Source: Pedobacter sp. SYP-B3415 (GTDB lineage Bacteria > Bacteroidota > Bacteroidia > Sphingobacteriales > Sphingobacteriaceae). Taken from it: DNA of 64,000 bases. Position numbers and translations under genes: made by a program. Shown here in pieces: positions 1 to 64,000 of the stretch. The notes beneath the pieces are model-generated. The model was not told the DNA's origin. It ran no database searches and saw nothing but the letters and a program-made list of their open reading frames with translations. The stretch covers positions 1 to 64,000 of the forward strand of contig NZ_RXNQ01000007.1 of NCBI RefSeq assembly GCF_004138205.1, read 5' to 3'. Position 1 is the first letter of the stretch. Every line of letters starts with the position of its first letter.

Positions 1-54
1 GCCCGCCAGAGCCGATGGTACTGCGGTAACACGTGGGAGAGTAGGTCGGTGCCA
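1..54 (+). rRNA. 5S ribosomal RNA, 3' end (partial)
   Basis: The first bases match the conserved 3' part of bacterial 5S rRNA: GATGGTACTGC followed by GTGGGAGAGTAGGTCGGTGCC-type helix strands, and the match stops at about base 53. The gene begins before the window, so an rRNA operon must lie immediately upstream. A strong terminator follows directly. The assignment rests on recognised conserved sequence. Confidence 0.9.
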
Positions 55-68
55 AATCTTATCAATAT

Positions 69-99
69 GGCCTTAGCATTCACTTGCTGAGGCCTTTTT
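69..99 (+). terminator. rRNA operon terminator
   Basis: A 9-bp stem (69-77 with 86-94, one G-T wobble) and an 8-base loop are followed by five T residues. It sits right after the 5S end, as expected for the terminator of an rRNA operon. Confidence 0.85.
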
Positions 100-231
100 G
101 TTTCTATACAAATCCAGATACTTCTGCCTGACCACCGCCGGCACCCATTTCAGGAGAATTGATCCTCGTCAGTTTTACCCGTTTACCGTCCATTATTTGG
201 AATAGTGGTAGGTTAGCCAAACCTTTTTCCG

Positions 232-239
232 TATCTTTG
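232..239 (+). promoter_or_regulatory. -7 promoter element of the desaturase gene
   Basis: TATCTTTG fits the Bacteroidota -7 consensus TAnnTTTG and lies 17 bases before the ATG at 257. No convincing -33 TTTG is seen at the usual spacing. Confidence 0.7.
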
Positions 240-256
240 TTGCGAAATTAGCAAGT

Positions 257-1237
257 ATGAATATTCGATTAGGGCAAAGAAAAGAGGTTATGAAGCATAT
301 TGAAAAATATATGCTTGAGAAGATGCCCGAATACCTGAAACCCATCGACGAAATCTGGCAGCCGTCAGACCTTCTTCCCGATGCCAGCCGCGATGACTTC
401 TTCTCAAAGGTGAAAGAACTTCAGCAAAGCGCAAAGGAACTTTCATACGATCTTGTTGCTGTTCTCATCGGTGACACCATTACCGAAGAAGCACTGCCAA
501 CCTATGAATCATGGCTGACCACCGTTGAAGACGTATCGCTGGATGAAGAAGGTGGCTGGATGAAATGGACACGCCACTGGACAGCTGAAGAGAACCGTCA
601 CGGGGATTTGCTGAATAAATACCTTTACCTGTCAGGCCGTGTGGATATGCGCCAGATGGAGATTTCTACGCAATACCTCATCGCTGACGGGTTCGATATT
701 GGTACCGGCCGCGATCCTTATCGCAACTTCATTTACACTTCTTTCCAGGAACTTGCTACAAATGTTTCTCACAGGCGTGTAGCCAGCCTGGCAAAAAAAG
801 ACGGTGATACATTGCTTTCGAAAATGTGTGGAGTCATTGCTTCTGACGAAGCGCGCCATGCAAAAGCGTACAAAGACTTTATTGCACGTGTGTTCGACGT
901 AGATGCAAATGAGGCCATGCTTGCATTTGAAGATATGATGCGCAAGAAAATTGTTATGCCCGCCCATTTCCTGCGAGAAATTGGTCTCAAGATGGGGCAG
1001 ACATTTGGCCACTTCACAGATGCGGCGCAACGCCTCGGTGTGTATACTTCAGCCGATTACGTCGACATTCTTAAACAGCTTATCAATGATTGGAATATCG
1101 AAGCGGTCCGTGAGCTGAATGATGCCGGTGAAAAGGCGCGTGATTATTTACTTGCGCTGCCAGACAGGCTGACACGCATTGCAGAGCGGATGAAAAATCC
1201 GACTATGGAATACAAATTCAAATGGATCCTGGCTTAG
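257..1237 (+). CDS. acyl-ACP desaturase (ferritin-like di-iron enzyme)
   Basis: Soluble fatty acid desaturase of the plant stearoyl-ACP type (FA_desaturase_2 family), which puts a double bond into an acyl chain bound to acyl carrier protein and so tunes membrane fluidity. The 326-residue length is near full for the family. Both di-iron motifs are visible: EENRHG at residues 111-116 and DEARH at 197-201, with further carboxylate ligands likely at E77/E78 and E164. There is no signal peptide, so it is cytosolic. The start at 257 is supported by the -7 element 17 bases upstream; an internal ATG (residue 12) is possible. It is monocistronic, between the rRNA terminator and a convergent DUF1080 gene. 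Regiospecificity cannot be read from the sequence. Confidence 0.92.
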   Translation: MNIRLGQRKEVMKHIEKYMLEKMPEYLKPIDEIWQPSDLLPDASRDDFFSKVKELQQSAKELSYDLVAVLIGDTITEEALPTYESWLTTVEDVSLDEEGGWMKWTRHWTAEENRHGDLLNKYLYLSGRVDMRQMEISTQYLIADGFDIGTGRDPYRNFIYTSFQELATNVSHRRVASLAKKDGDTLLSKMCGVIASDEARHAKAYKDFIARVFDVDANEAMLAFEDMMRKKIVMPAHFLREIGLKMGQTFGHFTDAAQRLGVYTSADYVDILKQLINDWNIEAVRELNDAGEKARDYLLALPDRLTRIAERMKNPTMEYKFKWILA

Positions 1238-1307
1238 CGTGCAAAACAAAAGTTAGAAAGAAATCAGACGACGGATCATTCGTGTCCCATGTCTCAACAA
1301 TAAAAAA

Positions 1308-1331
1308 GCCCGCTGATTTTTGTCAGCGGGC
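1308..1331. terminator. bidirectional terminator between the desaturase and DUF1080 genes
   Basis: A 9-bp perfect stem (1308-1316 with 1323-1331) has an A-run on its left and a T-rich stretch on its right. It can end transcription of both convergent genes. Confidence 0.8.
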
Positions 1332-1338
1332 TTTGTGT

Positions 1339-1941
1339 TTAAAGCTGTTTGATCTTTATATTTTTCCAGCGAACCTTAATGCCTCCTCCGTCATGGATTT
1401 GTAAGGCGATAAATCCCTTACCAGCGCCGATCTTGGCGTCCTTTATATTTACCATCTCTGTTCCATTCAGCCAGCTTGTAACCTCATCACCAGATACACG
1501 GATACGCATATGATTCCAGTCGCCTGGTTTTAAAGCTTCCTCTTTTTCTGCTGTTGGCTTGATGAGCCAGCCACGACCATACGACTCATAAATGCCGCCT
1601 GTACTATGACCCTTAGGAGCCACTTCGACCTGCCAGCCGCTGATCTTCGTTCCTTCTATGCCTGAGCGGATGAAAACGCCGCTGTTGCCATTGGCTTCCT
1701 GTTTAAAATCCAGGTCCAGGATGAAGTTATCGTAAGCTTTCGTGGTTGATAAATATCCATACTTCTTATCAGGACCGCTTTCACAAACAAGTTCTTTGTT
1801 CTCAACGTACCATTTTTCGGTACCATGTACGGTCCAGCCGTTCAGATTCTTGCCATTGAAAATAGATTTAAAGCCTTTCTCAGGCAGGCCTGCAGCAATG
1901 AACACGATGGCCAGCATGGCTAAGATGATTTTGTATTTCAT
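1339..1941 (-). CDS. exported DUF1080 protein (3-keto-disaccharide hydrolase family)
   Basis: A 200-residue protein with an N-terminal signal peptide (MKYKIILAMLAIVFIAAG) and one DUF1080 domain over the rest. The family hallmarks are visible: SIFNGKNLNGW near the N terminus, NSGVFIRSG in the middle and WNHMRIRV towards the end. Members are concanavalin-like lectin/glucanase folds, some shown to act on 3-keto-glycosides or other sugar compounds, in the periplasm or on the surface. It starts only 11 bp after the icmF stop on the same strand, so it may be read through from icmF, although no metabolic link is obvious. A second DUF1080 protein lies at 29740-30582. The substrate is unknown. Confidence 0.88.
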   Translation of the reverse strand: MKYKIILAMLAIVFIAAGLPEKGFKSIFNGKNLNGWTVHGTEKWYVENKELVCESGPDKKYGYLSTTKAYDNFILDLDFKQEANGNSGVFIRSGIEGTKISGWQVEVAPKGHSTGGIYESYGRGWLIKPTAEKEEALKPGDWNHMRIRVSGDEVTSWLNGTEMVNIKDAKIGAGKGFIALQIHDGGGIKVRWKNIKIKQL

Positions 1942-1952
1942 GGTTTTTTAGG

Positions 1953-4900
1953 TTACATGTTTCTTCTGTATTGTCCGCCAACTTCGTAAAGTGAGCGACT
2001 GATCTGGCCTAATGTACAGCATTTGCATGCATCCATCAACTGATCAAAAATATTTGCTCCCGAAACAGCGGCCTGCTGCAGCTTGCTGAGCTCCTCGCCG
2101 GCGCGTGTTGCATGTGCTTTTCTAAAATTCTCCAGGTTGCGGATTTGTGTCTCTTTCTCTGATTCGGTGGCCCTGATTACCTCTCCGGGCGTTACGGTTG
2201 GTGAGCCATTTTTATTCAAAAAAGTGTTTACACCTACAATAGGGAATGCCCCGGTGTGTTTCAACGTTTCATAATGCAGACTTTCTTCCTGTATCTTGCC
2301 ACGCTGATACATCGTCTCCATTGCGCCGAGTACGCCGCCCCGCTCATTGATTCGTTTAAATTCTGCCAGCACAGCCTCCTCAACCAGGTCGGTGAGTTCT
2401 TCTATAATAAAGGCGCCCTGGAGCGGGTTCTGGTTCTTTGCTAATCCGAGTTCCCGGTTTATAATCAGTTGTATTGCCATGGCCCGCCGGACCGATTCTT
2501 CTGTAGGTGTTGTGATCGCTTCGTCATACGCGTTGGTGTGCAGTGAATTGCAGTTGTCGTAAATCGCGTACAGGGCCTGCAGCGTTGTGCGGATGTCATT
2601 GAAGTCAATCTCCTGTGCATGCAACGAACGTCCTGAGGTCTGGATATGATACTTGAGCTTTTGGGAGCGATCGTTTCCTTTATACTTGTTCTTTATCGCC
2701 TTTGCCCAGATACGCCGGGCAACCCGCCCGATCACCGCATATTCCGGATCAATTCCGTTTGAGAAGAAAAAGGACAAATTAGGTGCGAAGTCGTCAATAT
2801 GCATTCCGCGGCTGAGGTAATACTCTACGAACGTAAATCCATTACTCAGCGTAAAGGCGAGCTGGGAAATCGGGTTGGCCCCCGCTTCGGCGATATGATA
2901 GCCGGAAATGGAAACGGAATAAAAGTTTCTGACTTTATTTTCAATAAAAGACTTTTGTATATCGCCCATCATGCGCAGTGCGAACTCGGTCGAAAAGATA
3001 CAGGTGTTTTGCGCCTGGTCTTCCTTCAGAATATCGGCCTGAACGGTTCCCCGCACTGTAGCCATGGCATGCGCCTTAATCCGGGCATATATATCAGGCG
3101 GAAGCACCTCATCGCCGGTTACACCTAACAGCATCAGACCAAGACCGTTATTACCTTCGGGAAGAGCGCCTTCATAAATGGGTCGTGCTACTCCGCGCTC
3201 CTGGAAAATGGCGGTTAACTTCGTTTCCATCTCTTGTTCAAGACCATGTTCGCGGATGTATTTCTCGCATTGCTGGTCGATCGCCGCGTTCATGAAAAAG
3301 CCGAGCAGCATAGGCGCCGGCCCGTTTATGGTCATAGATACCGAAGTAGCGGGATCACACAGATCAAAGCCTGAATAAAGCTTTTTGGCGTCATCGAGCG
3401 AAGCGATACTTACGCCTGAATTACCGATTTTCCCATAGATATCAGGCCGTACATGCGGGTCTTCGCCATAGAGCGTTACAGAATCGAAGGCTGTTGATAG
3501 CCGGTGAGCAGGCTGCCCCAGCGACACGTAATGGAATCGTTTGTTGGTACGTTCGGGGCCGCCTTCTCCAGCGAACATTCTCGTAGGATCTTCACCCTCG
3601 CGTTTAAGCGGAAAGACGCCGGCGGTGTAAGGGAAATATCCCGGGAGGTTTTCCCGCAGCAGCCACCGAAGCAACTCGCCATGGTCCCTGAACCGGGGTA
3701 ACGAAACCCGCGGAATGTGTATTCCTGACAAAGACTCGTAATATAGAGGCTGCTTTATTTCTTTTTCACGAACCTGATAGCTGAATTCCGGCAGCTGGTA
3801 GGCACTGAAGAGAGAGGGCCAGGCCAGAAGCATTTTTTTGCATTGTATGTCAAGTTGCTCATCCTGCAGGGCAAGGAGACTCTTCAGCCGGGTTGCGGTT
3901 TCCTTATCGGCATCCTCGTCAAGCAAAGCAAGTACATCATTCAACTGCCAGATTTTTCTGGCGGCATCAGATTGTCTTTCCACCCACGCTTCGTAAGCTT
4001 CGCTTGCTTCTGCAATTTCTGCAAGGTACCTGATGCGTTCCGGGGGGATTATATATGTTTTTTCAGATTCGGCGGTAACAAGCGCTGTAGTTAATTCGAA
4101 TTGCACACCTGTTTTGTCTGCGATCTTGCTGATCAGGGCCATGAACAGATTGTTCATTCCAGGGTCGTTAAATTGCGAGGCCATTGTACCAAATACTGGC
4201 AATTCATTTTCAGGGAGATCAAAAGCCTGATGGTTACGCCTGTATTGCTTTTTTACGTCCCTCAAAGCATCAGGCGCCCCGCGCTTGTCGAATTTGTTGA
4301 TCGCTACAAGGTCTGCAAAATCAAGCATGTCAATCTTTTCGAGTTGCGTGGCGGCACCGAATTCGGGCGTCATAACATAAAGCGAAACATCGCAATGTTC
4401 TGTAATCTCTGTATCAGACTGGCCAATACCTGATGTTTCGATAAGAATAAGATCAAAACCTGCCGCCTTACATATATCGATGCTTTCCTGGACATGTTTA
4501 GATAACGCCAGATTGGCCTGACGTGTAGCCAGCGAGCGCATATACACACGCTGGTCGCTAATGGCGTTCATCCTGATTCTGTCGCCAAGCAGGGCGCCGC
4601 CCGTTTTCCGCTTCGACGGATCAACCGAAATGATTGCCAGCGTTTTATCCGGGATCTCAATAAGGAAACGTCTTACGATTTCATCAACCAGTGACGACTT
4701 CCCTGCGCCGCCCGTGCCGGTTATGCCCAATACAGGTGTGTTTTTGTTTTGCTTTTTCCGCAGTTTGTTTACGAAATCTCTTGCGTTTTCAGGTTCATTC
4801 TCTGACGCGGTGATGGCTGCCGCAATTGCCGGAAACGACCTGCCCAAAATAGCCTCCCCCGAGAGGGACGCCACATTACCTACAGCAAAGTCTGTTTGCC

Positions 4901-5321
4901 GAAGCATATCGTTTATCATGCCCTGCAACCCCATCTTTCGCCCGTCGTCGGGAGAATAGATCCGTGCAATGCCGTAACTGTGCAGTTCGTCGATTTCATT
5001 TGGCAGGATGACGCCGCCGCCACCGCCAAAAATTTTTATATGTCCTGACCCCAGCTCATTGAGCAGGTCATACATGTATTTGAAGTATTCAATATGACCA
5101 CCCTGATAGGAGGTTAAGGCGATACCCTGAACATCTTCCTGAATAGCGCAGCTAACAACCTCTTCGACAGAGCGGTTGTGCCCCAGGTGTACAACCTCAG
5201 CACCCGAAGCCTGAAGAATACGACGCATGATATTGATCGTTGCGTCATGCCCGTCAAAAAGCGAGGCGGCAGTAACGAACCGGACCTTATTTTCAGGTTT
5301 ATAAATTTCCTCTTGCTCCAT
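1953..5321 (-). CDS. icmF: fused isobutyryl-CoA mutase IcmF
   Basis: Adenosylcobalamin-dependent mutase interconverting isobutyryl-CoA and n-butyryl-CoA, with its own G-protein chaperone. Order of domains: B12-binding domain (about residues 10-135, with FDGHDAT as the DxH motif), MeaB-like GTPase (P-loop GTGGAGKSS near residue 200), then the substrate-binding TIM-barrel mutase half (from about 530). The length of 1122 residues fits IcmF. Two specificity positions separate it from methylmalonyl-CoA mutase: F replaces Y in RMFAGEGG, and Q replaces R in [10 protein letters not shown]. These are the Icm-type residues. The downstream histidine in YHIQTSG is kept. The ATG at 5321 was chosen over a TTG eight codons earlier. 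A TAACTTTA element just upstream is a weak -7 candidate. No cobalamin riboswitch was recognised. Confidence 0.93.
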
Positions 5322-5406
5322 GCAGATATATTTGGCTCTTAACAATCCTAAAGTTACTATTTATGGCCGGGATATGGTGAATGAGAGCGATCTGCGGGCA
5401 AAAAAA

Positions 5407-5425
5407 AGGCCCCGTTTCGGGACCT
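5407..5425 (-). terminator. terminator of the PafA-like phosphatase gene
   Basis: A hairpin with a three-base loop and one mismatch has a seven-A run on its left, which becomes a U-tract on the minus strand. It lies just after the phosphatase stop at 5432. Confidence 0.65.
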
Positions 5426-5431
5426 CCATGT

Positions 5432-7084
5432 TTAATATTGATGCGTCAGCTCTGTAATCGGTTCCCCGACATTACCATTCGGCATCTGTATGCGCAGCAT
5501 CGCCGCAAGGGTAGCAGCAATGTCTGTCATGTAGTGGTTTTTATTTGTTTTGCCAGGCTTCACGTGCCAGCCCATAAACACGAGCGGGATATGTGAATCA
5601 TAGGGATTCCAGTTTCCATGGGTTGTTCCGGTTCTGCTTCCGTTAAACCACCCTGGGTTTAGAATATAATACAGGTCCCCGCTACGTCTTGCATTGTACC
5701 CATTCGTGATCATTTTTTTCTGTACATCGGTCAGGGTGCTGCCCGAGATATTTTTCAGATCAACTACGTCGGTAACACCTTCCTGTCGTCTTAAAAAATC
5801 CATCGCTGCATCACGAACTTCTTTGTAATCGGCTTTTGCATCGGCAATCACCTTTCTGTCGAATAAAATCTGGTTGTTCTGTGCCGCGCGAACGGCTTTT
5901 TTCAGCCGGAACCTGTCTTCCAGCGTAGCATTCAGGTTTTTAGCAATTTCACTGTCGCTTATAACCCCCGCAGGCAGTTTATTTTCAGCCATAAAACCCG
6001 GAGCGTGTGCTGCGCCATGATCTGCTGTAATGAAAAACAGGTACTGCCCTTTTCCAACCTGTTTATCAAGATAGTTAAAGAACTCTTCTATGTCTTTGTC
6101 CAGCCTCAGGTAGGCATCTTCGGCCTCAATCGAGTTAGGACCATACTGATGTCCTATATAATCTGTCGACGAGCAGCTCACTGCAAGAAAGTCTGTCACA
6201 TCATCCGTGCCCAGGTCTTCAGAAAGAAGTGCAAGTTTGGCCAGATCGAGCGTGATGGTGTTTCCGTAAGGAGTTCCTCTGATCGCATCGTAATTTCGGT
6301 TTACGAATTGGGTAAGCATGTGGGGAAAGGTACTGTTTCTGCCTTCATAAGCCTTCTCATCGGTCGTACTGTTTGTGTATGTGGCGATCGGATAAAGCGG
6401 TTCCCAGTTTTTTGCGTAAAATTTGTTAGCCAGCTTCATCTTGTTATAGTCTTCCAGCCACATAGGCAGCTGCTTCATGTAATACGTACTGGTTATCCAG
6501 TTACCAGACTTGCCGTCATACCAGTATGCTGCATTCGCCGTATGGCCAGCCGGGAGAATGGACCCCCGGTCTTTCAGAGAAATGCCAATTACTTTGCCTT
6601 TGAAGTTTGTGGCGAGACGCAGCTCATCTGTAATCGTATTGCTAAGCATATTGCGGGGCGACATTTGCCCTTCGGGCGATTCCGCGCTACCAACTGTATG
6701 CACACTTGTGTCGCCGGCACAATAGACGCGTTTCAACGTTTGTGCATCTGTCCAGTCATTTCCAATGATACCGTGAATGGCCGGGACAGAACCGGTATAG
6801 ATACAGGTATGGCCGCAGGCGGTGTAAGTTGGTGTATAAGGAATGTAGGTGTTTTCTGCCGAGAAACCTTCATTGATGAGTCTTTTAAAGCCGCCTTTGC
6901 CATATCGCGAATAATAACGGTACAGGTAATCCCAGCGCATCTGGTCGACCACAAGTCCAACGACCAGTTTAGGTCTTGCTATCTTTGCCGGATAGGCAGG
7001 AGCTGTTGCTGTTTTCTTTTGAGCGCGCAGGTGTGTACAAACACATGCGAGTGCTAAAAAAGCAAAGAGACTAAGTTTTTTCAT
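5432..7084 (-). CDS. PafA-like alkaline phosphatase (type I phosphodiesterase/NPP superfamily)
   Basis: Periplasmic metal-dependent phosphatase of the alkaline phosphatase superfamily, resembling the PafA enzymes common in Bacteroidota. The chosen ATG at 7084 gives 550 residues and a clean signal peptide (MKKLSLFAFLALACVC...AQ). The longer frame from 7162 adds 26 residues ahead of the signal peptide and is rejected. Visible sites: metal ligand in VVDQMRWDYL, nucleophile threonine in TPTYTACGH (about T88), the Asn of GIIGNDWTD, the Lys/Arg pair in LKDRGSILPAGH that marks PafA-type monoesterases, and Asp/His ligands in TDYIGHQYG, TADHGAAH and THGNWNP. It probably releases phosphate from organic monoesters outside the cytoplasm. 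It lies 74 bp downstream of folC, with no functional link apparent. Confidence 0.88.
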   Translation of the reverse strand: MKKLSLFAFLALACVCTHLRAQKKTATAPAYPAKIARPKLVVGLVVDQMRWDYLYRYYSRYGKGGFKRLINEGFSAENTYIPYTPTYTACGHTCIYTGSVPAIHGIIGNDWTDAQTLKRVYCAGDTSVHTVGSAESPEGQMSPRNMLSNTITDELRLATNFKGKVIGISLKDRGSILPAGHTANAAYWYDGKSGNWITSTYYMKQLPMWLEDYNKMKLANKFYAKNWEPLYPIATYTNSTTDEKAYEGRNSTFPHMLTQFVNRNYDAIRGTPYGNTITLDLAKLALLSEDLGTDDVTDFLAVSCSSTDYIGHQYGPNSIEAEDAYLRLDKDIEEFFNYLDKQVGKGQYLFFITADHGAAHAPGFMAENKLPAGVISDSEIAKNLNATLEDRFRLKKAVRAAQNNQILFDRKVIADAKADYKEVRDAAMDFLRRQEGVTDVVDLKNISGSTLTDVQKKMITNGYNARRSGDLYYILNPGWFNGSRTGTTHGNWNPYDSHIPLVFMGWHVKPGKTNKNHYMTDIAATLAAMLRIQMPNGNVGEPITELTHQY

Positions 7085-7158
7085 TTGTTTTGGTTGAGTG
7101 CTAAAACTAGCTATTTTGATATAAACTTCCTGTAAAAAACACGTTATAGGATTGTTGC

Positions 7159-8448
7159 TCAAATTGCTTCGGCAACGACAAACGTACTGCCGCCGATGAA
7201 AATCAGATCATTTCTCGCGGCACTTTGTTCGGCCGCTGCCCGCGCTTTAGTCACACTTTCAAACACCTCGCCCTCCAGCCCCTGCAAAGCTGCCAGTTGC
7301 TGCAGCATCTCAGCTGCGAGTGCCCTTTCCAGTTTCGGACTACAGAAGTAATACTTAGCGTGTTTTGGCAGCATGCTTAATACACCCGTCACGTCCTTGT
7401 CGCTTACCATGCCGAAAACCATATGAAGGTTTTCGTATGGCGTATCTGATATATTTTGAAGTACCTCCCGGATCCCGGCCTCGTTATGACCCGTATCGCA
7501 GATAACCAGCGGCTCTTTTGATAGCGTCTGCCAGCGACCCTGTAGTCCGGTGTTGCTTTTTACAGCGTTCAGACCGTTTCTGATTGACTGTTCATGCAGC
7601 TCACAAAGAGCAGACTGGCGCAGCACTTCGGTAGCTGCAATGATTGTGCGGATGTTTTTTTCCTGGTAGGTTCCGCTGAGGTCGCAGGTCAGTTCAGGAT
7701 AAATATCTGCCAGATCACGACGTACTGAAAGCTTAAGCCGGTCCTGTTGCCTGCTTACTCCGAATGTGCTGAGCATCTGGTCGGCAAAATAAATCGGTGC
7801 CTGCATGTCGGCGGCTTTCTGGAGAAAAACGGCAGTTGTTTCAGCCTGCGTTTCACCGATGACAACCGGGATGCCTTTTTTGATAATGCCCGCCTTTTCT
7901 GCAGCAATAAGCGGCAAGGTATTGCCAAGCAGCGCCACATGGTCCATGCTGATGTTTGTAATGACAGAAAGAACAGGCTGGATAATGTTCGTTGAGTCCA
8001 GTCGCCCGCCCAATCCGACTTCGACAACAGCAATTTCTACCCCTGATTGCGCAAAATGCCTGAAAGCGAGTGCGACCGTAACTTCGAAAAATGATGGCTC
8101 AAGCTCCTCGATGAGTTGCCGGTTCTGTTCGATGAAATCGACCACGTCCTGCCTGGCGATCATCTTTCCGTTTACACGGATGCGTTCGCGGAAATCTTTC
8201 AGGTGCGGAGAGGTATAAAGGCCGGTCCGATAGCCTGCTTCCTGCAGGATGGAGGCCATCATATGTGAACAGGAACCTTTTCCGTTTGTTCCTGCTATAT
8301 GAATAGAACGAAAGGTTTGTTGTGGATTTCCCAGTGCCTCGCACAGCGCAAGGATATTGCCGAGGCCTTTTTTGATTGCAGCAGCGCCAACCCGGGTAAA
8401 CATGGGCAACCTGCGGTAGAGGTACTCAAGCGTTTGATCGTAGTTCAT
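7159..8448 (-). CDS. folC: bifunctional folylpolyglutamate/dihydrofolate synthase
   Basis: ATP-dependent ligase of the Mur ligase superfamily that adds glutamate to dihydropteroate and to folates, in the cytosol. The P-loop GTNGKGSCS is visible near residue 50, followed by the family segment around LYTSPHL.DFRERI. Further Mur-ligase blocks are VEVGLGGRLDSTN and MDHVALLGNTL, and the C-terminal domain carries CDTGHNEAG. The length of 429 residues is typical. The ATG at 8448 is preferred over a GTG two codons upstream, because a -7 element (8457-8464) ends eight bases before it. It can therefore be transcribed separately from the tonB cluster upstream, whose last gene ends at 8491. Confidence 0.95.
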   Translation of the reverse strand: MNYDQTLEYLYRRLPMFTRVGAAAIKKGLGNILALCEALGNPQQTFRSIHIAGTNGKGSCSHMMASILQEAGYRTGLYTSPHLKDFRERIRVNGKMIARQDVVDFIEQNRQLIEELEPSFFEVTVALAFRHFAQSGVEIAVVEVGLGGRLDSTNIIQPVLSVITNISMDHVALLGNTLPLIAAEKAGIIKKGIPVVIGETQAETTAVFLQKAADMQAPIYFADQMLSTFGVSRQQDRLKLSVRRDLADIYPELTCDLSGTYQEKNIRTIIAATEVLRQSALCELHEQSIRNGLNAVKSNTGLQGRWQTLSKEPLVICDTGHNEAGIREVLQNISDTPYENLHMVFGMVSDKDVTGVLSMLPKHAKYYFCSPKLERALAAEMLQQLAALQGLEGEVFESVTKARAAAEQSAARNDLIFIGGSTFVVAEAI

Positions 8449-8456
8449 AAACACTG

Positions 8457-8464
8457 CAAAGTTA
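8457..8464 (-). promoter_or_regulatory. -7 promoter element of folC
   Basis: On the minus strand this reads TAACTTTG, a match to TAnnTTTG. It ends eight bases before the folC ATG, implying a very short leader. Confidence 0.6.
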
Positions 8465-8490
8465 TGAACTGCGCCGGGGGGCGCATAAAC

Positions 8491-9303
8491 TTATTTCACT
8501 TTGAAATTAAAGACTACAACGCCGACCTGCTGATTGTTACCGGAAGCTGAGCGTGTCAGTGTAGCGCCCATAACTGCCTCCCGGCATTTTTCCCACAACG
8601 CCTTGTCAGACAGCGTCGTTCCTTTTACCCCCGCCTGTGCATTTGTAACAATGCCATCTGCATTGATGTAGATACGAACGGCAATCTTACCGGTTTTCTG
8701 ACCATCATCTTTTGGCACAACGAGGTTAGTGAAGCTGCGCAGTTCTATCGGTTTGTTGCCGAAGCCGGAACCACCTTCACCATAATTGGTTGCAAGCGGG
8801 TCTCCATCGCGATCTCCCTGGTTGCCTGGGGTGCTGCCGGTGCCATCGCCACGGCCCATCCCTTTATTTGCTTTGCCTTTATAAAGTGCGTTCTGGTTGA
8901 TGGTTTGCTCGACAGGCTTGGTGTTGTTGGAGGCATTCGGGGCAGCGTTAGATTTGTTATCTTTTGTATTAACGGTTGCCGCGTCTTCGTTATCTTGCGT
9001 AACGACATTTTTGTCGCTCGCCTGTGTGTTTGGTGTAGGCTTTGTTTCCTGCTCGGTAATTACCTTATCAGGCATCTGTCCGTTCGCATTTGGCGCCATT
9101 GAAGGCTCCTCAATGCTTGTATAATCGTCGCCCATCCCTTCGGGCGATGTGCCAAAATTGACAATGACACCGCCTGTACCCAGTTGTTCCTGCGTGAAAG
9201 GGGTTCCGATAAGATATAGAAAGCTGATTGCCAGAAATACGATAAATACTCCGGTAGAGATGGCAAGTGCCTTCGGATAATTATTTTCTTCGCGGTATTG
9301 CAT
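8491..9303 (-). CDS. TonB/TolA-like energy transducer
   Basis: Inner-membrane anchored protein that would carry force from the ExbB-ExbD motor across the periplasm. The 270 residues comprise a single N-terminal membrane helix (about 13-33, ISTGVFIVFLAISFLYLIG), a long low-complexity linker rich in Asn, Thr, Gly and Pro (about 60-190), and a C-terminal TonB-type domain (about 195-270) ending in VGVVVFNFKVK. Its ATG overlaps the exbD stop by one base (TAATG), so the two are translationally coupled. It is the last gene of the six-gene cluster that starts at 16534. The partner is probably the barrel at 11804-13507, by inference from position. Confidence 0.85.
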   Translation of the reverse strand: MQYREENNYPKALAISTGVFIVFLAISFLYLIGTPFTQEQLGTGGVIVNFGTSPEGMGDDYTSIEEPSMAPNANGQMPDKVITEQETKPTPNTQASDKNVVTQDNEDAATVNTKDNKSNAAPNASNNTKPVEQTINQNALYKGKANKGMGRGDGTGSTPGNQGDRDGDPLATNYGEGGSGFGNKPIELRSFTNLVVPKDDGQKTGKIAVRIYINADGIVTNAQAGVKGTTLSDKALWEKCREAVMGATLTRSASGNNQQVGVVVFNFKVK

Positions 9304-9704
9304 TACTTTTTCGGTTCTACAGCCAGCACCAGTTTAGCCTTTGCCTTGTTGGCAATATCAATGATCTGGATGGTCGTTTCTGTAGGAATATCCCTATAAA
9401 CATACAAAATAATGGTCAATTCCTGTGCCTCTTTTGTATATGCTTCGATCTTACTTTGCAGCTTTTCCAAATTCACAGGCTGCTTTTCGATGAAGTAATT
9501 TTTGTTTTCATCGATTGAAACCGTGATCGTCTTTTTTGCAACCAGCTGTTCGCCCGATTGTGAACGGGGCAGCAGCAATTTTACCACTTCAGGATTGGCT
9601 ACAGCTGATGCCAGCAGGAAAAACAACAACAGGAAGAACATGATGTCGTTCAGGGCAGACGTACTGACCTCTACAGTTCCCTTTTGTCTTTTTCTAAAAT
9701 TCAT
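9303..9704 (-). CDS. exbD: ExbD/TolR-type biopolymer transport protein
   Basis: Small proton-channel subunit of 133 residues. One membrane helix near residues 18-36 (LNDIMFFLLLFFLLASAVA) contains the conserved Asp of the ExbD/TolR family right at its start (LNDIMFF), followed by a periplasmic ExbD domain. With ExbB it forms the proton-driven motor for the TonB-like protein next door. The start overlaps the exbB stop by 4 bp (ATGA), and the stop overlaps tonB by one base. Confidence 0.9.
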   Translation of the reverse strand: MNFRKRQKGTVEVSTSALNDIMFFLLLFFLLASAVANPEVVKLLLPRSQSGEQLVAKKTITVSIDENKNYFIEKQPVNLEKLQSKIEAYTKEAQELTIILYVYRDIPTETTIQIIDIANKAKAKLVLAVEPKK

Positions 9705-10414
9705 CGTCCGGGTTCTTCAAGTAAGTCAATAAACTCAATTGCATCGGTCTCCATTTTCAGGATGATCTTTTCTATCATCATATTCAGCACATGGTAACCC
9801 ACGTAAGCAACGATACCTATGATCAGACCCGAAGCTGATGTTATCATCTTTGTATATAGACCGCCTGAAATTGTACCGATTTCGATTACGCCCTTAATAG
9901 ATACCTGGTGGAAGATTGAAATTACACCGATAATGGTTCCCACAAACCCAAGCATGGGTGCAATACCCGCAATGATTCCCAGAATACCTACGTTTTTCTC
10001 AAGCTTTGATACTTCCAGTTTACCAATATTTTCAATAGCGCCTTCAATATCCTTGATAGGCCTGCCTACGCGCAGAAGACCTTTCTGCAACATGCGGCCA
10101 AGTGGTGTGTTGCTGTTTTTGCATAACGCGATCGCTCCGTCGAGCCTTCCCGACAGGATGCTTTGTTTCACCTGCACCATCAGATTGGTTTCGTTCCGCG
10201 ATGCTTTGCGTATGGTGAGATAACGCTCGATAAAAATAACCAAACCGAGAAACGCAAGTATCCCGATCGGGATCATTACCCAACCGCCTTTGATGATCAG
10301 GTCAATAAAACGAAGCTCTTCAGGCGGAGCGGATAAAACATTTGGCGCTGCGCTCTGAGCGCTGTCTACGACCTGCTTCACGGTATCGGTGGCACCTTGC
10401 AAAAATGTAATCAT
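9701..10414 (-). CDS. exbB: ExbB/TolQ/MotA-type proton channel
   Basis: Polytopic inner-membrane protein of 237 residues and the stator-like partner of ExbD. Three hydrophobic segments are visible: around residues 45-65 (GGWVMIPIGILAFLGLVIFIERY), 145-165 (GIIAGIAPMLGFVGTIIGVI) and 190-212. The block GIAPMLGFVGTIIG is the MotA/TolQ/ExbB signature. It lies 8 bp after the SPOR-domain gene and overlaps exbD, so this is one transcription unit. Confidence 0.93.
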   Translation of the reverse strand: MITFLQGATDTVKQVVDSAQSAAPNVLSAPPEELRFIDLIIKGGWVMIPIGILAFLGLVIFIERYLTIRKASRNETNLMVQVKQSILSGRLDGAIALCKNSNTPLGRMLQKGLLRVGRPIKDIEGAIENIGKLEVSKLEKNVGILGIIAGIAPMLGFVGTIIGVISIFHQVSIKGVIEIGTISGGLYTKMITSASGLIIGIVAYVGYHVLNMMIEKIILKMETDAIEFIDLLEEPGR

Positions 10415-10422
10415 GTGTTAAA

Positions 10423-11772
10423 TTAATTTGGTTTTTTTGTGTGTACATAGGCCCCGTTACTGCCTGATTTTTTACGCAGCGCGGGTAGGTTTTGTTCTGC
10501 TTCTGCATAGGATTTGAAAGACCCTATGCTTATATGGATCATCGGTCCGCCGATCTCAACAATATGGGCTTTAACACCGCGTTGTTTCATTTGCTGAATA
10601 AAGGCGGCTGCTTTTTTTTCAGTTTGCCAAGCTGAGGCAATGACCTCGTAACTTGGCTGTCCATTTGATTTGACGGTCTTTACCGTATCCTGCTTTGGTT
10701 TTACCGGAGCGGAAGCGGATGGTTTTTTGATTGCTCCCGTATCTTTTTGTACACTGACAGTATCCCGTGGAATGCTGTCTGTGACCGGCGGTAAAGCGGG
10801 TCTGCTCATTTCGCTTGTCGTTTCGGCTGGCCTGTTCAGGCCGAACCATTCGGGTTTTAGAAAATAAGCAGCAGCAAGGGCTGCAAGAACAATCAGGATT
10901 CCGATCAGGATTTTCATACCGGTTGATATGCCCTTACGGTCCTCGGTATAAACCGGCGGTGCAGCTGGCGGCTCTGTGATCTCGGTTGGTTCTACTTTGT
11001 CAAAGACCCAGGCTTTTTTCGGTAACTCCTGGTCGCCGGCAGTTGTCGCCGTATTTTGTTCCTGAGGCCCGGCCGTAGCTGGAATCTCGTTTACCGTAGG
11101 CATACTGCTACCTGTTGCTACAGGAACGGCTTCGTCTTTACCGTCATGCTGATCAGTTACCGCTGACGTGTCCGGCTTCGTTTCCGGCTCATCAGCTTCG
11201 GCAGCGGCCTCTGTCGGTAATTCATCGTTACCTTCGGTGACAGCTTCCTCACCAGTCTTTACATCGATCGATTCGACCACAGGGTCGGTCTCTTCCGAAT
11301 TGTCGGCGGCCTGTAAGGCATCCTGCGGAGCAGAAGGCACCTCATCTCCGGCTGGTGTTTCAAACACTGTTTCTGCCATCGGCGGCAAGCCATAAAATTC
11401 TGAGGCAGTCGCGTCTGCATTGGCTTCGAAAACTATTTCGTTCCCGGCCATACGAAGAATGCCTAGTCCGGAAAGCACATACGCTCCCGAAGTATGAACA
11501 GCTTCTTTGACCTGCCGGGAAAATTCCCCGACGGCCTTCCGGGCGGAATCCTGGTCAAGTTGTCTTTCTGAAGCGAGGAGGCCGGGAAGCAGTTTATCTT
11601 CCTGGAGTTCCGGTACGAATGCAAGTACAGATGCCGGTGGAACAAACATGCGTTGGGCGGCATCATACCTTCCCGGAACTTTTCGTTTCAGAAATGTACC
11701 CAATCCGTCAACACCAACTTCTTTGTGGTGGTTGAGAAGGGAAGAAAGGTAAATGGTGAGATCCATGCGCAT
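10423..11772 (-). CDS. HU-CCDC81-like and SPOR domain membrane protein
   Basis: A 449-residue bitopic protein with two recognisable ends. Residues 1 to about 130 look like the bacterial HU/CCDC81 region (IYLSSLLNHHKEVGVDGLGTF and later VLSGLGILRMAG). A long acidic, proline/threonine-rich stretch follows. One membrane helix lies near residues 285-305 (MKILIGILIVLAALAAAYFL). A C-terminal SPOR domain (about 370-445) begins SYEVIASAWQTEKKAAAFIQQMKQRG. SPOR domains bind glycan strands lacking stem peptides, often at division sites, so the C-terminal half should sit in the periplasm on peptidoglycan. It lies between the barrel and exbB in the cluster, 8 bp before exbB. A second ATG two codons in is equally possible as the start. 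Confidence 0.82.
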   Translation of the reverse strand: MRMDLTIYLSSLLNHHKEVGVDGLGTFLKRKVPGRYDAAQRMFVPPASVLAFVPELQEDKLLPGLLASERQLDQDSARKAVGEFSRQVKEAVHTSGAYVLSGLGILRMAGNEIVFEANADATASEFYGLPPMAETVFETPAGDEVPSAPQDALQAADNSEETDPVVESIDVKTGEEAVTEGNDELPTEAAAEADEPETKPDTSAVTDQHDGKDEAVPVATGSSMPTVNEIPATAGPQEQNTATTAGDQELPKKAWVFDKVEPTEITEPPAAPPVYTEDRKGISTGMKILIGILIVLAALAAAYFLKPEWFGLNRPAETTSEMSRPALPPVTDSIPRDTVSVQKDTGAIKKPSASAPVKPKQDTVKTVKSNGQPSYEVIASAWQTEKKAAAFIQQMKQRGVKAHIVEIGGPMIHISIGSFKSYAEAEQNLPALRKKSGSNGAYVHTKKPN

Positions 11773-11803
11773 TAATCATTTGGGTTTGTACCGGCTTCGC
11801 TGT

Positions 11804-13507
11804 TTAAAACGAATAAGTCAGACCGCCAAAGATATTTAAACCGTTGTATTGATAGTAAAGAAATTTACTGTATTTGTTGTTCAAAAGGTTGTTTGCACGT
11901 GCAAAAACCGTGAACTGTTTATTGATCCTGTATTCTGCACCTGCACCGATGTCCGCAAATCCGCTGATGGTAACGGTTTGTTCGATCCCCGGATCGGGTA
12001 CTACATATTGTCCGGCAGGAACCGGCGCAGTTGTATAGATCTTCGCTTTGCTGTCATCCTGTACAGCCAGTGAAGCGTTGAAAGATATTTTATCAGTGAT
12101 ATTGTATAAAAAGTTTGAACTCAGGCGCATCTGCGGTTTGAACCATGCTGCACTTTCCGATGCCGGTTTGTAATTATCAAAATTCAGTTTTCCGGTCCAG
12201 CGCAGATCGTCACTAACCTGCACCGAAAGTTCGCCTTCAATGCCGGTAAGTTTCATGTTTCCGAAGTCATAGATCACATCAAAGCGGCTAAAGTCATCGA
12301 AATTGTTTACGAACAGGGGCATATCAGTAAGCGTTTTATGATAGAAGCGCGCTTTATAGCCAAAACCCGGACCGCCGGTGCCTTTGATGCCGCCGCTTAT
12401 GCTCATTTTTTCTACCGTATTCCTGATATTAATATTGGTATTTAACCAGGGATTTTCATCTGTAAAGTTCTTCAGCGAATTCCTGTTCACGTCGCCTTTA
12501 ACTTCGCCGAAGATCTGCAAATAGTCTGGAATCAGCGTAAAGTCTGCTGTAATGGCCGGGAAGAGGCGGGTGCTTTCGTATAAGCCGAATTCCTGTACAA
12601 AGTTGATTCCGGCTGTAATTTTCACACCATTCGCCTGCAGGCGTATGTACGGGTTTAATCGCAGGATGTTGTTTTTAACGCTGGTCAGTGCATCGCGTGT
12701 ACTTCCAAACTCACCGCCTGCTGCCAGCCCGAGATTGAAGCTGTTGATGCGTTTATTCACGTAACCGTTTAAAGTCAGGTAATTTTCTTTTGCCGCATAT
12801 TGATCTCCCCACAGGTAACCGTTCAATTTTACAGCATAACTGAGCGCATCTTCGTCTTCAGTAAATTTATTGATTACCTCGCCTTCAGCTTCAAAAAAAT
12901 TAAAGCGCTGTTTTGCCGGATCGGGATTGAGATCGACCGGGGCATCCGGATTAAACCCATAAAAGTTGAGGCCGTTTCGCTCAAAATTCAGGCGGCCGCT
13001 TACGGTTGCCATGTCAAGAATGGTGCGTCCGAAAACAGAAAGCTCCTGTTTGTCAAACCGCTGGCCGCGGATGGTACCGCCCTGTCCGAAATGGCGGAAA
13101 TAACCGCCAACCTGCAGTGCTTCGTCTTTTCCATTGGCTACGTAAGCTTCAAGCAGGGAAGTTGCGTTCATGCCAAAGCCTCCCTTTACATAGTTGTTGA
13201 CCAGCTCTGTAGCTTTTTCGTCTGCAACCTGCTGGGCCTGCAATTTCAAAATGTCGCTGTTTAGCTCGAGCTTGCGGTCTGTGAGGCTGTAGTTGAGCCT
13301 GGCTTTATAAGTTTTGACATCGTCGAGGTTCGGACTTCTGCGTAATTTAAATGCTTCAGCAAGAATAGGTTTATAGGGACGAACTACCTCAATCTCTTCT
13401 GCAACTACCTTTTTATCTTTATCATCTTCTTTTTTGTCCTGGGCTAGCGTAACCGCGCCCGTGGCCATAAGAAGCATTGTTGTATATAAGAACTTATTCG
13501 GTTTCAT
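11804..13507 (-). CDS. plug-less TonB-receptor-like outer-membrane barrel
   Basis: A 567-residue outer-membrane protein with a signal peptide ending ...GAVTLAQ. A charged N-terminal stretch (about 23-90) is followed by a long run of amphipathic beta strands. The C-terminal segment ANNLLNNKYSKF...YNGLNIFGGLTYSF is the classical end of TonB-dependent receptors, with the terminal aromatic residue needed for barrel insertion. A plug domain of normal size is not seen: the space before the strands is only about 90 residues, against about 150 or more in full receptors. It starts 6 bp after the TPR gene and precedes the SPOR/ExbBD/TonB genes. Its ligand is unknown, and a structural rather than transport role is possible. 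Confidence 0.8.
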   Translation of the reverse strand: MKPNKFLYTTMLLMATGAVTLAQDKKEDDKDKKVVAEEIEVVRPYKPILAEAFKLRRSPNLDDVKTYKARLNYSLTDRKLELNSDILKLQAQQVADEKATELVNNYVKGGFGMNATSLLEAYVANGKDEALQVGGYFRHFGQGGTIRGQRFDKQELSVFGRTILDMATVSGRLNFERNGLNFYGFNPDAPVDLNPDPAKQRFNFFEAEGEVINKFTEDEDALSYAVKLNGYLWGDQYAAKENYLTLNGYVNKRINSFNLGLAAGGEFGSTRDALTSVKNNILRLNPYIRLQANGVKITAGINFVQEFGLYESTRLFPAITADFTLIPDYLQIFGEVKGDVNRNSLKNFTDENPWLNTNINIRNTVEKMSISGGIKGTGGPGFGYKARFYHKTLTDMPLFVNNFDDFSRFDVIYDFGNMKLTGIEGELSVQVSDDLRWTGKLNFDNYKPASESAAWFKPQMRLSSNFLYNITDKISFNASLAVQDDSKAKIYTTAPVPAGQYVVPDPGIEQTVTISGFADIGAGAEYRINKQFTVFARANNLLNNKYSKFLYYQYNGLNIFGGLTYSF

Positions 13508-13513
13508 TTGGTG

Positions 13514-16500
13514 TTATTTGCGGTTTAACTCTTCCAGTTTCTGTTTTGCCGTAGGGATGATATCGTCTTTACCCTCGTAATTGTCAATTACGCTGAGCAG
13601 CGTGCTTTTCGCCTGCAGGTTATCTTTCAAAGCGACATAGTTGTCGGCAAGCAGGATAAAGGACTTTGCTACCCAGTAATCATGCGAAGGCATGTTATTG
13701 ATGACATCAAAACAGGTTTTCTGAGAGGTTTTGTAATCGTTCTTTTTGTATTGCAGCAGCGCAATATTGTATTTGGCTTCTGCCGCTGCAACTGTCTTGG
13801 TGACTTTGGTTACGTTTGTAAATGCTTTAAGGGCAGCTTCATTATCACCTTTGATAAGATAAGCTTTACCTTCATACAGGCCGGAACTGTTTTTTTCTTC
13901 TTCAGAGGCTTTTTCCGACTCCCTGATCAGCTTGACATATTTCAGCATATCATCTGCGGCATTCAGCGCATCGTAAGCTTTCAGCAGGTTATTGATGGCA
14001 TAATTGTAATGTGCTTTATAGTCGGAAGTCGTTTCCAGACGTTTCAGGTACACGATCGCCTCATTGTACTTTTTCTGGTCAAGATACAGGCGCGAGATAC
14101 TAAGTAACGAACGTTCAGTGTAATCGCTGGTCCAGTCGTTCAGAATAAATTCATAGTCGCTAACAGCTTCTTCCGGTCTTCCCATTTTAACAAGGGACTC
14201 TGCACGGATGAATTTCGCTTCCTTATCATGTATAGCTTTCGGGAACTTGTCAAAATAAGCATTTACTGCTTCGAAGGCGCCTTGTGCATTGCCCTGCAGA
14301 TATAGATTTTTCGCAGCCTGGAAGACGATGTTGTCCTGTTCAGCAGTAGAATAATTGCCGAGTGAGGTTGTGCCTGCGTACGACATAAAGCCGTTGGCAT
14401 CGCCACGGTCTACATAAATATTTTTGATAGATTCCAGCGCTGTTTTTGCTTCGTCGGTGCTTTCGTATTCACGGATTACCTTTTTGAAGGTTTCAAGCGC
14501 CGCATCGTCCTGGTCCTGGTTGTACTGAACGAGGCCAATGGTTACGAGGGCCCGGGGCACATAACTGCTCCGCGGGTATTTGGCGATAAGATCAATCAGG
14601 TCTGACTTGGATTTATCAAAATCGCCCTTGTTGAAATAGGTATATGCGGTTTCGAAACCAGCATCGTCCGCATAGTTGGAATTAGGAAATTGCTTTAGCA
14701 GGGACTGCATGGTCGCGATTTTTGCATCGTGCTGGTTCTCCAGCCCCTGGATCATACCGGTCTGAAAAATTGCGTAATCCTCACTTGAGTTTTTCCGGCT
14801 GATGATACGCCTGTAATAGGTCATCGCACTGCCGTAATTTTTGTTCACAAAATAGGCATCGGCCAGGCGGATGGTTGCATCGTCGATTGTCTTCTGGTCT
14901 TTGTCATTGCCATTCAGGAAACGTTCAAAGTAGGTAGCTGCTTTGCTGTATTTTTCATCTTCGAAAGCTGCGTATGCAAGCGCATAATTAGCAAAATTGT
15001 AGACGTTTGTCTTTTCTGCACCTGGCAGCTGCAGGAATTTCTCAAAAGTACTGACAGATTCGCCGTACTTGCGAAGCTCATACATGGCTTCTCCTTTCCA
15101 GTATGTAGACAGGGCGAGAATCTCATTATCTTCGGGAAACTTTTCCGAACGCAGGAACATTGATAATGCATTTGGGAACGCACGTTCGTTGTAAAATTCA
15201 AGTCCACGGAAATACGTTACTTTTTGATAGGCCTCGCGGGCAGCCGCGTTTTTATCCTGAATCGGTTCGAGAATATCGATCGCCGCCTGGTAATTTTTGT
15301 TCGTGAGCAGCACTTCGCCCAGCAGTGTTTTAGCTTCGTTTATCTTCCTCGAGCGTGGAAATTGTTTAATGAAACCCTGTACAGATTCAAGTGCCTGCTG
15401 ATGAAAATCAAGCTCATAACTTAATTTTGCATAGCTCAGCCAGGCTTCTTCCTGGATATTTTTGTCAAACTCAAGACGCGAGGAACGGAAAAAGGCACTT
15501 CTTGCTTTCGGCTTGTCGTTTAGCTCAACAAGTACCTTCCCAAGCGTATACATGCCATTCTGAAGATACACATCGTCGTTACTAAGTTTTTCCAGGGTAC
15601 TGGCAGACTGTCGATATTTCTTCAGCTGATAAAGTGTATAGCCATACTGGTAAACGAGCAGGTTATTCTGAACCTTGGGTTCGCGCGAAAAATAGGCTGC
15701 GAAATAAGGCTCTGCGCTTTTGAAGTCGTTTTTAGCAAAATAAGAAGCGGCAATGATACTTTGCATTTCTGCCTCGTATGTCTGCTTTGTTTGCTTCAGC
15801 ATGGGGATGGCATAGGCCAGCACATCGTCATACCGTTCATCCAGGTAATACATTGATGTAATGTAATATGGATAGCTGGCCTCGTAGGTTGGCGACCCCT
15901 TCAGTTTTTCAAAATTGCTAAGTGCCGTCTTGTACTCTTTGTTCAGGTAGTTGATGTACGCAAAATAATAAGTCGCACTTTCCTGATAAGGCGATTCAAC
16001 TTTTTTTACTGCCTCAAAAAGCGGCTCGGCCTTTTCGTAATTTTCTTCAAGGAAATAAGCGTATCCCTGCTTGAATTGATATTCAACACGTTGTTTTCGC
16101 GAGAGGGTAGAAGGGTCGGTCTTCTCGAACCACTCCAGCGCTTTCTTATAATTTTTCTGGTTGAAATAAGCTTTTCCAACATGGAAGTAAGCCAGTTTGG
16201 TGTTGGGATTAAGCGGATAATCGCGAATGAAATTTCTAAACAGGCTTTCTGCGTCATCATGATTCAACTCTAAGGCACAAACTGCCAGGTAAAATCGTGC
16301 GTTTTCTTTCAGCAGGCTGAGCTCGGCATTGCTGGTTTGCTGGGCGTTCGGTTTGTTACGAACCTGCTCAACGAGTTTGAACTGTTGTGCAGCTGAATTG
16401 TATTTTTCGTGTTCCAGAAGTTCAATTCCGGTCTGATAGTTTTTGTGCAGACTGACGAGTTCGCTAACTTGTCCGAAAGCATTCGAAAACGTACAGGCAA

Positions 16501-16534
16501 GCACCGGCAGAATATAAAAGTATCTTTTGTGCAT
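13514..16534 (-). CDS. large exported tetratricopeptide-repeat protein
   Basis: A 1006-residue protein with an N-terminal signal peptide (MHKRYFYILPVLACTFSNAFGQ). The rest is built almost wholly of degenerate TPR units of about 34 residues, recognised by recurring A.YF...Y..A...F patterns such as AYFNQKNYKKALEWFEK and AYFVNKNYGSAMTYYRRI. Such solenoids scaffold protein complexes, and periplasmic examples include CpoB and BamD. It is the first gene of the cluster and overlies the barrel gene by operon position (6 bp gap). No -7 box with perfect consensus was seen, only TATTTTAG upstream. The partner proteins are unknown; interaction with the neighbouring barrel is an inference. Confidence 0.85.
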   Translation of the reverse strand: MHKRYFYILPVLACTFSNAFGQVSELVSLHKNYQTGIELLEHEKYNSAAQQFKLVEQVRNKPNAQQTSNAELSLLKENARFYLAVCALELNHDDAESLFRNFIRDYPLNPNTKLAYFHVGKAYFNQKNYKKALEWFEKTDPSTLSRKQRVEYQFKQGYAYFLEENYEKAEPLFEAVKKVESPYQESATYYFAYINYLNKEYKTALSNFEKLKGSPTYEASYPYYITSMYYLDERYDDVLAYAIPMLKQTKQTYEAEMQSIIAASYFAKNDFKSAEPYFAAYFSREPKVQNNLLVYQYGYTLYQLKKYRQSASTLEKLSNDDVYLQNGMYTLGKVLVELNDKPKARSAFFRSSRLEFDKNIQEEAWLSYAKLSYELDFHQQALESVQGFIKQFPRSRKINEAKTLLGEVLLTNKNYQAAIDILEPIQDKNAAAREAYQKVTYFRGLEFYNERAFPNALSMFLRSEKFPEDNEILALSTYWKGEAMYELRKYGESVSTFEKFLQLPGAEKTNVYNFANYALAYAAFEDEKYSKAATYFERFLNGNDKDQKTIDDATIRLADAYFVNKNYGSAMTYYRRIISRKNSSEDYAIFQTGMIQGLENQHDAKIATMQSLLKQFPNSNYADDAGFETAYTYFNKGDFDKSKSDLIDLIAKYPRSSYVPRALVTIGLVQYNQDQDDAALETFKKVIREYESTDEAKTALESIKNIYVDRGDANGFMSYAGTTSLGNYSTAEQDNIVFQAAKNLYLQGNAQGAFEAVNAYFDKFPKAIHDKEAKFIRAESLVKMGRPEEAVSDYEFILNDWTSDYTERSLLSISRLYLDQKKYNEAIVYLKRLETTSDYKAHYNYAINNLLKAYDALNAADDMLKYVKLIRESEKASEEEKNSSGLYEGKAYLIKGDNEAALKAFTNVTKVTKTVAAAEAKYNIALLQYKKNDYKTSQKTCFDVINNMPSHDYWVAKSFILLADNYVALKDNLQAKSTLLSVIDNYEGKDDIIPTAKQKLEELNRK

Positions 16535-16708
16535 CAGGTTTCAGTTATGGTTGGTACTAAAATAAATCTTCGTTTCGTCTCTGTGCTTATAAGTAATTAA
16601 CAAATGTTAATAATGTGCTTATAACGCAGACCGCGATAAAATGGTATGAAAACCTTTTATGGGCAGAGAAAAGCGAGGGAATTGATAGATAACGTAAAAT
16701 TAGTTGTG

Positions 16709-17641
16709 TTATTCTTTCTGCGCAGCGAGCAGATAAAGAACGGCCATTCTGACGGCTACGCCATTTTCAACCTGGTCGAGAATGATTGACTGGCCGCTGT
16801 CAGCAACGTCGCTGGTGATTTCCACCCCGCGGTTAATTGGTCCCGGATGCATGATGATGATTTCTTTGTCGAGGCTCTGGAGCAATTTTTTATCAAGACC
16901 GTACATCATTGCGTATTCGCGCAGGGAAGGAAAGTATTTAATATCCTGCCGTTCGAGTTGGATGCGGAGCATATTTGCTACATCGCACCAATTAAGAGCT
17001 TTACGCAAATCATGTTCAACGCGCACGCCAAGGCTGCTTATATGTTTCGGAATCAGCGTGGTAGGCCCGCAGACCATCACCTCGGCACCCAGTTTCTGCA
17101 GACACAGAATGTTTGAGATCGCTACGCGCGAGTGGAGGATGTCGCCAACGATAACGACTTTTTTGCCACTTACCGTACCCAGCCGCTCCTGGATTGAGAA
17201 AGCATCAAGAAGCGCCTGTGTGGGGTGTTCGTGCGCGCCGTCTCCGGCGTTTACGATCTGAGCTTTGACATGTTTGCTGAGAAACACTCCCGCTCCGGGG
17301 TAGGGATGCCGCATGACGACCATGTCAACCTTCATCGACAGGATATTGTTCACGGTATCGATCAGCGTTTCACCTTTGCTTACCGAGCTTGATGAGGCAG
17401 CAAAATTGACAATGTCGGCTGACAATCTTTTTTCTGCCAGTTCAAACGAAAGTTTGGTCCGGGTCGAGTTTTCAAAGAAAATGTTGGCGATTGTGATGTC
17501 GCGCAGAGAAGGTACCTTTTTGATGGGTCTGTTGATAACCTCCTTAAAATTCCTGGCAGTATCAAGGATCAGGTCAATATCGTTTCGGTCAATGTATTTG
17601 ATGCCTAAAAGATGCCTGTTTGATAATCTGTCTGCTGCCAT
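16709..17641 (-). CDS. pyrB: aspartate carbamoyltransferase catalytic subunit
   Basis: Second step of pyrimidine synthesis, condensing carbamoyl phosphate with aspartate. The 310-residue length is normal for the catalytic chain. The carbamoyl phosphate loop FFENSTRTKLSFE (about residues 54-66), the SSSVSKGET segment and HEHPTQALLDAF are all present, as is the C-terminal HPGPINRGVEI. The start lies one base after the pyrR stop, so pyrR-pyrB is an operon. No pyrI regulatory subunit gene is adjacent. Dihydroorotase is encoded elsewhere in the window (55714-57048). Confidence 0.97.
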   Translation of the reverse strand: MAADRLSNRHLLGIKYIDRNDIDLILDTARNFKEVINRPIKKVPSLRDITIANIFFENSTRTKLSFELAEKRLSADIVNFAASSSSVSKGETLIDTVNNILSMKVDMVVMRHPYPGAGVFLSKHVKAQIVNAGDGAHEHPTQALLDAFSIQERLGTVSGKKVVIVGDILHSRVAISNILCLQKLGAEVMVCGPTTLIPKHISSLGVRVEHDLRKALNWCDVANMLRIQLERQDIKYFPSLREYAMMYGLDKKLLQSLDKEIIIMHPGPINRGVEITSDVADSGQSIILDQVENGVAVRMAVLYLLAAQKE

Positions 17642-17642
17642 T

Positions 17643-18191
17643 CTATTTTATGCTTTCTGAAATTAATACAATTTTATCTTCCTGATCGGTCTCGCTCCAG
17701 CTTACCCGCACCTGTTGATGGCCAACTGTGTCTACCCGGTGGCCGATATAATCTGGTTCGATTGGAAGTTGACGGGAGAACCTGCGGTCGATAAGAACCA
17801 GAAGTTCCACCTTTCGGGGTCTGCCATAAGCCAAAAGTGCGTCCATAGCAGCACGAATTGTACGGCCGGTCCATAGCACGTCGTCGATCAGAACGACCTT
17901 TTTATCTTCGATGATGAAATCTATGGAGTTACTGCTGGCAGTCACGATGCTGTCTTTCCGCCTGAAATCATCACGGAAAAATGTAATATCGAGATTCCCC
18001 TTGAGAATGTTTGTGTCAGGAAGGATTTGCTGCAGTTCAGATCTGATTCTGTCGGCAAAGTAGATGCCGCGGGGCTGGATGCCGATCAGTACGGTATCTT
18101 TAAAATCGTCATGATTTTCGATCAACTGGCGACAAAGGCGTTTGATGGTGATCTGGATTTTCTGGCCGTCAAGAAGTGTGCGCTTTTGCAT
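17643..18191 (-). CDS. pyrR: bifunctional pyrimidine operon regulator / uracil phosphoribosyltransferase PyrR
   Basis: A 182-residue PRTase-fold protein. The PRPP-binding loop VVLIDDVLWTGRTIRAAMDAL and the PyrR-type segments IGIQPRG and LVLIDR are visible. In Bacillus-type systems PyrR attenuates pyr operon transcription by binding leader RNA and also makes UMP from uracil. Here the promoter element at 18208-18215 leaves a leader of about ten bases, too short for a classical attenuator, so regulation by that route is doubtful. It is directly coupled to pyrB downstream. Confidence 0.95.
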   Translation of the reverse strand: MQKRTLLDGQKIQITIKRLCRQLIENHDDFKDTVLIGIQPRGIYFADRIRSELQQILPDTNILKGNLDITFFRDDFRRKDSIVTASSNSIDFIIEDKKVVLIDDVLWTGRTIRAAMDALLAYGRPRKVELLVLIDRRFSRQLPIEPDYIGHRVDTVGHQQVRVSWSETDQEDKIVLISESIK

Positions 18192-18207
18192 GTGTTGTTC
18201 CGTGGGG

Positions 18208-18215
18208 CAAATATA
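18208..18215 (-). promoter_or_regulatory. -7 promoter element of pyrR-pyrB
   Basis: It reads TATATTTG on the minus strand, a perfect TAnnTTTG match, and ends 16 bases before the pyrR ATG. Confidence 0.7.
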
Positions 18216-18274
18216 GAAAAATGTTTGAAGCAGGGGAAGGGCTCTGTTGCTTAAATTACCGGCATTTTACCAGG

Positions 18275-18742
18275 CTAGCGATGATCATCGTTAACTTCAA
18301 TCCAGTAGCCGTCGGGATCTTTAAAGTAAATCTGCTGCACCCCGTCAGTACGTTTTGTAATCCCGTTCTTTTCACCGGCCCAGCTTTCGAAACCAATCTT
18401 GCGCTGTTTGAGGTTAGCAATAAATGCGGTCATATCTGTGGTGCTGAAACAAAGGTGGCTGTTTTTATCATGATCGGTTTTGCCTTTCGCACCAGAAATA
18501 ATGTGGAGGTGTGCGAAGTCGCCAATACTGAACCAGGTGTGCCTGCCGTCATGAAAAGGCTCGGGAATGGTATCGAGTCCAATCACTTTCTGGTAAAATT
18601 CTGTGCTGACCTGCAGGTCGACAACATATTGCGCAACGTGATTAATTACTGTTTTCGGTTTTGCATTCATTTGTGCTGTGCTTATTGAAGGCTTCAGGGC
18701 CAACAGGCTGATAAAAGCAAAAATTGAAATTGTTATTTTCAT
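18275..18742 (-). CDS. exported VOC-family (glyoxalase-like) protein
   Basis: A 155-residue protein with a signal peptide (MKITISIFAFISLLALKPSISTAQ) and one vicinal-oxygen-chelate fold. Family landmarks: HVAQYVVDLQVSTEFYQKVIGLD at the start of the first module, HLCFSTTDM at the start of the second, and YFKDPDGYWIEV at the end, with His and Glu residues placed as metal ligands. VOC proteins include glyoxalase I, dioxygenases and fosfomycin resistance enzymes, so the reaction cannot be named. Export to the periplasm is less common for this fold. The gene is flanked downstream by pyrR and upstream by a 445-bp non-coding stretch at the edge of the T6SS cluster. Confidence 0.85.
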   Translation of the reverse strand: MKITISIFAFISLLALKPSISTAQMNAKPKTVINHVAQYVVDLQVSTEFYQKVIGLDTIPEPFHDGRHTWFSIGDFAHLHIISGAKGKTDHDKNSHLCFSTTDMTAFIANLKQRKIGFESWAGEKNGITKRTDGVQQIYFKDPDGYWIEVNDDHR

Positions 18743-19187
18743 ATGCTGGACTAGACAGACTAAGGTAGAAAAAACAGCACAGTATCGGAAGTTTTATTGT
18801 TGGAGAAGCAGCAGGGCGCTGCACCATTTATGTCGGGTGCACGTTGCGCCGACAAAACTTCAAACGAGCTGCAACTTTTTTTTGAACGCTTAACTATGTT
18901 ATCAGACCTCAAAGAGGCCGTCCTCCAAGTGGCGTTCCGCTTACCCAATCGTTAACCTATATTGCCCGAAAGCGCTCCGGAAAATTTGTCGCCGGTCTCG
19001 ACTTTGCATAGTGCTTTGTCGTAATACCGGCTTACTACACAAGCCAGACTGGTTAAAAGGTCACTGTCTGTCGGTAAATTCCTTAATGGATTTTTGGCAG
19101 ACTCCAATGGTTCCGTAAAATAAACTGCTTTAATAGGGTGATGGACTGTATTTGGCGTTGCTAATTTTGCATCAAAAAATATCTTCT
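18743..19187. other. intergenic stretch at the downstream edge of the T6SS effector cluster
   Basis: The region holds the VOC gene's upstream sequence, with TACCTTAG (a weak -7 match) about 20 bases before its ATG. It also holds an 80-codon stop-free minus-strand frame ending at 18952, described separately. No repeat, tRNA or transposase remnant was recognised. It marks a change from housekeeping to accessory genes. Confidence 0.5.
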
Positions 19188-19190
19188 TCA
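18952..19190 (-). pseudogene. possible gene remnant without a normal start codon
   Basis: A minus-strand frame of about 80 codons runs from the end of the 19188-20069 gene to a TAA at 18952-18954. Its translation has ordinary protein composition, with pieces such as KAVYFTEPLESAKNPLRNLP and VVSRYYDKALCKVETGDKF. It has no ATG, GTG or TTG start; only CTG or ATT codons are available. It may be the 3' end of a deleted gene, such as an old effector or immunity gene, or a chance open frame. No family was recognised. Confidence 0.25.
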
Positions 19191-20069
19191 GAGTTGCAGC
19201 CCCCGGGTCTGCAGGATTCTGATCGCGTCCGGAAGGTCAGCCGGCTTTGGCAGGTTTCTGAAGGACTTCGGCACCGATTGATAATTTGTGAACGCCGTTT
19301 CTTTACCGGTGGCATCCTGAAAAAATATGGTGGAAACGGAATCACATAGCGTACTTTTTGTTTTGCGAACGAAAGACAGCGCTGAACCTCTATCGAACTC
19401 CCGCTCAACCTTATACTCCAAATAATGGCTTGTTTCTCTGGTGAGGAGATGATTGATCCAATCACCTTTAATACTTTGTAGGTGACCGCTCGGCGTATAC
19501 ATGAATCTTGCTGTCCAATTGTAAACGTGCTCACTTTGTGAACTTTTATGTGCAATCCTCGCCTGCATGATTTTATAGCTTTGCGGTTTTTGCGAAGTCG
19601 ACCAATTGAGATTTGTCAGCAGCCCCATGCCGTATTCATCATCTCCAAGACCAGCCTTTAATAAATAGCTAAAGTTCAGGATTGATCTGTTACCGATCAG
19701 TTCATTTTTTAAGTAGCGGAATAACTCTGTTGTAACGGCGTAGACGTCTTTGTTTACTTGTATTTTATCTGGTACCAGGAACCGGACGACAATGCCATTG
19801 ATGGCGACAGAATCCAATCCGTTTCTGTTATCTATCGAGTAAACCGTTTTCTCGGCAGAGGCCGGCGATTTGGTCCAGCTGTATATGATCAGTGAATCTT
19901 GCCCCGGCGGAGGGGTTATCATCAAGTGATGTGTTTCTTCCGTTTCGCCATCTTTAAGAAGATATTCTTTTACATAACACAGCGTGTAGCCAGGGCTCAT
20001 GCCGGGTGTCGATGCCATTTGGGCGATGGCGCAAAGACACGTGATAATGAACAAAATACTCTTTTTCAT
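19188..20069 (-). CDS. exported protein of unknown function, candidate immunity protein
   Basis: A 293-residue protein with a clear signal peptide (MKKSILFIITCLCAIAQMAS). No known domain is recognised. The mature part is rich in beta-prone segments and has no lipobox. Its ATG overlaps the stop of the PAAR-like/hydrolase gene by 4 bp (ATGA), the tight coupling usual for effector-immunity pairs. If the upstream protein attacks peptidoglycan, its inhibitor must be periplasmic, which fits this signal peptide. That role is inference from position, export and gene order only. It is the last gene of the cluster. Confidence 0.7.
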   Translation of the reverse strand: MKKSILFIITCLCAIAQMASTPGMSPGYTLCYVKEYLLKDGETEETHHLMITPPPGQDSLIIYSWTKSPASAEKTVYSIDNRNGLDSVAINGIVVRFLVPDKIQVNKDVYAVTTELFRYLKNELIGNRSILNFSYLLKAGLGDDEYGMGLLTNLNWSTSQKPQSYKIMQARIAHKSSQSEHVYNWTARFMYTPSGHLQSIKGDWINHLLTRETSHYLEYKVEREFDRGSALSFVRKTKSTLCDSVSTIFFQDATGKETAFTNYQSVPKSFRNLPKPADLPDAIRILQTRGLQL

Positions 20070-21559
20070 TTCAGATCAGCAGTGAGACGTACTCTCGTTG
20101 TTTTCCAGAATATACTTTTGCCAGCTGACACAGTCGCTGAGATTCCGACACTCTTTTTACTGTCACAGAGATAGTAAAAGTTGCCGGAGGTCCAATTCTG
20201 TTGGTTTGTAAAATCGGCCGCGGGGATAGGGTAGGAAATCTTATGAGGTATTTCTATTGTGTCCCAGATTATCGTCCCTTTGTTTGTGAGCGCTGGTTGC
20301 CCGTTTTTTTGCAGACGTTTTCGTCTGATTGTTTTCTTTACATGGACATGATTTCCCTGATCTCCGTCAGTGTTATGCCGGCCCTTGTCTGCTGTTACGT
20401 AGCGCTTTCCATTCGCATTTAAGTAATTGAGGTAGATTTCCAAAGGTATTTCTATGAATTTGTACTCATCAAATTTATTTGACCCGATCTTATTATCGGG
20501 TTTTTGTTCAGAATTCCCATGGGCTAAGAAATCCGTTCCGTCCCAGAATGTGGCTCCGGACGTTGGGTCCGTTGCTCCAGTTAAGACAGCAAATATCGCT
20601 TGCCTGGTAAGCAAGGCTATTTCGCGGACAGAACTTGGCAGCAATTTGCCTTTTGGTCTGACTGATGAATAACCCGTATTTAATAGGCGTTTCCAGCGAT
20701 TTTTTTCCATACGCCTGTTCAAAGCTTCATTATGGCTGGCAAACGCAAGGCATTTTAGTTCCATCGCATCGGGCCCGCCGGCTTCGTGTGCAAGCACATA
20801 AGCTATAAAACAGAAGTCTTCGTGCCTGAGGGCCTCGCCCTCATCTTTCAATAATATAGAACCCGGAACATCTATCTTATCTATAAGAGAGTTTGCGCCG
20901 GCATCCTTAAGTTGCTTGCATATGTACACATCTTCAGGCTCTCCAGTGTAGTCATCATGTGCGATTTTGCCAATGAAATGACCTGAAGCCAGATAATAAT
21001 GGCCATTCATGATGCCTGGTAAGACCGGAAGCGGCCCGCCGGTGGGCGTTGTTGCAGGCGGCTCGTTTCGCTGACCCGAATCAGTAATGCGGATAGTTGC
21101 GCCACCGTACAGGCAGTTTATTGTGCTTTTTTGAAGTAGTGCTGGTTTATCCTGAAACAGAACGGTTGCAGTGTCTTTCCATGTGCTGAGCTGCATGCAT
21201 GAAGCGCAGGGCACAGCGGCATTTGGACTTCTTAAACAATTACCCTCAAACACGAGACTGGCAGGCCCGCGCTCTGCGATTGTTGCTGTTCTTTTTTCCT
21301 GGGTCGATGGCGTGGCGGCCCTGACCTTTAGACGGCCCGTCGGGTTAGAACAGCCATCGCACTGCAGCGATGCGCCGTCAATGACGAGCTTTAATCCGTC
21401 AAGCTCCGTTTCCCGTTTGCTGTGAACAAGTTTTGCCTGATTTGCCTTGAGTTCAAACGTTCGCTCCGCATCCTGTAGGGTAGCCGGCTTTAAGTGCTGA
21501 TCTCCCGGCTGAGACCAGTCGCTTTGCCGAGCTTCACGAGCTTTGCCTAACCTAAACAT
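20066..21559 (-). CDS. PAAR-like (DUF4280) protein with C-terminal SleB-like hydrolase domain, putative T6SS effector
   Basis: A 497-residue protein without a signal peptide. Residues about 55-165 match the PAAR-like DUF4280 pattern: VIDGASLQCDGC, later NCLRSPN, a CASC pair, and CLYGGATIRITDSGQ. PAAR proteins cap the VgrG spike. Residues about 245-350 resemble cell-wall hydrolases of the SleB type: VLAHEAGGPDAMELKCLAFA with the likely catalytic Glu259, an ALNRR segment like the family's VLNR, and DPTSGATFWDGTDF at 331-344. The last 130 residues are unassigned. It would ride on the VgrG encoded upstream and cut peptidoglycan in target cells. The PAAR part is fairly firm and the hydrolase part is a motif-level inference. 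It overlaps both neighbours (13 bp upstream, 4 bp downstream). Confidence 0.75.
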   Translation of the reverse strand: MFRLGKAREARQSDWSQPGDQHLKPATLQDAERTFELKANQAKLVHSKRETELDGLKLVIDGASLQCDGCSNPTGRLKVRAATPSTQEKRTATIAERGPASLVFEGNCLRSPNAAVPCASCMQLSTWKDTATVLFQDKPALLQKSTINCLYGGATIRITDSGQRNEPPATTPTGGPLPVLPGIMNGHYYLASGHFIGKIAHDDYTGEPEDVYICKQLKDAGANSLIDKIDVPGSILLKDEGEALRHEDFCFIAYVLAHEAGGPDAMELKCLAFASHNEALNRRMEKNRWKRLLNTGYSSVRPKGKLLPSSVREIALLTRQAIFAVLTGATDPTSGATFWDGTDFLAHGNSEQKPDNKIGSNKFDEYKFIEIPLEIYLNYLNANGKRYVTADKGRHNTDGDQGNHVHVKKTIRRKRLQKNGQPALTNKGTIIWDTIEIPHKISYPIPAADFTNQQNWTSGNFYYLCDSKKSVGISATVSAGKSIFWKTTRVRLTADLK

Positions 21560-22257
21560 GACGCGATAAATTTTGTGTGTCCATAGACGCCTTCCTTATA
21601 TACCAGAGCATCTGTCAGCGTCCCGTTATTGTAGGTGTACACCCCATAGTCCAGGGGATTGTCGTGTTGCCGGGGTGCAATGTGGAGTTGGAATCCGGTC
21701 TCATCAAGCCACTTTTTATGAATGTCAGTGGTCCAGAGATCAGTTTTGAATTCCTGGCCGGTATAGCCCCAGAGCCCGTTGAAATAAAGTCCGAAGACCT
21801 CTGGTTTCTGCAAAAAGCTGATTAATTTCAGTTCACTGGACAAAACTTCATCATTGGCCGCCAGCCTGCGCTGAAACTCCTGGCCGTGGTGATCAATAAG
21901 CAAATTTGATTTCATTTCGGCCCACTGTTCCTTCATCTGATAGAAGTTACTTACCTCGATTATTTTGCCGTCTGCAGACACCTTGAGGACGATGGTGCTG
22001 AAGGCAGATGCCAGTTTTCTCAAAAAGGGATCGTAATTAAAGGACTTGCCGGCCAGATCCTCCACGATGATACCGTAACGGAATAGTCCTTCAACTTTTC
22101 CGAGGCAATGCAATTCGGTTGTCCGGATAAAGTGTGTGGCAGCGTCTTTCTTTTTTAGATCGTGTGGCTCAAAAATGGTCTCAAAACGAAAGCTTAACTC
22201 GAAGGGCTTCTCTGGATGCAAGACCTGATTTCTCTTTTCAAACTTTATTGTTCTCAT
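21547..22257 (-). CDS. unknown cytoplasmic protein of the T6SS effector cluster
   Basis: A 236-residue protein with no signal peptide, no membrane helix and no recognised domain. It has a hydrophilic, mixed alpha/beta composition and is rich in aromatic residues. It begins 6 bp after the Tle1-like gene, and its end overlaps the start of the PAAR-like gene by 13 bp, so the three are co-translated. Effector-loading adaptors (the role played by DUF4123, DUF1795/Eag and DUF2169 proteins elsewhere) sit in just this position, between VgrG or PAAR and the cargo, and are cytoplasmic. That makes an adaptor role possible, but it rests on position alone. An immunity role against a periplasmic effector is less likely without export. 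Confidence 0.65.
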   Translation of the reverse strand: MRTIKFEKRNQVLHPEKPFELSFRFETIFEPHDLKKKDAATHFIRTTELHCLGKVEGLFRYGIIVEDLAGKSFNYDPFLRKLASAFSTIVLKVSADGKIIEVSNFYQMKEQWAEMKSNLLIDHHGQEFQRRLAANDEVLSSELKLISFLQKPEVFGLYFNGLWGYTGQEFKTDLWTTDIHKKWLDETGFQLHIAPRQHDNPLDYGVYTYNNGTLTDALVYKEGVYGHTKFIASCLG

Positions 22258-22263
22258 GCTCAG

Positions 22264-23961
22264 TTAGTGTATAGTCCGTTTTCGATTTTGTTCCGGCTCC
22301 ATGCCCCAGCCCGTGCGACTTGAAGACCAATGGAGATAAGTGTTTCGTATGGCTTTCAGTACTTCCTTTTCTTCCTTTTCGGTTGCCGCTCCGCTGCTTA
22401 TAACCGGGAAATGGGAGGCAAAATTCGGTTCGTTCCTTTGATAGTGCGCGTCCTTCAATCCGCTTAAAGGCTTCAATAAGCCGCGTGCTGTCCGGGCAGT
22501 CTCAAAGATTGACCATGCCCCATCGGTATTTGCTCCCGCAGTCTGGTTTGTCGCCAATATAGAGCTGGCTTGTTCCAGAACGGTGTGGCCCTTCAGGCTA
22601 AAAGTCTTCCTGAGATCTGCGAGCAGCATGCTGCCAAGGTGTGCCTTGCAGTAATCCTGCATCAGATGCAACATGATATAGCTGTATTCTTTCCTGACGA
22701 GCCTTTTGCTGCAGATTTTCCTTGGTATCAGTCCGGCAGACAATGCATGTCGCGCCTGGTTTGCCATGGTCAATTGGTCCGAGCGGAACCAGGTTGACTG
22801 AATGAGCGTCTGCTGCAGCGCGTCCAGGTAACCATTCGGGAAGTGTAGTGATGATTCGAGTTCGTTCTCTTCAATCCCTTCTTCATAACCACCGCCAATA
22901 TCGCTATGGCTTCCGGGAAACGATCGTTCCGTAACCCGGTCTGAGCTGCCAATTCGGCTCAAAGCAAAGTTTTTCCGGTGTTCATCAGCGGCGGTGAAGT
23001 GTACCAGTTTACGGTAAAACCCCAGGTCATTCAGCTTCAGCTTTGCCGGCGAATGATCGAAGCCACCACGCTGCAAATGTTTTAGTGTTTTCACTAATAG
23101 GGGGCTGTCTTTAATCGTGCTCTCGTTTGCAGCGTCACGGTCGTTGTAATAGGCCAGGACGGTATCGTATAGTCCAACAAACCTGACAGCGAGGCGGACG
23201 TTTTTTAATTCATCCGTCGGCATTCCAGATTTCAATAAACAATAGCCCAGGTGACCCATGCCAGGTAACATTCCATCTGTAAGCAATAATTTATCGATTT
23301 CCAGTCCGTCTGCATCCCGAAGCTCATTTCCGGCCTCTGCATCCGGTCGTCTGACTGCTGCTTTCAGTCTGGCTACAGGCAAATCGGATTCTTTACCAGC
23401 AGGTGTTTTATGCGGTCTATACGGCCCTTTCACATTGATTTCGTATAACAGATTACGCGCGGCCGCTGCACCGCGACTAAATCCGAACACATCTATAGTC
23501 AGGGTGTCTATCCGTTTGTTCTTGTTCCCGGCCTGGTTTCTGATCCGGGAAACAACAGCAGCCAGCCTTTCACAAGCCTCCCTGACCTTAGCCCTGATTC
23601 CTGTCGTTCCCGAACCAAACAGATAACCGTCGGCAGCATCGGGGCCTCCGGAGACGGTGCCCGGCCCCTCAACATAAATTCTGTAGCTGCTCCGACACCA
23701 GAGCCACATCCTAGCGATGTTGGTGTAATCATTTTTATGGCTGGACGAGGCGACGTCAGCAATAAAACGGAGCAGGGGCGCATCCTTCCATCTGGCGGTA
23801 CCGCCACGGGTTTTTTCATCTTCCTCCCGTTTCAGACGGAGACCCGTGTTATCCTTGTTGTTCAGCGTGCCGTCCATAAAAATGCCGAAGACAAGGTTCA
23901 TCGTTGTTAAACTGTCGGGCGCATCCTTGTTCGCCATATTGTATACAAATGCTTTTCCCAT
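22264..23961 (-). CDS. Tle1-like (DUF2235) phospholipase, putative T6SS effector
   Basis: A 565-residue alpha/beta-hydrolase of the DUF2235/Tle1 family. The catalytic triad can be placed: Ser162 in GFSRG (160-164), Asp266 in FVGLYDTV and His352 in FPGSHSDIGGGYEEG. The N-terminal segment FGIFMDGTLNN and the block around NIARM are typical of the family. Tle1 proteins are T6SS-delivered phospholipases that damage target membranes. Gene order agrees: vgrG lies two genes upstream, with gaps of 3 and 6 bp. No signal peptide is present, as expected for T6SS cargo. The usual exported Tle1 inhibitor is not obvious next to it. The family assignment is strong; delivery by this VgrG is inferred. Confidence 0.87.
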   Translation of the reverse strand: MGKAFVYNMANKDAPDSLTTMNLVFGIFMDGTLNNKDNTGLRLKREEDEKTRGGTARWKDAPLLRFIADVASSSHKNDYTNIARMWLWCRSSYRIYVEGPGTVSGGPDAADGYLFGSGTTGIRAKVREACERLAAVVSRIRNQAGNKNKRIDTLTIDVFGFSRGAAAARNLLYEINVKGPYRPHKTPAGKESDLPVARLKAAVRRPDAEAGNELRDADGLEIDKLLLTDGMLPGMGHLGYCLLKSGMPTDELKNVRLAVRFVGLYDTVLAYYNDRDAANESTIKDSPLLVKTLKHLQRGGFDHSPAKLKLNDLGFYRKLVHFTAADEHRKNFALSRIGSSDRVTERSFPGSHSDIGGGYEEGIEENELESSLHFPNGYLDALQQTLIQSTWFRSDQLTMANQARHALSAGLIPRKICSKRLVRKEYSYIMLHLMQDYCKAHLGSMLLADLRKTFSLKGHTVLEQASSILATNQTAGANTDGAWSIFETARTARGLLKPLSGLKDAHYQRNEPNFASHFPVISSGAATEKEEKEVLKAIRNTYLHWSSSRTGWGMEPEQNRKRTIH

Positions 23962-23967
23962 TTTTTC

Positions 23968-24999
23968 TTAGTTAAGTTCTCTTATCGACGACACAGCTTT
24001 TTTTAGCCGATAGACGTCTTTAAATCTTTTGAATCGCGTCATTACAACGGTCAGCCCATGGTTTACTTCCAGCTCAAGTGAAAATGAGTCGCTGGCCTCA
24101 TCCCCGGAGGATGATGAGAAGCTAAAAATCTCTGTTTCGTTGAACCATATCGCGCCACAGAATCGCCTTCCCGATGAGGTTTTCCAATTGTATTCGATTG
24201 TAGCCGGCAACCTGGTCAGGAGTACCTCATTTCTAATTTCCGCCGCCGACAGCCGGACCTCCTCGCCGTTGAAAAAGCGGCAGGCAAACTCAGTCACTAT
24301 CGGGCTTTCCGGCCCAAAGAACTGCGGGCGCCACTGGAGATGTTTGCGATATCCCATCCACTTATCAAATGGAATATCGGCCGTCGCGCCTGCCGGACTA
24401 ACGATACCCAGATCATTCATCAGTTCATCTATCTGATCCCAGTCAAATAAATACTGGTATTCGGCCGGAAGTTTCGTTAAATCGCGCACTTCGATAAGGC
24501 ATGGACCGGCACCGTAACATCCAACCTCGGTTTGTCTGCCTGGTCCGCAAAGCCAGATGACTACCAGGCCACCCGGCGCAAGTCCGACATTAATCATGTC
24601 ATAGGTCAAACGTTGCGGGCTTCTATTTTCCTTGTCATGGATATAACCTTTTTCAAATAGCTGCCCAATCAAATCTGTATTGATTTTTGCGTGCAGGTGA
24701 TAGCACCTTTTCTCAGCTAGTGAAAACCAGGTTACATCGATATGTTCCGGCATGGATCGAACTGAAGCTGAAAGTCCGGAACCGGGGGCTCCCCAGCCTT
24801 CCAATCCGCTGCAAAAGCCCAGGGCCAGCGAACATACCGACCCGTCCATGAGGTTGAACTTCCCGGATACAATGTGGACAGGGTAGCCTTCAGGGCATGA
24901 GACACACTCTTCCCAAAAGAAATGCCGCTGTCTGGCGGAGAAGCCAGAAGCACTGATGCCGGTATCGACATCTGTTCGCTGTTTCGCAGACGCGTCCAT
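23968..24999 (-). CDS. DUF2931-like protein between vgrG and the Tle1-like effector
   Basis: A 343-residue protein without signal peptide or lipobox. Its first half resembles DUF2931: FWEECVSCPEGYPVHIVSGK, then GWGAPGSG, then IDVTWFSLAEKRCYHLHAKI. DUF2931 proteins are usually shorter lipoproteins, so the missing export signal and the extra C-terminal half (about 190-343, unassigned) are unusual. It starts 3 bp after vgrG and ends 6 bp before the Tle1-like gene, the usual slot for an adaptor or an immunity protein. Function is not known. The domain assignment is from pattern memory and is moderate. Confidence 0.6.
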   Translation of the reverse strand: MDASAKQRTDVDTGISASGFSARQRHFFWEECVSCPEGYPVHIVSGKFNLMDGSVCSLALGFCSGLEGWGAPGSGLSASVRSMPEHIDVTWFSLAEKRCYHLHAKINTDLIGQLFEKGYIHDKENRSPQRLTYDMINVGLAPGGLVVIWLCGPGRQTEVGCYGAGPCLIEVRDLTKLPAEYQYLFDWDQIDELMNDLGIVSPAGATADIPFDKWMGYRKHLQWRPQFFGPESPIVTEFACRFFNGEEVRLSAAEIRNEVLLTRLPATIEYNWKTSSGRRFCGAIWFNETEIFSFSSSSGDEASDSFSLELEVNHGLTVVMTRFKRFKDVYRLKKAVSSIRELN

Positions 25000-25002
25000 T
25001 TT

Positions 25003-26823
25003 TCAACTCCTATTAACTTTCGCATCAATTGCGCCAAGCAACTGAGCCGTACCAGAGCTCTGCAGAATGAGGTCGCCGGCTAGTGTTCGGTGGTGCGTGC
25101 TCCCCGTCGATTCCATAACTTCCCCCCGAACGGTTATTGTTTTATTCTCATTGACGGTCTCTTCATACGTACCGGCCGTCTGCTTATACGCGGCGGCAAC
25201 ATGCACGGTCTGATCACCGCCCACCTCTGTACGTGCATGTCTCCCTACCAGGAGCTGGAAATCTTCAGTTGCTCTCAAATGAATATTTTTTCCGTGGAGG
25301 TTGAGGTCTTCGACTGCGCTGATCGTAATGTGATTATTCCGCGTATCAATGTGCAAAAAGTTATGATTACGGTCGCTGATGGTAATTGCTGGCTGCTCTT
25401 CAGCATCATCAAACTCAATCATGTGGCCTGATCGCGTTGCGATCGCCTTTCTGCGGTTTGTTTCAAATCCACCGGCTGCATTGTTACCGGTAAACAGATT
25501 TCCCAGAACCACCGGACGGCCAATATGACCTCCTTCAAATGCAACCAGAACCTGATCGCCAATTTCTGGAACAAAAACAAAACCCCTGTTTTTTTGAACT
25601 GTACCCGTACCTCCTGCGTGAGGTGAAGCCACCCTGATCCAGTCCGACTGGTCGTTGGTTACAGCCGGCCAGTTGAAACGGATCCGGACACGGCCCATGC
25701 CTGCGGGGTCCAGATTATCTGTCACTTCAGCCAGTTCCAGTTCAGGTCTGGGCCACGTTGCGCCAAAGCCGTTCACGACCGCGCTATCTGCACGCATACC
25801 CCAGAATTCGTTTTCATATTTGCCTGTACCGCTGATTCTATGTGTGACAGCAGTCACAAAAAAGCTTCCCAGGACATGGCTGATCGTGTTATTGCTCAGC
25901 CTAACCGACTGTTCAATGTTTACAATACTCCCCAGATGCAGACCTGGCTCATCTCCTGCGGCTGAGATTTGTAGTAATCGCGCGCCGGTACGTGACACAA
26001 CAGAGGCGGCATGTTCAGCCAGCTCACTGCGACTGTTCGCGTGATAGGGATATGTGGCAATACCAGGCGGGTAAAGGCTTGCTGAAAGATCCTGAAGTTT
26101 TTCCGCCGTGTTTCCTTCTATGCGGCGGTTCGCAGCATCTGCAGCCTCCAGAAATCCTTTCCCACCCGGATAGCCGGAGCTTCGCGAAACCAAAGGAAGA
26201 ACAGCAGACTGCTGTTCGTAGTATTTCAGGTTACGCCCATATACCAGTTTGATTTCTTCGTGTAAATCAGGCCTGCCTAATTGCAGATGTGAGCCGGTAT
26301 AATAAAACCACTCGTTATAGAAAGAAGCTAGTCTGTTCAGGAATTGGAAATCGGTTTCGCGGTATTGCAGTTGGTGCCCGGTATGCCCCGGCCTGTCGAG
26401 GTTCACCACAATATCCAGGTCGCCTGAAGCGAGTTTTGACCCTGCCTGGGAAAGGATTTTGTCGAGTGACCATTCATTGAAAGATGCGAAAGCCGGTGAG
26501 CCGTCCATTAAAATTGTCGGGCTGTAGCCTGACAGACGCAAATTTGCGTATTGCCCGCCATACAGCTGACGATCGGCTGCGGTTATGATTCCCCTGAAAA
26601 GCTGAAGGGGCTTGCCGGCTTTTCCAAAAGATACATTGAAAGTTTTTCCTATGAATGATTCCGCAGGAGGGGGCTGCAGCAAGGCCTGTTCGGGATCTGC
26701 CTGCTCCCTGAGCCTGATCTCAAAGAAATGATGAGCATTAAAAACCTGTTTGATCACGCACAGGTCGTAGTCCGGAACGAGCGTTCCGTTTATGCTGATT
26801 TCAGCATGAAATTTTTCTTCCAT
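25003..26823 (-). CDS. vgrG: type VI secretion tip protein VgrG
   Basis: A 606-residue spike protein. Residues about 1-340 form the gp27-like base (Phage_GPD), with the segment LQYRETDFQFLNRLASFYNEW near 152-172. The gp5-like OB domain follows at about 372-450, with DPAGMGRVRIRFNWP, WIRVASPHAG, GFVFVPEIGDQVLVAFEGG and RPVVLGNLF, all hallmark VgrG blocks. The C-terminal part (about 465-606) is a beta-helix spike of short repeats and carries no effector domain. It starts the cluster; the other genes follow within 3-6 bp or overlap. No tss structural genes are in the window, so this VgrG must be used by an apparatus encoded elsewhere, probably the Bacteroidota-type T6SS(iii). Confidence 0.95.
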   Translation of the reverse strand: MEEKFHAEISINGTLVPDYDLCVIKQVFNAHHFFEIRLREQADPEQALLQPPPAESFIGKTFNVSFGKAGKPLQLFRGIITAADRQLYGGQYANLRLSGYSPTILMDGSPAFASFNEWSLDKILSQAGSKLASGDLDIVVNLDRPGHTGHQLQYRETDFQFLNRLASFYNEWFYYTGSHLQLGRPDLHEEIKLVYGRNLKYYEQQSAVLPLVSRSSGYPGGKGFLEAADAANRRIEGNTAEKLQDLSASLYPPGIATYPYHANSRSELAEHAASVVSRTGARLLQISAAGDEPGLHLGSIVNIEQSVRLSNNTISHVLGSFFVTAVTHRISGTGKYENEFWGMRADSAVVNGFGATWPRPELELAEVTDNLDPAGMGRVRIRFNWPAVTNDQSDWIRVASPHAGGTGTVQKNRGFVFVPEIGDQVLVAFEGGHIGRPVVLGNLFTGNNAAGGFETNRRKAIATRSGHMIEFDDAEEQPAITISDRNHNFLHIDTRNNHITISAVEDLNLHGKNIHLRATEDFQLLVGRHARTEVGGDQTVHVAAAYKQTAGTYEETVNENKTITVRGEVMESTGSTHHRTLAGDLILQSSGTAQLLGAIDAKVNRS

Positions 26824-26956
26824 AAGTAACGCATAATACAGCCGGAGCCGGATGTTAAAAACGCTCTCAGGATAAAAACCAATAGGGATGATTTTAACCT
26901 TAAGATTTAATTATTGCTTTAAATTAAACAATAAATTAAATTTATCAAACTTTTTG

Positions 26957-26980
26957 ATAAAAAAAGCGCGTTTTATCGCG
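26957..26980 (-). terminator. possible terminator of the PRA-PH gene
   Basis: On the minus strand a short CGCG-ATAAAA-CGCG hairpin is followed by C and a run of T residues. The stem has only 4 bp, so this is tentative. An AT-rich inverted repeat (26941-26961) lies just beyond, in the region upstream of vgrG. Confidence 0.4.
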
Positions 26981-27043
26981 ATACCTTTGTCTGTTTGAGA
27001 GGTTCCTCTTTCGAACAAAGTAATGAATAAGGAAAACCGGCCG

Positions 27044-27511
27044 TTAGCGACTTAAAATAGCCTCCAGATTGGCGGGCGAATAGTTTACAGACTTCAGGGT
27101 TTTGTGGTCGCCTTCCCGGTAGACAAGGAAAAGATCTCCTTCCCGTTCATAAAAGCTCTTCACCCCCTGACTGGCATAATGAGCTACGGTCGCATCAGCC
27201 TCTTCAACGCTTTTACAGGCTTTGCTCATGTTACTGCGCTGAACCTCATCGAACAATTCTTTGAAGCGGTTGCCCAGGCCGAACTCCAGAATAGCACCTG
27301 AAAGTACGTATTGCAGATCGCATAGGGCGTCAGCAACCTCTATAATGTCATTCTGAGCAACTGCCTGTTCGAGTTCTTTGAGCTCTTCAGCGAGCAGATC
27401 AATACGCAGCCGGCAACGCTGTGCCGATGGAATAGTTGGTTCATCCAGAACGGGATGTTTAAATGTCTTATGAAAATCGGCAACCGAACTAAGTGAAAGT
27501 GGATCTTGCAT
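27044..27511 (-). CDS. PRA-PH/MazG-superfamily nucleotide pyrophosphohydrolase
   Basis: A 155-residue all-alpha hydrolase of the phosphoribosyl-ATP pyrophosphohydrolase-like group. The acidic metal-binding pattern EELKELEQA followed by EVADALCDLQYV (E-x-x-D type) is visible in the first 90 residues. Enzymes of this superfamily remove pyrophosphate from nucleoside triphosphates or related compounds and are often house-cleaning enzymes. The ATG at 27511 was chosen because the -7-like element TATCTTCG (27528-27535) lies 16 bases upstream; the longer frame would begin inside the promoter. The substrate is unknown. It is monocistronic. Confidence 0.8.
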   Translation of the reverse strand: MQDPLSLSSVADFHKTFKHPVLDEPTIPSAQRCRLRIDLLAEELKELEQAVAQNDIIEVADALCDLQYVLSGAILEFGLGNRFKELFDEVQRSNMSKACKSVEEADATVAHYASQGVKSFYEREGDLFLVYREGDHKTLKSVNYSPANLEAILSR

Positions 27512-27527
27512 GTGTTTTATTTTTGCA

Positions 27528-27535
27528 CGAAGATA
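27528..27535 (-). promoter_or_regulatory. -7-like element of the PRA-PH gene
   Basis: It reads TATCTTCG on the minus strand, one mismatch from TAnnTTTG, 16 bases before the chosen ATG. Confidence 0.5.
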
Positions 27536-27631
27536 CAGCATCCGGCGTTATCATCTGTATAGGTACTTTCCAGCCTGCAGCATAAAGGGGGAATGGTGAA
27601 GAGGGCTGTAGCAGGAATGATTTAAAAAAAA

Positions 27632-27653
27632 AGCGCCCTGAAACCAGGGCGCT
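27632..27653 (-). terminator. rpsA terminator
   Basis: A perfect 9-bp GC-rich stem (27632-27640 with 27645-27653) and a 4-base loop has an A-run on its left, which is the U-tract on the minus strand. It lies just after the rpsA stop. Confidence 0.88.
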
Positions 27654-27676
27654 TTTCATTTTGCTTGAAAGCTGAA

Positions 27677-29611
27677 TTATCCGTTTTTCGCTTTGCTTTC
27701 TTCGCCTTCCATTTGCTGTTTTAATTGAGCAAGGACGCTAAGATCACCAAGGGTAGATTTCTCTACAGAATCTTTCACTTTTTTAACCGCATTGCTTGCA
27801 GCTTTTGCCTCTTTCTTTTTAGAAGCTCTTTCTTCAGCTACTGCTTCAGCTTTTGCTTCTTCCCAGATGCGGGCATGAGATACAACGATACGTTTAGCAT
27901 CTTTATTAAATTCGATGATTTTGAAGTCGTTAGTTTCTTCAGCCTTAACTGAAGTACCATCTTCTTTTACCATGTGTTTTGTTGGCACGAAACCTTCAAC
28001 ACCATATGGCAATGCAACAACTGCACCTTTATCAGTTACTTTAACAACAGTACCCTGGTGGATTGAATCCAATGTGAAAATGGTTTCAAATGTATCCCAT
28101 GGGTTTTCCTCGAGTTGTTTGTGACCCAGGCTCAGTTTTCTGTTGTCAACGTCAAGTTCAAGAACAACTACGTCAAGCGTGTCACCAACTTTGGTAAACT
28201 CGTTCGGGTGGTTTACTTTTTTAGACCATGACAGATCAGAGATGTGGATCAGACCATCGATACCTTCTTCGATCTCAACAAATACACCGAAGTTGGTCAT
28301 GTTTTTAACAACAGCTTTGTGTTTGCTTCCAATCGGGAATTTAGCAGCAACGTTCTGCCAAGGATCCTGAGAAAGTTGTTTGATACCCAGGCTCATTTTA
28401 CGCTCGTCGCGGTCAAGGGTTAATACTTCTGCTTCGATTTCGTCGCTAACTTTCAGGAATTCCTGAGGATTTCTGAGGTTTTGTGACCAGCTCATTTCAG
28501 AAACGTGGATCAGACCTTCAACACCAGGAATGATTTCGAGGAATGCACCGTAATCTGCAACAGTTACGATTTTACCTTTTACTTTCGAACCAACCTGGAT
28601 ATTGGTGTCAAGGCTTTCCCAAGGATGAGGGGTAAGTTGTTTCAAGCCGAGCGCAATACGTTTTTTCTCGTCATCAAAGTCAAGCACAACGACGTTGATT
28701 TTCTGGTCGAGTGCAAGTACTTCTTTCGGATGCTCGATGCGTCCCCATGAAATGTCTGTAATGTGAAGAAGGCCGTCAACACCGCCAAGGTCGATGAACA
28801 CACCGAAGTCAGTGATGTTTTTAACAGTTCCTTCAAGAACCTGTCCTTTTTCAAGTTTAGATACGATCTCAACTTTTTGGCTTTCCAAATCGTCTTCGAT
28901 CAGTACTTTGTGTGATACAACCACGTTTTTGAACTCATGGTTAATCTTAACCACTTTGAATTCCATGGTTTTACCCACGTAAATATCGTAGTCGCGGATC
29001 GGTTTGATGTCGATCTGTGAGCCTGGAAGGAAGGCTTCCACACCCATAATGTCTACGATCAGACCACCTTTAGTACGGCTCTTAACGAAACCGTTGATGA
29101 TTCTGTCTTGCTCAAGGGCTTCGTTGATCGATTCCCATGAGCGTTGCGTTTTAGCGCGTTTGCGGGATAAAATTAACTGGCCGTTCGCATCCTCAGGTGC
29201 TTCAACAAACACATCAACTTTATCGCCAACTTTCAGGTCTGGAGTGTCACGGAACTCTGAAGTGGATACCAAACCGTCTGATTTGAAGCCCACGTTCAGT
29301 ACCACATCTTTGTTGTTGATAGAAACAACGGTACCGGAAATGATTTCTCCCTGGTTGATCTGGTTGAAAGTTCCGGCATACATATCTTCAAACTTTTTAC
29401 GGTCTGAGTCATTGTAGTTTCCGAAAACTTTGTCATCTGCATCCCAGTCAAAATCCTGATCTGGTGTTGCTAATGATGATTTGATCGCTTCGATCGACAC
29501 TGAATCAGCTTCTGATTCAATGGTTTCCTTCTCCGACAGACGTCCGCCTGCATCCTGAAGTTCAGCTTTTTTTGCTGCTAGTTCTTTTTCTGCTACTTGT
29601 TTTTTTGCCAT
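27677..29611 (-). CDS. rpsA: 30S ribosomal protein S1
   Basis: A 644-residue RNA-binding ribosomal protein made of tandem S1 (OB-fold) domains. At least five repeats are visible, each with a G..V.G.V..I..FGVF..... motif such as GTVKNITDFGVFIDLGGVDGLLHITD and VVKNMTNFGVFVEIEEG. The N terminus (about 60 residues) and the Ala/Lys/Glu-rich C terminus are typical of the longer Bacteroidota form. A purine-rich GGAG lies shortly before the ATG, an unusual Shine-Dalgarno-like site for this genome. In many bacteria rpsA follows cmk directly; here a DUF1080 gene stands between cmk (30637-31320) and rpsA. Confidence 0.96.
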   Translation of the reverse strand: MAKKQVAEKELAAKKAELQDAGGRLSEKETIESEADSVSIEAIKSSLATPDQDFDWDADDKVFGNYNDSDRKKFEDMYAGTFNQINQGEIISGTVVSINNKDVVLNVGFKSDGLVSTSEFRDTPDLKVGDKVDVFVEAPEDANGQLILSRKRAKTQRSWESINEALEQDRIINGFVKSRTKGGLIVDIMGVEAFLPGSQIDIKPIRDYDIYVGKTMEFKVVKINHEFKNVVVSHKVLIEDDLESQKVEIVSKLEKGQVLEGTVKNITDFGVFIDLGGVDGLLHITDISWGRIEHPKEVLALDQKINVVVLDFDDEKKRIALGLKQLTPHPWESLDTNIQVGSKVKGKIVTVADYGAFLEIIPGVEGLIHVSEMSWSQNLRNPQEFLKVSDEIEAEVLTLDRDERKMSLGIKQLSQDPWQNVAAKFPIGSKHKAVVKNMTNFGVFVEIEEGIDGLIHISDLSWSKKVNHPNEFTKVGDTLDVVVLELDVDNRKLSLGHKQLEENPWDTFETIFTLDSIHQGTVVKVTDKGAVVALPYGVEGFVPTKHMVKEDGTSVKAEETNDFKIIEFNKDAKRIVVSHARIWEEAKAEAVAEERASKKKEAKAASNAVKKVKDSVEKSTLGDLSVLAQLKQQMEGEESKAKNG

Positions 29612-29739
29612 TAAATAATTTATCTCCTTTTTCCCGATACAATCGGGACGGCAAAGATAAAAATCTTTTTATTTAATGAAAAGAAATTTTAACAGAAATA
29701 ATGCTGATTTTGAATAGGATAGCTATTTCAAATCGTCTG

Positions 29740-30582
29740 TCAGCCCTCTTTTCGCAGCCGGGCCAGCACCGCTTCAAGCTTCTTCCTGTTTTTCATGTAA
29801 GGCTCCAGGTTAAACAAGGCAACCTTGCGAAATTCAACAGGATGGCTCTCGCTTTGCAGGGAAATGTATCCGGACTTCAGAAGTTGGCCGTCTTTTTTCA
29901 TTTTCGGATCGAAATTGATAACGCTTCCCCCGCCGATCTGCGGCTTATAATACGTCAGAACAGTATCTCCCTCCACTACGTGATGTATAACTGAGTCGGC
30001 CAGGACAACAAAGTCGGCCCGCACCCATCTGTCACCGTGATAGGTTTTTGATTTCGAATCCAGGCAATGCGTGGTAAACAGTTTGTCTTTCCAGATTACA
30101 TTGGTTCCCGGCGTACAAAGGTTGCTGGTGTGCCGGGGTTTCTGACCATCGCCGCCCAGCAGCTGCCCTTCTACAGAGATAGGAAAATCCTGGTCTTTAA
30201 GCATAGTCGCAGGATCCTGTCCATGCAGCATGACACCGCTGTTTCTCCAGGCCCATCCCTCGCCGCCTTTTGCCTGTTCGCCGGTAAAGCGGTACTCCAG
30301 CCGCAACACATAAGCTGAGAAAGGTTTTTTATAGAAAATATGTCCGTACTGCTGGTCAAATTCGCCATAGCCCTCATACCCGACCTTCATCATTCCGTTT
30401 TCCACCCGGAACGTGTTCGCGTAATTTTCGCGGTAATTGTGTTTTGCGATTTTAATGTTCCAGTCTTTCAGGTCTTTGCCATTGAAAAGCTGAATCCAGC
30501 CGTCGTTAGAAGGTTTGAAGAATAAAAAGGCTGAACAGGCAACGAGGATGACCGCTGCCAGTGGAAAAAACCATCTTCTCAT
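29740..30582 (-). CDS. DUF1080 protein with N-terminal membrane/signal segment
   Basis: A 280-residue exported or membrane-anchored protein. The start at 30582 gives MRRWFFPLAAVILVACSAFLFF, a signal anchor or possible lipoprotein signal with an AC pair. The DUF1080 domain begins at WIQLFNGKDLKDWNIKI and includes NSGVMLHGQ and WVRADFVV. It is longer than the first DUF1080 protein of the window (200 residues) and not a close copy. The likely fold is lectin/glucanase-like and the substrate is unknown. A -7-like TATCTTGG lies at 30601-30608, which argues against the longer frame starting at 30621. It stands between cmk and rpsA on the same strand. Confidence 0.85.
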   Translation of the reverse strand: MRRWFFPLAAVILVACSAFLFFKPSNDGWIQLFNGKDLKDWNIKIAKHNYRENYANTFRVENGMMKVGYEGYGEFDQQYGHIFYKKPFSAYVLRLEYRFTGEQAKGGEGWAWRNSGVMLHGQDPATMLKDQDFPISVEGQLLGGDGQKPRHTSNLCTPGTNVIWKDKLFTTHCLDSKSKTYHGDRWVRADFVVLADSVIHHVVEGDTVLTYYKPQIGGGSVINFDPKMKKDGQLLKSGYISLQSESHPVEFRKVALFNLEPYMKNRKKLEAVLARLRKEG

Positions 30583-30600
30583 ATATGCTTTATTTTCTGC

Positions 30601-30608
30601 CCAAGATA
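30601..30608 (-). promoter_or_regulatory. -7-like element of the second DUF1080 gene
   Basis: It reads TATCTTGG on the minus strand, one mismatch from TAnnTTTG, 18 bases before the chosen ATG. Confidence 0.45.
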
Positions 30609-30636
30609 CAGAAAAATGCATCCAAAGGAAAGTGTG

Positions 30637-31320
30637 CTAAGCCTGCTTCAGGAAGGGCTTTACATGCCCGGCAGCGAAATCCAGCTGCTCCTGCTGCGTC
30701 ATGTCGGTATTGTCCAGAACAATTGCATCATCTGCCCGTATGAGCGGGCTTTCCTTGCGTGTTGTGTCTGCATAATCCCGGTGAGCCAGGTTTTCAAATA
30801 CCTCTTCAAGGGTAACCAGGTTTCCGGGCTTTGCTGCCAGTTCCCTGTAACGCCGTTCTGCGCGTATTTTCGGGTCTGCCGTCATAAAAAACTTCACTTG
30901 CGCATCGGGAAACACCGTTGTGCCAATGTCGCGCCCGTCCATTACAAGATTTTTCGACTGCCCCATGCGCTGTTGTTGTTTAACCATGGCATGACGTACC
31001 CATTTATTCGCCGAAACTTCGCTCACAGCATCAGAAACCAGCATGCCCCTGATCTCTTCAGAAACCTCTTCTCCGTTCAGGGTAATATGCGACTCGTAGT
31101 CCCGGGCGTTGAAATTCAGTTCGATCGTATCCAGCGCAGCTGCAACAGCCTGCTCATTGGAAATGTCGGTATGGTTACGAAGAAAATAAAGTGTTACCGC
31201 CCGGTACATGGCGCCGCTGTCTACATAAATAAAGTTCAGGGATTTGGCCAGGGCTTTGGCCAGGGTGCTTTTTCCGCAAGAGGAGTAACCGTCGATGGCT
31301 ACGACAATGTTTGAACGCAT
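30637..31320 (-). CDS. cmk: (d)CMP kinase
   Basis: A 227-residue cytidylate kinase that phosphorylates CMP and dCMP with ATP. The P-loop GYSSCGKSTLAKALAK lies near the N terminus. Further family blocks are VDSGAMYRAVTL, DGRDIGTTVFPDA and the basic lid AERRYREL. The ATG at 31320 was chosen over one six codons upstream, because the -7 element TACCTTTG (31325-31332) ends four bases before it. This implies an almost leaderless message. Confidence 0.95.
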   Translation of the reverse strand: MRSNIVVAIDGYSSCGKSTLAKALAKSLNFIYVDSGAMYRAVTLYFLRNHTDISNEQAVAAALDTIELNFNARDYESHITLNGEEVSEEIRGMLVSDAVSEVSANKWVRHAMVKQQQRMGQSKNLVMDGRDIGTTVFPDAQVKFFMTADPKIRAERRYRELAAKPGNLVTLEEVFENLAHRDYADTTRKESPLIRADDAIVLDNTDMTQQEQLDFAAGHVKPFLKQA

Positions 31321-31324
31321 GCAG

Positions 31325-31332
31325 CAAAGGTA
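31325..31332 (-). promoter_or_regulatory. -7 promoter element of cmk
   Basis: It reads TACCTTTG on the minus strand, a perfect TAnnTTTG match, ending four bases before the cmk ATG. Confidence 0.65.
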
Positions 31333-31491
31333 AGACATAGAAGTGAAGCCTATGTTATTTTTTCTTTTTTCGCCCTTCGGCGGATGAAAAGACCAGGTAT
31401 TCCATGCCGTAAGTCGACCTGATATCTAATAGCATATTCCGTGAATTTGAAAAGGGGCACCAATTGGCACTAAAGTTCGATGCAATTTTTT

Positions 31492-31499
31492 TTACTTTG
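31492..31499 (+). promoter_or_regulatory. -7-like element of arfB
   Basis: TTACTTTG, one mismatch from TAnnTTTG, ends four bases before the chosen ATG at 31504. Confidence 0.5.
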
Positions 31500-31503
31500 T
31501 TGT

Positions 31504-31914
31504 ATGGAACAGGTACCCGAAGCGATCTTGCAGGAAATACAGTTTAAAACATCCCGGAGCAGCGGCAGCGGGGGCCAGCACGTGAATAAGGTAAGTACCA
31601 AAGTTGAGCTTATTTTCAATCTGGAGGGTTCGGTTGCCTTGTCCGCTACGCAAAAGGAGCGGTTGCGTTTACGTCTGGCCCACCGGCTTGATAAGGAAGG
31701 AAATCTTCACGTTGTGAGCCAGGAATCGCGCAGCCAGCTGGCCAACAAAGAAACAGCTGTAGAAAAGTTTCTGAACATGATCAGCAGGGCACTGATCGTT
31801 CCGGCAACACGCAAGCCTACCCGCATACCAAAGGCTGTTATTGCCAGACGGCTGGATTATAAAAAACGCACAGCAGATAAAAAATCAACCCGCCGTAAGC
31901 CATCAATTGATTAA
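31504..31914 (+). CDS. arfB: alternative ribosome-rescue factor / peptidyl-tRNA hydrolase ArfB
   Basis: A 136-residue GGQ-domain protein related to class I release factors and mitochondrial ICT1. The catalytic loop SGSGGQHVNKVSTKVEL lies near residue 20, and the lysine/arginine-rich C-terminal tail that probes the empty mRNA channel is present (RLDYKKRTADKKSTRRKPS). Length and layout match ArfB, not full release factors. It frees peptides from stalled ribosomes. The ATG at 31504 is preferred to one eight codons earlier, given the -7-like element ending at 31499. Its stop abuts the stop of the convergent LpxR-like gene with no gap. Confidence 0.93.
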   Translation: MEQVPEAILQEIQFKTSRSSGSGGQHVNKVSTKVELIFNLEGSVALSATQKERLRLRLAHRLDKEGNLHVVSQESRSQLANKETAVEKFLNMISRALIVPATRKPTRIPKAVIARRLDYKKRTADKKSTRRKPSID

Positions 31915-32883
31915 TCAGTTGAAACGGTAATAGAGACTGATTGAGCCGTATTGATGTGGCCTGGCCGGGCTTTTTACCTCCCGCGACTTAAACGTTAGTC
32001 CGAATTCGGCCGTGAATCGCCTTGAACTGTAATTAACACCAAGCTGTTGCGCAAACACGAGTGGTTTCGCACCAAATATAACTGGATTGTTGTCACTGAA
32101 CAACCCGCCCTGAATCGTCGCATCATAAGCAACGAAATTAAGCTGAGGTTTGATATACAGGTAGAACTCAGTCTGATGCAGCGGCTTTTGCTGCGCATGA
32201 TTGGAAATCGTAGCCTGAAGATAAGCTGAATTAAAAAGCTGGTTTATCCGGCCTGCGCGAAAAACTGCTGAAACCCCCGCGCCGCTAAAGACATTCCCCA
32301 GGTTTGCATAGCCCTCTGCAGAAATGTCAAAGTCAGCATCCTCAGGCCTGTAGAGCAACCGCGTGTAATTTGCAGACAGGTTCAGGGTCGCTTCATCCCG
32401 GATCTGGTATTCCCAGCCCCTGATTTCGTAAAACCCAACAATCTTATGTAGTAATTCCTGTGCCTGACGGCCTAATGCCGAAGGACCGATCACACCCGCC
32501 TGAAGGCCCAGTTTTAACGCCGATTCGTTTTTGTACAATTGGCTGAGTGCGGCGCCGGCATACAGGTAACCTGCGAAAGGACGATCCTGGCGTTCAGCCA
32601 GCGGACTATATCCTGATACCGGGTTATACATACCCTGACCTGCCGAAAACTCCCAGATCCGCTTTTCTGTCTTCTGACCGGCCTTTTCCTGATCTGAGGC
32701 GTGCCGGAAGTGAATGTAAAGCCCGTTTGTGTAGTACCGGTCCTGCCCATAAAAAAGATAGGCATCATTGTCGCTCCTGAATCCGAATTCATTTTTAAAC
32801 GACCCGGCGGGCGTCTGGGCCTTGAGGTGTGATATAACGAGCACCAGGCCGCATGCGGCCAACAGCTTACATATAGAGTTCAT
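31915..32883 (-). CDS. LpxR-family (DUF2219) outer-membrane protein
   Basis: A 322-residue outer-membrane barrel with a signal peptide (MNSICKLLAACGLVLVISHLKA). The family start FKNEFGFRSDNDAYLFYGQDRYYTNGL holds the conserved Asn/Asp active-site region of LpxR, and RPFAGYLYAG and the C-terminal SLYYRFN aromatic end are also present. LpxR removes the 3'-acyloxyacyl chain of lipid A at the outer surface. Whether this member has that activity is unproven, and many Bacteroidota homologues are uncharacterised. The ATG at 32883 replaces a TTG seven codons upstream, with a TATACTTG element lying between. Confidence 0.8.
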   Translation of the reverse strand: MNSICKLLAACGLVLVISHLKAQTPAGSFKNEFGFRSDNDAYLFYGQDRYYTNGLYIHFRHASDQEKAGQKTEKRIWEFSAGQGMYNPVSGYSPLAERQDRPFAGYLYAGAALSQLYKNESALKLGLQAGVIGPSALGRQAQELLHKIVGFYEIRGWEYQIRDEATLNLSANYTRLLYRPEDADFDISAEGYANLGNVFSGAGVSAVFRAGRINQLFNSAYLQATISNHAQQKPLHQTEFYLYIKPQLNFVAYDATIQGGLFSDNNPVIFGAKPLVFAQQLGVNYSSRRFTAEFGLTFKSREVKSPARPHQYGSISLYYRFN

Positions 32884-32953
32884 GCGGAAGTTAATGGTGC
32901 GCAAGTATAGTCAAAATTACCCTTGAACGCCCGCAGGCATGTGCCATAAAAAA

Positions 32954-32969
32954 AGAGGCCGGAGCCTCT
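32954..32969 (-). terminator. lon terminator
   Basis: A 6-bp stem with a 4-base loop has a seven-A run on the left, which is the U-tract on the minus strand. It follows the lon stop at 32986. Confidence 0.7.
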
Positions 32970-32985
32970 TTAATTTATTAAGCAA

Positions 32986-35460
32986 CTAATTAGCTGGCTG
33001 CGGAAGATCGCGGACCGTTAAATCAAGCGGCTGTTTTACCTTGTTTTTCGAAAGGGCGAAATCGATCACTTCACTCATTTCGCTCACGTAATGAAATTTC
33101 AGGTCTTTAATGTAGTGTTCCTTAATCTCAAGAATATCCTTGCGGTTGCTTTTGCAAAGAATGATTTCTTTGATATTCGCGCGTTTTGCGGCAAGGATTT
33201 TCTCTTTGATGCCGCCAACGGGAAGAACTTTTCCCCGCAGTGTAATCTCTCCGGTCATGGCCAGATTTTCTTTTACCTGACGCTGGGTAAACGCTGAAGT
33301 TAATGCTGTGAGCATGGTTACCCCCGCAGATGGACCGTCTTTCGGTGTTGCGCCTGCAGGTACGTGAACATGGACGTCCCACTGATCAAACAGCCGGTGG
33401 TCGATGTCAAACCTGGAAGCATGTGCACGCAGATAGGCCAGTGCAATGGTTGCAGATTCTTTCATCACATCACCGAGATTACCTGTAAGGGTTAAACGAC
33501 CTTTGCCGGGACTAAGGCTGGCTTCAATAAAAAGAATGTCACCGCCAACCTGCGTCCAGGCCAGCCCGGTTACCACGCCGGCTACCTCATTGCCCTCATA
33601 CAAATCCTTATCATAAACAGGAGCACCGAGAATGCGTTCAACATCATCCTGTACAAGAGTTGCATTGTAGGGCTCTTCCATGGCAATTTTCGTAGCGATG
33701 CCGCGAACCAGCGAACCGATTCTTTTTTCAAGTCCGCGCACTCCTGATTCGCGCGTATAATCTTCAATAACACGTTCGAGAAGCGCTGGCTTCAGCGTAA
33801 TGTCTTTGGCAGACAAGCCATGATTTTCTTTCTGTTTTGGCAGCAGGTACTTCCGGGCAATCTCAACTTTTTCCTCAATTGTATAGCCATTGACCTCGAT
33901 AATTTCCATCCGGTCAAGCAGTGCCGGCTGAATGCTGCTCAGCGAATTTGCAGTAGCTATAAACAGGATGTTTGACAGATCGTAATCTATTTCGACATAG
34001 TGGTCGTAAAAGGCATTGTTTTGCTCCGGGTCAAGTACCTCAAGCAGGGCAGAAGAGGGATCGCCACGAAAATCGGAACCCACCTTGTCAATCTCATCCA
34101 GCACAAAAACGGGATTGCTTGCCCCGGCCTTTTTGAGCGACTGGATAATGCGCCCCGGCATCGCGCCGATGTAAGTTTTTCTGTGTCCGCGAATTTCGGC
34201 CTCATCACGGATACCACCGAGGGCCATACGGACATACTCCCTGCCCAATGCCTTGGCAATCGATTTACCCAGCGATGTCTTTCCAACGCCCGGAGGACCA
34301 ACAAGGCACAAGATAGGGGCCTTCATGTCTTTCTTTAGCTTTAGAACCGCCAGGTACTCGATAATACGCTGTTTCACTTTTTCTAACCCGAAATGATCGC
34401 GGTCCAGAATGCGTTGCGCGCGTTTAAGGTCGAAATTATCCTTTGTAAACTCATTCCAGGGCAGGTCAATAAGCAGTTCAAGATAGTTCAGCTGAATTGA
34501 ATAATCTGGCGCTGCCGGGTTCATTCTGCCCAGCTTATCAAGCTCTTTTTCAAAATGGCCTTTAGTTTCTGCCGGCCACTTCTTTTTCGCTCCCCGTTTT
34601 TTCAGGGCTTCAAACTCAAGATCGACGCTGCTTCCGCCCAGCTCTTCCTGAATAGTTTTTAGCTGCTGATTCAGGAAGTAGTCGCGCTGCTGCTTGTCAA
34701 GGTCAGTACGAACTTTGCTTTGAATCTGGTTTCTGAGCTCGAGCATCTGTAACTCGGTAGTCATCAGTTCCATAACCATCTCTGCGCGCTCACGCAGATT
34801 GGCCATTTCCAGCATCTGCTGTTTGTCGGCCATCTCCGCATTCATATTTGACGAGATGAAGTTGATCAGGAAGGATGTACTTTCAATATTTTTTAATGCA
34901 ATCGCAGCCTCGCTCGGAATGTTGGGCGAGAGCTGGATGATCTGGGCAGACATTTCCCGGATCGAATCTACAAGTGCCTTAAATTCTTTGTCTTTTTTAT
35001 GTTTGGTTTCCTCAAACTTAGCCACAGAAGCCTTGATATAGGGCTCGTTTTGAATCTCTGATATAAGTCTGAAACGCTGTTTGCCCTGAATAATCACGGT
35101 GGTATTGCCGTCGGGCATTTGCAGCATTTTAATAATATGGGCTACTGTACCTACATCATTCAGCTGTTCGAAAGTCGGATCCTCAATTGAAACGTCGCGC
35201 TGGGCAACCACACCGATGATCTTATGCGCCCTGTATGCTTCCTTGATCAATTTGATAGACTTATCACGGCCTACAGTGATAGGGATGACCACGCCCGGAA
35301 AAAGGACGGTGTTGCGTAGGGGCAAAATAGCAAGAATGTCGGGCGTTTCCTCATTATTCATCTCATCTTCGTCCTGCTGTGACATCAAGGGAAAAAACTC
35401 GGTGTCTTCGTTTATGATCGGTAATGTATTGCTGAAATCGAATGGATCCTGTTTACTCAT
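32986..35460 (-). CDS. lon: ATP-dependent protease Lon
   Basis: An 824-residue cytosolic AAA+ serine protease that degrades misfolded and regulatory proteins. Order of domains: LON substrate-binding domain (about 45-240, [17 protein letters not shown]), a coiled helical region, the AAA+ module with Walker [16 protein letters not shown] and Walker [11 protein letters not shown], and the C-terminal protease domain. The catalytic Ser lies in [12 protein letters not shown] and the Lys in [12 protein letters not shown]. The ATG at 35460 is used; the longer frame begins at a TTG eight codons upstream. A terminator lies just downstream. Confidence 0.97.
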
Positions 35461-35720
35461 TAAGTAATTTTTATAGGGCGACAAACTGACAGGATTGCCG
35501 GCCCCGTTTTTAAAATCTTATACAGAGAGCTATTTTCAACTGTTGTGCCAAACCGGTAAATTGATTGGCTTCTGTAAAATCGTCAGTTGTGAAAATAATT
35601 TTGCGGCAAATATATCAAATCAATCGGGGCAGACGTTATGCTGGTATTACTGTCTGATCGGTTTGAAAGTTTTTTAAAACTCATTTTTTGATAACACCTG
35701 CCTGCAAACCGTTCCAAAAT

Positions 35721-35750
35721 TTTGTAATCCCATCCGATATACTAAATTTG
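35721..35750 (+). promoter_or_regulatory. full Bacteroidota promoter of the TPR gene
   Basis: The -33 element TTTG (35721-35724) and -7 element TAAATTTG (35743-35750) are separated by 18 bases, matching both consensus elements and the expected spacing. The -7 box ends 18 bases before the ATG at 35769. Confidence 0.8.
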
Positions 35751-35768
35751 AATCTTAAACAATCCACA

Positions 35769-36392
35769 ATGAATTACCTCAAAAAGACGATCTTCTTCCT
35801 CATGATTTTTACCGCTGAGCAAAGCATTGCGCAGTCAAACTATTTCAAAATGGGGATGCAGGCGTGGATGAAAGGAGATTACAAAAATGCCGTTGCACAA
35901 CTTGAAAAAGCGGCATCTAAAGATCCTAATAATGCCAACACGCTCAAAATGCTGGGGTATTCATACTACCAGTCAGGCGATTTTGAAAACTCAATTTCAA
36001 CTTACAGCCGGCTTATCGACCTGAAATCGAATGATGTTTCTGCCTTCTACTACCGCGGTAAGGCCAGGCAGAATATTGCGAACGACCCGAAAGAGTCGCT
36101 CAACCAAATGCGCGAAAGCTTTTATCTTTCTTCAATTAAGGATTTTACAAAAGCTATCGAACTTAGCGGCGAGGAGGACATCAAATTGTTTCAAAATCGT
36201 GGCCTTGTCTACAAAGATTACGCAATCTTTAAATCTTACAAGATCCAGAAAAAAGCCGAAAAAGCTGCGTGCGTTGCCATATTCAAAAATGCAATTGCAG
36301 ATTTTGAAAAGGTCCTGCTTAACCAACCGCAGCGCAAAGACATTGTTGCCCAGATTGATTATGTAAAGGCGCAGATCACCAGTTTGAAATAA
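35769..36392 (+). CDS. small exported TPR protein
   Basis: A 207-residue protein with a signal peptide (MNYLKKTIFFLMIFTAEQSIAQ) followed by about four tetratricopeptide repeats, for example AWMKGDYKNAVAQLEKAASKD and SYYQSGDFENSISTYSRLI. It probably acts in the periplasm as a small scaffold; its partner is unknown. The start is fixed by the signal peptide and by the strong promoter just upstream. It is monocistronic and ends at a bidirectional terminator. Confidence 0.85.
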   Translation: MNYLKKTIFFLMIFTAEQSIAQSNYFKMGMQAWMKGDYKNAVAQLEKAASKDPNNANTLKMLGYSYYQSGDFENSISTYSRLIDLKSNDVSAFYYRGKARQNIANDPKESLNQMRESFYLSSIKDFTKAIELSGEEDIKLFQNRGLVYKDYAIFKSYKIQKKAEKAACVAIFKNAIADFEKVLLNQPQRKDIVAQIDYVKAQITSLK

Positions 36393-36415
36393 CTTGTGTT
36401 TGCAGATTATAAAAA

Positions 36416-36435
36416 AAGCCGGTTTTCGCCGGCTT
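36416..36435. terminator. bidirectional terminator between the TPR and lipoprotein genes
   Basis: The stem AAGCCGG/CCGGCTT with a 6-base loop is flanked by an A-run and a T-run, serving the convergent genes on both sides. Confidence 0.85.
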
Positions 36436-36470
36436 TTTTATTTGTCAAATTCCTCTGGAATTTCAAATTT

Positions 36471-36998
36471 TTATTCAGCAAACGTACCCGTCACCTGGTA
36501 AGATTTTGGGTTAAGAAGCCTGATATGTTGTTTTTTATCTATCCGGTAGTAAGACCCGGGAAGATACGTGAGGCTGTCTGAAGAGCGATAAAGATAATTT
36601 TCGTTGACAGAAACGATCGTAATCCGGGAAACCTCGCCGGCTTTTTTCATGATCTCAACTTTTCTGACGGGAATCTTTGGGTCAGATGATGTATAGCGTT
36701 CCGAAGTATCCGTTTTTTGTACACGGAATGCCCCGCTCCATGCGGCCTTGTTAATGTCGGCATCGATGAAAGTGCTTAGCTCCGTTTTCCAGTCAGCAAT
36801 TTTTAGCCGTTTTTCTTCAGAAAGACCATTTACAACAACGCGTTTACTGATTAATGGTGAGCTTTGCTGTAATTGTGCGGCCTGCGCGTTGAAATAATCT
36901 TTGAGGCTGAAATATGCGTTGCCCGAACCTGCCTGCTTTTCAACGCAGGAGGTGAGGACAACGCCTAACAATATGATTATGCCAGTCGCCTTTCGCAT
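36471..36998 (-). CDS. lipoprotein of unknown function
   Basis: A 175-residue protein with a lipoprotein signal (MRKATGIIILLGVVLTSC; the Cys follows a lipobox of the LTSC form). No domain is recognised. Its ATG overlaps the gpmI stop by one base (TAATG), so it is translationally coupled to gpmI, though no link to glycolysis is evident. It is probably lodged in the outer membrane, facing the periplasm. Conservation of the gpmI-lipoprotein pair would be the main clue to its role. Confidence 0.8.
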   Translation of the reverse strand: MRKATGIIILLGVVLTSCVEKQAGSGNAYFSLKDYFNAQAAQLQQSSPLISKRVVVNGLSEEKRLKIADWKTELSTFIDADINKAAWSGAFRVQKTDTSERYTSSDPKIPVRKVEIMKKAGEVSRITIVSVNENYLYRSSDSLTYLPGSYYRIDKKQHIRLLNPKSYQVTGTFAE

Positions 36999-38518
36999 TA
37001 AACGAGACAGTCGCCGGTCATGGCCTCCGGAATATCAAGGCCCATCAGTTTCAAAATAGTTGGAGCAACATCGCCGAGTTTCCCGTCCCTGATCTCTTTG
37101 TAGTCTTTATCGATCAAGATACAGGGAACCAGGTTTGTTGTATGAGCTGTATTCGCAGATCCGTCGTGGTTCACCATGAACTCTGAATTGCCATGGTCGG
37201 CCAGGATGATAAAAGAATAGCCATTGTCAATGCCTGCCTGGACCACCTCTGCCGCGCAGCGATCGGCGGTTTCGACGGCCTTTACTACAGCGCTGAAAAC
37301 GCCTGTGTGACCAACCATGTCAGGATTGGCAAAATTAAGGCAGACGAAATCAGGCCAGCCTGCCTTCAATTCGGCAACAATGGCCTCAGTTATAGCTGCT
37401 GCGCTCATTTCGGGCTGCAGATCATACGTGGCTACTTTTGGAGAGGGCACGAGAATACGCTTTTCGCCTTCGAATTCTTTTTCACGTCCGCCGGAGAAGA
37501 AAAACGTAACATGCGGATATTTTTCCGTCTCTGCGATTCGTATCTGGTTTTTTCCGTTTGCTTCAAGCACTTCGCCAAGCGTTTCGGTCAGATCTTCCTT
37601 TCTGAATACGACGTTCACCTTTTCGAAACTATCATCGTAAGAGGTCATGGTTACATAGTGCAGCGGCATTTTATGCATGCCCTGTTCGGGAAAATCTTTC
37701 TGGGTTAATGCAGTTGTGATTTCCCGGCCACGGTCTGTACGGAAATTGAAGCAGATAACCACATCGTCGGGTTTAATGGTGGCAACAGGCTCTCCATCCG
37801 GGCGCGTTATAACAACCGGGTCAATAAATTCGTCGGTTACACCCAGATCATATGAAGATTGGATCGCTACTTCTGCCTGCATGGCGCGGGTACCAACGGC
37901 ATTAACCATCACATCGTAGGCCTTTTTAACACGTTCCCAGCGGTTGTCGCGGTCCATGGCAAAGTATCTACCAGTTAATGTGGCAATGGTGCCTGCACTG
38001 TTTGCAAGATGTGTGTTGAGATCGCGGATATAGCCGAGTCCGGAATTTGGATCGGTATCACGCCCATCGAGAAAGGCGTGGATGTACACATTTTCAAGTG
38101 CCTGTTCTTTTGCGGCATCGCAAAGCGCTTTCAGGTGTTCAATGTGTGCGTGTACACCGCCGTCAGAAACCAGGCCGATAAAATGCACCGACTTGTTATT
38201 TGCCTTTGCGTATGAAAAAGCGTCAAGAAGCACCGGATTGTTATGCAGCTCGCGGTCCTGGATGGATTTGTTAATACGGCCGAGCTCCTGGTAAACCACA
38301 CGTCCGGCGCCAAGGTTCATATGCCCGACCTCAGAATTACCCATTTGCCCCGCAGGAAGACCTACGGCTTCGCCGGATGCCTCCAGTCTGGAGTTGGGAT
38401 ACATGGCCAGCATTGAATCGAAAAACGGGGTGTTTGCTGCGTAGGCAGCGTCAGATCTGTCTTTATTGCCATATCCCCAGCCATCGAGGATAATAAGTAC
38501 GGCTTTCTTGTTTTCCAC
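36998..38518 (-). CDS. gpmI: 2,3-bisphosphoglycerate-independent phosphoglycerate mutase
   Basis: A 506-residue di-manganese glycolytic enzyme interconverting 3- and 2-phosphoglycerate. Alkaline-phosphatase-superfamily metal sites are visible: LIILDGWGYG at the N terminus, the serine loop MGNSEVGHMNLGAGRV, ANPDMVGHTG and ADHGNSE. Length is normal. The start codon is GTG (minus-strand start at 38518): the -7 element TATATTTG ends four bases upstream, and the N terminus MENKKAVLIILDGWGYG is complete for the family. It is translationally coupled to a downstream lipoprotein gene. Confidence 0.96.
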   Translation of the reverse strand: MENKKAVLIILDGWGYGNKDRSDAAYAANTPFFDSMLAMYPNSRLEASGEAVGLPAGQMGNSEVGHMNLGAGRVVYQELGRINKSIQDRELHNNPVLLDAFSYAKANNKSVHFIGLVSDGGVHAHIEHLKALCDAAKEQALENVYIHAFLDGRDTDPNSGLGYIRDLNTHLANSAGTIATLTGRYFAMDRDNRWERVKKAYDVMVNAVGTRAMQAEVAIQSSYDLGVTDEFIDPVVITRPDGEPVATIKPDDVVICFNFRTDRGREITTALTQKDFPEQGMHKMPLHYVTMTSYDDSFEKVNVVFRKEDLTETLGEVLEANGKNQIRIAETEKYPHVTFFFSGGREKEFEGEKRILVPSPKVATYDLQPEMSAAAITEAIVAELKAGWPDFVCLNFANPDMVGHTGVFSAVVKAVETADRCAAEVVQAGIDNGYSFIILADHGNSEFMVNHDGSANTAHTTNLVPCILIDKDYKEIRDGKLGDVAPTILKLMGLDIPEAMTGDCLV

Positions 38519-38522
38519 GTGG

Positions 38523-38530
38523 CAAATATA
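38523..38530 (-). promoter_or_regulatory. -7 promoter element of gpmI
   Basis: It reads TATATTTG on the minus strand, a perfect match, four bases before the GTG start codon. Confidence 0.7.
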
Positions 38531-38584
38531 AGTCTCTCGCTGTTTTATAATAATTTTATTACCATTTTTAATTTATAAATGGCA

Positions 38585-38592
38585 TAATTTTG
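38585..38592 (+). promoter_or_regulatory. -7 promoter element of the DUF4783 gene
   Basis: TAATTTTG is a perfect TAnnTTTG match, ending 27 bases before the ATG at 38620. Confidence 0.65.
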
Positions 38593-38619
38593 GCACTTCG
38601 GAGGCTATAAACAAACGCA

Positions 38620-39018
38620 ATGACCAGGACACTACTTGTATCACTGTTTCTATTTCTTGGCGTATTACAACCAATTAATTATCAGGCAGATATAGTTGAT
38701 GATTTGCTGGTTAGTTTCCGTAACGGGAATGCAAAGCAGGTCGCCGCAAACTTTGCGCCGACTATAGAACTGATCATTCTTGAAGAAGAAGATGTGTACT
38801 CTAAGGCTCAGGGTGAGCAGATTCTTAAAGATTTTTTCTCAAAACATACGCCTGTCAAAGCCACCATCTTTCACAGGTCAAACGAGACTAAAAGTTACCG
38901 GTTCGCCGTCATTACTTTAAACACCAACAATGGCAATTTTCGCGTGGCAACCACACTGAAGCTGACCAACAATGCGTTCAAAATCTCTGAGCTTAAGATA
39001 GAGCCCATCAAAAACTAA
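38620..39018 (+). CDS. DUF4783 exported protein
   Basis: A 132-residue protein with a signal peptide (MTRTLLVSLFLFLGVLQPINYQ). A small NTF2-like-sized domain of the DUF4783 family follows, including DDLLVSFRNGNAKQVAANF and EQILKDFFSKHTP. Function is not known; the family is found next to nadC in many Bacteroidota, as here. nadC follows after 47 bp and has its own -7 element, so the two need not be co-transcribed. Confidence 0.82.
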   Translation: MTRTLLVSLFLFLGVLQPINYQADIVDDLLVSFRNGNAKQVAANFAPTIELIILEEEDVYSKAQGEQILKDFFSKHTPVKATIFHRSNETKSYRFAVITLNTNNGNFRVATTLKLTNNAFKISELKIEPIKN

Positions 39019-39038
39019 CATATCCCTGCCCAAATTAT

Positions 39039-39046
39039 TACTTTTG
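39039..39046 (+). promoter_or_regulatory. -7 promoter element of nadC
   Basis: TACTTTTG is a perfect TAnnTTTG match, 19 bases before the TTG start of nadC at 39066. Confidence 0.65.
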
Positions 39047-39065
39047 CCCGAAAAAACTACCGAGT

Positions 39066-39908
39066 TTGAACAGACCGCAATTACATCAATTTATACAGAA
39101 CGCCCTCGCAGAAGATGTTGGCGACGGAGATCATACATCATTGGCTACCATTCCGGCTTCAACGCAGGGCAGGGCCAGGCTGATCATCAAAGAGGCGGGG
39201 ATTCTCGCGGGAATGCAACTGGCTGCTGAAATTTTTGCTGTTGTAGATGATACCCTCAAGGTCGATATGCTTGCCAAAGACGGAGATCAGGTTGAACCCG
39301 GAAATATTGTACTGACCGTTTCCGGCAGTACGCATTCCATCCTTATTGCTGAAAGGCTTGTTCTGAACTGCATGCAGCGCATGAGCGGGATCGCAACCAA
39401 GACCAGAAAGATGCAGGGGCTGATCGGCACGCATCGGGCCAAACTGCTGGATACCCGTAAAACAACCCCTGGACTTCGCCTGCTCGAAAAATGGGCAGTG
39501 CGTATCGGCGGCGGGGTTAACCACCGGATCGGCCTGTACGATATGATCCTGATCAAAGACAACCATGTCGATTATGCCGGCGGTATAGCCAATGCACTTC
39601 AGGCGGCGCGGAACTATCTGAAAGATAAAAATAAACAGTTGCAGATCGAAATAGAAGTGCGTAACCTGCAGGAACTGGACCAGGCCATCGATGCCGGGGG
39701 CGCAGACCGTATTATGCTTGACAATTTCAGCTTTGCAGATCTTCGCGAAGCTGTCCGTAAAATCGGCGGACGCTTTACCACAGAAGCATCTGGCGGAATA
39801 ACAGAAGAGAATATAGCAGACTATGCTGCATGCGGTGTCGACTACATATCTGTGGGCGCCCTGACGCACAGCGTGAAGAGCCTGGACATGAGCCTGAAAG
39901 CATATTAA
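39066..39908 (+). CDS. nadC: nicotinate-nucleotide pyrophosphorylase (carboxylating)
   Basis: A 280-residue quinolinate phosphoribosyltransferase that makes nicotinate mononucleotide in NAD synthesis. The family blocks EDVGDGDHTS, ERLVLNCMQRMSGIAT, LDTRKTTPGLR, IKDNHV and DRIMLDN are all present at the usual places. The start is TTG. No ATG lies in frame upstream or nearby, the N terminus is complete for the family from this TTG, and a -7 element sits 19 bases before it. Other NAD genes are not in the window. Confidence 0.95.
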   Translation: MNRPQLHQFIQNALAEDVGDGDHTSLATIPASTQGRARLIIKEAGILAGMQLAAEIFAVVDDTLKVDMLAKDGDQVEPGNIVLTVSGSTHSILIAERLVLNCMQRMSGIATKTRKMQGLIGTHRAKLLDTRKTTPGLRLLEKWAVRIGGGVNHRIGLYDMILIKDNHVDYAGGIANALQAARNYLKDKNKQLQIEIEVRNLQELDQAIDAGGADRIMLDNFSFADLREAVRKIGGRFTTEASGGITEENIADYAACGVDYISVGALTHSVKSLDMSLKAY

Positions 39909-39957
39909 CGCAATTTTCAGCCAGTTGAAACGTGTTTTTTTTGTATCATTGTAGGAT

Positions 39958-40605
39958 ATGATCTCGGTATACTCCATCGCCGCATTGGTTCTTGCATATC
40001 TTTTGGGCTCAATACCATCGGCAGTCTGGATCGGACAAGCTTTTTATGGCATTGACGTCCGCGAGTACGGCAGCGGTAATGCCGGTGCTACCAATACCTT
40101 CCGGGTACTCGGAAAGAAGGCCGGTATTATTGTAATGCTGATGGATATCTCCAAAGGTTTTACCGCTACAAAACTTGCTTATTTCATCGGCCTGTCTGTT
40201 ACCGGGCCTCACGCATCTGTACAATTTGTTAATTACGAACTTGCGCTGGGCGTTACCGCCGTCATGGGTCACCTTTTCCCTGTTTTCGCCGGCTTCAGGG
40301 GAGGAAAAGGTGTCGCCACACTTTTTGGAATGGTTTTGGCTGTCAACTTCCCGGCAGCGATGCTTTGTGTTCTTGTCTTTGTGGTAGTCTTACTGATCTC
40401 AAATTATGTTTCACTGAGCTCAATCTGCGCGGGTTTCACTTTCCCACTTAGCATTGTGTTCGTGTTTCATTCATCGATCAAAGCTGAGGTGTTATATGGC
40501 ATGTGTGTCTGTGTCCTGATCATGGTTACGCACCAGAAAAACCTCGAGCGGCTGCTGAAGGGCAAAGAATCCAAAGTCTACCTGTTCAGGAAGAAAAAAA
40601 GCTAA
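39958..40605 (+). CDS. plsY: glycerol-3-phosphate acyltransferase PlsY
   Basis: A 215-residue polytopic inner-membrane enzyme that moves an acyl group from acyl phosphate to glycerol 3-phosphate, the first step of phospholipid synthesis. The three PlsY motifs are visible: GSIPSAVWIG, YGSGNAGATNTFRVLG and FRGGKGVAT. At least five hydrophobic segments are present. It follows nadC after 49 bp; TATCATTG just upstream of the ATG is one mismatch from a -7 element. The M48 peptidase gene follows after 11 bp. Confidence 0.95.
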   Translation: MISVYSIAALVLAYLLGSIPSAVWIGQAFYGIDVREYGSGNAGATNTFRVLGKKAGIIVMLMDISKGFTATKLAYFIGLSVTGPHASVQFVNYELALGVTAVMGHLFPVFAGFRGGKGVATLFGMVLAVNFPAAMLCVLVFVVVLLISNYVSLSSICAGFTFPLSIVFVFHSSIKAEVLYGMCVCVLIMVTHQKNLERLLKGKESKVYLFRKKKS

Positions 40606-40616
40606 AAACAAAACCT

Positions 40617-41444
40617 ATGAAATTAACTCACTTGTCGGGTATCGCAGCTGCGGTACTTTGTATATCTGCGTGCTCAACAGTTCCGATTACAGGCCGAAGC
40701 CGGGTCAGCCTGGTAGACGACAGCCAGCTGCAGCAGGCCGCAGCGGCCAGCTATTCGCAATTAATCAGAGACCCAAAAACCGTTGTTTTAAATAATGCGG
40801 ATGCCGCCCGGGTAAAGCGTATTGGTCAGCGTATCCAGACAGCTGTAACCCGGTATATGAATGCAAATGGGTATGGAGCTCAAATCCAGAATTACAGCTG
40901 GGAGTTTAACCTGATCCAAAGCCCTGATATCAATGCATGGTGTATGCCTGGTGGTAAAGTTGCTGTTTATACAGGTATCTTACCTGTAACGAGAGATGAT
41001 GCCGGTCTGGCTACCGTGATGGGGCATGAGATTGCACACGCCATTGCGCAGCATTCGGCTGAACGTGCTTCACAAACTGCGCTTGCGCAGGTGGGCGGAG
41101 GTTTGCTTGGTGCAGCAACCGGAGGTAAATCTCAAGCTACACAGGAAATTATAAACCAGGTTTACGGCATTGGCGCCCAGGGTTTTGTATTGCTGCCAAA
41201 TTCGAGAAAACAGGAACTTGAGGCAGATCACCTCGGACTTATCTTTATGTCTATGGCTGGCTTTGATCCGTCTAATGCAGTTGGTTTCTGGCAACGTATG
41301 GCTGCAGCGAGCGAAGGCCGTCAGAAACCACCCGAATTTCTCAGTACACACCCTGCAGATGCAACACGAATCGCACAAATTCAAAGAGATCTGCCAGAGG
41401 CCAAAAAATACTACAATTCAAGCACCGGTAAGCCGGTCAAATAA
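40617..41444 (+). CDS. M48-family metallopeptidase, lipoprotein
   Basis: A 275-residue zinc peptidase of the periplasmic M48 group (similar to Oma1-type or LoiP/YcaL proteins). A lipoprotein signal ends ISAC-S near residue 19. The zinc motif MGHEIAHAIAQH and the third ligand in RKQELEADHLG are visible, as is a HPADATRIAQI end. These proteins degrade damaged envelope proteins. The ATG at 40617 was chosen because it gives the signal peptide; the longer frame overlaps plsY by over 100 bases. It lies 11 bp after plsY, probably in the same transcript, with a strong terminator after it. Confidence 0.9.
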   Translation: MKLTHLSGIAAAVLCISACSTVPITGRSRVSLVDDSQLQQAAAASYSQLIRDPKTVVLNNADAARVKRIGQRIQTAVTRYMNANGYGAQIQNYSWEFNLIQSPDINAWCMPGGKVAVYTGILPVTRDDAGLATVMGHEIAHAIAQHSAERASQTALAQVGGGLLGAATGGKSQATQEIINQVYGIGAQGFVLLPNSRKQELEADHLGLIFMSMAGFDPSNAVGFWQRMAAASEGRQKPPEFLSTHPADATRIAQIQRDLPEAKKYYNSSTGKPVK

Positions 41445-41450
41445 TAAAAA

Positions 41451-41474
41451 ACCCCGAAGCGCACTTCGGGGTTT
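41451..41474. terminator. bidirectional terminator between the M48 peptidase gene and glyS
   Basis: A perfect 10-bp stem (41451-41460 with 41465-41474) with a 4-base loop is flanked by A- and T-runs on the two sides. Confidence 0.9.
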
Positions 41475-41491
41475 TTTATTTTGCAAGGTGA

Positions 41492-42979
41492 TTAAGCCTG
41501 CTGCAGAAGGTTTTTCCAGCTTACCTTTTCTCCGATGATATGTTCGAGGTCTGATATCGCAACTCGTTCCTGTTCCATGCTGTCGCGATGACGGATCGTA
41601 ACGGTCTCGTCTTCGAGGCTCTGGTGATCAATCGTGATACAAAACGGTGTACCAATGGCATCCTGACGGCGGTAACGTTTGCCAATCGAATCTTTTTCCT
41701 CGTAAATCAGGTTATGGTCAAATTTAAGCTTGTCCATGATGGCACGCGCTTTTTCAGGCAGTCCGTCTTTTTTTGTCAACGGCAGGATTGCAGCTTTAAC
41801 CGGTGCCAGGGCGGGGTGGAGGCGCAGAACGGTTCTGCTGTCCTGCTTTTCTTCTGTACTTAAATCCTGCTCTTCGAAAGCGTTGATAAGCGTCAGCAGG
41901 AACATGCGGTCAAGACCGATCGATGTCTCGATCACATACGGAACGTAATTGCCATACGGTTTACCTTCCTCATTCAGATCGTTGTCAAAATATTGCATTT
42001 TCTTCCCAGAGAATTCCTGGTGCTGCCCGAGGTCGAAGTCGGTACGGCTGTGGATGCCTTCAACTTCTTTGAAGCCGAACGGAAACTCGAACTCAATATC
42101 AGTTGCCGCATTTGCATAATGCGCAAGTTTAACGTGGTCATGATACCGGTATTTTGCGGCATCTGTTCCGAGTGCCTTATGCCATTTTAACCGTGCCTCT
42201 TTCCAGTATTCAAACCACTTGCGGTCTTCACCCGGACGAACGAAAAATTGCATTTCCATTTGCTCGAACTCGCGCATGCGCATAATAAACTGTCTTGCAA
42301 TCACCTCGTTACGGAAGGCCTTGCCGATCTGGGCAATGCCGAAAGGAATTTTCATCCTGCCGGATTTCTGTACGTTGAGGAAGTTGACGAATATGCCCTG
42401 CGCGGTTTCCGGACGCAGGTAAACAACGTCTGCATCTTCAGACATGGCGCCGAACTGTGTGCTGAACATCAGGTTGAATTGCCTCACTTCCGTCCAGTTG
42501 CGTGTGCCGCTAACAGGGCAGGCAATTTCATGTTCTTCGATCAGGACTTTCAGGCGGGGAAGATCTTCCGCCTTCAAGGCGTCGTCCATTGCGGTTTGAA
42601 GAGACTCGGCTTTATCTGTTTTTCCGTCTTTGCGGTATTTTTCAATTTTATCCTCGAGCAACTGGTCGGCACGGTATCGCTTTTTTGAATCCTTGTTGTC
42701 GATCATGGGATCATTAAACCCATCAACATGTCCGCTGGCCTTCCATATCTTTGGATGCATAAAGATAGCGGAGTCAATACCAACAATGTTTTCGTGCATC
42801 TGCACCATGGCCTTCCACCAATAGGTTTTGATGTTGTTCTTTAATTCTGCGCCCAGCTGGCCGTAGTCATAAACGGCGCTGAGACCATCATAAATCTCAC
42901 TGCTTTGAAATACAAAACCGTATTCTTTTGCATGCGAGATGACATTTTTAAATTGCTCGTCGTTAGTTGTCTTAGCCAT
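41492..42979 (-). CDS. glyS: glycyl-tRNA synthetase (single-chain type)
   Basis: A 495-residue class II synthetase of the dimeric, eukaryote-like type (also called glyQS). Class II motifs are visible: FNLMFSTQFG and RPETAQGIFVNF, then FRNEVIARQFIMRMREFEQMEMQFF (motif 2), and the motif 3 region ETSIGLDRMFL. The C-terminal anticodon domain begins near PALAPVKAAILPL. It charges tRNA-Gly in the cytosol. It has its own promoter and is monocistronic. Confidence 0.97.
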   Translation of the reverse strand: MAKTTNDEQFKNVISHAKEYGFVFQSSEIYDGLSAVYDYGQLGAELKNNIKTYWWKAMVQMHENIVGIDSAIFMHPKIWKASGHVDGFNDPMIDNKDSKKRYRADQLLEDKIEKYRKDGKTDKAESLQTAMDDALKAEDLPRLKVLIEEHEIACPVSGTRNWTEVRQFNLMFSTQFGAMSEDADVVYLRPETAQGIFVNFLNVQKSGRMKIPFGIAQIGKAFRNEVIARQFIMRMREFEQMEMQFFVRPGEDRKWFEYWKEARLKWHKALGTDAAKYRYHDHVKLAHYANAATDIEFEFPFGFKEVEGIHSRTDFDLGQHQEFSGKKMQYFDNDLNEEGKPYGNYVPYVIETSIGLDRMFLLTLINAFEEQDLSTEEKQDSRTVLRLHPALAPVKAAILPLTKKDGLPEKARAIMDKLKFDHNLIYEEKDSIGKRYRRQDAIGTPFCITIDHQSLEDETVTIRHRDSMEQERVAISDLEHIIGEKVSWKNLLQQA

Positions 42980-42986
42980 AGTGCTG

Positions 42987-42994
42987 CAAATATA
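42987..42994 (-). promoter_or_regulatory. -7 promoter element of glyS
   Basis: It reads TATATTTG on the minus strand, a perfect match, seven bases before the ATG. Confidence 0.68.
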
Positions 42995-43096
42995 ACAATC
43001 TCCTGCACATGTGTCCGGCCGGCCTGAAGGCGTTTTTTTATTTGCCTCCTCATCATTTTAGCAGTTTCGGATCCTTGCGATCTGACAGTTAGAACG

Positions 43097-43104
43097 TACT
43101 TTTG
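43097..43104 (+). promoter_or_regulatory. -7 element abutting the GDPD gene start
   Basis: TACTTTTG is a perfect TAnnTTTG match that ends only three bases before the ATG at 43108. If used, the transcript would be leaderless or nearly so. Confidence 0.5.
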
Positions 43105-43107
43105 AAC

Positions 43108-44025
43108 ATGAAAAAAATAAGTCTGATTTTCTTTTTACTCCTGACGGTTGCATCAATTTACGCCCAGCAGAAAGTCAACCATATCAAGTTTAAAAGCCCA
43201 GCCGCGTTCAAGGCTTTTCTTCAGCGAAAAACCACACCTTATCCGCTGCTTAGCGCGCACCGGGGCGGGCCTATGCCCGGCTATCCAGAAAACTGCATCG
43301 AAACGTTTGAAAATGCGGCGCGGCTGCAGCCTGTGATCATCGAGTTTGACGTTGCCCTGAGCAAAGACTCGGCACTGGTCATCATGCACGACGACCGGCT
43401 TGACCGCACAAGTACAGGCAAAGGTCTTGTGAGTGACTATACGCTGGCCGAACTGCAGCGATACAGGTTGAAAGATAACAACGGTAGGGTAACAGATTTC
43501 CGTATTCCCACTTTAGATCAGGTATTGCAGTGGGGCAAAGGAAAAGTTCTTTTTACGATCGACCTTAAAAAAGGGGTTCCGTATTCAAAGATCATCGCAT
43601 CCATCAGAAGAAACAGGGCAGAAGACCGGAGTATTGTGATAACCTATAATGCCGGCCAGGCTGCAGAGCTTCACCGGCTGGCGCCTGATCTGATGATCTC
43701 GGCTTCAGTCGGCCGCGAAGAAGACCTGGACCGTCTGAACAATATGGGCGTTCCGGATAACAGGATCGTAGCGTTTACCGGAACTGCTGCAAAAGACAAG
43801 ACGCTTTATGATTTCCTGCATAGCAGGGGAATTACAACGATCATGGGCACAATGGGTAATATTGACAATCAGGCAAAAGCCCGTCCCGGCCGGCCGGTAT
43901 ATGGGAGATTGCTTGAACTTGGCGTCGATGTCTTATCGACCGATGAGTTGATTCTTGCGGGTAAAGAGGTAGACGCCTTCAGAGCGAAATCAAAACTGAC
44001 TTTAAAGGAATTGAAGGTCAGATAG
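43108..44025 (+). CDS. exported glycerophosphodiester phosphodiesterase family protein
   Basis: A 305-residue TIM-barrel enzyme with a signal peptide (MKKISLIFFLLLTVASIYAQ). The GDPD signature is complete: SAHRGGPMPGYPENCIETF with the catalytic His and Glu, IEFDVALSKD with metal ligands, and MHDDRLDRTSTGKG with the second catalytic His. It should hydrolyse glycerophosphodiesters from lipid turnover into glycerol 3-phosphate and alcohol in the periplasm; exact substrates are unknown. The ATG at 43108 was chosen over a TTG two codons earlier because it begins the signal peptide. Confidence 0.9.
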   Translation: MKKISLIFFLLLTVASIYAQQKVNHIKFKSPAAFKAFLQRKTTPYPLLSAHRGGPMPGYPENCIETFENAARLQPVIIEFDVALSKDSALVIMHDDRLDRTSTGKGLVSDYTLAELQRYRLKDNNGRVTDFRIPTLDQVLQWGKGKVLFTIDLKKGVPYSKIIASIRRNRAEDRSIVITYNAGQAAELHRLAPDLMISASVGREEDLDRLNNMGVPDNRIVAFTGTAAKDKTLYDFLHSRGITTIMGTMGNIDNQAKARPGRPVYGRLLELGVDVLSTDELILAGKEVDAFRAKSKLTLKELKVR

Positions 44026-44115
44026 TTGATTTTCTTTTGGTGAAAATGTCATCTTTTGTGAACAAAGAGGAATCACTGGCGTTAAACATAGGTATCATTT
44101 ATTATTCTTTTACTT

Positions 44116-44697
44116 ATGAAAAAGTTAATTTTTACTTTGTTATTTGCCGGCTCTGTAGCGGCTTCTGCCCAGGCGCAGATTCAACAAGGGAATGTGATGG
44201 TGGGAACTAACCTGTCAAACATTAATTTCTCACTTGATAAGCCAAACGCGTTTAGCCTGGCCATTAACCCCAAGGCAGCCTGGTTCGTTGACGATGGTGT
44301 TGCTGTGGGTGGCGACGTGAAATTTGGCCTCGAAGCTCCCGGCAAAGGCCTTGGCACCACCATTAATTATGGAATTGGCGCGCTTGGCCGTTACTACGGA
44401 CAGGTTGGTGCCAATGAACTGATCAAAAGTTCAAGGTTCTTTGGCGAAGCGACCGTTGGTGTTGCAGGCAGAAATCTGTCAGGCGGAGGTTCTACAAATG
44501 GCCTCGGTTTTTCATTCGGTCCTGGTTTTACCTATTTCATCACCCGTTCAATTGGTCTTGAAGCGCTGTTGAAGTATGAAGGAACTGTTGGTTTCGGCAG
44601 CAGTGCTTATGCGCACGACCTGAACCTGGGTGTCGGTTTCCAGATCTATCTGCCTGGCAGAAGTACTGCCCGGAAAGTAGACCGCGACCTGGATTAG
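44116..44697 (+). CDS. outer-membrane beta-barrel protein
   Basis: A 193-residue protein with a signal peptide (MKKLIFTLLFAGSVAASAQA) and an eight-strand-sized barrel of alternating hydrophobic and polar residues, rich in Gly and aromatic residues (for example GLGFSFGPGFTYFITRSIGLEALLKY). It is of the porin-family / outer-membrane beta-barrel type common in Bacteroidota; function unknown. A terminator follows. It is the first of three small barrels in a row, but not closely similar to the next two. Confidence 0.8.
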   Translation: MKKLIFTLLFAGSVAASAQAQIQQGNVMVGTNLSNINFSLDKPNAFSLAINPKAAWFVDDGVAVGGDVKFGLEAPGKGLGTTINYGIGALGRYYGQVGANELIKSSRFFGEATVGVAGRNLSGGGSTNGLGFSFGPGFTYFITRSIGLEALLKYEGTVGFGSSAYAHDLNLGVGFQIYLPGRSTARKVDRDLD

Positions 44698-44727
44698 GGT
44701 TTTTATACCGGTTTAAAAAATGTAAAA

Positions 44728-44753
44728 AGGGTGTCGGCATGTGCAGACGCCCT
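44728..44753 (+). terminator. terminator after the first small barrel gene
   Basis: An 8-bp stem (44728-44735 with 44746-44753, one G-T wobble) is followed by a run of T residues. Confidence 0.82.
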
Positions 44754-44807
44754 TTTTTTCTTATTGAAGTTTAGCATATTTGAAAAATATACTTAAGCAG
44801 ACAACAT

Positions 44808-45362
44808 ATGCAGGCACTTAAATTACGCACCATTGGTTTTTTTTCTTTTCTCTTTATATCAGCCTTTTCTGCGACAGCGCAGGATGGTAATTCCGGACTT
44901 AGTTTCGCCGCAGAACTTGGTTTGCCATCGGGTAATTTTTCGAATGCGAGTAATTTTGGAGCGGGAGCATCGGTAAAGGCCGATATAGGGCTGAGCGAGA
45001 AATTTGCGCTGACCGCAAATGCAGGTTACATGAACTTTTTTGGCAGGAATGCCTTCCGGGTAAACGTGCCCGATTTCAGTTATATTCCGCTTAAGGCCGG
45101 ATTAAAGTACTTTTTTACAGAAAAAGCGTTTGCAGAAGTGCAGGGTGGCGTAGCGCTGCCGGCTTCAGAAGCAAATAAAATGGTTTATGCCTGGTCGCCT
45201 GGTTTCGGTACCAGGTTCCGGGTTTCTGCGCGAGCAAAAATGGAAGCCGGTATCAGATATGAAGGCTGGACAAGCCGTTCGGATTTCCAGATTGACGGCA
45301 ATCAGCACTTTTCTACCCGCTCTTTCGTAGGGCTCCGCATCGGTTATTTTCTTCCGCTCTAA
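44808..45362 (+). CDS. outer-membrane beta-barrel protein, paralogue of the next gene
   Basis: A 184-residue protein with a signal peptide (FSFLFISAFSATAQ end) and a small outer-membrane barrel. It shares several blocks with the following protein: AAELGLPSGNFSN against GLEFGLPVGDWSD, YIPLKAGLKYFF against VIPLKAGVKYYF, and a YEGW segment near the end. Function unknown. It probably arose with its neighbour by tandem duplication followed by divergence. CATATTTG shortly upstream is a near match to the -7 element. Confidence 0.78.
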   Translation: MQALKLRTIGFFSFLFISAFSATAQDGNSGLSFAAELGLPSGNFSNASNFGAGASVKADIGLSEKFALTANAGYMNFFGRNAFRVNVPDFSYIPLKAGLKYFFTEKAFAEVQGGVALPASEANKMVYAWSPGFGTRFRVSARAKMEAGIRYEGWTSRSDFQIDGNQHFSTRSFVGLRIGYFLPL

Positions 45363-45455
45363 GGAAAACTTATTTTTTCATGAACAAAATAACTTTGTTT
45401 GTGTTTTTTGTTGAATAGTCTGAAAAGGACTCAAAAACTTTAAAACACAACCCTT

Positions 45456-45971
45456 ATGAAAAAGTTATTTTTACTCACGGCGCTGGCAGGTCTGCTGTCT
45501 TTCGGCGCCTCAGCACAGACAGCGGCGGGCAACAAGCTTGGTGTTGGTCTTGAATTCGGTTTACCTGTTGGCGACTGGTCTGATGGTATGAATCTTGGCT
45601 TCGGCGGATCTGGTATTATGCATATCCCGATCAGCAGCAGCAAATTGTACGGAACGATCAACGCTGGCTTTATCAATTTTAAAAGTAAGGAAGTCGCCGG
45701 ATTTACGTATGACTATGGCGTTATTCCATTGAAAGCCGGTGTTAAGTATTACTTCGTTCCAAATTTCTATGGTGCTGCTGAACTTGGCGCGGCCATCGGA
45801 ACGAATGAAGGCGCAACGACTGCATTTGCCTATTCACCCGGCATTGGTGTAGATTTCCCGGTATCTGACAAAACTTCGATCGACCTTGGTGCTCGTTACG
45901 AAGGCTGGTCTGCGAACGGCGGAACGAATGGTTTTGTAGGCATTCGTGCAGCATTCAACTTCGGTCTTTAA
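45456..45971 (+). CDS. outer-membrane beta-barrel protein, paralogue of the preceding gene
   Basis: A 171-residue protein with a signal peptide (MKKLFLLTALAGLLSFGASAQ) and a small barrel ending GFVGIRAAFNFGL. It resembles the preceding 184-residue protein over its length. Function unknown. A terminator follows at 45997, and dnaN starts beyond it from its own promoter. Confidence 0.78.
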   Translation: MKKLFLLTALAGLLSFGASAQTAAGNKLGVGLEFGLPVGDWSDGMNLGFGGSGIMHIPISSSKLYGTINAGFINFKSKEVAGFTYDYGVIPLKAGVKYYFVPNFYGAAELGAAIGTNEGATTAFAYSPGIGVDFPVSDKTSIDLGARYEGWSANGGTNGFVGIRAAFNFGL

Positions 45972-45996
45972 AAATCGATACAATTTTTTCGGAGAA

Positions 45997-46016
45997 AGCT
46001 TGCCAGATGGCAGGCT
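45997..46016 (+). terminator. terminator after the third small barrel gene
   Basis: An 8-bp stem with one wobble and a 4-base loop is followed by six T residues. Confidence 0.82.
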
Positions 46017-46112
46017 TTTTTGTTTTCCGGTCCGTTTTTCCTGCCACCGATGTTGATAGCTCGAATTTTTCAACATTATTTGAAGCGCAATCAACACGCT
46101 GAATAATTTTTA

Positions 46113-46120
46113 TATTTTTG
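46113..46120 (+). promoter_or_regulatory. -7 promoter element of dnaN
   Basis: TATTTTTG is a perfect TAnnTTTG match, 19 bases before the dnaN ATG at 46140. Confidence 0.65.
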
Positions 46121-46139
46121 AGCACTTACAAATCGTATC

Positions 46140-47264
46140 ATGAGATTTATTGTATCTACGTCAACATTGTTAAAGCATCTGCAAACCGTTAATGGTGCGT
46201 CAAGCAGCAGTACGGTATTGCCTATACTGGAGAACTTTCTGTTCGAAATAAAAGAAGGCCAATTGGTTATATCGGCAACTGACCTGCAGACCAGTATGAC
46301 TACTTCGCTTGCTGTTGAGTCTAAGGAAGAAGGTAAGGTGGCTGTACCATCAAAAATTCTTCTTGATACGCTGAAAACCTTACCCGACCAGCCAATTGCC
46401 TTCAATATCGATGACAATACGTTTGCTATAGAAATCAGTGCCGGCGATGGTAAATACAAGCTAAGCGGTGAAAACGGAGATGACTTTCCGAAAATTCCCA
46501 TAGTAGAAAATGCATCTTCTGTTAATCTGCCGGCCTCTGTATTGGCGGAAGCGATTACGAAGACAATTTTTGCTGTGAGCAACGATGAGTTACGTCCTGC
46601 AATGACCGGCGTTTTCTGCCAGCTGTCTACCGAACATATCACATTCGTAGCTACTGATGCGCATAAGCTTGTCCGTTATCGGCGGAAAGACAGTAAAGCC
46701 GAAAAAGCCGCATCCTTCATCCTGCCTAAGAAAGCACTAACACTTTTAAAAAATGCCCTGCCGGCTTCTGATCTGAATGTATCGGTAGATTATAACGCAA
46801 CAAGTGCCTTTTTCCGCTTCGAAAATATCAATCTTGTTTGTCGCTTAATTGATGAAAGGTATCCCGACTATGAAGCGGTGATCCCGGGCAATAATACGAA
46901 CAGGCTAACCATAGACCGGGCCTTATTTTTGAACACGCTTCGCCGGGTGGTAATTTTTGCAAACAAAACAACGCATCAGGTGCGTCTAAAGATCAATGGA
47001 AGCGAACTGAATATTTCTTCCGAAGATCTTGATTTTGCCAACGAAGCCCATGAGCGTCTGAGCTGCCAGTACAATGGTGAAGACCTTGAAATTGGTTTCA
47101 ATGCTCGTTTTCTGATCGAGATGCTCGGCAACCTGAGCGGCGAGGAGGTAACGCTTGAGCTGTCAACGCCAAATCGTGCCGGTTTGCTTATCCCTCAAAC
47201 CAATGACGAAAACGAAGACGTCTTGATGCTTGTTATGCCGGTCATGCTGAATAACAGTTATTAA
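46140..47264 (+). CDS. dnaN: DNA polymerase III beta subunit (sliding clamp)
   Basis: A 374-residue protein of three similar clamp domains that forms a ring around DNA and gives the replicase processivity. Landmarks: the N-terminal MRFIVSTSTLLKHLQTVNG with PILENFLFEI, the middle segment FAVSNDELRPAMTGVFCQL followed by VATDAHKLVRY, and the C-terminal VMLVMPVML-like end (LMLVMPVMLNNSY). It is not next to dnaA or recF here, which is common in this phylum. Confidence 0.97.
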   Translation: MRFIVSTSTLLKHLQTVNGASSSSTVLPILENFLFEIKEGQLVISATDLQTSMTTSLAVESKEEGKVAVPSKILLDTLKTLPDQPIAFNIDDNTFAIEISAGDGKYKLSGENGDDFPKIPIVENASSVNLPASVLAEAITKTIFAVSNDELRPAMTGVFCQLSTEHITFVATDAHKLVRYRRKDSKAEKAASFILPKKALTLLKNALPASDLNVSVDYNATSAFFRFENINLVCRLIDERYPDYEAVIPGNNTNRLTIDRALFLNTLRRVVIFANKTTHQVRLKINGSELNISSEDLDFANEAHERLSCQYNGEDLEIGFNARFLIEMLGNLSGEEVTLELSTPNRAGLLIPQTNDENEDVLMLVMPVMLNNSY

Positions 47265-47292
47265 CTCAGGAAAAAATTTTTTGACACTAAAT

Positions 47293-47313
47293 GGCCTGGT
47301 TTTTGACCGGGCT
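47293..47313 (+). terminator. possible dnaN terminator
   Basis: An 8-bp stem with two wobble pairs is followed by ATTTTGTTTT. It is weaker than the other terminators in the window. Confidence 0.5.
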
Positions 47314-47336
47314 ATTTTGTTTTAAATCATCCGTTC

Positions 47337-48017
47337 ATGAAAATGCTCTGTTCGCGGAAGACCGATGCCATATCGACTTTTCTTCTGCTTTGTTTCGTGT
47401 TCACCACGTCTTGCAAAAAGGTCGATCCCGATCCGGTTGTGAAAGGCGAAGCCAAAGTACGCCTGGTCAACGCAGCAAAAAATTCAGCATCAGCTGAATT
47501 TTATACGGACGATATAAAAATCAGCTCATCAGCAATCACCTACGGGCAGGCAAGTGATTACATGAAAATCGGATCAGGGCCGCAGAAAGCACAGGTTGCC
47601 GAGAATGGTTTGGTAGCCATATCAAATGAAGTAAACTTTGTGCCCGGCTTTTCTTATACTGCTTTTACGATTATTAATCGCGAGAATAAACCCGAACTTA
47701 TGCTCATCAGAGACAGCCAGGGCGCTGTTGAGCCGGGTAAGGCTATGATTCGTATTGTGCATCTTGCCAACGGCGTTTTCCTGGGTCTGAACACGGGCAT
47801 GGCGGGAGGAATAAACTTTGTAACCAATCAAACTTATAAGTCTGAATCCGGATATTTTGCCGTCGACCCTGGTATTGATCTGCTCTTGTATTCTAACGGG
47901 GGAGAGGCTTACAGGAAGACGATTCCGGGTACAGAGATACAATCCGGCAAGGTTTATACGGTCTGGGTAGATGGTGGTGCCACTGACCTGGGTTATCATC
48001 TCATCGAATATCAATAA
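47337..48017 (+). CDS. DUF4397 lipoprotein
   Basis: A 226-residue protein with a lipoprotein signal (CFVFTTSCKK; Cys after TTS). A DUF4397 domain follows: AKVRLVNAAKNSASAEFYTD, later AMIRIVHLANG, and the closing KVYTVWVDGG. The family is beta-sandwich-like, found on bacterial surfaces, with unknown role. The neighbouring gene (48078-48779) encodes a divergent paralogue, so the two form a tandem pair. Confidence 0.83.
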   Translation: MKMLCSRKTDAISTFLLLCFVFTTSCKKVDPDPVVKGEAKVRLVNAAKNSASAEFYTDDIKISSSAITYGQASDYMKIGSGPQKAQVAENGLVAISNEVNFVPGFSYTAFTIINRENKPELMLIRDSQGAVEPGKAMIRIVHLANGVFLGLNTGMAGGINFVTNQTYKSESGYFAVDPGIDLLLYSNGGEAYRKTIPGTEIQSGKVYTVWVDGGATDLGYHLIEYQ

Positions 48018-48077
48018 TGTGACAGTTTTCGCCGGCCAAGTCAATTTTTGTTTATCTTTAGCTCAGAAAAACCAATT

Positions 48078-48779
48078 ATGATGAATCTTTTCAAAAAATA
48101 TAGATATACAGGCGGACTAGCGGCGCTGGCCCTCTTTTTTGTTGTAACGCTGGATGCGTGTAAAAAATCTTCTGACGAAGTTCCTGAAGTTGTAGGTAAT
48201 GCGAAGATGAAGTATGTAAATGCGCAGTCCGGTTCGCAGCCCCAGGAGGCGTTTATAGGTGATACGAAGGTCTCAACGGCGCCGGTTGCATATAACAACA
48301 GCAGCGACTATCTTACCGTTTCTGCCGGAACACGTACCTTATCTTTCAAAGATCAAACGAGCGGAACATTGTCTGCATCTTCACAATTAAATATCCCTGC
48401 TGATGTGAACTTTACCAGCTATTACGTTAAAAATGCACAGGGCACCGGTCAGGTACTGGCACTGCTTGACGATCTTACCCCTCCAGCACCATCAACGCAG
48501 GCACGTGTAAGATTTCTCAATCTGGGCGCAACTTTTACAAACGGCGTCAATGTTACTGAAATTGCCGGGGGCAATCAGTTTATCTCCAGTCTTTTGTTTG
48601 GCAACGTTTCTCAGTATTTCATGATTCCGCCTAATACGGCCCTGAAGGTTTCGCCCGTTGGCGCAATAACAGCTACCGATATTCCAACCGGAACCTTTGC
48701 TGCGGGAAAAATTTATACCGTATGGATCAACGCGAATGCTAACGGGAATGCTGAAGCTCATATAGTTGTTCATAACTAA
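48078..48779 (+). CDS. DUF4397 lipoprotein, tandem paralogue
   Basis: A 233-residue protein with a lipoprotein signal (FFVVTLDACKK). Its DUF4397-type domain parallels the previous gene: AKMKYVNAQSGSQ near the start, ARVRFLNLGATFTNGVN in the middle, and KIYTVWINANANG at the end. Two adjacent ATG codons (48078 and 48081) could serve as the start; a TTG ten codons earlier is rejected because TATCTTTA, one mismatch from a -7 element, lies between. A terminator follows. Confidence 0.83.
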   Translation: MMNLFKKYRYTGGLAALALFFVVTLDACKKSSDEVPEVVGNAKMKYVNAQSGSQPQEAFIGDTKVSTAPVAYNNSSDYLTVSAGTRTLSFKDQTSGTLSASSQLNIPADVNFTSYYVKNAQGTGQVLALLDDLTPPAPSTQARVRFLNLGATFTNGVNVTEIAGGNQFISSLLFGNVSQYFMIPPNTALKVSPVGAITATDIPTGTFAAGKIYTVWINANANGNAEAHIVVHN

Positions 48780-48805
48780 CTGATCATTATAATTTAACAT
48801 AAAGA

Positions 48806-48829
48806 ATATCACGCCTTTTGACGTGATAT
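48806..48829 (+). terminator. terminator after the second DUF4397 gene
   Basis: The stem AATATCACG/CGTGATATT (9 bp, 6- to 7-base loop) is followed by T-rich sequence. The dedA-like gene's -7 element begins immediately after it, so terminator and promoter are packed together. Confidence 0.8.
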
Positions 48830-48832
48830 TTT

Positions 48833-48840
48833 TATTTTTG
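48833..48840 (+). promoter_or_regulatory. -7 promoter element of the DedA gene
   Basis: TATTTTTG is a perfect TAnnTTTG match, 17 bases before the TTG start at 48858. Confidence 0.6.
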
Positions 48841-48857
48841 TCGCTCAAACACACGTT

Positions 48858-49511
48858 TTGGATATTTTCTCTCAGCTTTTCGACTTCATTCTTCACATCG
48901 ACAAACATCTTGTCGAGATTGTAAACGATTATCAGACCTGGACTTACCTGATCATGTTTCTGATCATTTTTGCAGAAACCGGCCTGGTGATCACGCCTTT
49001 TTTACCAGGTGATTCTTTGCTGTTTGCAATGGGCGCGCTCATGGCTAAAGGCGGAACGGGACTTGATGTGTATGTAATGGCCCTGCTCCTGTGCATCGCT
49101 GCGATAACAGGTAATTCACTGAACTATTTTCTGGGAACCTTTTTTGGCGTGAAGGTATTTAAAGACACCAACCGGATACTCAAACTGGAGTACTACAATA
49201 AGACGCATGCCTTCTTTGAAAAACATGGTGGGAAAGCGATTGTATTCAGCAGATACCTGCCCATTTTCCGTACCATTGCGCCCTTTGTTGCTGGTGTGGC
49301 ACGTATGCCCTTTGGTCGTTTTACGCTATTTAATGTAGTTGGAGGCATCTCATGGATCGTTGCGTTTCTTTTTGCGGGTTTCCTGTTCGGCAATATTCCC
49401 GTTATCAAAGAAAACTTCACTGTTGTGATTGCCACAATTGGTATACTTACCTTTTTGCCGGCCATTATCGCGGCATTCAGAGCTAAGTTTAGCAAGAAAC
49501 CTGTCGTTTAA
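48858..49511 (+). CDS. DedA-family membrane protein (SNARE-associated/VTT domain)
   Basis: A 217-residue polytopic inner-membrane protein. The family blocks FAETGLVITPFLPGDSLLFAMGAL and FSRYLPIFRTIAPFVAGVARMPFGRF are both present, the second with the conserved arginines. DedA proteins act as undecaprenyl-phosphate or phospholipid translocases and need the membrane potential. The start is a TTG: the N terminus MDIFSQLFDFILHID fits the family and there is no nearby ATG upstream. Its stop overlaps that of the convergent gene by 3 bp within TTAA. Confidence 0.9.
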   Translation: MDIFSQLFDFILHIDKHLVEIVNDYQTWTYLIMFLIIFAETGLVITPFLPGDSLLFAMGALMAKGGTGLDVYVMALLLCIAAITGNSLNYFLGTFFGVKVFKDTNRILKLEYYNKTHAFFEKHGGKAIVFSRYLPIFRTIAPFVAGVARMPFGRFTLFNVVGGISWIVAFLFAGFLFGNIPVIKENFTVVIATIGILTFLPAIIAAFRAKFSKKPVV

Positions 49512-50455
49512 TATTCGCGGCCGAGTATTTTTCCCTTCTGATAAGCTTTTTCGGTTTGCTCTTCCAGAGTTGATGCTGCCTGTTGCTGCTTAACAGGAGG
49601 CATATTCTCCAGGGCGGGCTGCCCGGCATCCACCCATGCGGTATACCAGTAAGCGGCTACAGCCCGAATGGATGCGCGCATCTGCCGTTCCACCATTCCG
49701 TTCAGCGCCTCATGATAGGCACGGGAATAGTCTACCGAATACGCCCGGATAACCTGGTTCTTATGGCGATAGAAACTGAACTGTCTGTCTGAAGGAAATT
49801 TTTTTTTGAGTGAAGCCTCAATAGACAACACGCTGTCTACTTTTGATCTGGTGTTTTTTGCAATTCGCCAGGCCTCATCTAGCGGTTTTTCGATATAAGT
49901 CGCCTGCCCCGCAAAAAAATTGTAGGCTCCTGAAAACAACTCAGGGAGCCGGCTCTCCCAGAATGCGTGAATTCCCCGCTGATTTGTCAGCTGGCCATTG
50001 TGATTATTGGTCATGTGCAGGGGTACATGCGCATCTGCAATGTAATGACCAAGGTTTGATGCAACGCGAAGAATCTTGAGCGAATCCCGGTCACGGAAGG
50101 CAGCGACAAGCTGCAGGTAAGAAAAATGGATTTGCCACGGAACGATTCCGCTCTTTTGCAGCATCATAAGGCCAAACCGTTCTTTTGCGGAGTTATAGCG
50201 CCTCGGAACACTGTCAAGCGGACCATAATCTTCTGCGTCCAGGTAATGTCTGGCTGCCTCGAGTGTATCTGCGTAACGTCGCTTATCTGCATCCGTTGCA
50301 TGCTCGGCCAGGTAAGCAACATTCGATTTAAAAAAGCGCAGCATCCCGGGAGGCAGGCTGTAAACGGCGATCGTATTAATCTTCCGATGGGCGAAAAATC
50401 CCCAGGAACAGCAAAAAAAACCGCCCATAATAAGCGCACACATAAACCATTTCAT
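49508..50455 (-). CDS. exported zinc-dependent phospholipase C / S1-P1 nuclease superfamily protein
   Basis: A 315-residue helical zinc enzyme. The signal peptide ends just before WGFFAHRKIN, where the mature N-terminal Trp and following His are metal ligands in this superfamily. Further ligands lie in EHATDADKRRYAD, ARHYLDAEDYG, and especially HYIADAHVPLHMTNNHNGQL followed by IHAFWESRLPE. Whether it is a nuclease or a lipase cannot be told from the sequence; Bacteroidota homologues are often annotated S1/P1 nuclease. It lies 35 bp after the HscA-like gene stop on the same strand. Confidence 0.82.
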   Translation of the reverse strand: MKWFMCALIMGGFFCCSWGFFAHRKINTIAVYSLPPGMLRFFKSNVAYLAEHATDADKRRYADTLEAARHYLDAEDYGPLDSVPRRYNSAKERFGLMMLQKSGIVPWQIHFSYLQLVAAFRDRDSLKILRVASNLGHYIADAHVPLHMTNNHNGQLTNQRGIHAFWESRLPELFSGAYNFFAGQATYIEKPLDEAWRIAKNTRSKVDSVLSIEASLKKKFPSDRQFSFYRHKNQVIRAYSVDYSRAYHEALNGMVERQMRASIRAVAAYWYTAWVDAGQPALENMPPVKQQQAASTLEEQTEKAYQKGKILGREY

Positions 50456-50490
50456 TAACCTGAAGTTAATGAAATATTCTTAGACGTTTG

Positions 50491-52350
50491 TTATTCGTCT
50501 ATTTTTTTACCCTTCATTGCTGAAGAAATTGCGATGTCCATAACACGTTCTGCAAATGGGCGGGTGTATTCGTTCAGGGCATCGGTGTGTTTAAGAATAG
50601 TATCCTTGTCAGCTGTTTGCAGGCTCTGGCGAAGCTGAGCAATCAGCAGCCGGGTGTGTTCAATTTCTTCTTCATTGAGGAACTGGCTGTTTTTCTCAAG
50701 GAAACGTTCAGCGGTATAAGCGAGTTGTTCACCTTCGCCGCGCGCCTCAATAACCATTCGCTGCTGCACATCTTCCTTCGCGTGAGTAACGCTGTCAATG
50801 AGCATTTTTTCGACAACATCGTCGGTCAGGCCGTAACTTGGCTTAACCTCTATTTCCTGTTTTACGCCCGACCTGAGTTCTATAGCCTGTACGGTAAGAA
50901 TGCCGTCTGCGTTCAGTATAAAGTTGATATCAATCTTTGGCAGGCCCGCCGGCATGGCCGGGATTCCTTTCAGCTCAAATTCAGCAAGTTTCCGGTTCTC
51001 CTGTACCAGGTCGCGCTCGCCCTGGAATACTGCTATCTTCATGTTCACCTGCCCGTCTACAGACGTGGTGTATTGCCTGCCTGCCTTGGTAGGAATTTTC
51101 GCGTTGCGGCTGATGATCACATCCATCAAGCCACCCATGGTCTCGATTCCCAGCGAAAGGGGGGTCACGTCAAGAAGCAGGATATCTGAGCGATTGCCAG
51201 CGAGAACATCGGCCTGGATAGCCGCCCCAAGTGCTACTACTTCATCCGGATTGATATGGTCCTGCGGTTTCCTGCCAAACAGTTCCTCTACCTTACGCTT
51301 AACATATGGTGTGCGCGTAGAGCCGCCAACAAGAATGACCTCGTCAATATCTGCCGCTGTAAGCCCCGCATCTGAGAGAGCGAGCCTGCAGCTGTTAAGC
51401 GTTCTTTCAAGATTTTCAGAAATCAGACTTTCAAACGTCTGACGATCAATGCTGTACCAGATATCGCCCGCCTTTTCGTTATAAAGGTTTTGCGTAGAAA
51501 GTGCTTTTTTAGCCAGCTCAGCCTGTAAACGAAGCGTCTGCATCTGGACCTGGTCTTCCTGTAAAACGCTGCGGTCTAAATCATTTTTTTCGATCCAGTA
51601 ATCCACGATTGCACGGTCGAAGTCATCGCCGCCAAGAAAAGTATCACCATTTGTTGCAAGCACTTCAAAGATGCCATTCTGAATAGATAACAGCGACACA
51701 TCAAAGGTCCCGCCGCCAAGGTCGTAAACAGCAATTGTCTTTTGCTCCTGTGGATTAAGCCCGATTCCATAAGCCAGACTTGCGGCAGTAGGCTCGTTAA
51801 CGATACGGAGTACGTCGAGCCCGGCAAGTTTCCCCGCATCACGGGTAGCCTGTCTCTGGCTGTCGTTGAAATACGCAGGTACTGTAATCACCGCCCGGTT
51901 TACGGGCGTCTTCAAAGCATGCTCCGCGCGATGTTTCAATTCCTTTAAAATTTCGGCCGACAGCTCCACAGGCGTGTAAAAACGGTTAGCGGCCCTGATC
52001 TTAACAAGGGCATCTGTATTGTCGTCTATAATTTTGTAAGACAGCAGGTCCTGATGATCAGCAACGTCCTGGTATGAACGGCCAAGCAGGCGTTTTACCG
52101 AAAATATCGTATTCGCGGGATCTGTAGTCAGGAAGGCTTTGGCCTCATTTCCAACCACTGCATCGCCATGTTCATTGAAGTGAACAACGGAGGGAACCAG
52201 CAGGCCCTTGCCGGTATCATTTATTGCCTGAGGTTGTTTCTCGGGGTTTATAAACGCAACCAGGCTGTTGGTCGTGCCCAGGTCAATACCTACAATAAGC
52301 TCTTCCTGCTGAAGCGATCCTGTTGCGAGGTTAATCGAAATTTTTGCCAT
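50491..52350 (-). CDS. hscA: Hsp70 chaperone, HscA-like
   Basis: A 619-residue Hsp70. Phosphate-binding motifs are intact: [27 protein letters not shown] and [12 protein letters not shown]. Several features favour HscA over DnaK: an extra N-terminal stretch of about 20 residues before the first ATP motif, [40 protein letters not shown], and [17 protein letters not shown]. HscA with HscB helps iron-sulfur cluster transfer from IscU in other bacteria. No isc or suf genes and no J-protein gene are nearby, so the function is inferred from sequence only. A -7 element four bases before the ATG fixes the start. Confidence 0.82.
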
Positions 52351-52354
52351 GCAG

Positions 52355-52362
52355 CAAAGTTA
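52355..52362 (-). promoter_or_regulatory. -7 promoter element of the HscA-like gene
   Basis: It reads TAACTTTG on the minus strand, a perfect match, four bases before the ATG. Confidence 0.65.
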
Positions 52363-52452
52363 CAGATTACTTTACTCCCTGCGCAAGCAAGTGCGGGTAA
52401 TTCGGTCAGCACAGCATCATAAGCACAAGCAGAAATAACTTGTTTTAAAAGC

Positions 52453-52486
52453 GAACATTCATTTATATTTGCAGTGAACAGTCATA
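52453..52486 (+). repeat. direct repeat around the tetR -7 element, possible operator
   Basis: GAACATTCAT (52453-52462) and GAACAGTCAT (52477-52486) differ by one base and lie 24 bases apart. They flank the -7 box TATATTTG (52464-52471). The placement suits autorepression by the TetR protein encoded just after, though TetR operators are usually inverted repeats. Confidence 0.45.
52464..52471 (+). promoter_or_regulatory. -7 promoter element of the tetR-MFS operon
   Basis: TATATTTG is a perfect match, 18 bases before the tetR ATG. A TTG at 52440-52442 may be the -33 element (21-base spacing). Confidence 0.68.
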
Positions 52487-52489
52487 CCG

Positions 52490-53080
52490 ATGCGAAAAAG
52501 GGATCCCGAAAAAGAAGAGGCCGTGAAAACTAAAGCCATTGATATGCTGGTCAATGACGGTTTTGAGGGTTTTAGCATGAACAAACTTGCCAGAGCCTGT
52601 GGCATATCTGTGGCCACGCTGTATATCTATTATCGGGATAAAGATGACCTGATCTTAAGCATAGCAGCCGAGAAGTTCCGGGAAATGAGCGAGGCCGTGC
52701 TGGGCGATTTTGATCCTGAAGCAGATTTCGAGACAGGCATGCGTAAACAATGGGAGAACCGCTACCGTTTTATGACTGAGCGGCCTGTTATTACACGTTT
52801 GCTCGAACAGTTTCGCAGTTCAAGCTATCAGCAGCGTGTTATTCCGGATATTTCGCGTGCCTTTAAAGAAAAGATGGGCGCCTTTGTAAAGAGCGCGGTA
52901 AAGCGGGGCGAGATCGGCCAGATGTCTATTGAGACGTTCTGGTGTGTTGCTTTTGCACCCTTGTACGCGTTACTTCGGTTTCACGAAGAAGGCAGGAATA
53001 TGGCTGGCCAGCCGTTCACGGTAAATGAAGCCATACTCTGGCAGACGTTCACATTTGTAATGAAGGCGCTCAAACTTTGA
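52490..53080 (+). CDS. TetR/AcrR-family transcriptional regulator
   Basis: A 196-residue DNA-binding regulator. Residues about 10-55 form the TetR helix-turn-helix: AIDMLVNDGFEGFSMNKLARACGISVATLYIYYRDKDDLI. The C-terminal ligand domain is of the unspecific TetR_C type. It leads an operon with a 74-residue protein (30 bp gap) and an MFS transporter (18 bp gap), so it most likely represses this operon and is released by a transported compound. Direct repeats flanking its -7 box are candidate binding sites. Confidence 0.92.
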   Translation: MRKRDPEKEEAVKTKAIDMLVNDGFEGFSMNKLARACGISVATLYIYYRDKDDLILSIAAEKFREMSEAVLGDFDPEADFETGMRKQWENRYRFMTERPVITRLLEQFRSSSYQQRVIPDISRAFKEKMGAFVKSAVKRGEIGQMSIETFWCVAFAPLYALLRFHEEGRNMAGQPFTVNEAILWQTFTFVMKALKL

Positions 53081-53110
53081 ATCTGATGTTTTTTATTAAT
53101 CCCTACAATC

Positions 53111-53335
53111 ATGACAACTTTTGATCACATTCTCTTATTCAAGACCGACTTAAGCAGCCGCAGCGCCGTTGATCTGATCAGGCCGGTATTGGATTCTCTC
53201 GAACATATTGAACAGTGGAACGTTGATCTTTGGGATGAGGATTTTGTTCTTCGCGTTGTTTCATACAAAGCTACACACGACGAAATTATTACGCTCCTGA
53301 ACCGTGCGGGTCATGCCTGCGCAGAACTCAAATAA
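53111..53335 (+). CDS. small HMA-like protein without CxxC
   Basis: A 74-residue protein, too short for confident family assignment. The secondary-structure pattern (DHILLFKTDL, helix, VDLWDEDFVLRVVS, helix) resembles the beta-alpha-beta-beta-alpha-beta ferredoxin-like fold of heavy-metal-associated domains. The metal-binding CxxC is absent and there is a single Cys (residue 70). It may bind a ligand or partner in the cytosol. It sits between tetR and the MFS gene, with 18 bp to the latter, so it is probably part of the efflux function. The fold is inferred, not proven. Confidence 0.65.
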   Translation: MTTFDHILLFKTDLSSRSAVDLIRPVLDSLEHIEQWNVDLWDEDFVLRVVSYKATHDEIITLLNRAGHACAELK

Positions 53336-53353
53336 GCTTATCTACCGATATTT

Positions 53354-54616
53354 ATGCAAACCACAAATAAACCTGCCGCTTTAAGCGGCTATCAGAAACT
53401 TGTCATCTTCATTCTGGCGATGACACAGTTTACAGTCGTGCTTGATTTTATGGTCATGTCGCCCATGGGCGATATCCTGATGAAGTCGCTCAGCCTCAAG
53501 CCCGATCAGTTTGGTCTGGCGGTATCTGCTTATGCATTCAGCGCAGGCGCGTCGGGTTTGCTGACAGCCGGCTTTGCTGACCGTTTTGACCGGAAAAAAC
53601 TGCTGTTATTTTTCTATACGGGTTTTGTGGCCGGCACTGTTTTTTGCGGCCTTGCAGTAAACTATCACCTGCTCATCGCTGCGCGAATCATTACCGGCCT
53701 GTTTGGTGGCGTAATCGGTTCAATTACCCTTGCTATTGTTGCAGACATCTTTAGTCTTGAACAGCGCGGCCGGGTAATGGGTTTTGTGCAGATGGGTTTT
53801 GGCGCCAGCCAGGTATTGGGTATACCGATCGGTCTATATCTGGCTACCGCCTGGGGTTGGCAGGCAACGTTTTTAATGATTGCCGGCCTTGCTGCCCTGA
53901 TCCTTATTCTGATTTTTTTGCGCATGAAGCCGCTTACGCAACATCTGAAGGTGCAGCGTCAAGGCTCCGCCGTCCGGCACCTGCTGCAGACTGTCCTGAA
54001 CAAAGAATATCGCATTGGCTTTACGGCAACTGCGCTGCTGGCCGTAGGCGGTTTCATGATGATGCCATTTAGCAGTGCATTCGCTATAAACAACCTGCAT
54101 GTTACCCATACGCAATTGCCGATGTTATTCATGGTGTCTGGTGTTGCTGCCCTCGTCGTGATGCCGCTGATCGGTAAATTTAGTGATCAGATAGATAAAT
54201 TTCTGCTGTTTTCCATTGCGTCGGTATGGCTTATCATTGTCGTGCTCTTTTATACAAATCTCTCAGTTACCCCGCTCTGGCTGGTTATGGTGTTCAATGT
54301 TACGATGATGATTGGAATTATGAGCAGGATGGTTCCCGCTACGGCCCTTACCAGTGCAGTTCCGGAGATGAAAGACCGGGGTGCATTCATGAGCATCAAC
54401 GCTTCGCTGCAGCAGGTGGCAGGTGGGATCGCCGCTGTTTTTGCCGGTCTGATCGTTAGACAGCAGACGGAAACGAGTCCGTTGGAACACTACGACATCG
54501 TCGGTTACAGTGTGGTAGCCATCTCGATCTTATCAATCTTTCTGATCTACAGGGTAAGCAGGGTAGTGCGCAACCGGCGGGCCCGGGCTGATATACAGAC
54601 CGTTCCGGAAGTTTAG
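53354..54616 (+). CDS. MFS transporter (drug:H+ antiporter type)
   Basis: A 420-residue inner-membrane transporter with about 12 membrane helices. The family segments are visible: FTVVLDFMVMSPMGDIL in helix 1, the loop motif GFADRFDRKKLLLFFYTGF between helices 2 and 3, and RIITGLFGGVIGSITLAIV further on. This matches the DHA1-type efflux pumps and sugar efflux relatives. Co-transcribed with a TetR regulator, it probably exports a toxic compound; the substrate is unknown. Its stop overlaps the convergent DUF3810 gene by 4 bp. Confidence 0.9.
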   Translation: MQTTNKPAALSGYQKLVIFILAMTQFTVVLDFMVMSPMGDILMKSLSLKPDQFGLAVSAYAFSAGASGLLTAGFADRFDRKKLLLFFYTGFVAGTVFCGLAVNYHLLIAARIITGLFGGVIGSITLAIVADIFSLEQRGRVMGFVQMGFGASQVLGIPIGLYLATAWGWQATFLMIAGLAALILILIFLRMKPLTQHLKVQRQGSAVRHLLQTVLNKEYRIGFTATALLAVGGFMMMPFSSAFAINNLHVTHTQLPMLFMVSGVAALVVMPLIGKFSDQIDKFLLFSIASVWLIIVVLFYTNLSVTPLWLVMVFNVTMMIGIMSRMVPATALTSAVPEMKDRGAFMSINASLQQVAGGIAAVFAGLIVRQQTETSPLEHYDIVGYSVVAISILSIFLIYRVSRVVRNRRARADIQTVPEV

Positions 54617-55707
54617 GCTTTCGGCCGGCCTTCTGCCAAAAACGGGCCGTACAGATTCCAAAGCCATACTACGATGTCCTGGTAACTTTTTATCCCTTTC
54701 TTCTGATCGTTGAGTTTAAGAAAACGGTCGAAGGTGGCCGACATATATGTTGACATGGAGCTGTTGTACTGTTCCCAGAAATCGCTTTCCTTTTTAAAAT
54801 CAGCAAGGACATCTGCATGGATCATGGTCTTAAGCTTAAGATAGTTCGGATCTGATTTGAGGGCCATCTCCAAAAGAATATAGCGTAGCGCCTGGTAACA
54901 CGCGGCGTACCGGAAGCGCGGATCGGGACTGTTTACGGCAGTCAGAAACCCAAGCAGATTAGCCTCATCTTCATAAGCAATGCCGGTTTGATGGGCAATC
55001 TCATGACAGGTTACAAAGGGTAGCACAAAGGTCGGTATGGCAGTGTTTACATTGGCTTCACCCGTAAGGGGTGCATAATAACCTTCAACGCCGGTCATGC
55101 TGATAAGCCATGCGCTGGTTACCGGTTTGATGGCGGGATGGTCGTAACGAAAAAGCCTGTTTTTGTTTTCCATCAGCCGGTAGGCTTGAATGGCCCGCCG
55201 GTTCAAATCCTCCCAGGAAAGCTCCGGGAGTTTTTTTACAGCAGATTTAGCTTCGTTGGTTTTTCGCACCATGAAAGCGCCGAGCCGTGCCAGCTCTTCA
55301 GGGCTATAGTCATGATTTGCAATGTGCAGTGCCTGGTAGACGGGCGGCCGGCTGTAATTCAAACCCCAGCTGATTTTGAAAACAAGGTACAGGACAAGGA
55401 CTGTTCTGACTATCCTTATACCGAGAGCTAACCACAGTTGCCTGACCGGATTTCTTTTCAACTTTAATCCTGTTCTGAAAAGTGAAACAAGCAGCCATAC
55501 AATCAGAACAACATAGAGAATATCACCAACGGAAATTCCGATCCAGCCCGTCAGTGTGCGCAATGTATTTGCCACCGGCGGATAAAGCCCATCTACATAG
55601 TAGGCCTGCACCAGGCGGGGCGAGAGGCCGCAGCAATACACAAAGGCGGCAGCCAGAAACAAAACCAGCAGGGCGGCCATGCCCGGGCGCTTCAGCAACG
55701 CAGCCAT
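54613..55707 (-). CDS. DUF3810 membrane protein with peptidase-like HExxH
   Basis: A 364-residue protein with three membrane helices in the first 120 residues (LVLFLAAAFVYCCGL, ISVGDILYVVLIVWLLVSLF, LVLYLVFKISWG). A periplasmic domain of the DUF3810 family follows. FVTCHEIAHQTGIAYEDEANLLGFL contains an HEIAH zinc-binding motif with a downstream acidic ligand, so a metallopeptidase activity is plausible but undemonstrated. It starts 6 bp after the dihydroorotase gene, so the two are co-transcribed, a link not explained by function. Confidence 0.85.
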   Translation of the reverse strand: MAALLKRPGMAALLVLFLAAAFVYCCGLSPRLVQAYYVDGLYPPVANTLRTLTGWIGISVGDILYVVLIVWLLVSLFRTGLKLKRNPVRQLWLALGIRIVRTVLVLYLVFKISWGLNYSRPPVYQALHIANHDYSPEELARLGAFMVRKTNEAKSAVKKLPELSWEDLNRRAIQAYRLMENKNRLFRYDHPAIKPVTSAWLISMTGVEGYYAPLTGEANVNTAIPTFVLPFVTCHEIAHQTGIAYEDEANLLGFLTAVNSPDPRFRYAACYQALRYILLEMALKSDPNYLKLKTMIHADVLADFKKESDFWEQYNSSMSTYMSATFDRFLKLNDQKKGIKSYQDIVVWLWNLYGPFLAEGRPKA

Positions 55708-55713
55708 GAGCGC

Positions 55714-57048
55714 CTAGCGGTTAAATTGTAAACGCATGCCGGTCTCGCTGGTCGTGAACCGTCCCTTATGGTAGGCAAGATTTCCCGAAATAAAGGTGTA
55801 TATAATCGCCGACCGGAAAGTCTGCCCTTCAAACGGAGACCATCCGCACTTATAAAATGTATTTGCCCGGGTAACGCGAACGGGGTCATTCAGATCTGCC
55901 AGCACAAGGTCTGCCCAATAACCTTCGCGTAAGAAACCGCGACGGTCAATATTGAAGCAGGTGGCTACGTTATGAGCACTTTTCTGCACAATGTCTTCGA
56001 GTGTCATTTTTCCCTGGTGATAGAGTTCAAGCAGCGCGGAAAGAGCATGTTGTACAAGGGGCCCACCAGACGGTGCCTGCGCGTATGGCTGGTTTTTTTC
56101 TTCAATGGTATGCGGGGCGTGGTCGGTTGCCACAACGTCAATGTGGTTGTCAAGCAGCCCGCGGAGAATGGCAGAGCGGTCATTGGCGGTCTTCACAGCC
56201 GGGTTCCACTTGATGAAGTTGCCTTTTTCTGCATAATCCGCATCGCTGAACCAAAGGTGATGTACACAAGCTTCTGCTGTGATGCGCTTGTCCTGCAGCG
56301 GCGTAGCTGAATCAAAAAGTCCGATCTCCTTCGCCGTCGAGATATGGAGAATATGCAGTCTTGTATTGTATTGTTTTGCAAGGGCAACCGCCAGTGAAGA
56401 TGATTTATAACATGCTTCGGCGCTGCGGATAAGGGGATGCATATCAATTGTGAGGGCTTCGCCATACTGCCCTTTGAAAGCCGCGAGGTTATTGCGAATG
56501 GTGAGTTCGTCTTCGCAATGTGTGGCAACAAGTATCGGGGCCTTGCTGAAAATATTCTCGAGCGTCTTTTCGTTATCAACGAGCATGTTTCCGGTTGATG
56601 AGCCCATAAATACCTTTATGCCACATACGTTTTTCGGATCGGTGCGTAATACTTCATCAAGGTTATCATTCGAAGCACCCATATAGAAAGAATAGTTGGC
56701 GAGGGAGGTCTCTGCGGCGATGTTGTATTTCTCGGCGAGAAGATCCTGGCTGAGCGTATTGGGAACGGTATTGGGCATCTCCATGAAAGAGGTAATACCT
56801 CCGGCTACGGCAGCCATACTCTCGGTAAAGATATCGGCTTTGTGAGTCAATCCCGGCTCGCGGAAATGCACCTGATCATCGATCATTCCCGGAAGCAGAT
56901 GCAGGCCTTCAGCATTGATCTCTGCAGCCCCATCGGCAGAAAGGTTTTCACCGATCTTGTCGATCAGTCCGTCTTTTATCAGTACATCAGCTATAAATTG
57001 CCTGCCTTCGTTTACAAGTGTGGCGCCTTTGATCAGGGTTGTGTTCAT
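55714..57048 (-). CDS. pyrC: dihydroorotase
   Basis: A 444-residue amidohydrolase of the multifunctional-complex type (class I, AllB/PyrC-like), converting carbamoyl aspartate and dihydroorotate in pyrimidine synthesis. The metal motif appears as DDQVHFREPGLTHK (D.H in place of the usual DxHxH), with later ligands in HCEDE, HILHIST and the ATDHAPHT block. The usual GxxDxHVHxR reads GMIDDQVHFRE, so the first His of the pair is Gln here, seen in several Bacteroidota members. pyrR-pyrB lie at 16709-18191, so pyr genes are scattered. The promoter was not clearly seen. Confidence 0.9.
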   Translation of the reverse strand: MNTTLIKGATLVNEGRQFIADVLIKDGLIDKIGENLSADGAAEINAEGLHLLPGMIDDQVHFREPGLTHKADIFTESMAAVAGGITSFMEMPNTVPNTLSQDLLAEKYNIAAETSLANYSFYMGASNDNLDEVLRTDPKNVCGIKVFMGSSTGNMLVDNEKTLENIFSKAPILVATHCEDELTIRNNLAAFKGQYGEALTIDMHPLIRSAEACYKSSSLAVALAKQYNTRLHILHISTAKEIGLFDSATPLQDKRITAEACVHHLWFSDADYAEKGNFIKWNPAVKTANDRSAILRGLLDNHIDVVATDHAPHTIEEKNQPYAQAPSGGPLVQHALSALLELYHQGKMTLEDIVQKSAHNVATCFNIDRRGFLREGYWADLVLADLNDPVRVTRANTFYKCGWSPFEGQTFRSAIIYTFISGNLAYHKGRFTTSETGMRLQFNR

Positions 57049-57154
57049 GCTTCAAAGCTAGGATTAAATGCACATTTTAGCAATCGTTGGTATGCTAATC
57101 TGATACAGGACAGTGCTTATAGCTGCGTGCAGACCAGAGCTAAACACAAATCCG

Positions 57155-57162
57155 TATCTTTG
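57155..57162 (+). promoter_or_regulatory. -7 promoter element of the DEAD-box helicase operon
   Basis: TATCTTTG is a perfect match, five bases before the ATG at 57168. Confidence 0.68.
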
Positions 57163-57167
57163 CCGCC

Positions 57168-58502
57168 ATGTCAAAGAGTTTCGAAGAATTCAAACTGAAC
57201 CGCCAGATCCTGAATGCGGTTGCCGATGCCGGTTATGAGGTTGCAACACCTATACAGGAGAAAGCCATCGGCCCTGTGCTGTCCGGTCAGGATATTTTCG
57301 GAATTGCGGAAACCGGCACAGGTAAAACAGCGGCATATGTTTTACCGATGCTCATGAAGCTAAAATACGCGCAGGAAACCGCACCAAGGGCCCTCATTCT
57401 GGCGCCTACGCGGGAACTGGCCATGCAGATCGAGGAACAGGTACGTGTGTTTGCCAAGTACACAGACCTGCGCAGTCTCGTGATTTATGGTGGTATTGGG
57501 CCAAAGGTACAAACAGAAGCCATAGCCAGGGGTGTGGATATCCTGGTTGCCACACCGGGCCGCTTCCTGGATATTTACCTTGCGGGCAAGGTCGATACAA
57601 AAAACCTGAAATTCCTGGTGCTTGATGAGGCTGATAAAATGATGGATATGGGCTTTATCGGCTCGATCCATCGCATCCTGGAGGTAGTTCCGAGAAAACG
57701 GCAAAACCTGCTTTTTTCGGCTACAATGAGCGACCTGGTGCAGAAGATTGCCGGTGATTTTCTTAAGTTTCCTACCTATATCGAGGTAGCCCCGCAGGCC
57801 ACGCCGGCATCTAACGTTTCGCAGAAGCTTTATTACGTTCCGAACTTCAAAACCAAGATCAACCTGCTGCAGCAGCTGCTGCGTAACGACGAGGACTTTA
57901 ACCGCCTCATCATATTCTGCAAAACCAAGACGGTAGCAGATAATATTTTCAGTTTCATCGAAAGGCGTTTTGGTACAGATGCCGTTCGGGTCATTCATGC
58001 CAACAAAGGTCAGAATACGCGAATCAACTCGATTAACGATTTCCGGGAGGGCGCCATCCGCGTGCTTGTGGCTACCGATGTTGCCGCAAGGGGAATTGAT
58101 GTAAGTAATGTGAGTCACGTTATTAATTTTGATGTGCCCATCATTATCGAAGATTACGTGCACCGCATTGGCCGCACCGGAAGGGCGTTCGCCAAAGGTG
58201 ATGCACTGACGTTCTGTACTGAAGCTGAAAAATATTACATTAAAAAGATCGAGCAGCTTATCCGCCAGCAGATACCTGTTGAACCCATGCCGGAAGGTGT
58301 TTTTGTGGAAGAAACGCCCTTTGATGAACGCCAGGCAATGGCCCGCGAAATAGATGCACAAAAGCGTAAGGAAGATCCGGATTTTAAAGGTGCTTTCCAT
58401 GAAAAGAAACATGCCAACACCCAGCAGAAAAAGCCTGTAAATACCGGTAAACCAAAGCTCAAGCATAAAAATAAACGTTTTGACAAGCCGAAAAACCGAT
58501 GA
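57168..58502 (+). CDS. DEAD-box RNA helicase (RhlE-like)
   Basis: A 444-residue RNA helicase. All motifs are visible: Q motif (FKLNRQILNAVADAGYEVATPIQ), Walker A AETGTGKTAAY, APTRELAMQI, DEAD in LVLDEADKMMDMGF, SAT in FSATMSD, and the C-terminal ATDVAARGIDV and HRIGRTGRA. The last 60 residues are basic and rich in Lys, a typical RNA-binding tail. It is involved in ribosome assembly or RNA decay in the cytosol, closest to the RhlE type by length. It overlaps the next gene by 4 bp. Confidence 0.95.
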   Translation: MSKSFEEFKLNRQILNAVADAGYEVATPIQEKAIGPVLSGQDIFGIAETGTGKTAAYVLPMLMKLKYAQETAPRALILAPTRELAMQIEEQVRVFAKYTDLRSLVIYGGIGPKVQTEAIARGVDILVATPGRFLDIYLAGKVDTKNLKFLVLDEADKMMDMGFIGSIHRILEVVPRKRQNLLFSATMSDLVQKIAGDFLKFPTYIEVAPQATPASNVSQKLYYVPNFKTKINLLQQLLRNDEDFNRLIIFCKTKTVADNIFSFIERRFGTDAVRVIHANKGQNTRINSINDFREGAIRVLVATDVAARGIDVSNVSHVINFDVPIIIEDYVHRIGRTGRAFAKGDALTFCTEAEKYYIKKIEQLIRQQIPVEPMPEGVFVEETPFDERQAMAREIDAQKRKEDPDFKGAFHEKKHANTQQKKPVNTGKPKLKHKNKRFDKPKNR

Positions 58503-58750
58503 AGGTAAGCCCGTTCAATATCCTGGCGGCGGCGCTGATCGTATTTGCAGGCTGGAGCCTTTTCGAAGGCAGGTCCGGTGAGTTTAGCCTGTTACGTGGT
58601 GCATTACTTCTACTCTTGCTGTTCGTGTTTTTTATTGTAGATCTGGTATTCAGGCAACGGGTATCGTCGGCAAAAAGATTGTGGATTATTGAAATTTCAT
58701 TGATAATTTTGGCAATCATATTTATTCTCATATTTAACGCCGGCTGGTAG
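58499..58750 (+). CDS. small integral membrane protein
   Basis: An 83-residue protein with three hydrophobic segments: ILAAALIVFAGWSLF, GALLLLLLFVFFIVDLVF and IIEISLIILAIIFILIF. No family is recognised. It overlaps the helicase gene by 4 bp (ATGA) and is followed after 14 bp by gldC, so it is part of that transcript. Function unknown. Confidence 0.78.
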   Translation: MKVSPFNILAAALIVFAGWSLFEGRSGEFSLLRGALLLLLLFVFFIVDLVFRQRVSSAKRLWIIEISLIILAIIFILIFNAGW

Positions 58751-58764
58751 CCGGTTCAAACTCA

Positions 58765-59097
58765 ATGAAAACAGCAGAAGTAAAAGTTACCGTAGAGCTC
58801 GACGCGCACAACCTACCTGAAACCATAACCTGGGAAAGCACCGATGCAAAGACCAGTGATAAGGTGCCGGTAAAAGCAATGTTCATGGCGCTATGGGACC
58901 ATAATTATAAAAACTCGATGCGGCTGGACCTCTGGACTAAAGATATGCCGGTAGATGAAATGAAACGTTTTTTTTATGAAACGCTGCAGACACTTGGTGA
59001 CTCTTTTTTGAAAGCTACAGGCGAGAAAAATATTGTAGAGGATTTGCGCGATTATTGTGCGCATTTCGCCGATAAGATGAACATTGAACAGAAATAA
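58765..59097 (+). CDS. gldC: gliding motility protein GldC
   Basis: A 110-residue cytosolic protein matching GldC over its whole length: VTVELDAHNLPETITWESTDA, VKAMFMALWDHNYKNSMRLDLWTKDMPVDEMKRFF and the C-terminal LRDYCAHFADKM. GldC is needed for efficient gliding in Flavobacterium johnsoniae but is also kept in species that do not glide. Its partner GldB and the other gld/spr genes are not in this window, so motility cannot be inferred from it. A 4-TM protein gene follows after 2 bp. Confidence 0.88.
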   Translation: MKTAEVKVTVELDAHNLPETITWESTDAKTSDKVPVKAMFMALWDHNYKNSMRLDLWTKDMPVDEMKRFFYETLQTLGDSFLKATGEKNIVEDLRDYCAHFADKMNIEQK

Positions 59098-59099
59098 AT

Positions 59100-59516
59100 A
59101 TGCTGACACTCTATAAGTTCCGCGCTTTTCTCGGTCTGATTCTCTGTTTAATTGCAGGATTCTGTCCGTTTCTGAAGGTTCCTGTTAAAGGCAACTGGAA
59201 TCTTTACCAGTCAGACCCAAGGCTTTTTTTTATCACGTACACCATCATTGCGCTTGGTGTCTTTGCAGTAGTAATCCGTAAGGCCGGTTTTTTCCGTTTT
59301 ACTGCCTGGGTGCATTTTATATGGTTCATATTGGCTGCGGCGGCAGTCTGGTTTAAATCAAACCATTATTTCAATTTCGGGTTTGCCGACCGGTTACTGG
59401 CAAAGACCATTCATTACCAATGGGGTTGGATTGTATGGCTGGTAGGCGTGCTGTTTATGTTATTCAGCGTACAACGCGGACGCAACCTCGGTAACCAGGT
59501 GCCGCAAAACGTATAG
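59100..59516 (+). CDS. four-helix membrane protein of unknown function
   Basis: A 138-residue protein with four membrane helices: FLGLILCLIAGFCPFL, FFITYTIIALGVFAVVI, FTAWVHFIWFILAAAAVWF and WGWIVWLVGVLFMLFS. No family was recognised with confidence. It starts 2 bp after gldC and ends the helicase operon. Its 3' end overlaps a doubtful minus-strand frame (59460-59741). Confidence 0.75.
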   Translation: MLTLYKFRAFLGLILCLIAGFCPFLKVPVKGNWNLYQSDPRLFFITYTIIALGVFAVVIRKAGFFRFTAWVHFIWFILAAAAVWFKSNHYFNFGFADRLLAKTIHYQWGWIVWLVGVLFMLFSVQRGRNLGNQVPQNV

Positions 59517-59741
59517 GCATTTTGGACCAGCCGCTTCCGGGTATGGCGGCACCTGAAACGGGTTTGTACCAGCTCTTTTGGGCCGCCTGTAATGCTTTAT
59601 TGCCGTCAAGTTCAAGCATGCCCAGCCTGACTTTTTTGTAGTGTTCCACCCCGTGTTCGCGCATGACCGCCCGGAATGGCAGCCAGCATAAAAACGTGCA
59701 ATGCTGCGCTGCGCTGAAACAGCTTCAGTAAGTGTATCCAT
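59517..59741 (-). pseudogene. possible frameshifted small gene downstream of ogt
   Basis: An ATG (59741) lies one base after the ogt stop. Its frame begins MDTLTEAVSAQRSIARFYAG, then turns into Cys- and Trp-rich sequence that looks non-coding. A neighbouring frame on the same strand (from 59664) reads MREHGVEHYKKVRLGMLELD and on, with a far more protein-like composition. Joining the two would need a frameshift near 59680. This suggests a decayed or mis-sequenced short gene co-transcribed with ogt. No family recognised; both frames run into the convergent 4-TM gene. Confidence 0.25.
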
Positions 59742-59742
59742 C

Positions 59743-60228
59743 TTAAAACTTTAATGTGCTTTGACCCGTTCCTGCAACATCGCGTTCATGCTGCAGCAGC
59801 CACTTTTTACGCCAGAGTCCGGCCGCAAAGCCGACAAGCTTTCCATCACTTCCGATTACCCGGTGACAGGGCACAGCAATGATCACATTGTTCTTTCCGT
59901 TCGCAGCCGCCATGGCCCGGATGGCGAGCGGTCGGTCTGCCGAAAAACGAGCATACGAGATCGTTTCCGCATAGGGAATTTCGCGGAGCTGATTCCATAC
60001 TGACTTCTGGAAACCGGTGCCAGGTTGGTCTACCGGGAACGTGAAACTTCTCAGTGATCCGTCAAAGTATGCACGGAATTCTGATGCTGCCCTGGCTGAA
60101 AGCTCATTTTCAGTAAATCCTGTCAGGTCGTGATCTGCGAAACTGGCCTTATAGACGTATGTTTCAGTGGCAAAAATGTGCAGGGGTCCGATGGGCGACC
60201 CATAAAGGGATGCGTATGTATTTATCAT
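59743..60228 (-). CDS. ogt: methylated-DNA-[protein]-cysteine S-methyltransferase
   Basis: A 161-residue suicide DNA repair protein that takes methyl groups from O6-methylguanine (and O4-methylthymine) onto its own cysteine. The active site VPCHRVIGSDGKLVGFAAGLWRKKWLL is complete, with the PCHRV cysteine. The preceding helix-turn-helix region (FQKSVWNQLREIPYAETISYA) is also typical. The length fits a stand-alone Ogt, not Ada. It is divergent from ccmB, with 83 bp between start codons. Confidence 0.95.
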   Translation of the reverse strand: MINTYASLYGSPIGPLHIFATETYVYKASFADHDLTGFTENELSARAASEFRAYFDGSLRSFTFPVDQPGTGFQKSVWNQLREIPYAETISYARFSADRPLAIRAMAAANGKNNVIIAVPCHRVIGSDGKLVGFAAGLWRKKWLLQHERDVAGTGQSTLKF

Positions 60229-60297
60229 CAGAAAACAATATTCGGTATTGGATCAGTATAAACAGAGGGTTCTCACTCAAAAATACACATAAACAAT

Positions 60298-60305
60298 TAC
60301 CTTTG
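60298..60305 (+). promoter_or_regulatory. -7 promoter element of ccmB
   Basis: TACCTTTG is a perfect match, six bases before the ATG at 60312. Confidence 0.65.
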
Positions 60306-60311
60306 CCGGCT

Positions 60312-60974
60312 ATGCAACTGGCAACACAGGTAAAAGAGTTGGTTCGTAAAGAAATGATACTTGAATGGCGATCAAAATATGCCATTAACGGCATCCTGCT
60401 CTATGTGGTGTCAACGGTTTTTGTATGTTTTTTGTCTTTTGTAAGTATTCCTGATAAGATCACCTGGAATGCACTTTTTTGGATCATCATGCTTTTCGGA
60501 TCAATAAACGGTGTTTCCCGCAGTTTTTTGCAGGAAAGCAGGGGTCAGCAGCTCTATAGTTACTTTCTGACAAGCCCGGCGGCCATTCTGCTGTCAAAGA
60601 TGATTTATAACGTGGCGCTGATGATGTTCCTTACCTTGGTGGCGCTTGGTTTTTATACCCTGGTTTTTCATTATGTGCCTGGAGACCTGCTGATGTTCCT
60701 GGTTGCGGTGCTGCTTGGCAGTCTCAGTTTCTCAACGATTTTTACGATGGTATCGGCTATCGCATCAAAGGCAGGCAACGGCGGCATGTTGATGGCTATA
60801 CTCAGTTTTCCGGTCATTGTTCCGGTGCTCATCATGCTGATCAAACTTGCAAAAAATGCCATTGATGGCCTTGACAGGGCCGTCAGCATGGACGAAGTGT
60901 CTATCCTGGTGGTCATAAATGTACTTGCCGTTAGCGTCTCTTTACTGTTATTTCCCTACCTTTACCGCGATTAA
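60312..60974 (+). CDS. ccmB: heme exporter protein CcmB
   Basis: A 220-residue polytopic membrane protein of cytochrome c maturation, the membrane part of the CcmAB ABC complex. Six hydrophobic segments are visible. The N-terminal VKELVRKEMILEWRSKYAINGILLYVVS and the segment SRSFLQESRGQQLYSYFLTSP are family hallmarks. The ATG at 60312 was chosen from family length and the -7 element; the open frame extends further upstream, into ogt. ccmC follows after 12 bp. ccmA is not found in the window, so the ATPase must be encoded elsewhere. Confidence 0.93.
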   Translation: MQLATQVKELVRKEMILEWRSKYAINGILLYVVSTVFVCFLSFVSIPDKITWNALFWIIMLFGSINGVSRSFLQESRGQQLYSYFLTSPAAILLSKMIYNVALMMFLTLVALGFYTLVFHYVPGDLLMFLVAVLLGSLSFSTIFTMVSAIASKAGNGGMLMAILSFPVIVPVLIMLIKLAKNAIDGLDRAVSMDEVSILVVINVLAVSVSLLLFPYLYRD

Positions 60975-60986
60975 TTTCAATACTAT

Positions 60987-61646
60987 ATGTACAGATCCTG
61001 GTGGAAAATTCTTGCAGTCATTCTCGTCATCTATTCGACGGTAGCAGGTTTCCTGATGCCGGTTCCGCGACTGGCCATACTGAATGAGACAATCCGGAAC
61101 CTGTATTTTCATGTACCCATGTGGTTTGCAATGATCGTTTTATTCAGTATCTCGGTTTGGTACAGTGTGAGGTTTCTCTCTACGGGCGCCGAATCTGACG
61201 ATGTCAGGGCGGTAGAAAGCGCTAATGCAGGGATTGTTTTTGGTTTGCTAGGGCTAATTACCGGTGCCTTATGGGCTGGCTATACCTGGGGCGAATTCTG
61301 GAGCTTTGATCCAAAGCAGAACTTTGCTGCTATCGCCGTTCTGCTGTACTTCGCCTACTTTGTTCTTCGAAATGCAATTGATGAAGAGCAAAAGCGCGGA
61401 AAAATATCAGCTATTTACAACATTTTTGCCTTCCCGATGATGGTCGTGCTGCTTTTTGTCTTGCCACGTTTGCAGGACTCGCTGCATCCCGGCAACGGTG
61501 GCAACCCGGGATTTAACAGTTATGATCTTGACAGCCGGATGCGGGCAGTCTTTTATCCGGCCTGCCTGGGCTGGATCCTGGTCGGTTACTGGGTATACAG
61601 CCTGCGCTTCAGACTGCGTATCCTGGAAAACAAAAACATTCATTAA
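60987..61646 (+). CDS. ccmC: heme exporter / heme-handling protein CcmC
   Basis: A 219-residue polytopic membrane protein that, with CcmD, presents heme to CcmE in the periplasm. The tryptophan-rich heme motif is visible as WGEFWSFDPKQNFAAIA. Conserved histidines lie in LYFHVPMWF (first periplasmic loop) and in DSLHPGN (third loop). It lies between ccmB and ccmD, with 12 and 21 bp gaps. Confidence 0.94.
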   Translation: MYRSWWKILAVILVIYSTVAGFLMPVPRLAILNETIRNLYFHVPMWFAMIVLFSISVWYSVRFLSTGAESDDVRAVESANAGIVFGLLGLITGALWAGYTWGEFWSFDPKQNFAAIAVLLYFAYFVLRNAIDEEQKRGKISAIYNIFAFPMMVVLLFVLPRLQDSLHPGNGGNPGFNSYDLDSRMRAVFYPACLGWILVGYWVYSLRFRLRILENKNIH

Positions 61647-61667
61647 AAATAATAGAAGAAGAAACTC

Positions 61668-61886
61668 ATGAAGAAGTTAACCGTTTCATTTTTAATGCTT
61701 CTGCTTACTATTCCGGCACTTGCGCAGGAAGCCGGTATCGAAATGGCCGATGGCCTTCGCGCGTCAGGCAAAATTTATGTGGTTGTGATCTGTGTACTCG
61801 TTGTACTCTTTGGGCTCCTCACTTTCCTCTTCGCACTCGACAGGCGATTAAAAAAATTAGAAAAAAATTCTTCGGGTAAAATCTAA
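61668..61886 (+). CDS. ccmD: CcmD-like small membrane protein
   Basis: A 72-residue protein with an N-terminal signal-like segment (MKKLTVSFLMLLLTIPALAQ) and one membrane helix (VVVICVLVVLFGLLTFLFAL), followed by a basic tail (DRRLKKLEK). This is the Bacteroidota form of CcmD, identified mainly by its position after ccmC. It would hold CcmC and CcmE together during heme transfer. It ends the ccmBCD transcript; no ccmE gene follows. Confidence 0.75.
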   Translation: MKKLTVSFLMLLLTIPALAQEAGIEMADGLRASGKIYVVVICVLVVLFGLLTFLFALDRRLKKLEKNSSGKI

Positions 61887-61980
61887 TTTTAAAGCTTCCA
61901 AGGCTATTTTTTGCAGCTTGATGCGTTTAGTGTCTGTGGTACACTAAGTGGTATGCTGTTTGCATTATTCATTCTTTTTA

Positions 61981-61994
61981 GTGCAATTTTGCAC
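61981..61994. promoter_or_regulatory. palindrome upstream of glutamate dehydrogenase
   Basis: GTGCAATTTTGCAC is an inverted repeat (GTGCAA and TTGCAC around TT). Its inner part CAATTTTG resembles a -7 box, 45 bases before the ATG at 62037. It may be a regulator site laid over the promoter. Confidence 0.45.
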
Positions 61995-62036
61995 CCGTTA
62001 ACACAAAAACTTATCTATTCATTATAAAAACTTGCA

Positions 62037-63458
62037 ATGGCTACTTTAGCAGAAGAGACTCATTTTTTTACAGACGTCTGTAAAAATTTTGACAGCGCGG
62101 CCCGGTTTACCTCCCATCCGGAAGGTTTATTGAGTCAAATTAAAGCATGTAACAGCGTTTACCGTTTTCAGTTCCCGATCAGAAGGGGAAACGGGTTTGA
62201 AGTGATCGATGCCTGGCGGGTGGAACACTCGCACCATATGAACCCGACCAAAGGGGGGATCCGGTATAGCGATATGGTCAATGAAGATGAGGTAATGGCC
62301 CTTGCAGCCCTGATGACCTATAAATGTGCCATCGTAAACGTCCCTTTTGGCGGTGCAAAAGGCGGTATCAAGATCAATACAAAAAACTATACGATCGGCG
62401 AACTTGAGACCATCACCAGGCGGTACACCACTGAACTGATCAAGAAAAATTTTATTGGTCCGGCAGTCGATGTTCCCGCACCAGACTATGGTTCGGGCGA
62501 ACGCGAAATGAGCTGGATTGCTGATACCTATATGACCATGAATCCTGGTCAGCTTGATGCGCTTGGTTGTGTAACCGGTAAGCCCATCGCACTGCATGGT
62601 ATACGCGGTCGTAAAGAAGCAACAGGAAGGGGCGTGGCCTATGCCGTGCGCGAATGCGTCAATGTTCCCGAAGACATGCAGAAACTTGGCCTGACCACCG
62701 GCCTGGGCGATAAACGTGTCATTGTTCAGGGGCTTGGTAATGTGGGTTATCATTCCGCAAAATTCCTCGCGGAATTCGGTGCAACGATTGTTGGTCTTTG
62801 CGAATTTGAAGGTGCTATCTACAATGCCAACGGACTGAATGTGGATGAGGTTTTCGCTCACCGCAAAAATACCGGGTCTATTCTTGGATTTCCCGGAGCA
62901 ACCGAATTCAAAAATTCTATGGAAGGCCTGGAGCAGGATTGTGATATCCTAGTCCCTGCCGCCCTCGAAAATCAATTTACGGAAGCGAACATTCGGAACA
63001 TCAAAGCCAAAATCATCGCTGAGGGCGCAAATGGTCCAACCACACCTGAAGCAGAAGCGATCTTTACAGAGATGGGCGGTATCATTATCCCCGACATGTA
63101 TTGTAATGCCGGTGGTGTTACCGTTTCTTATTTTGAATGGCTTAAAAACCTGTCGCACGTTGCGTTTGGTCGTATGGAAAACAGGTATGCTGAAAACTCA
63201 AATGCCAACCTGATCAATACGCTCGAATCGCTTACAGGCAAAACCATTCCATCAGAGCACAGACTCATGATCGTGAAAGGCGCCTCTGAGATGGAACTTG
63301 TAAACTCGGGCTTAGAGGATACGATGATCCATTCTTATCACGAAATCAGAGAAACACTTAAGATTAAGCCAGCAACTGAAACGTTGCGCACAGCGGCTTT
63401 TGTCAATTCAATTGATAAGATCGCTGTATCTTATATGAACCTTGGCGTTTGGCCTTAA
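62037..63458 (+). CDS. glutamate dehydrogenase (Glu/Leu/Phe/Val family)
   Basis: A 473-residue cytosolic enzyme that interconverts glutamate with 2-oxoglutarate and ammonia, using NAD(P). The dimerisation and catalytic domain contains NPTKGGIRYSDMVNEDEVMALAALMTYKCAIVNVPFGGAKGGI with the catalytic and substrate Lys residues. The GSGEREMSWI and ATGRGV segments and the dinucleotide site VQGLGNVGYHSAKFLAE follow. The length is closer to the larger hexameric forms than to the 410-residue ones. Coenzyme preference is not decided. A palindrome lies upstream and a terminator downstream. Confidence 0.95.
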   Translation: MATLAEETHFFTDVCKNFDSAARFTSHPEGLLSQIKACNSVYRFQFPIRRGNGFEVIDAWRVEHSHHMNPTKGGIRYSDMVNEDEVMALAALMTYKCAIVNVPFGGAKGGIKINTKNYTIGELETITRRYTTELIKKNFIGPAVDVPAPDYGSGEREMSWIADTYMTMNPGQLDALGCVTGKPIALHGIRGRKEATGRGVAYAVRECVNVPEDMQKLGLTTGLGDKRVIVQGLGNVGYHSAKFLAEFGATIVGLCEFEGAIYNANGLNVDEVFAHRKNTGSILGFPGATEFKNSMEGLEQDCDILVPAALENQFTEANIRNIKAKIIAEGANGPTTPEAEAIFTEMGGIIIPDMYCNAGGVTVSYFEWLKNLSHVAFGRMENRYAENSNANLINTLESLTGKTIPSEHRLMIVKGASEMELVNSGLEDTMIHSYHEIRETLKIKPATETLRTAAFVNSIDKIAVSYMNLGVWP

Positions 63459-63476
63459 CTTAAAAAGTGTACATAG

Positions 63477-63508
63477 AAAAACCGGGGCAGTAAGTCCCGG
63501 TTTTTTTT
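63477..63508 (+). terminator. terminator of glutamate dehydrogenase
   Basis: An AAACCGGG / CCCGGTTT stem is followed by an extended T-run. It lies just after the stop and before the antitoxin operator region. Confidence 0.85.
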
Positions 63509-63524
63509 TAAATACTATTTTAAA

Positions 63525-63561
63525 AGTATAATTTTATACATATATTAGTATAATTTTATAC
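63525..63561. repeat. tandem palindromic operator upstream of the antitoxin gene
   Basis: Two exact copies of AGTATAATTTTATAC occur at 63525-63539 and 63547-63561. Each contains the near-palindrome GTATAA-TT-TTATAC. Their starts are 22 bases apart, about two helical turns, so two dimers could bind the same DNA face. They lie just before the ATG at 63576. This is the layout expected for autoregulation by an antitoxin. Confidence 0.72.
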
Positions 63562-63575
63562 TTTTTATTTTAGTC

Positions 63576-64000
63576 ATGGGAAAAACGATACATGCAATCA
63601 AAAGGCTAAAGCAAGATGACGCAGACCTGAAAGATCTGGATAACTTTGAAAAAATTGAAGCTGTTAAGTCTGGTGTGAGCAAGGAAAGGCTTGTTTCTTT
63701 TAAACATATAATTGGTATAGACTATGACAGCCTCTCGTTTGTTTTGGGAACCACAAAAGCTACACTTCATAAAAAGCAGGAAGGCGAGCGTTTTGGCCCG
63801 GCTGTAAGCGAAAAGATCATTGCGCTCATGGATGTATTTCGATATGGGTACGAAGTTTTTGAAGAAAACGCTTCTTTCAACAAATGGGTTCAGACTCCAA
63901 ACAGGGCTTTGGGCGGGGAAGTTCCACTAAAACTGATGGATACTTTTTTCGGTATGCAGGAAGTGAAAAACCTGATAGGCCGTATTGAACATGGAGTTTA
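63576..64000 (+). CDS. Xre/MbcA/ParS-family (DUF2384) antitoxin, partial
   Basis: Reading frame of 141 codons to the window end with no stop. The N-terminal half (KRLKQDDADLKDLDNFEKIE, then VSKERLVSFKHIIGIDYDSLSF) looks like the Xre-type helix-turn-helix region. The C-terminal part VPLKLMDTFFGMQEVKNLIGRIEHG is the MbcA/ParS/Xre toxin-binding domain (DUF2384), in which such a motif ends the protein. The last codons are cut at the window edge. In this family the antitoxin normally precedes a RES-domain toxin gene that attacks NAD or related compounds; it would lie beyond the window. The tandem palindromes upstream suit self-repression. Confidence 0.78.
   Translation, partial: MGKTIHAIKRLKQDDADLKDLDNFEKIEAVKSGVSKERLVSFKHIIGIDYDSLSFVLGTTKATLHKKQEGERFGPAVSEKIIALMDVFRYGYEVFEENASFNKWVQTPNRALGGEVPLKLMDTFFGMQEVKNLIGRIEHGV

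Follow-up and report, generated by a model that had tools for sequence, protein, structure and literature searches.

A Pedobacter gene cluster combining a TolQ/TolR-type motor, a plug-less TonB-receptor-type barrel and an HU-SPOR protein: a possible Tol-Pal-like machine of the cell envelope

The gap concerning Tol-Pal in Bacteroidota is named in sections of PMC12204202, which propose PorE, an outer-membrane lipoprotein, as a tether between membrane and wall. Sections of PMC7391070 describe tol-pal as prominent in Chlorobi. OmpA fusions of the PorE/CHU_0125 type, which PMC12204202 proposes as that tether, share with the gene cluster of the present study the standing of a proposed Tol-Pal substitute in this phylum; however, they are encoded by separate genes and could be a passive partner of the cluster machine. 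The vWA force-transducer systems of that source share with the cluster a TolQR-like motor and a TPR gene. They differ because the cluster transducer has a TonB/TolA domain and the cluster has a barrel. Searches of open-licence literature listed no description of the cluster, and a term search of the main texts of PMC3547785 and PMC4072883 returned no essentiality passages on these genes.

The Tol-Pal system shares with the cluster a TolQ/TolR-type motor, a transducer with a TonB/TolA domain, a periplasmic TPR protein and a standing apart from the nutrient Ton system. In contrast, the cluster contains neither TolB nor Pal, its outer-membrane partner is a plug-less barrel, and its wall binder is an HU-SPOR protein. 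The Ton system has the motor, the TonB-type transducer and a receptor-type barrel with a TonB-box-like N terminus in common with the cluster, whereas the cluster barrel has no plug, its partners bear SPOR, HU and TPR domains, and most genomes of the host's class, Bacteroidia, carry one strong copy. FtsN and DedD also combine a membrane helix with a SPOR domain; however, the cluster protein has two HU-type domains across the membrane and is tied to a TonB-type motor and a barrel. We propose that the cluster encodes a machine driven by the proton motive force that spans the envelope and, similar to Tol-Pal, ties the wall and inner membrane to the outer membrane where the cell divides. We place the probability of this reading slightly below one half (approximately 0.47). 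The anatomy of the six proteins is firm, and the function is what we infer from it.

The window, a stretch of 64,000 nucleotides from Pedobacter sp. SYP-B3415, belongs to a 4.47-Mb genome in 37 contigs that is rated 99.96% complete. The ORF map shows six minus-strand ORFs transcribed in the order TPR, barrel, SPOR, ExbB, ExbD and TonB-like (Table 1). They are separated by gaps of 6, 31 and 8 bp, followed by overlaps of 4 and 1 bp, in agreement with the preliminary description, which had placed six tightly packed genes at 8491-16534. Pfam recognized ExbD (2.1e-25), MotA_ExbB (1.5e-20), SPOR (5.7e-8) and many TPRs. The Pfam scan of the window barrel and TonB-like protein gave no match of their own, and these two proteins were identified using profile searches and predicted folds. 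Scans for sigma-70 promoters and terminators returned 12 and 14 sites, respectively, versus shuffle means of 15.1 and 14.5. ORFs that resemble pyrR and pyrB by eye precede the cluster, and folC and pafA follow it in the same direction. The ExbB-ExbD-TonB set is followed by folC in several other genomes as well, but folC is a housekeeping gene and probably does not belong to the machine.

Table 1. Coordinates of the cluster genes, their domains and the downstream gene in the window
Feature	Position	Strand	Basis or remark
TPR protein, 1006 aa	13514..16534	-	Pfam and NCBI models; strong match in 140/149 class genomes
Plug-less TonB-receptor-type outer-membrane barrel, 567 aa	11804..13507	-	Profile and predicted fold
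TonB-box-like motif EEIEVVRPYKP, barrel residues 37-47	13367..13399	-	Disordered N terminus; putative binding
HU-HU-TM-SPOR protein, 449 aa	10423..11772	-	Pfam, profile and predicted helix
HU-CCDC81_bac_1 domain, SPOR-protein residues 5-58	11599..11760	-	Pfam
HU-CCDC81_bac_2 domain, SPOR-protein residues 61-120	11413..11592	-	Below Pfam cut-off in window protein
Predicted membrane helix of SPOR protein, residues 280-308	10849..10935	-	Sequence prediction
SPOR domain, residues 374-443	10444..10653	-	Pfam and profile
Motor subunit of the ExbB/TolQ type with three membrane-like segments, 237 aa	9701..10414	-	Pfam and profile
ExbD/TolR-type motor subunit, 133 aa, Asp20 in membrane helix	9303..9704	-	Pfam and alignment
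TonB/TolA-type transducer, 270 aa	8491..9303	-	Profile and predicted fold
folC	7159..8454	-	Downstream of transducer gene

Judging from their sequences, the ExbB and ExbD of the window are a TolQ/TolR-type proton motor at the superfamily level only; NCBIfam scores for the identity of this ExbB as TolQ or ExbB were far below the cut-off. Asp20 in the membrane helix of ExbD was kept in all 26 aligned sequences. The host genome encodes one other ExbB, grouped with a pair of ExbD genes and a TonB bearing a clear TonB_C domain, and the TonB-like protein of the window was absent from the five TonB_C matches of the host. A profile of the dedicated ExbB exceeded 200 bits in 140 of the 149 class genomes, while second copies scored below 183 bits among the matches listed. 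In a tree of 46 ExbB proteins, 33 dedicated and 11 generic copies were on opposite sides of one branch (support 62/61, with long branches), and both E. coli proteins fell outside.

TonB_C was matched by 8/26 aligned transducer sequences. Against the PDB set, the profile of this alignment reached TonB C-termini at 2.3e-4, and TolA C-termini at only 0.03. The AF2 model (mean pLDDT 58, with block values of 63-92 after residue 180) predicts a membrane helix at residues 9-33, a long disordered linker and a C-terminal domain at approximately 183-270. The first 24 rows of the Foldseek search were all TonB, TolA or close homologs (best E 4e-3, none at 0.001), and VIA gave the C-terminal domain Z scores of 8.0 to TonB 9ddz and 6.8 to TolA 2x9a. 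The modelled transducer has the TonB/TolA C-terminal fold, with TonB and TolA not told apart. Domains, profile, fold and the separate exbB-exbD-exbD-tonB set of the host all agree with the earlier proposal of a dedicated ExbB-ExbD motor with a TonB-like transducer.

The barrel profile matched siderophore receptors in their C-terminal part (3.3e-9). Among 29 aligned barrel relatives, five matched the receptor-barrel family and none a plug family. The AF2 model, built with 32 close sequences, has a mean pLDDT of 64. From residue 101 onward, values of 70-84 were reached in 29 of the 47 ten-residue blocks and of 47-69 in the others; residues 16-102 are below 50. It lists 26 strand segments at middling confidence, a count that does not fix the strand number. 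VIA placed residues 102-567 on FhuA 159-714 (Z 21.4; 420 residues at an rmsd of 2.8) and residues 100-567 on BtuB 133-594 (Z 20.8). The aligned part begins where the plugs of FhuA and BtuB presumably end, and approximately 80 mature residues precede the barrel domain. According to this model, the protein has a TonB-receptor fold without a plug, as was anticipated by the preliminary description of a barrel with little room for one.

Six residues of the N-terminal segment (E40, R43, P44, Y45, K46 and P47) were invariant in the 32 close barrel sequences, and the motif was looser in distant relatives. Based on its N-terminal place and its likeness to LKEVVITALG of the SusC-type receptor in locus L117, we consider EEIEVVRPYKP to be a candidate TonB box for the TonB-like protein. 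The combination of ExbB-ExbD-TonB with a receptor-type barrel bearing such a motif may also be read as an ordinary Ton system that takes up one nutrient through a shortened receptor. However, no plug family was matched in any of the 29 relatives, the barrel gave a strong match in 139/149 class genomes with strong second copies in only G156, G196 and G211 among the matches listed, and the host has a separate Ton set. We know of no role for SPOR and HU domains in uptake. The lack of a plug and the separate Ton set led us to reject a nutrient Ton system as the best reading, and we regard it as highly improbable.

The SPOR protein consists of two HU-CCDC81 matches, one membrane helix and a SPOR domain, in that order. 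Since HU domains and a single membrane helix stand alongside SPOR, the protein is probably bitopic in the inner membrane. Among 29 aligned relatives, the number of matches was 24 for the first HU model, 25 for the second (E 0.01), 22 for SPOR and 16 for the ordinary HU family, so that some relatives have an incomplete set. Matches of its profile in the PDB set included a sporulation-specific amidase (1.2e-6), HU-alpha (1.5e-6), FtsN 1uta (1.3e-5) and DedD 6ztg (0.0014). The first HU model, PF18174, was detected in 116/149 class genomes (113 over the cut-off), and the remaining 33 gave no match at 0.001. The SPOR protein has no HU domains in the clusters L044 and L049 of family f8, and in outgroup locus L065 the barrel and SPOR genes flank an independent HU gene (PF00216, 1.8e-19). 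A computational survey of HU domains from 2017 reportedly drew attention to the HU-CCDC81/SPOR combination. The SPOR domain of the preliminary description was confirmed; however, the two HU-type domains had been overlooked, and the protein is more than a wall binder.

The TPR protein has a signal peptide, recognized by eye, that ends just before Gln22, a residue invariant in 14/14 aligned sequences. The nearest named proteins are from Pedobacter and close relatives (72-79% identity). The protein matched the YbgF/CpoB model TIGR02795 at 197 bits (cut-off 90) over eight repeat stretches. Since it also passed the BamD model (106 bits versus a cut-off of 81), this match is unspecific and a weak pointer. 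Pfam detected no match to the CpoB coiled-coil family in this protein. An identity as PorW/SprE of type IX secretion was rejected (54.7 bits versus a cut-off of 250).

Conservation was high: strong matches were obtained in 139, 140 and 140 of the 149 class genomes for the barrel, dedicated ExbB and TPR protein, respectively, and matches also occurred in other classes. A single-sequence search of 148 phylum genomes with the barrel found all 37 class members, with weaker matches outside and 55 in all. The barrel profile reached 122/148 phylum genomes at 1e-10, and its weaker matches, in longer frames, resemble ordinary receptors. Gene order was examined in the Pedobacter group, in which TPR-barrel-SPOR-ExbB-ExbD-TonB was present in that order at 59/80 loci. 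Among the remaining 21, some are cut by a contig end and others have the TPR-barrel pair followed by other genes. The six-gene order recurs at L039-L044, L046, L049 and L050. At L137 and L117 the barrel gene is followed by unrelated genes, most of them on the opposite strand.

Linkage was counted from the best matches per genome, leaving out weak or absent ones (barrel 10/149, ExbB 9, TPR 9), and contig ends can hide neighbours in these counts. The TPR and barrel genes were adjacent in 123/138 class genomes with a strong match to both; together with the recurring six-gene order, this exceeds a chance arrangement. Adjacency was found for barrel and SPOR in 18/112, for SPOR and ExbB in 15/114, and for barrel and ExbB in 15/135 genomes with both. 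All four markers were linked in six class genomes, whereas 82 of the 144 that have any marker carry ExbB, SPOR and the TPR-barrel pair at separate places. The TPR gene was located away from the barrel in 15 genomes, and the barrel was beside SPOR in six of them (G181, G203, G235, G246, G264 and G274). Therefore, the notion of a six-gene unit applies to some lineages only, as the set is split into modules in most class genomes.

The outgroup loci L062-L068 were fetched for their barrel match; L067 was dropped because its 664-aa match resembles an ordinary receptor. L063, L064 and L068 have the order barrel-SPOR-ExbB-ExbD-TonB, and L062 has TPR-barrel-ExbB-ExbD-TonB, in which no SPOR gene separates the barrel from ExbB. 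Since these loci are also clustered, we infer that the ancestor of the system was likely clustered. All three genomes of family f68 (G182, G217 and G247) had no strong barrel, dedicated ExbB or PF18174; their TPR matches were no better than 1.1e-13, and each had one lower-scoring ExbB match. The 0.5-Mb genome G169 had none of the four markers. This joint absence fits a single machine. However, G175, G191, G206, G216 and G257 have no strong barrel but keep ExbB, either by itself or accompanied by SPOR or TPR, which represents either partial loss or missing assembly.

These distributions also bear on the HU-SPOR gene. Its product may be a membrane-anchored DNA-binding regulator that senses the wall and is encoded near envelope genes by chance, with the motor and barrel doing something else. 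The profile match to HU-alpha and the separation of this gene from the others in most class genomes are consistent with such a regulator. However, the gene adjoins the barrel or dedicated ExbB gene in several families at the frequencies given above, it is beside the barrel gene in outgroup loci L063, L064, L065 and L068, and it is missing together with the other markers in f68. We assign this explanation only a slight chance.

The question of a canonical Tol-Pal system was addressed in the host genome. TolB_N had no match there, the cluster has no TolB gene, and the only other ExbB is located with a canonical TonB; membership of the cluster in a canonical Tol-Pal system was rejected on the missing TolB_N match. 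The separate tol-pal operon that would have counted against the earlier proposal was not found in this genome. TolB_N was matched in 2/149 class genomes and 7/148 phylum genomes. Four of these seven belong to f15, and these four gave no barrel match at 1e-10. The controls E. coli, Caulobacter and Bacteroides ihuae were positive, the last of these over the cut-off. Since the model is insensitive, as indicated by 7/148 phylum genomes, the absence of TolB_N counts little. Furthermore, Bacteroides ihuae, a member of the same phylum, matched both TolB_N and PF18174, and its TolB_N match speaks against a simple replacement of Tol-Pal.

No Pal gene is present in the cluster, and eight OmpA-family matches were found elsewhere in the host. 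When four OmpA-family proteins were compared with NCBIfam, three reached a Pal model below the cut-off and one had no Pal model among its best 25 rows. Two OmpA fusions resembling PorE/CHU_0125 are encoded in the host away from the cluster, below the cut-off. The Tol-Pal-like logic that had been suggested for the cluster is retained for the motor and the TonB/TolA transducer, but not for TolB or Pal, which the cluster does not contain.

Neighbouring genes offer hints of a role in division. In L064, L068 and L065, which represent three families outside the class, the upstream region of the same strand contains FtsK and LPG_synthase_TM; they enclose LolA in L065, and a gene with no Pfam match in L064 and L068. 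FtsK was thus found in 3/6 outgroup loci, a count to which L066 contributes almost no upstream sequence; L063 has other genes at this place and none was seen in L062. In seven of the 28 class loci, including the window, an FtsE-like gene adjoins the TPR gene and is divergent from it (L048, L053, L054, L055, L060, L061 and L101), and the other 21 have no FtsE-like neighbour. All seven scored highest with the NCBIfam model of FtsE, at 221-247 bits and below its cut-off of 264.85, and the second-best family reached 162-184. The FtsK and FtsE-like neighbours fit division and are suggestive of such a role. A kdsB-like gene, named by eye, adjoins a lone HU-SPOR gene in L078, L081, L092 and L108. The NCBIfam scan of the M23-like neighbour and thioesterase-like gene of L076 gave no match at 1e-20.

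Some of these neighbours are also compatible with a TonB-powered channel or exporter. The barrel would then be a real pore, with the TPR protein or the N-terminal segment keeping it shut until the motor opens it for proteins, lipoproteins or envelope lipids on their way to the surface. A plug-less barrel of receptor size with a large TPR protein as its usual partner resembles a gated conduit with a chaperone, and LolA upstream in L065 and the kdsB-like gene beside the lone HU-SPOR gene point in the same direction. Moreover, family f68, which has no system, also has no SusD in 2/3 genomes. SusD was found in 18/38 chosen genomes. However, SusD was not matched in G143, G055, G105, G128 and G162, all of which possess a strong barrel, while G003, G008, G018 and G073 have SusD with a weak or no barrel match. 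These mismatches indicate that the system does not track SusD, a marker of surface lipoproteins, and the idea of a system present only where SusD exists was rejected. A channel also leaves the SPOR and HU domains and the FtsK and FtsE-like neighbours unexplained. We consider this reading, the main rival, unlikely but worth keeping in mind.

We return to the envelope-coupling machine, for which we envision the following sequence of events. ExbB-ExbD, the composition of which is clear, would harness proton flow via Asp20 of ExbD, as expected from its family. In the predicted layout, the TonB-like protein would convey force across the periplasm on a disordered linker of roughly 150 residues, and its C-terminal domain may grip the barrel at its TonB-box-like N terminus. 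Since there is no plug to pull out, the barrel itself would bear the force and may serve as the outer-membrane anchor. The TPR protein, the usual gene partner of the barrel, may cap or scaffold it. The HU-HU-TM-SPOR protein may mark the site, with SPOR reading septal glycan; the HU side, where present, would face the nucleoid and may sense DNA clearance. Several points count against this reading. An open barrel of receptor size suggests a channel more readily than an anchor, the modules lie apart in most class genomes, the HU part is missing in f8, five genomes keep ExbB without a strong barrel, and the cluster has no TolB or Pal.

We also speculate on a more extended version, which is rather doubtful: the cluster may be the Tol system apparently missing from Bacteroidota, built on a new plan, with a chain from the nucleoid (HU) through the inner membrane and the wall (SPOR) to a proton-driven transducer pulling on the plug-less barrel, such that constriction of the outer membrane waits for chromosome clearance.

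If Bacteroidota lack Tol-Pal, how their outer membrane constricts is an open question. The present gene set is widely conserved and offers a motor, a transducer, a grip on the outer membrane and a wall reader. Moreover, a natural plug-less barrel of the TonB-receptor type may serve as a model for whether TonB-type force can act on a barrel in place of a plug.

The gene folC follows the ExbB-ExbD-TonB genes of the cluster in the window, and likewise in seven of the loci from other genomes that were compared with it (L075, L077, L095, L096, L098, L099, and L105). The link between folC and ExbB-ExbD-TonB is conserved. The coordinates of this and other genes are given in the table. L069 also has a third ExbD-like gene; approximately 5 kb separates it from the exbB-exbD-exbD-tonB genes of the canonical set.

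Features of the window and of the compared loci
Source	Coordinates	Strand	Feature
Window	7159-8454	-	folC
L069	15445-16035		Third ExbD-like gene
L065	8228-8560		Stand-alone HU gene
L076	3251-4480		Coiled-coil, M23-peptidase-like gene
L137	14726-22457		Unrelated genes downstream of barrel
L117	14726-23018		Unrelated genes downstream of barrel

The strong barrel, dedicated ExbB, PF18174 (the first HU domain), and strong TPR matches were all missing from the three genomes of family f68 (G182, G217, and G247), two of which also lacked SusD. Among the matches listed, the barrel and the TPR protein were each strongly matched twice, on different contigs, in G156, G196, and G211. These doubled matches may reflect either a duplicated TPR-barrel module or a mixture of strains.

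The region downstream of the barrel is occupied in some genomes of the Pedobacter group by unrelated genes, most of which lie on the other strand. In L137, the HU-SPOR gene comes approximately 8 kb after the barrel; in L117, it was not reached within the locus. A lone HU-SPOR gene was immediately preceded by a gene judged by eye to be kdsB-like in four genomes (L078, L081, L092, and L108). The M23-peptidase-like gene of L076, which appeared EnvC-like by eye, was one gene away from HU-SPOR, and an NCBIfam search with it returned no match at 1e-20.

The control genome Bacteroides ihuae gave a TolB_N match above the cut-off and a PF18174 match. The tol-pal operon of Escherichia coli includes ybgC. 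A YbgC-like acyl-CoA thioesterase gene, assigned by eye, was present near the TPR gene, on its upstream side, in L052 and L059.

The SPOR protein of L044 and L049 was without HU domains, and its position in the cluster was unchanged. In L065, the HU gene stands alone between the barrel and SPOR genes. The fused HU domains look as if they were derived from a stand-alone gene of this kind.
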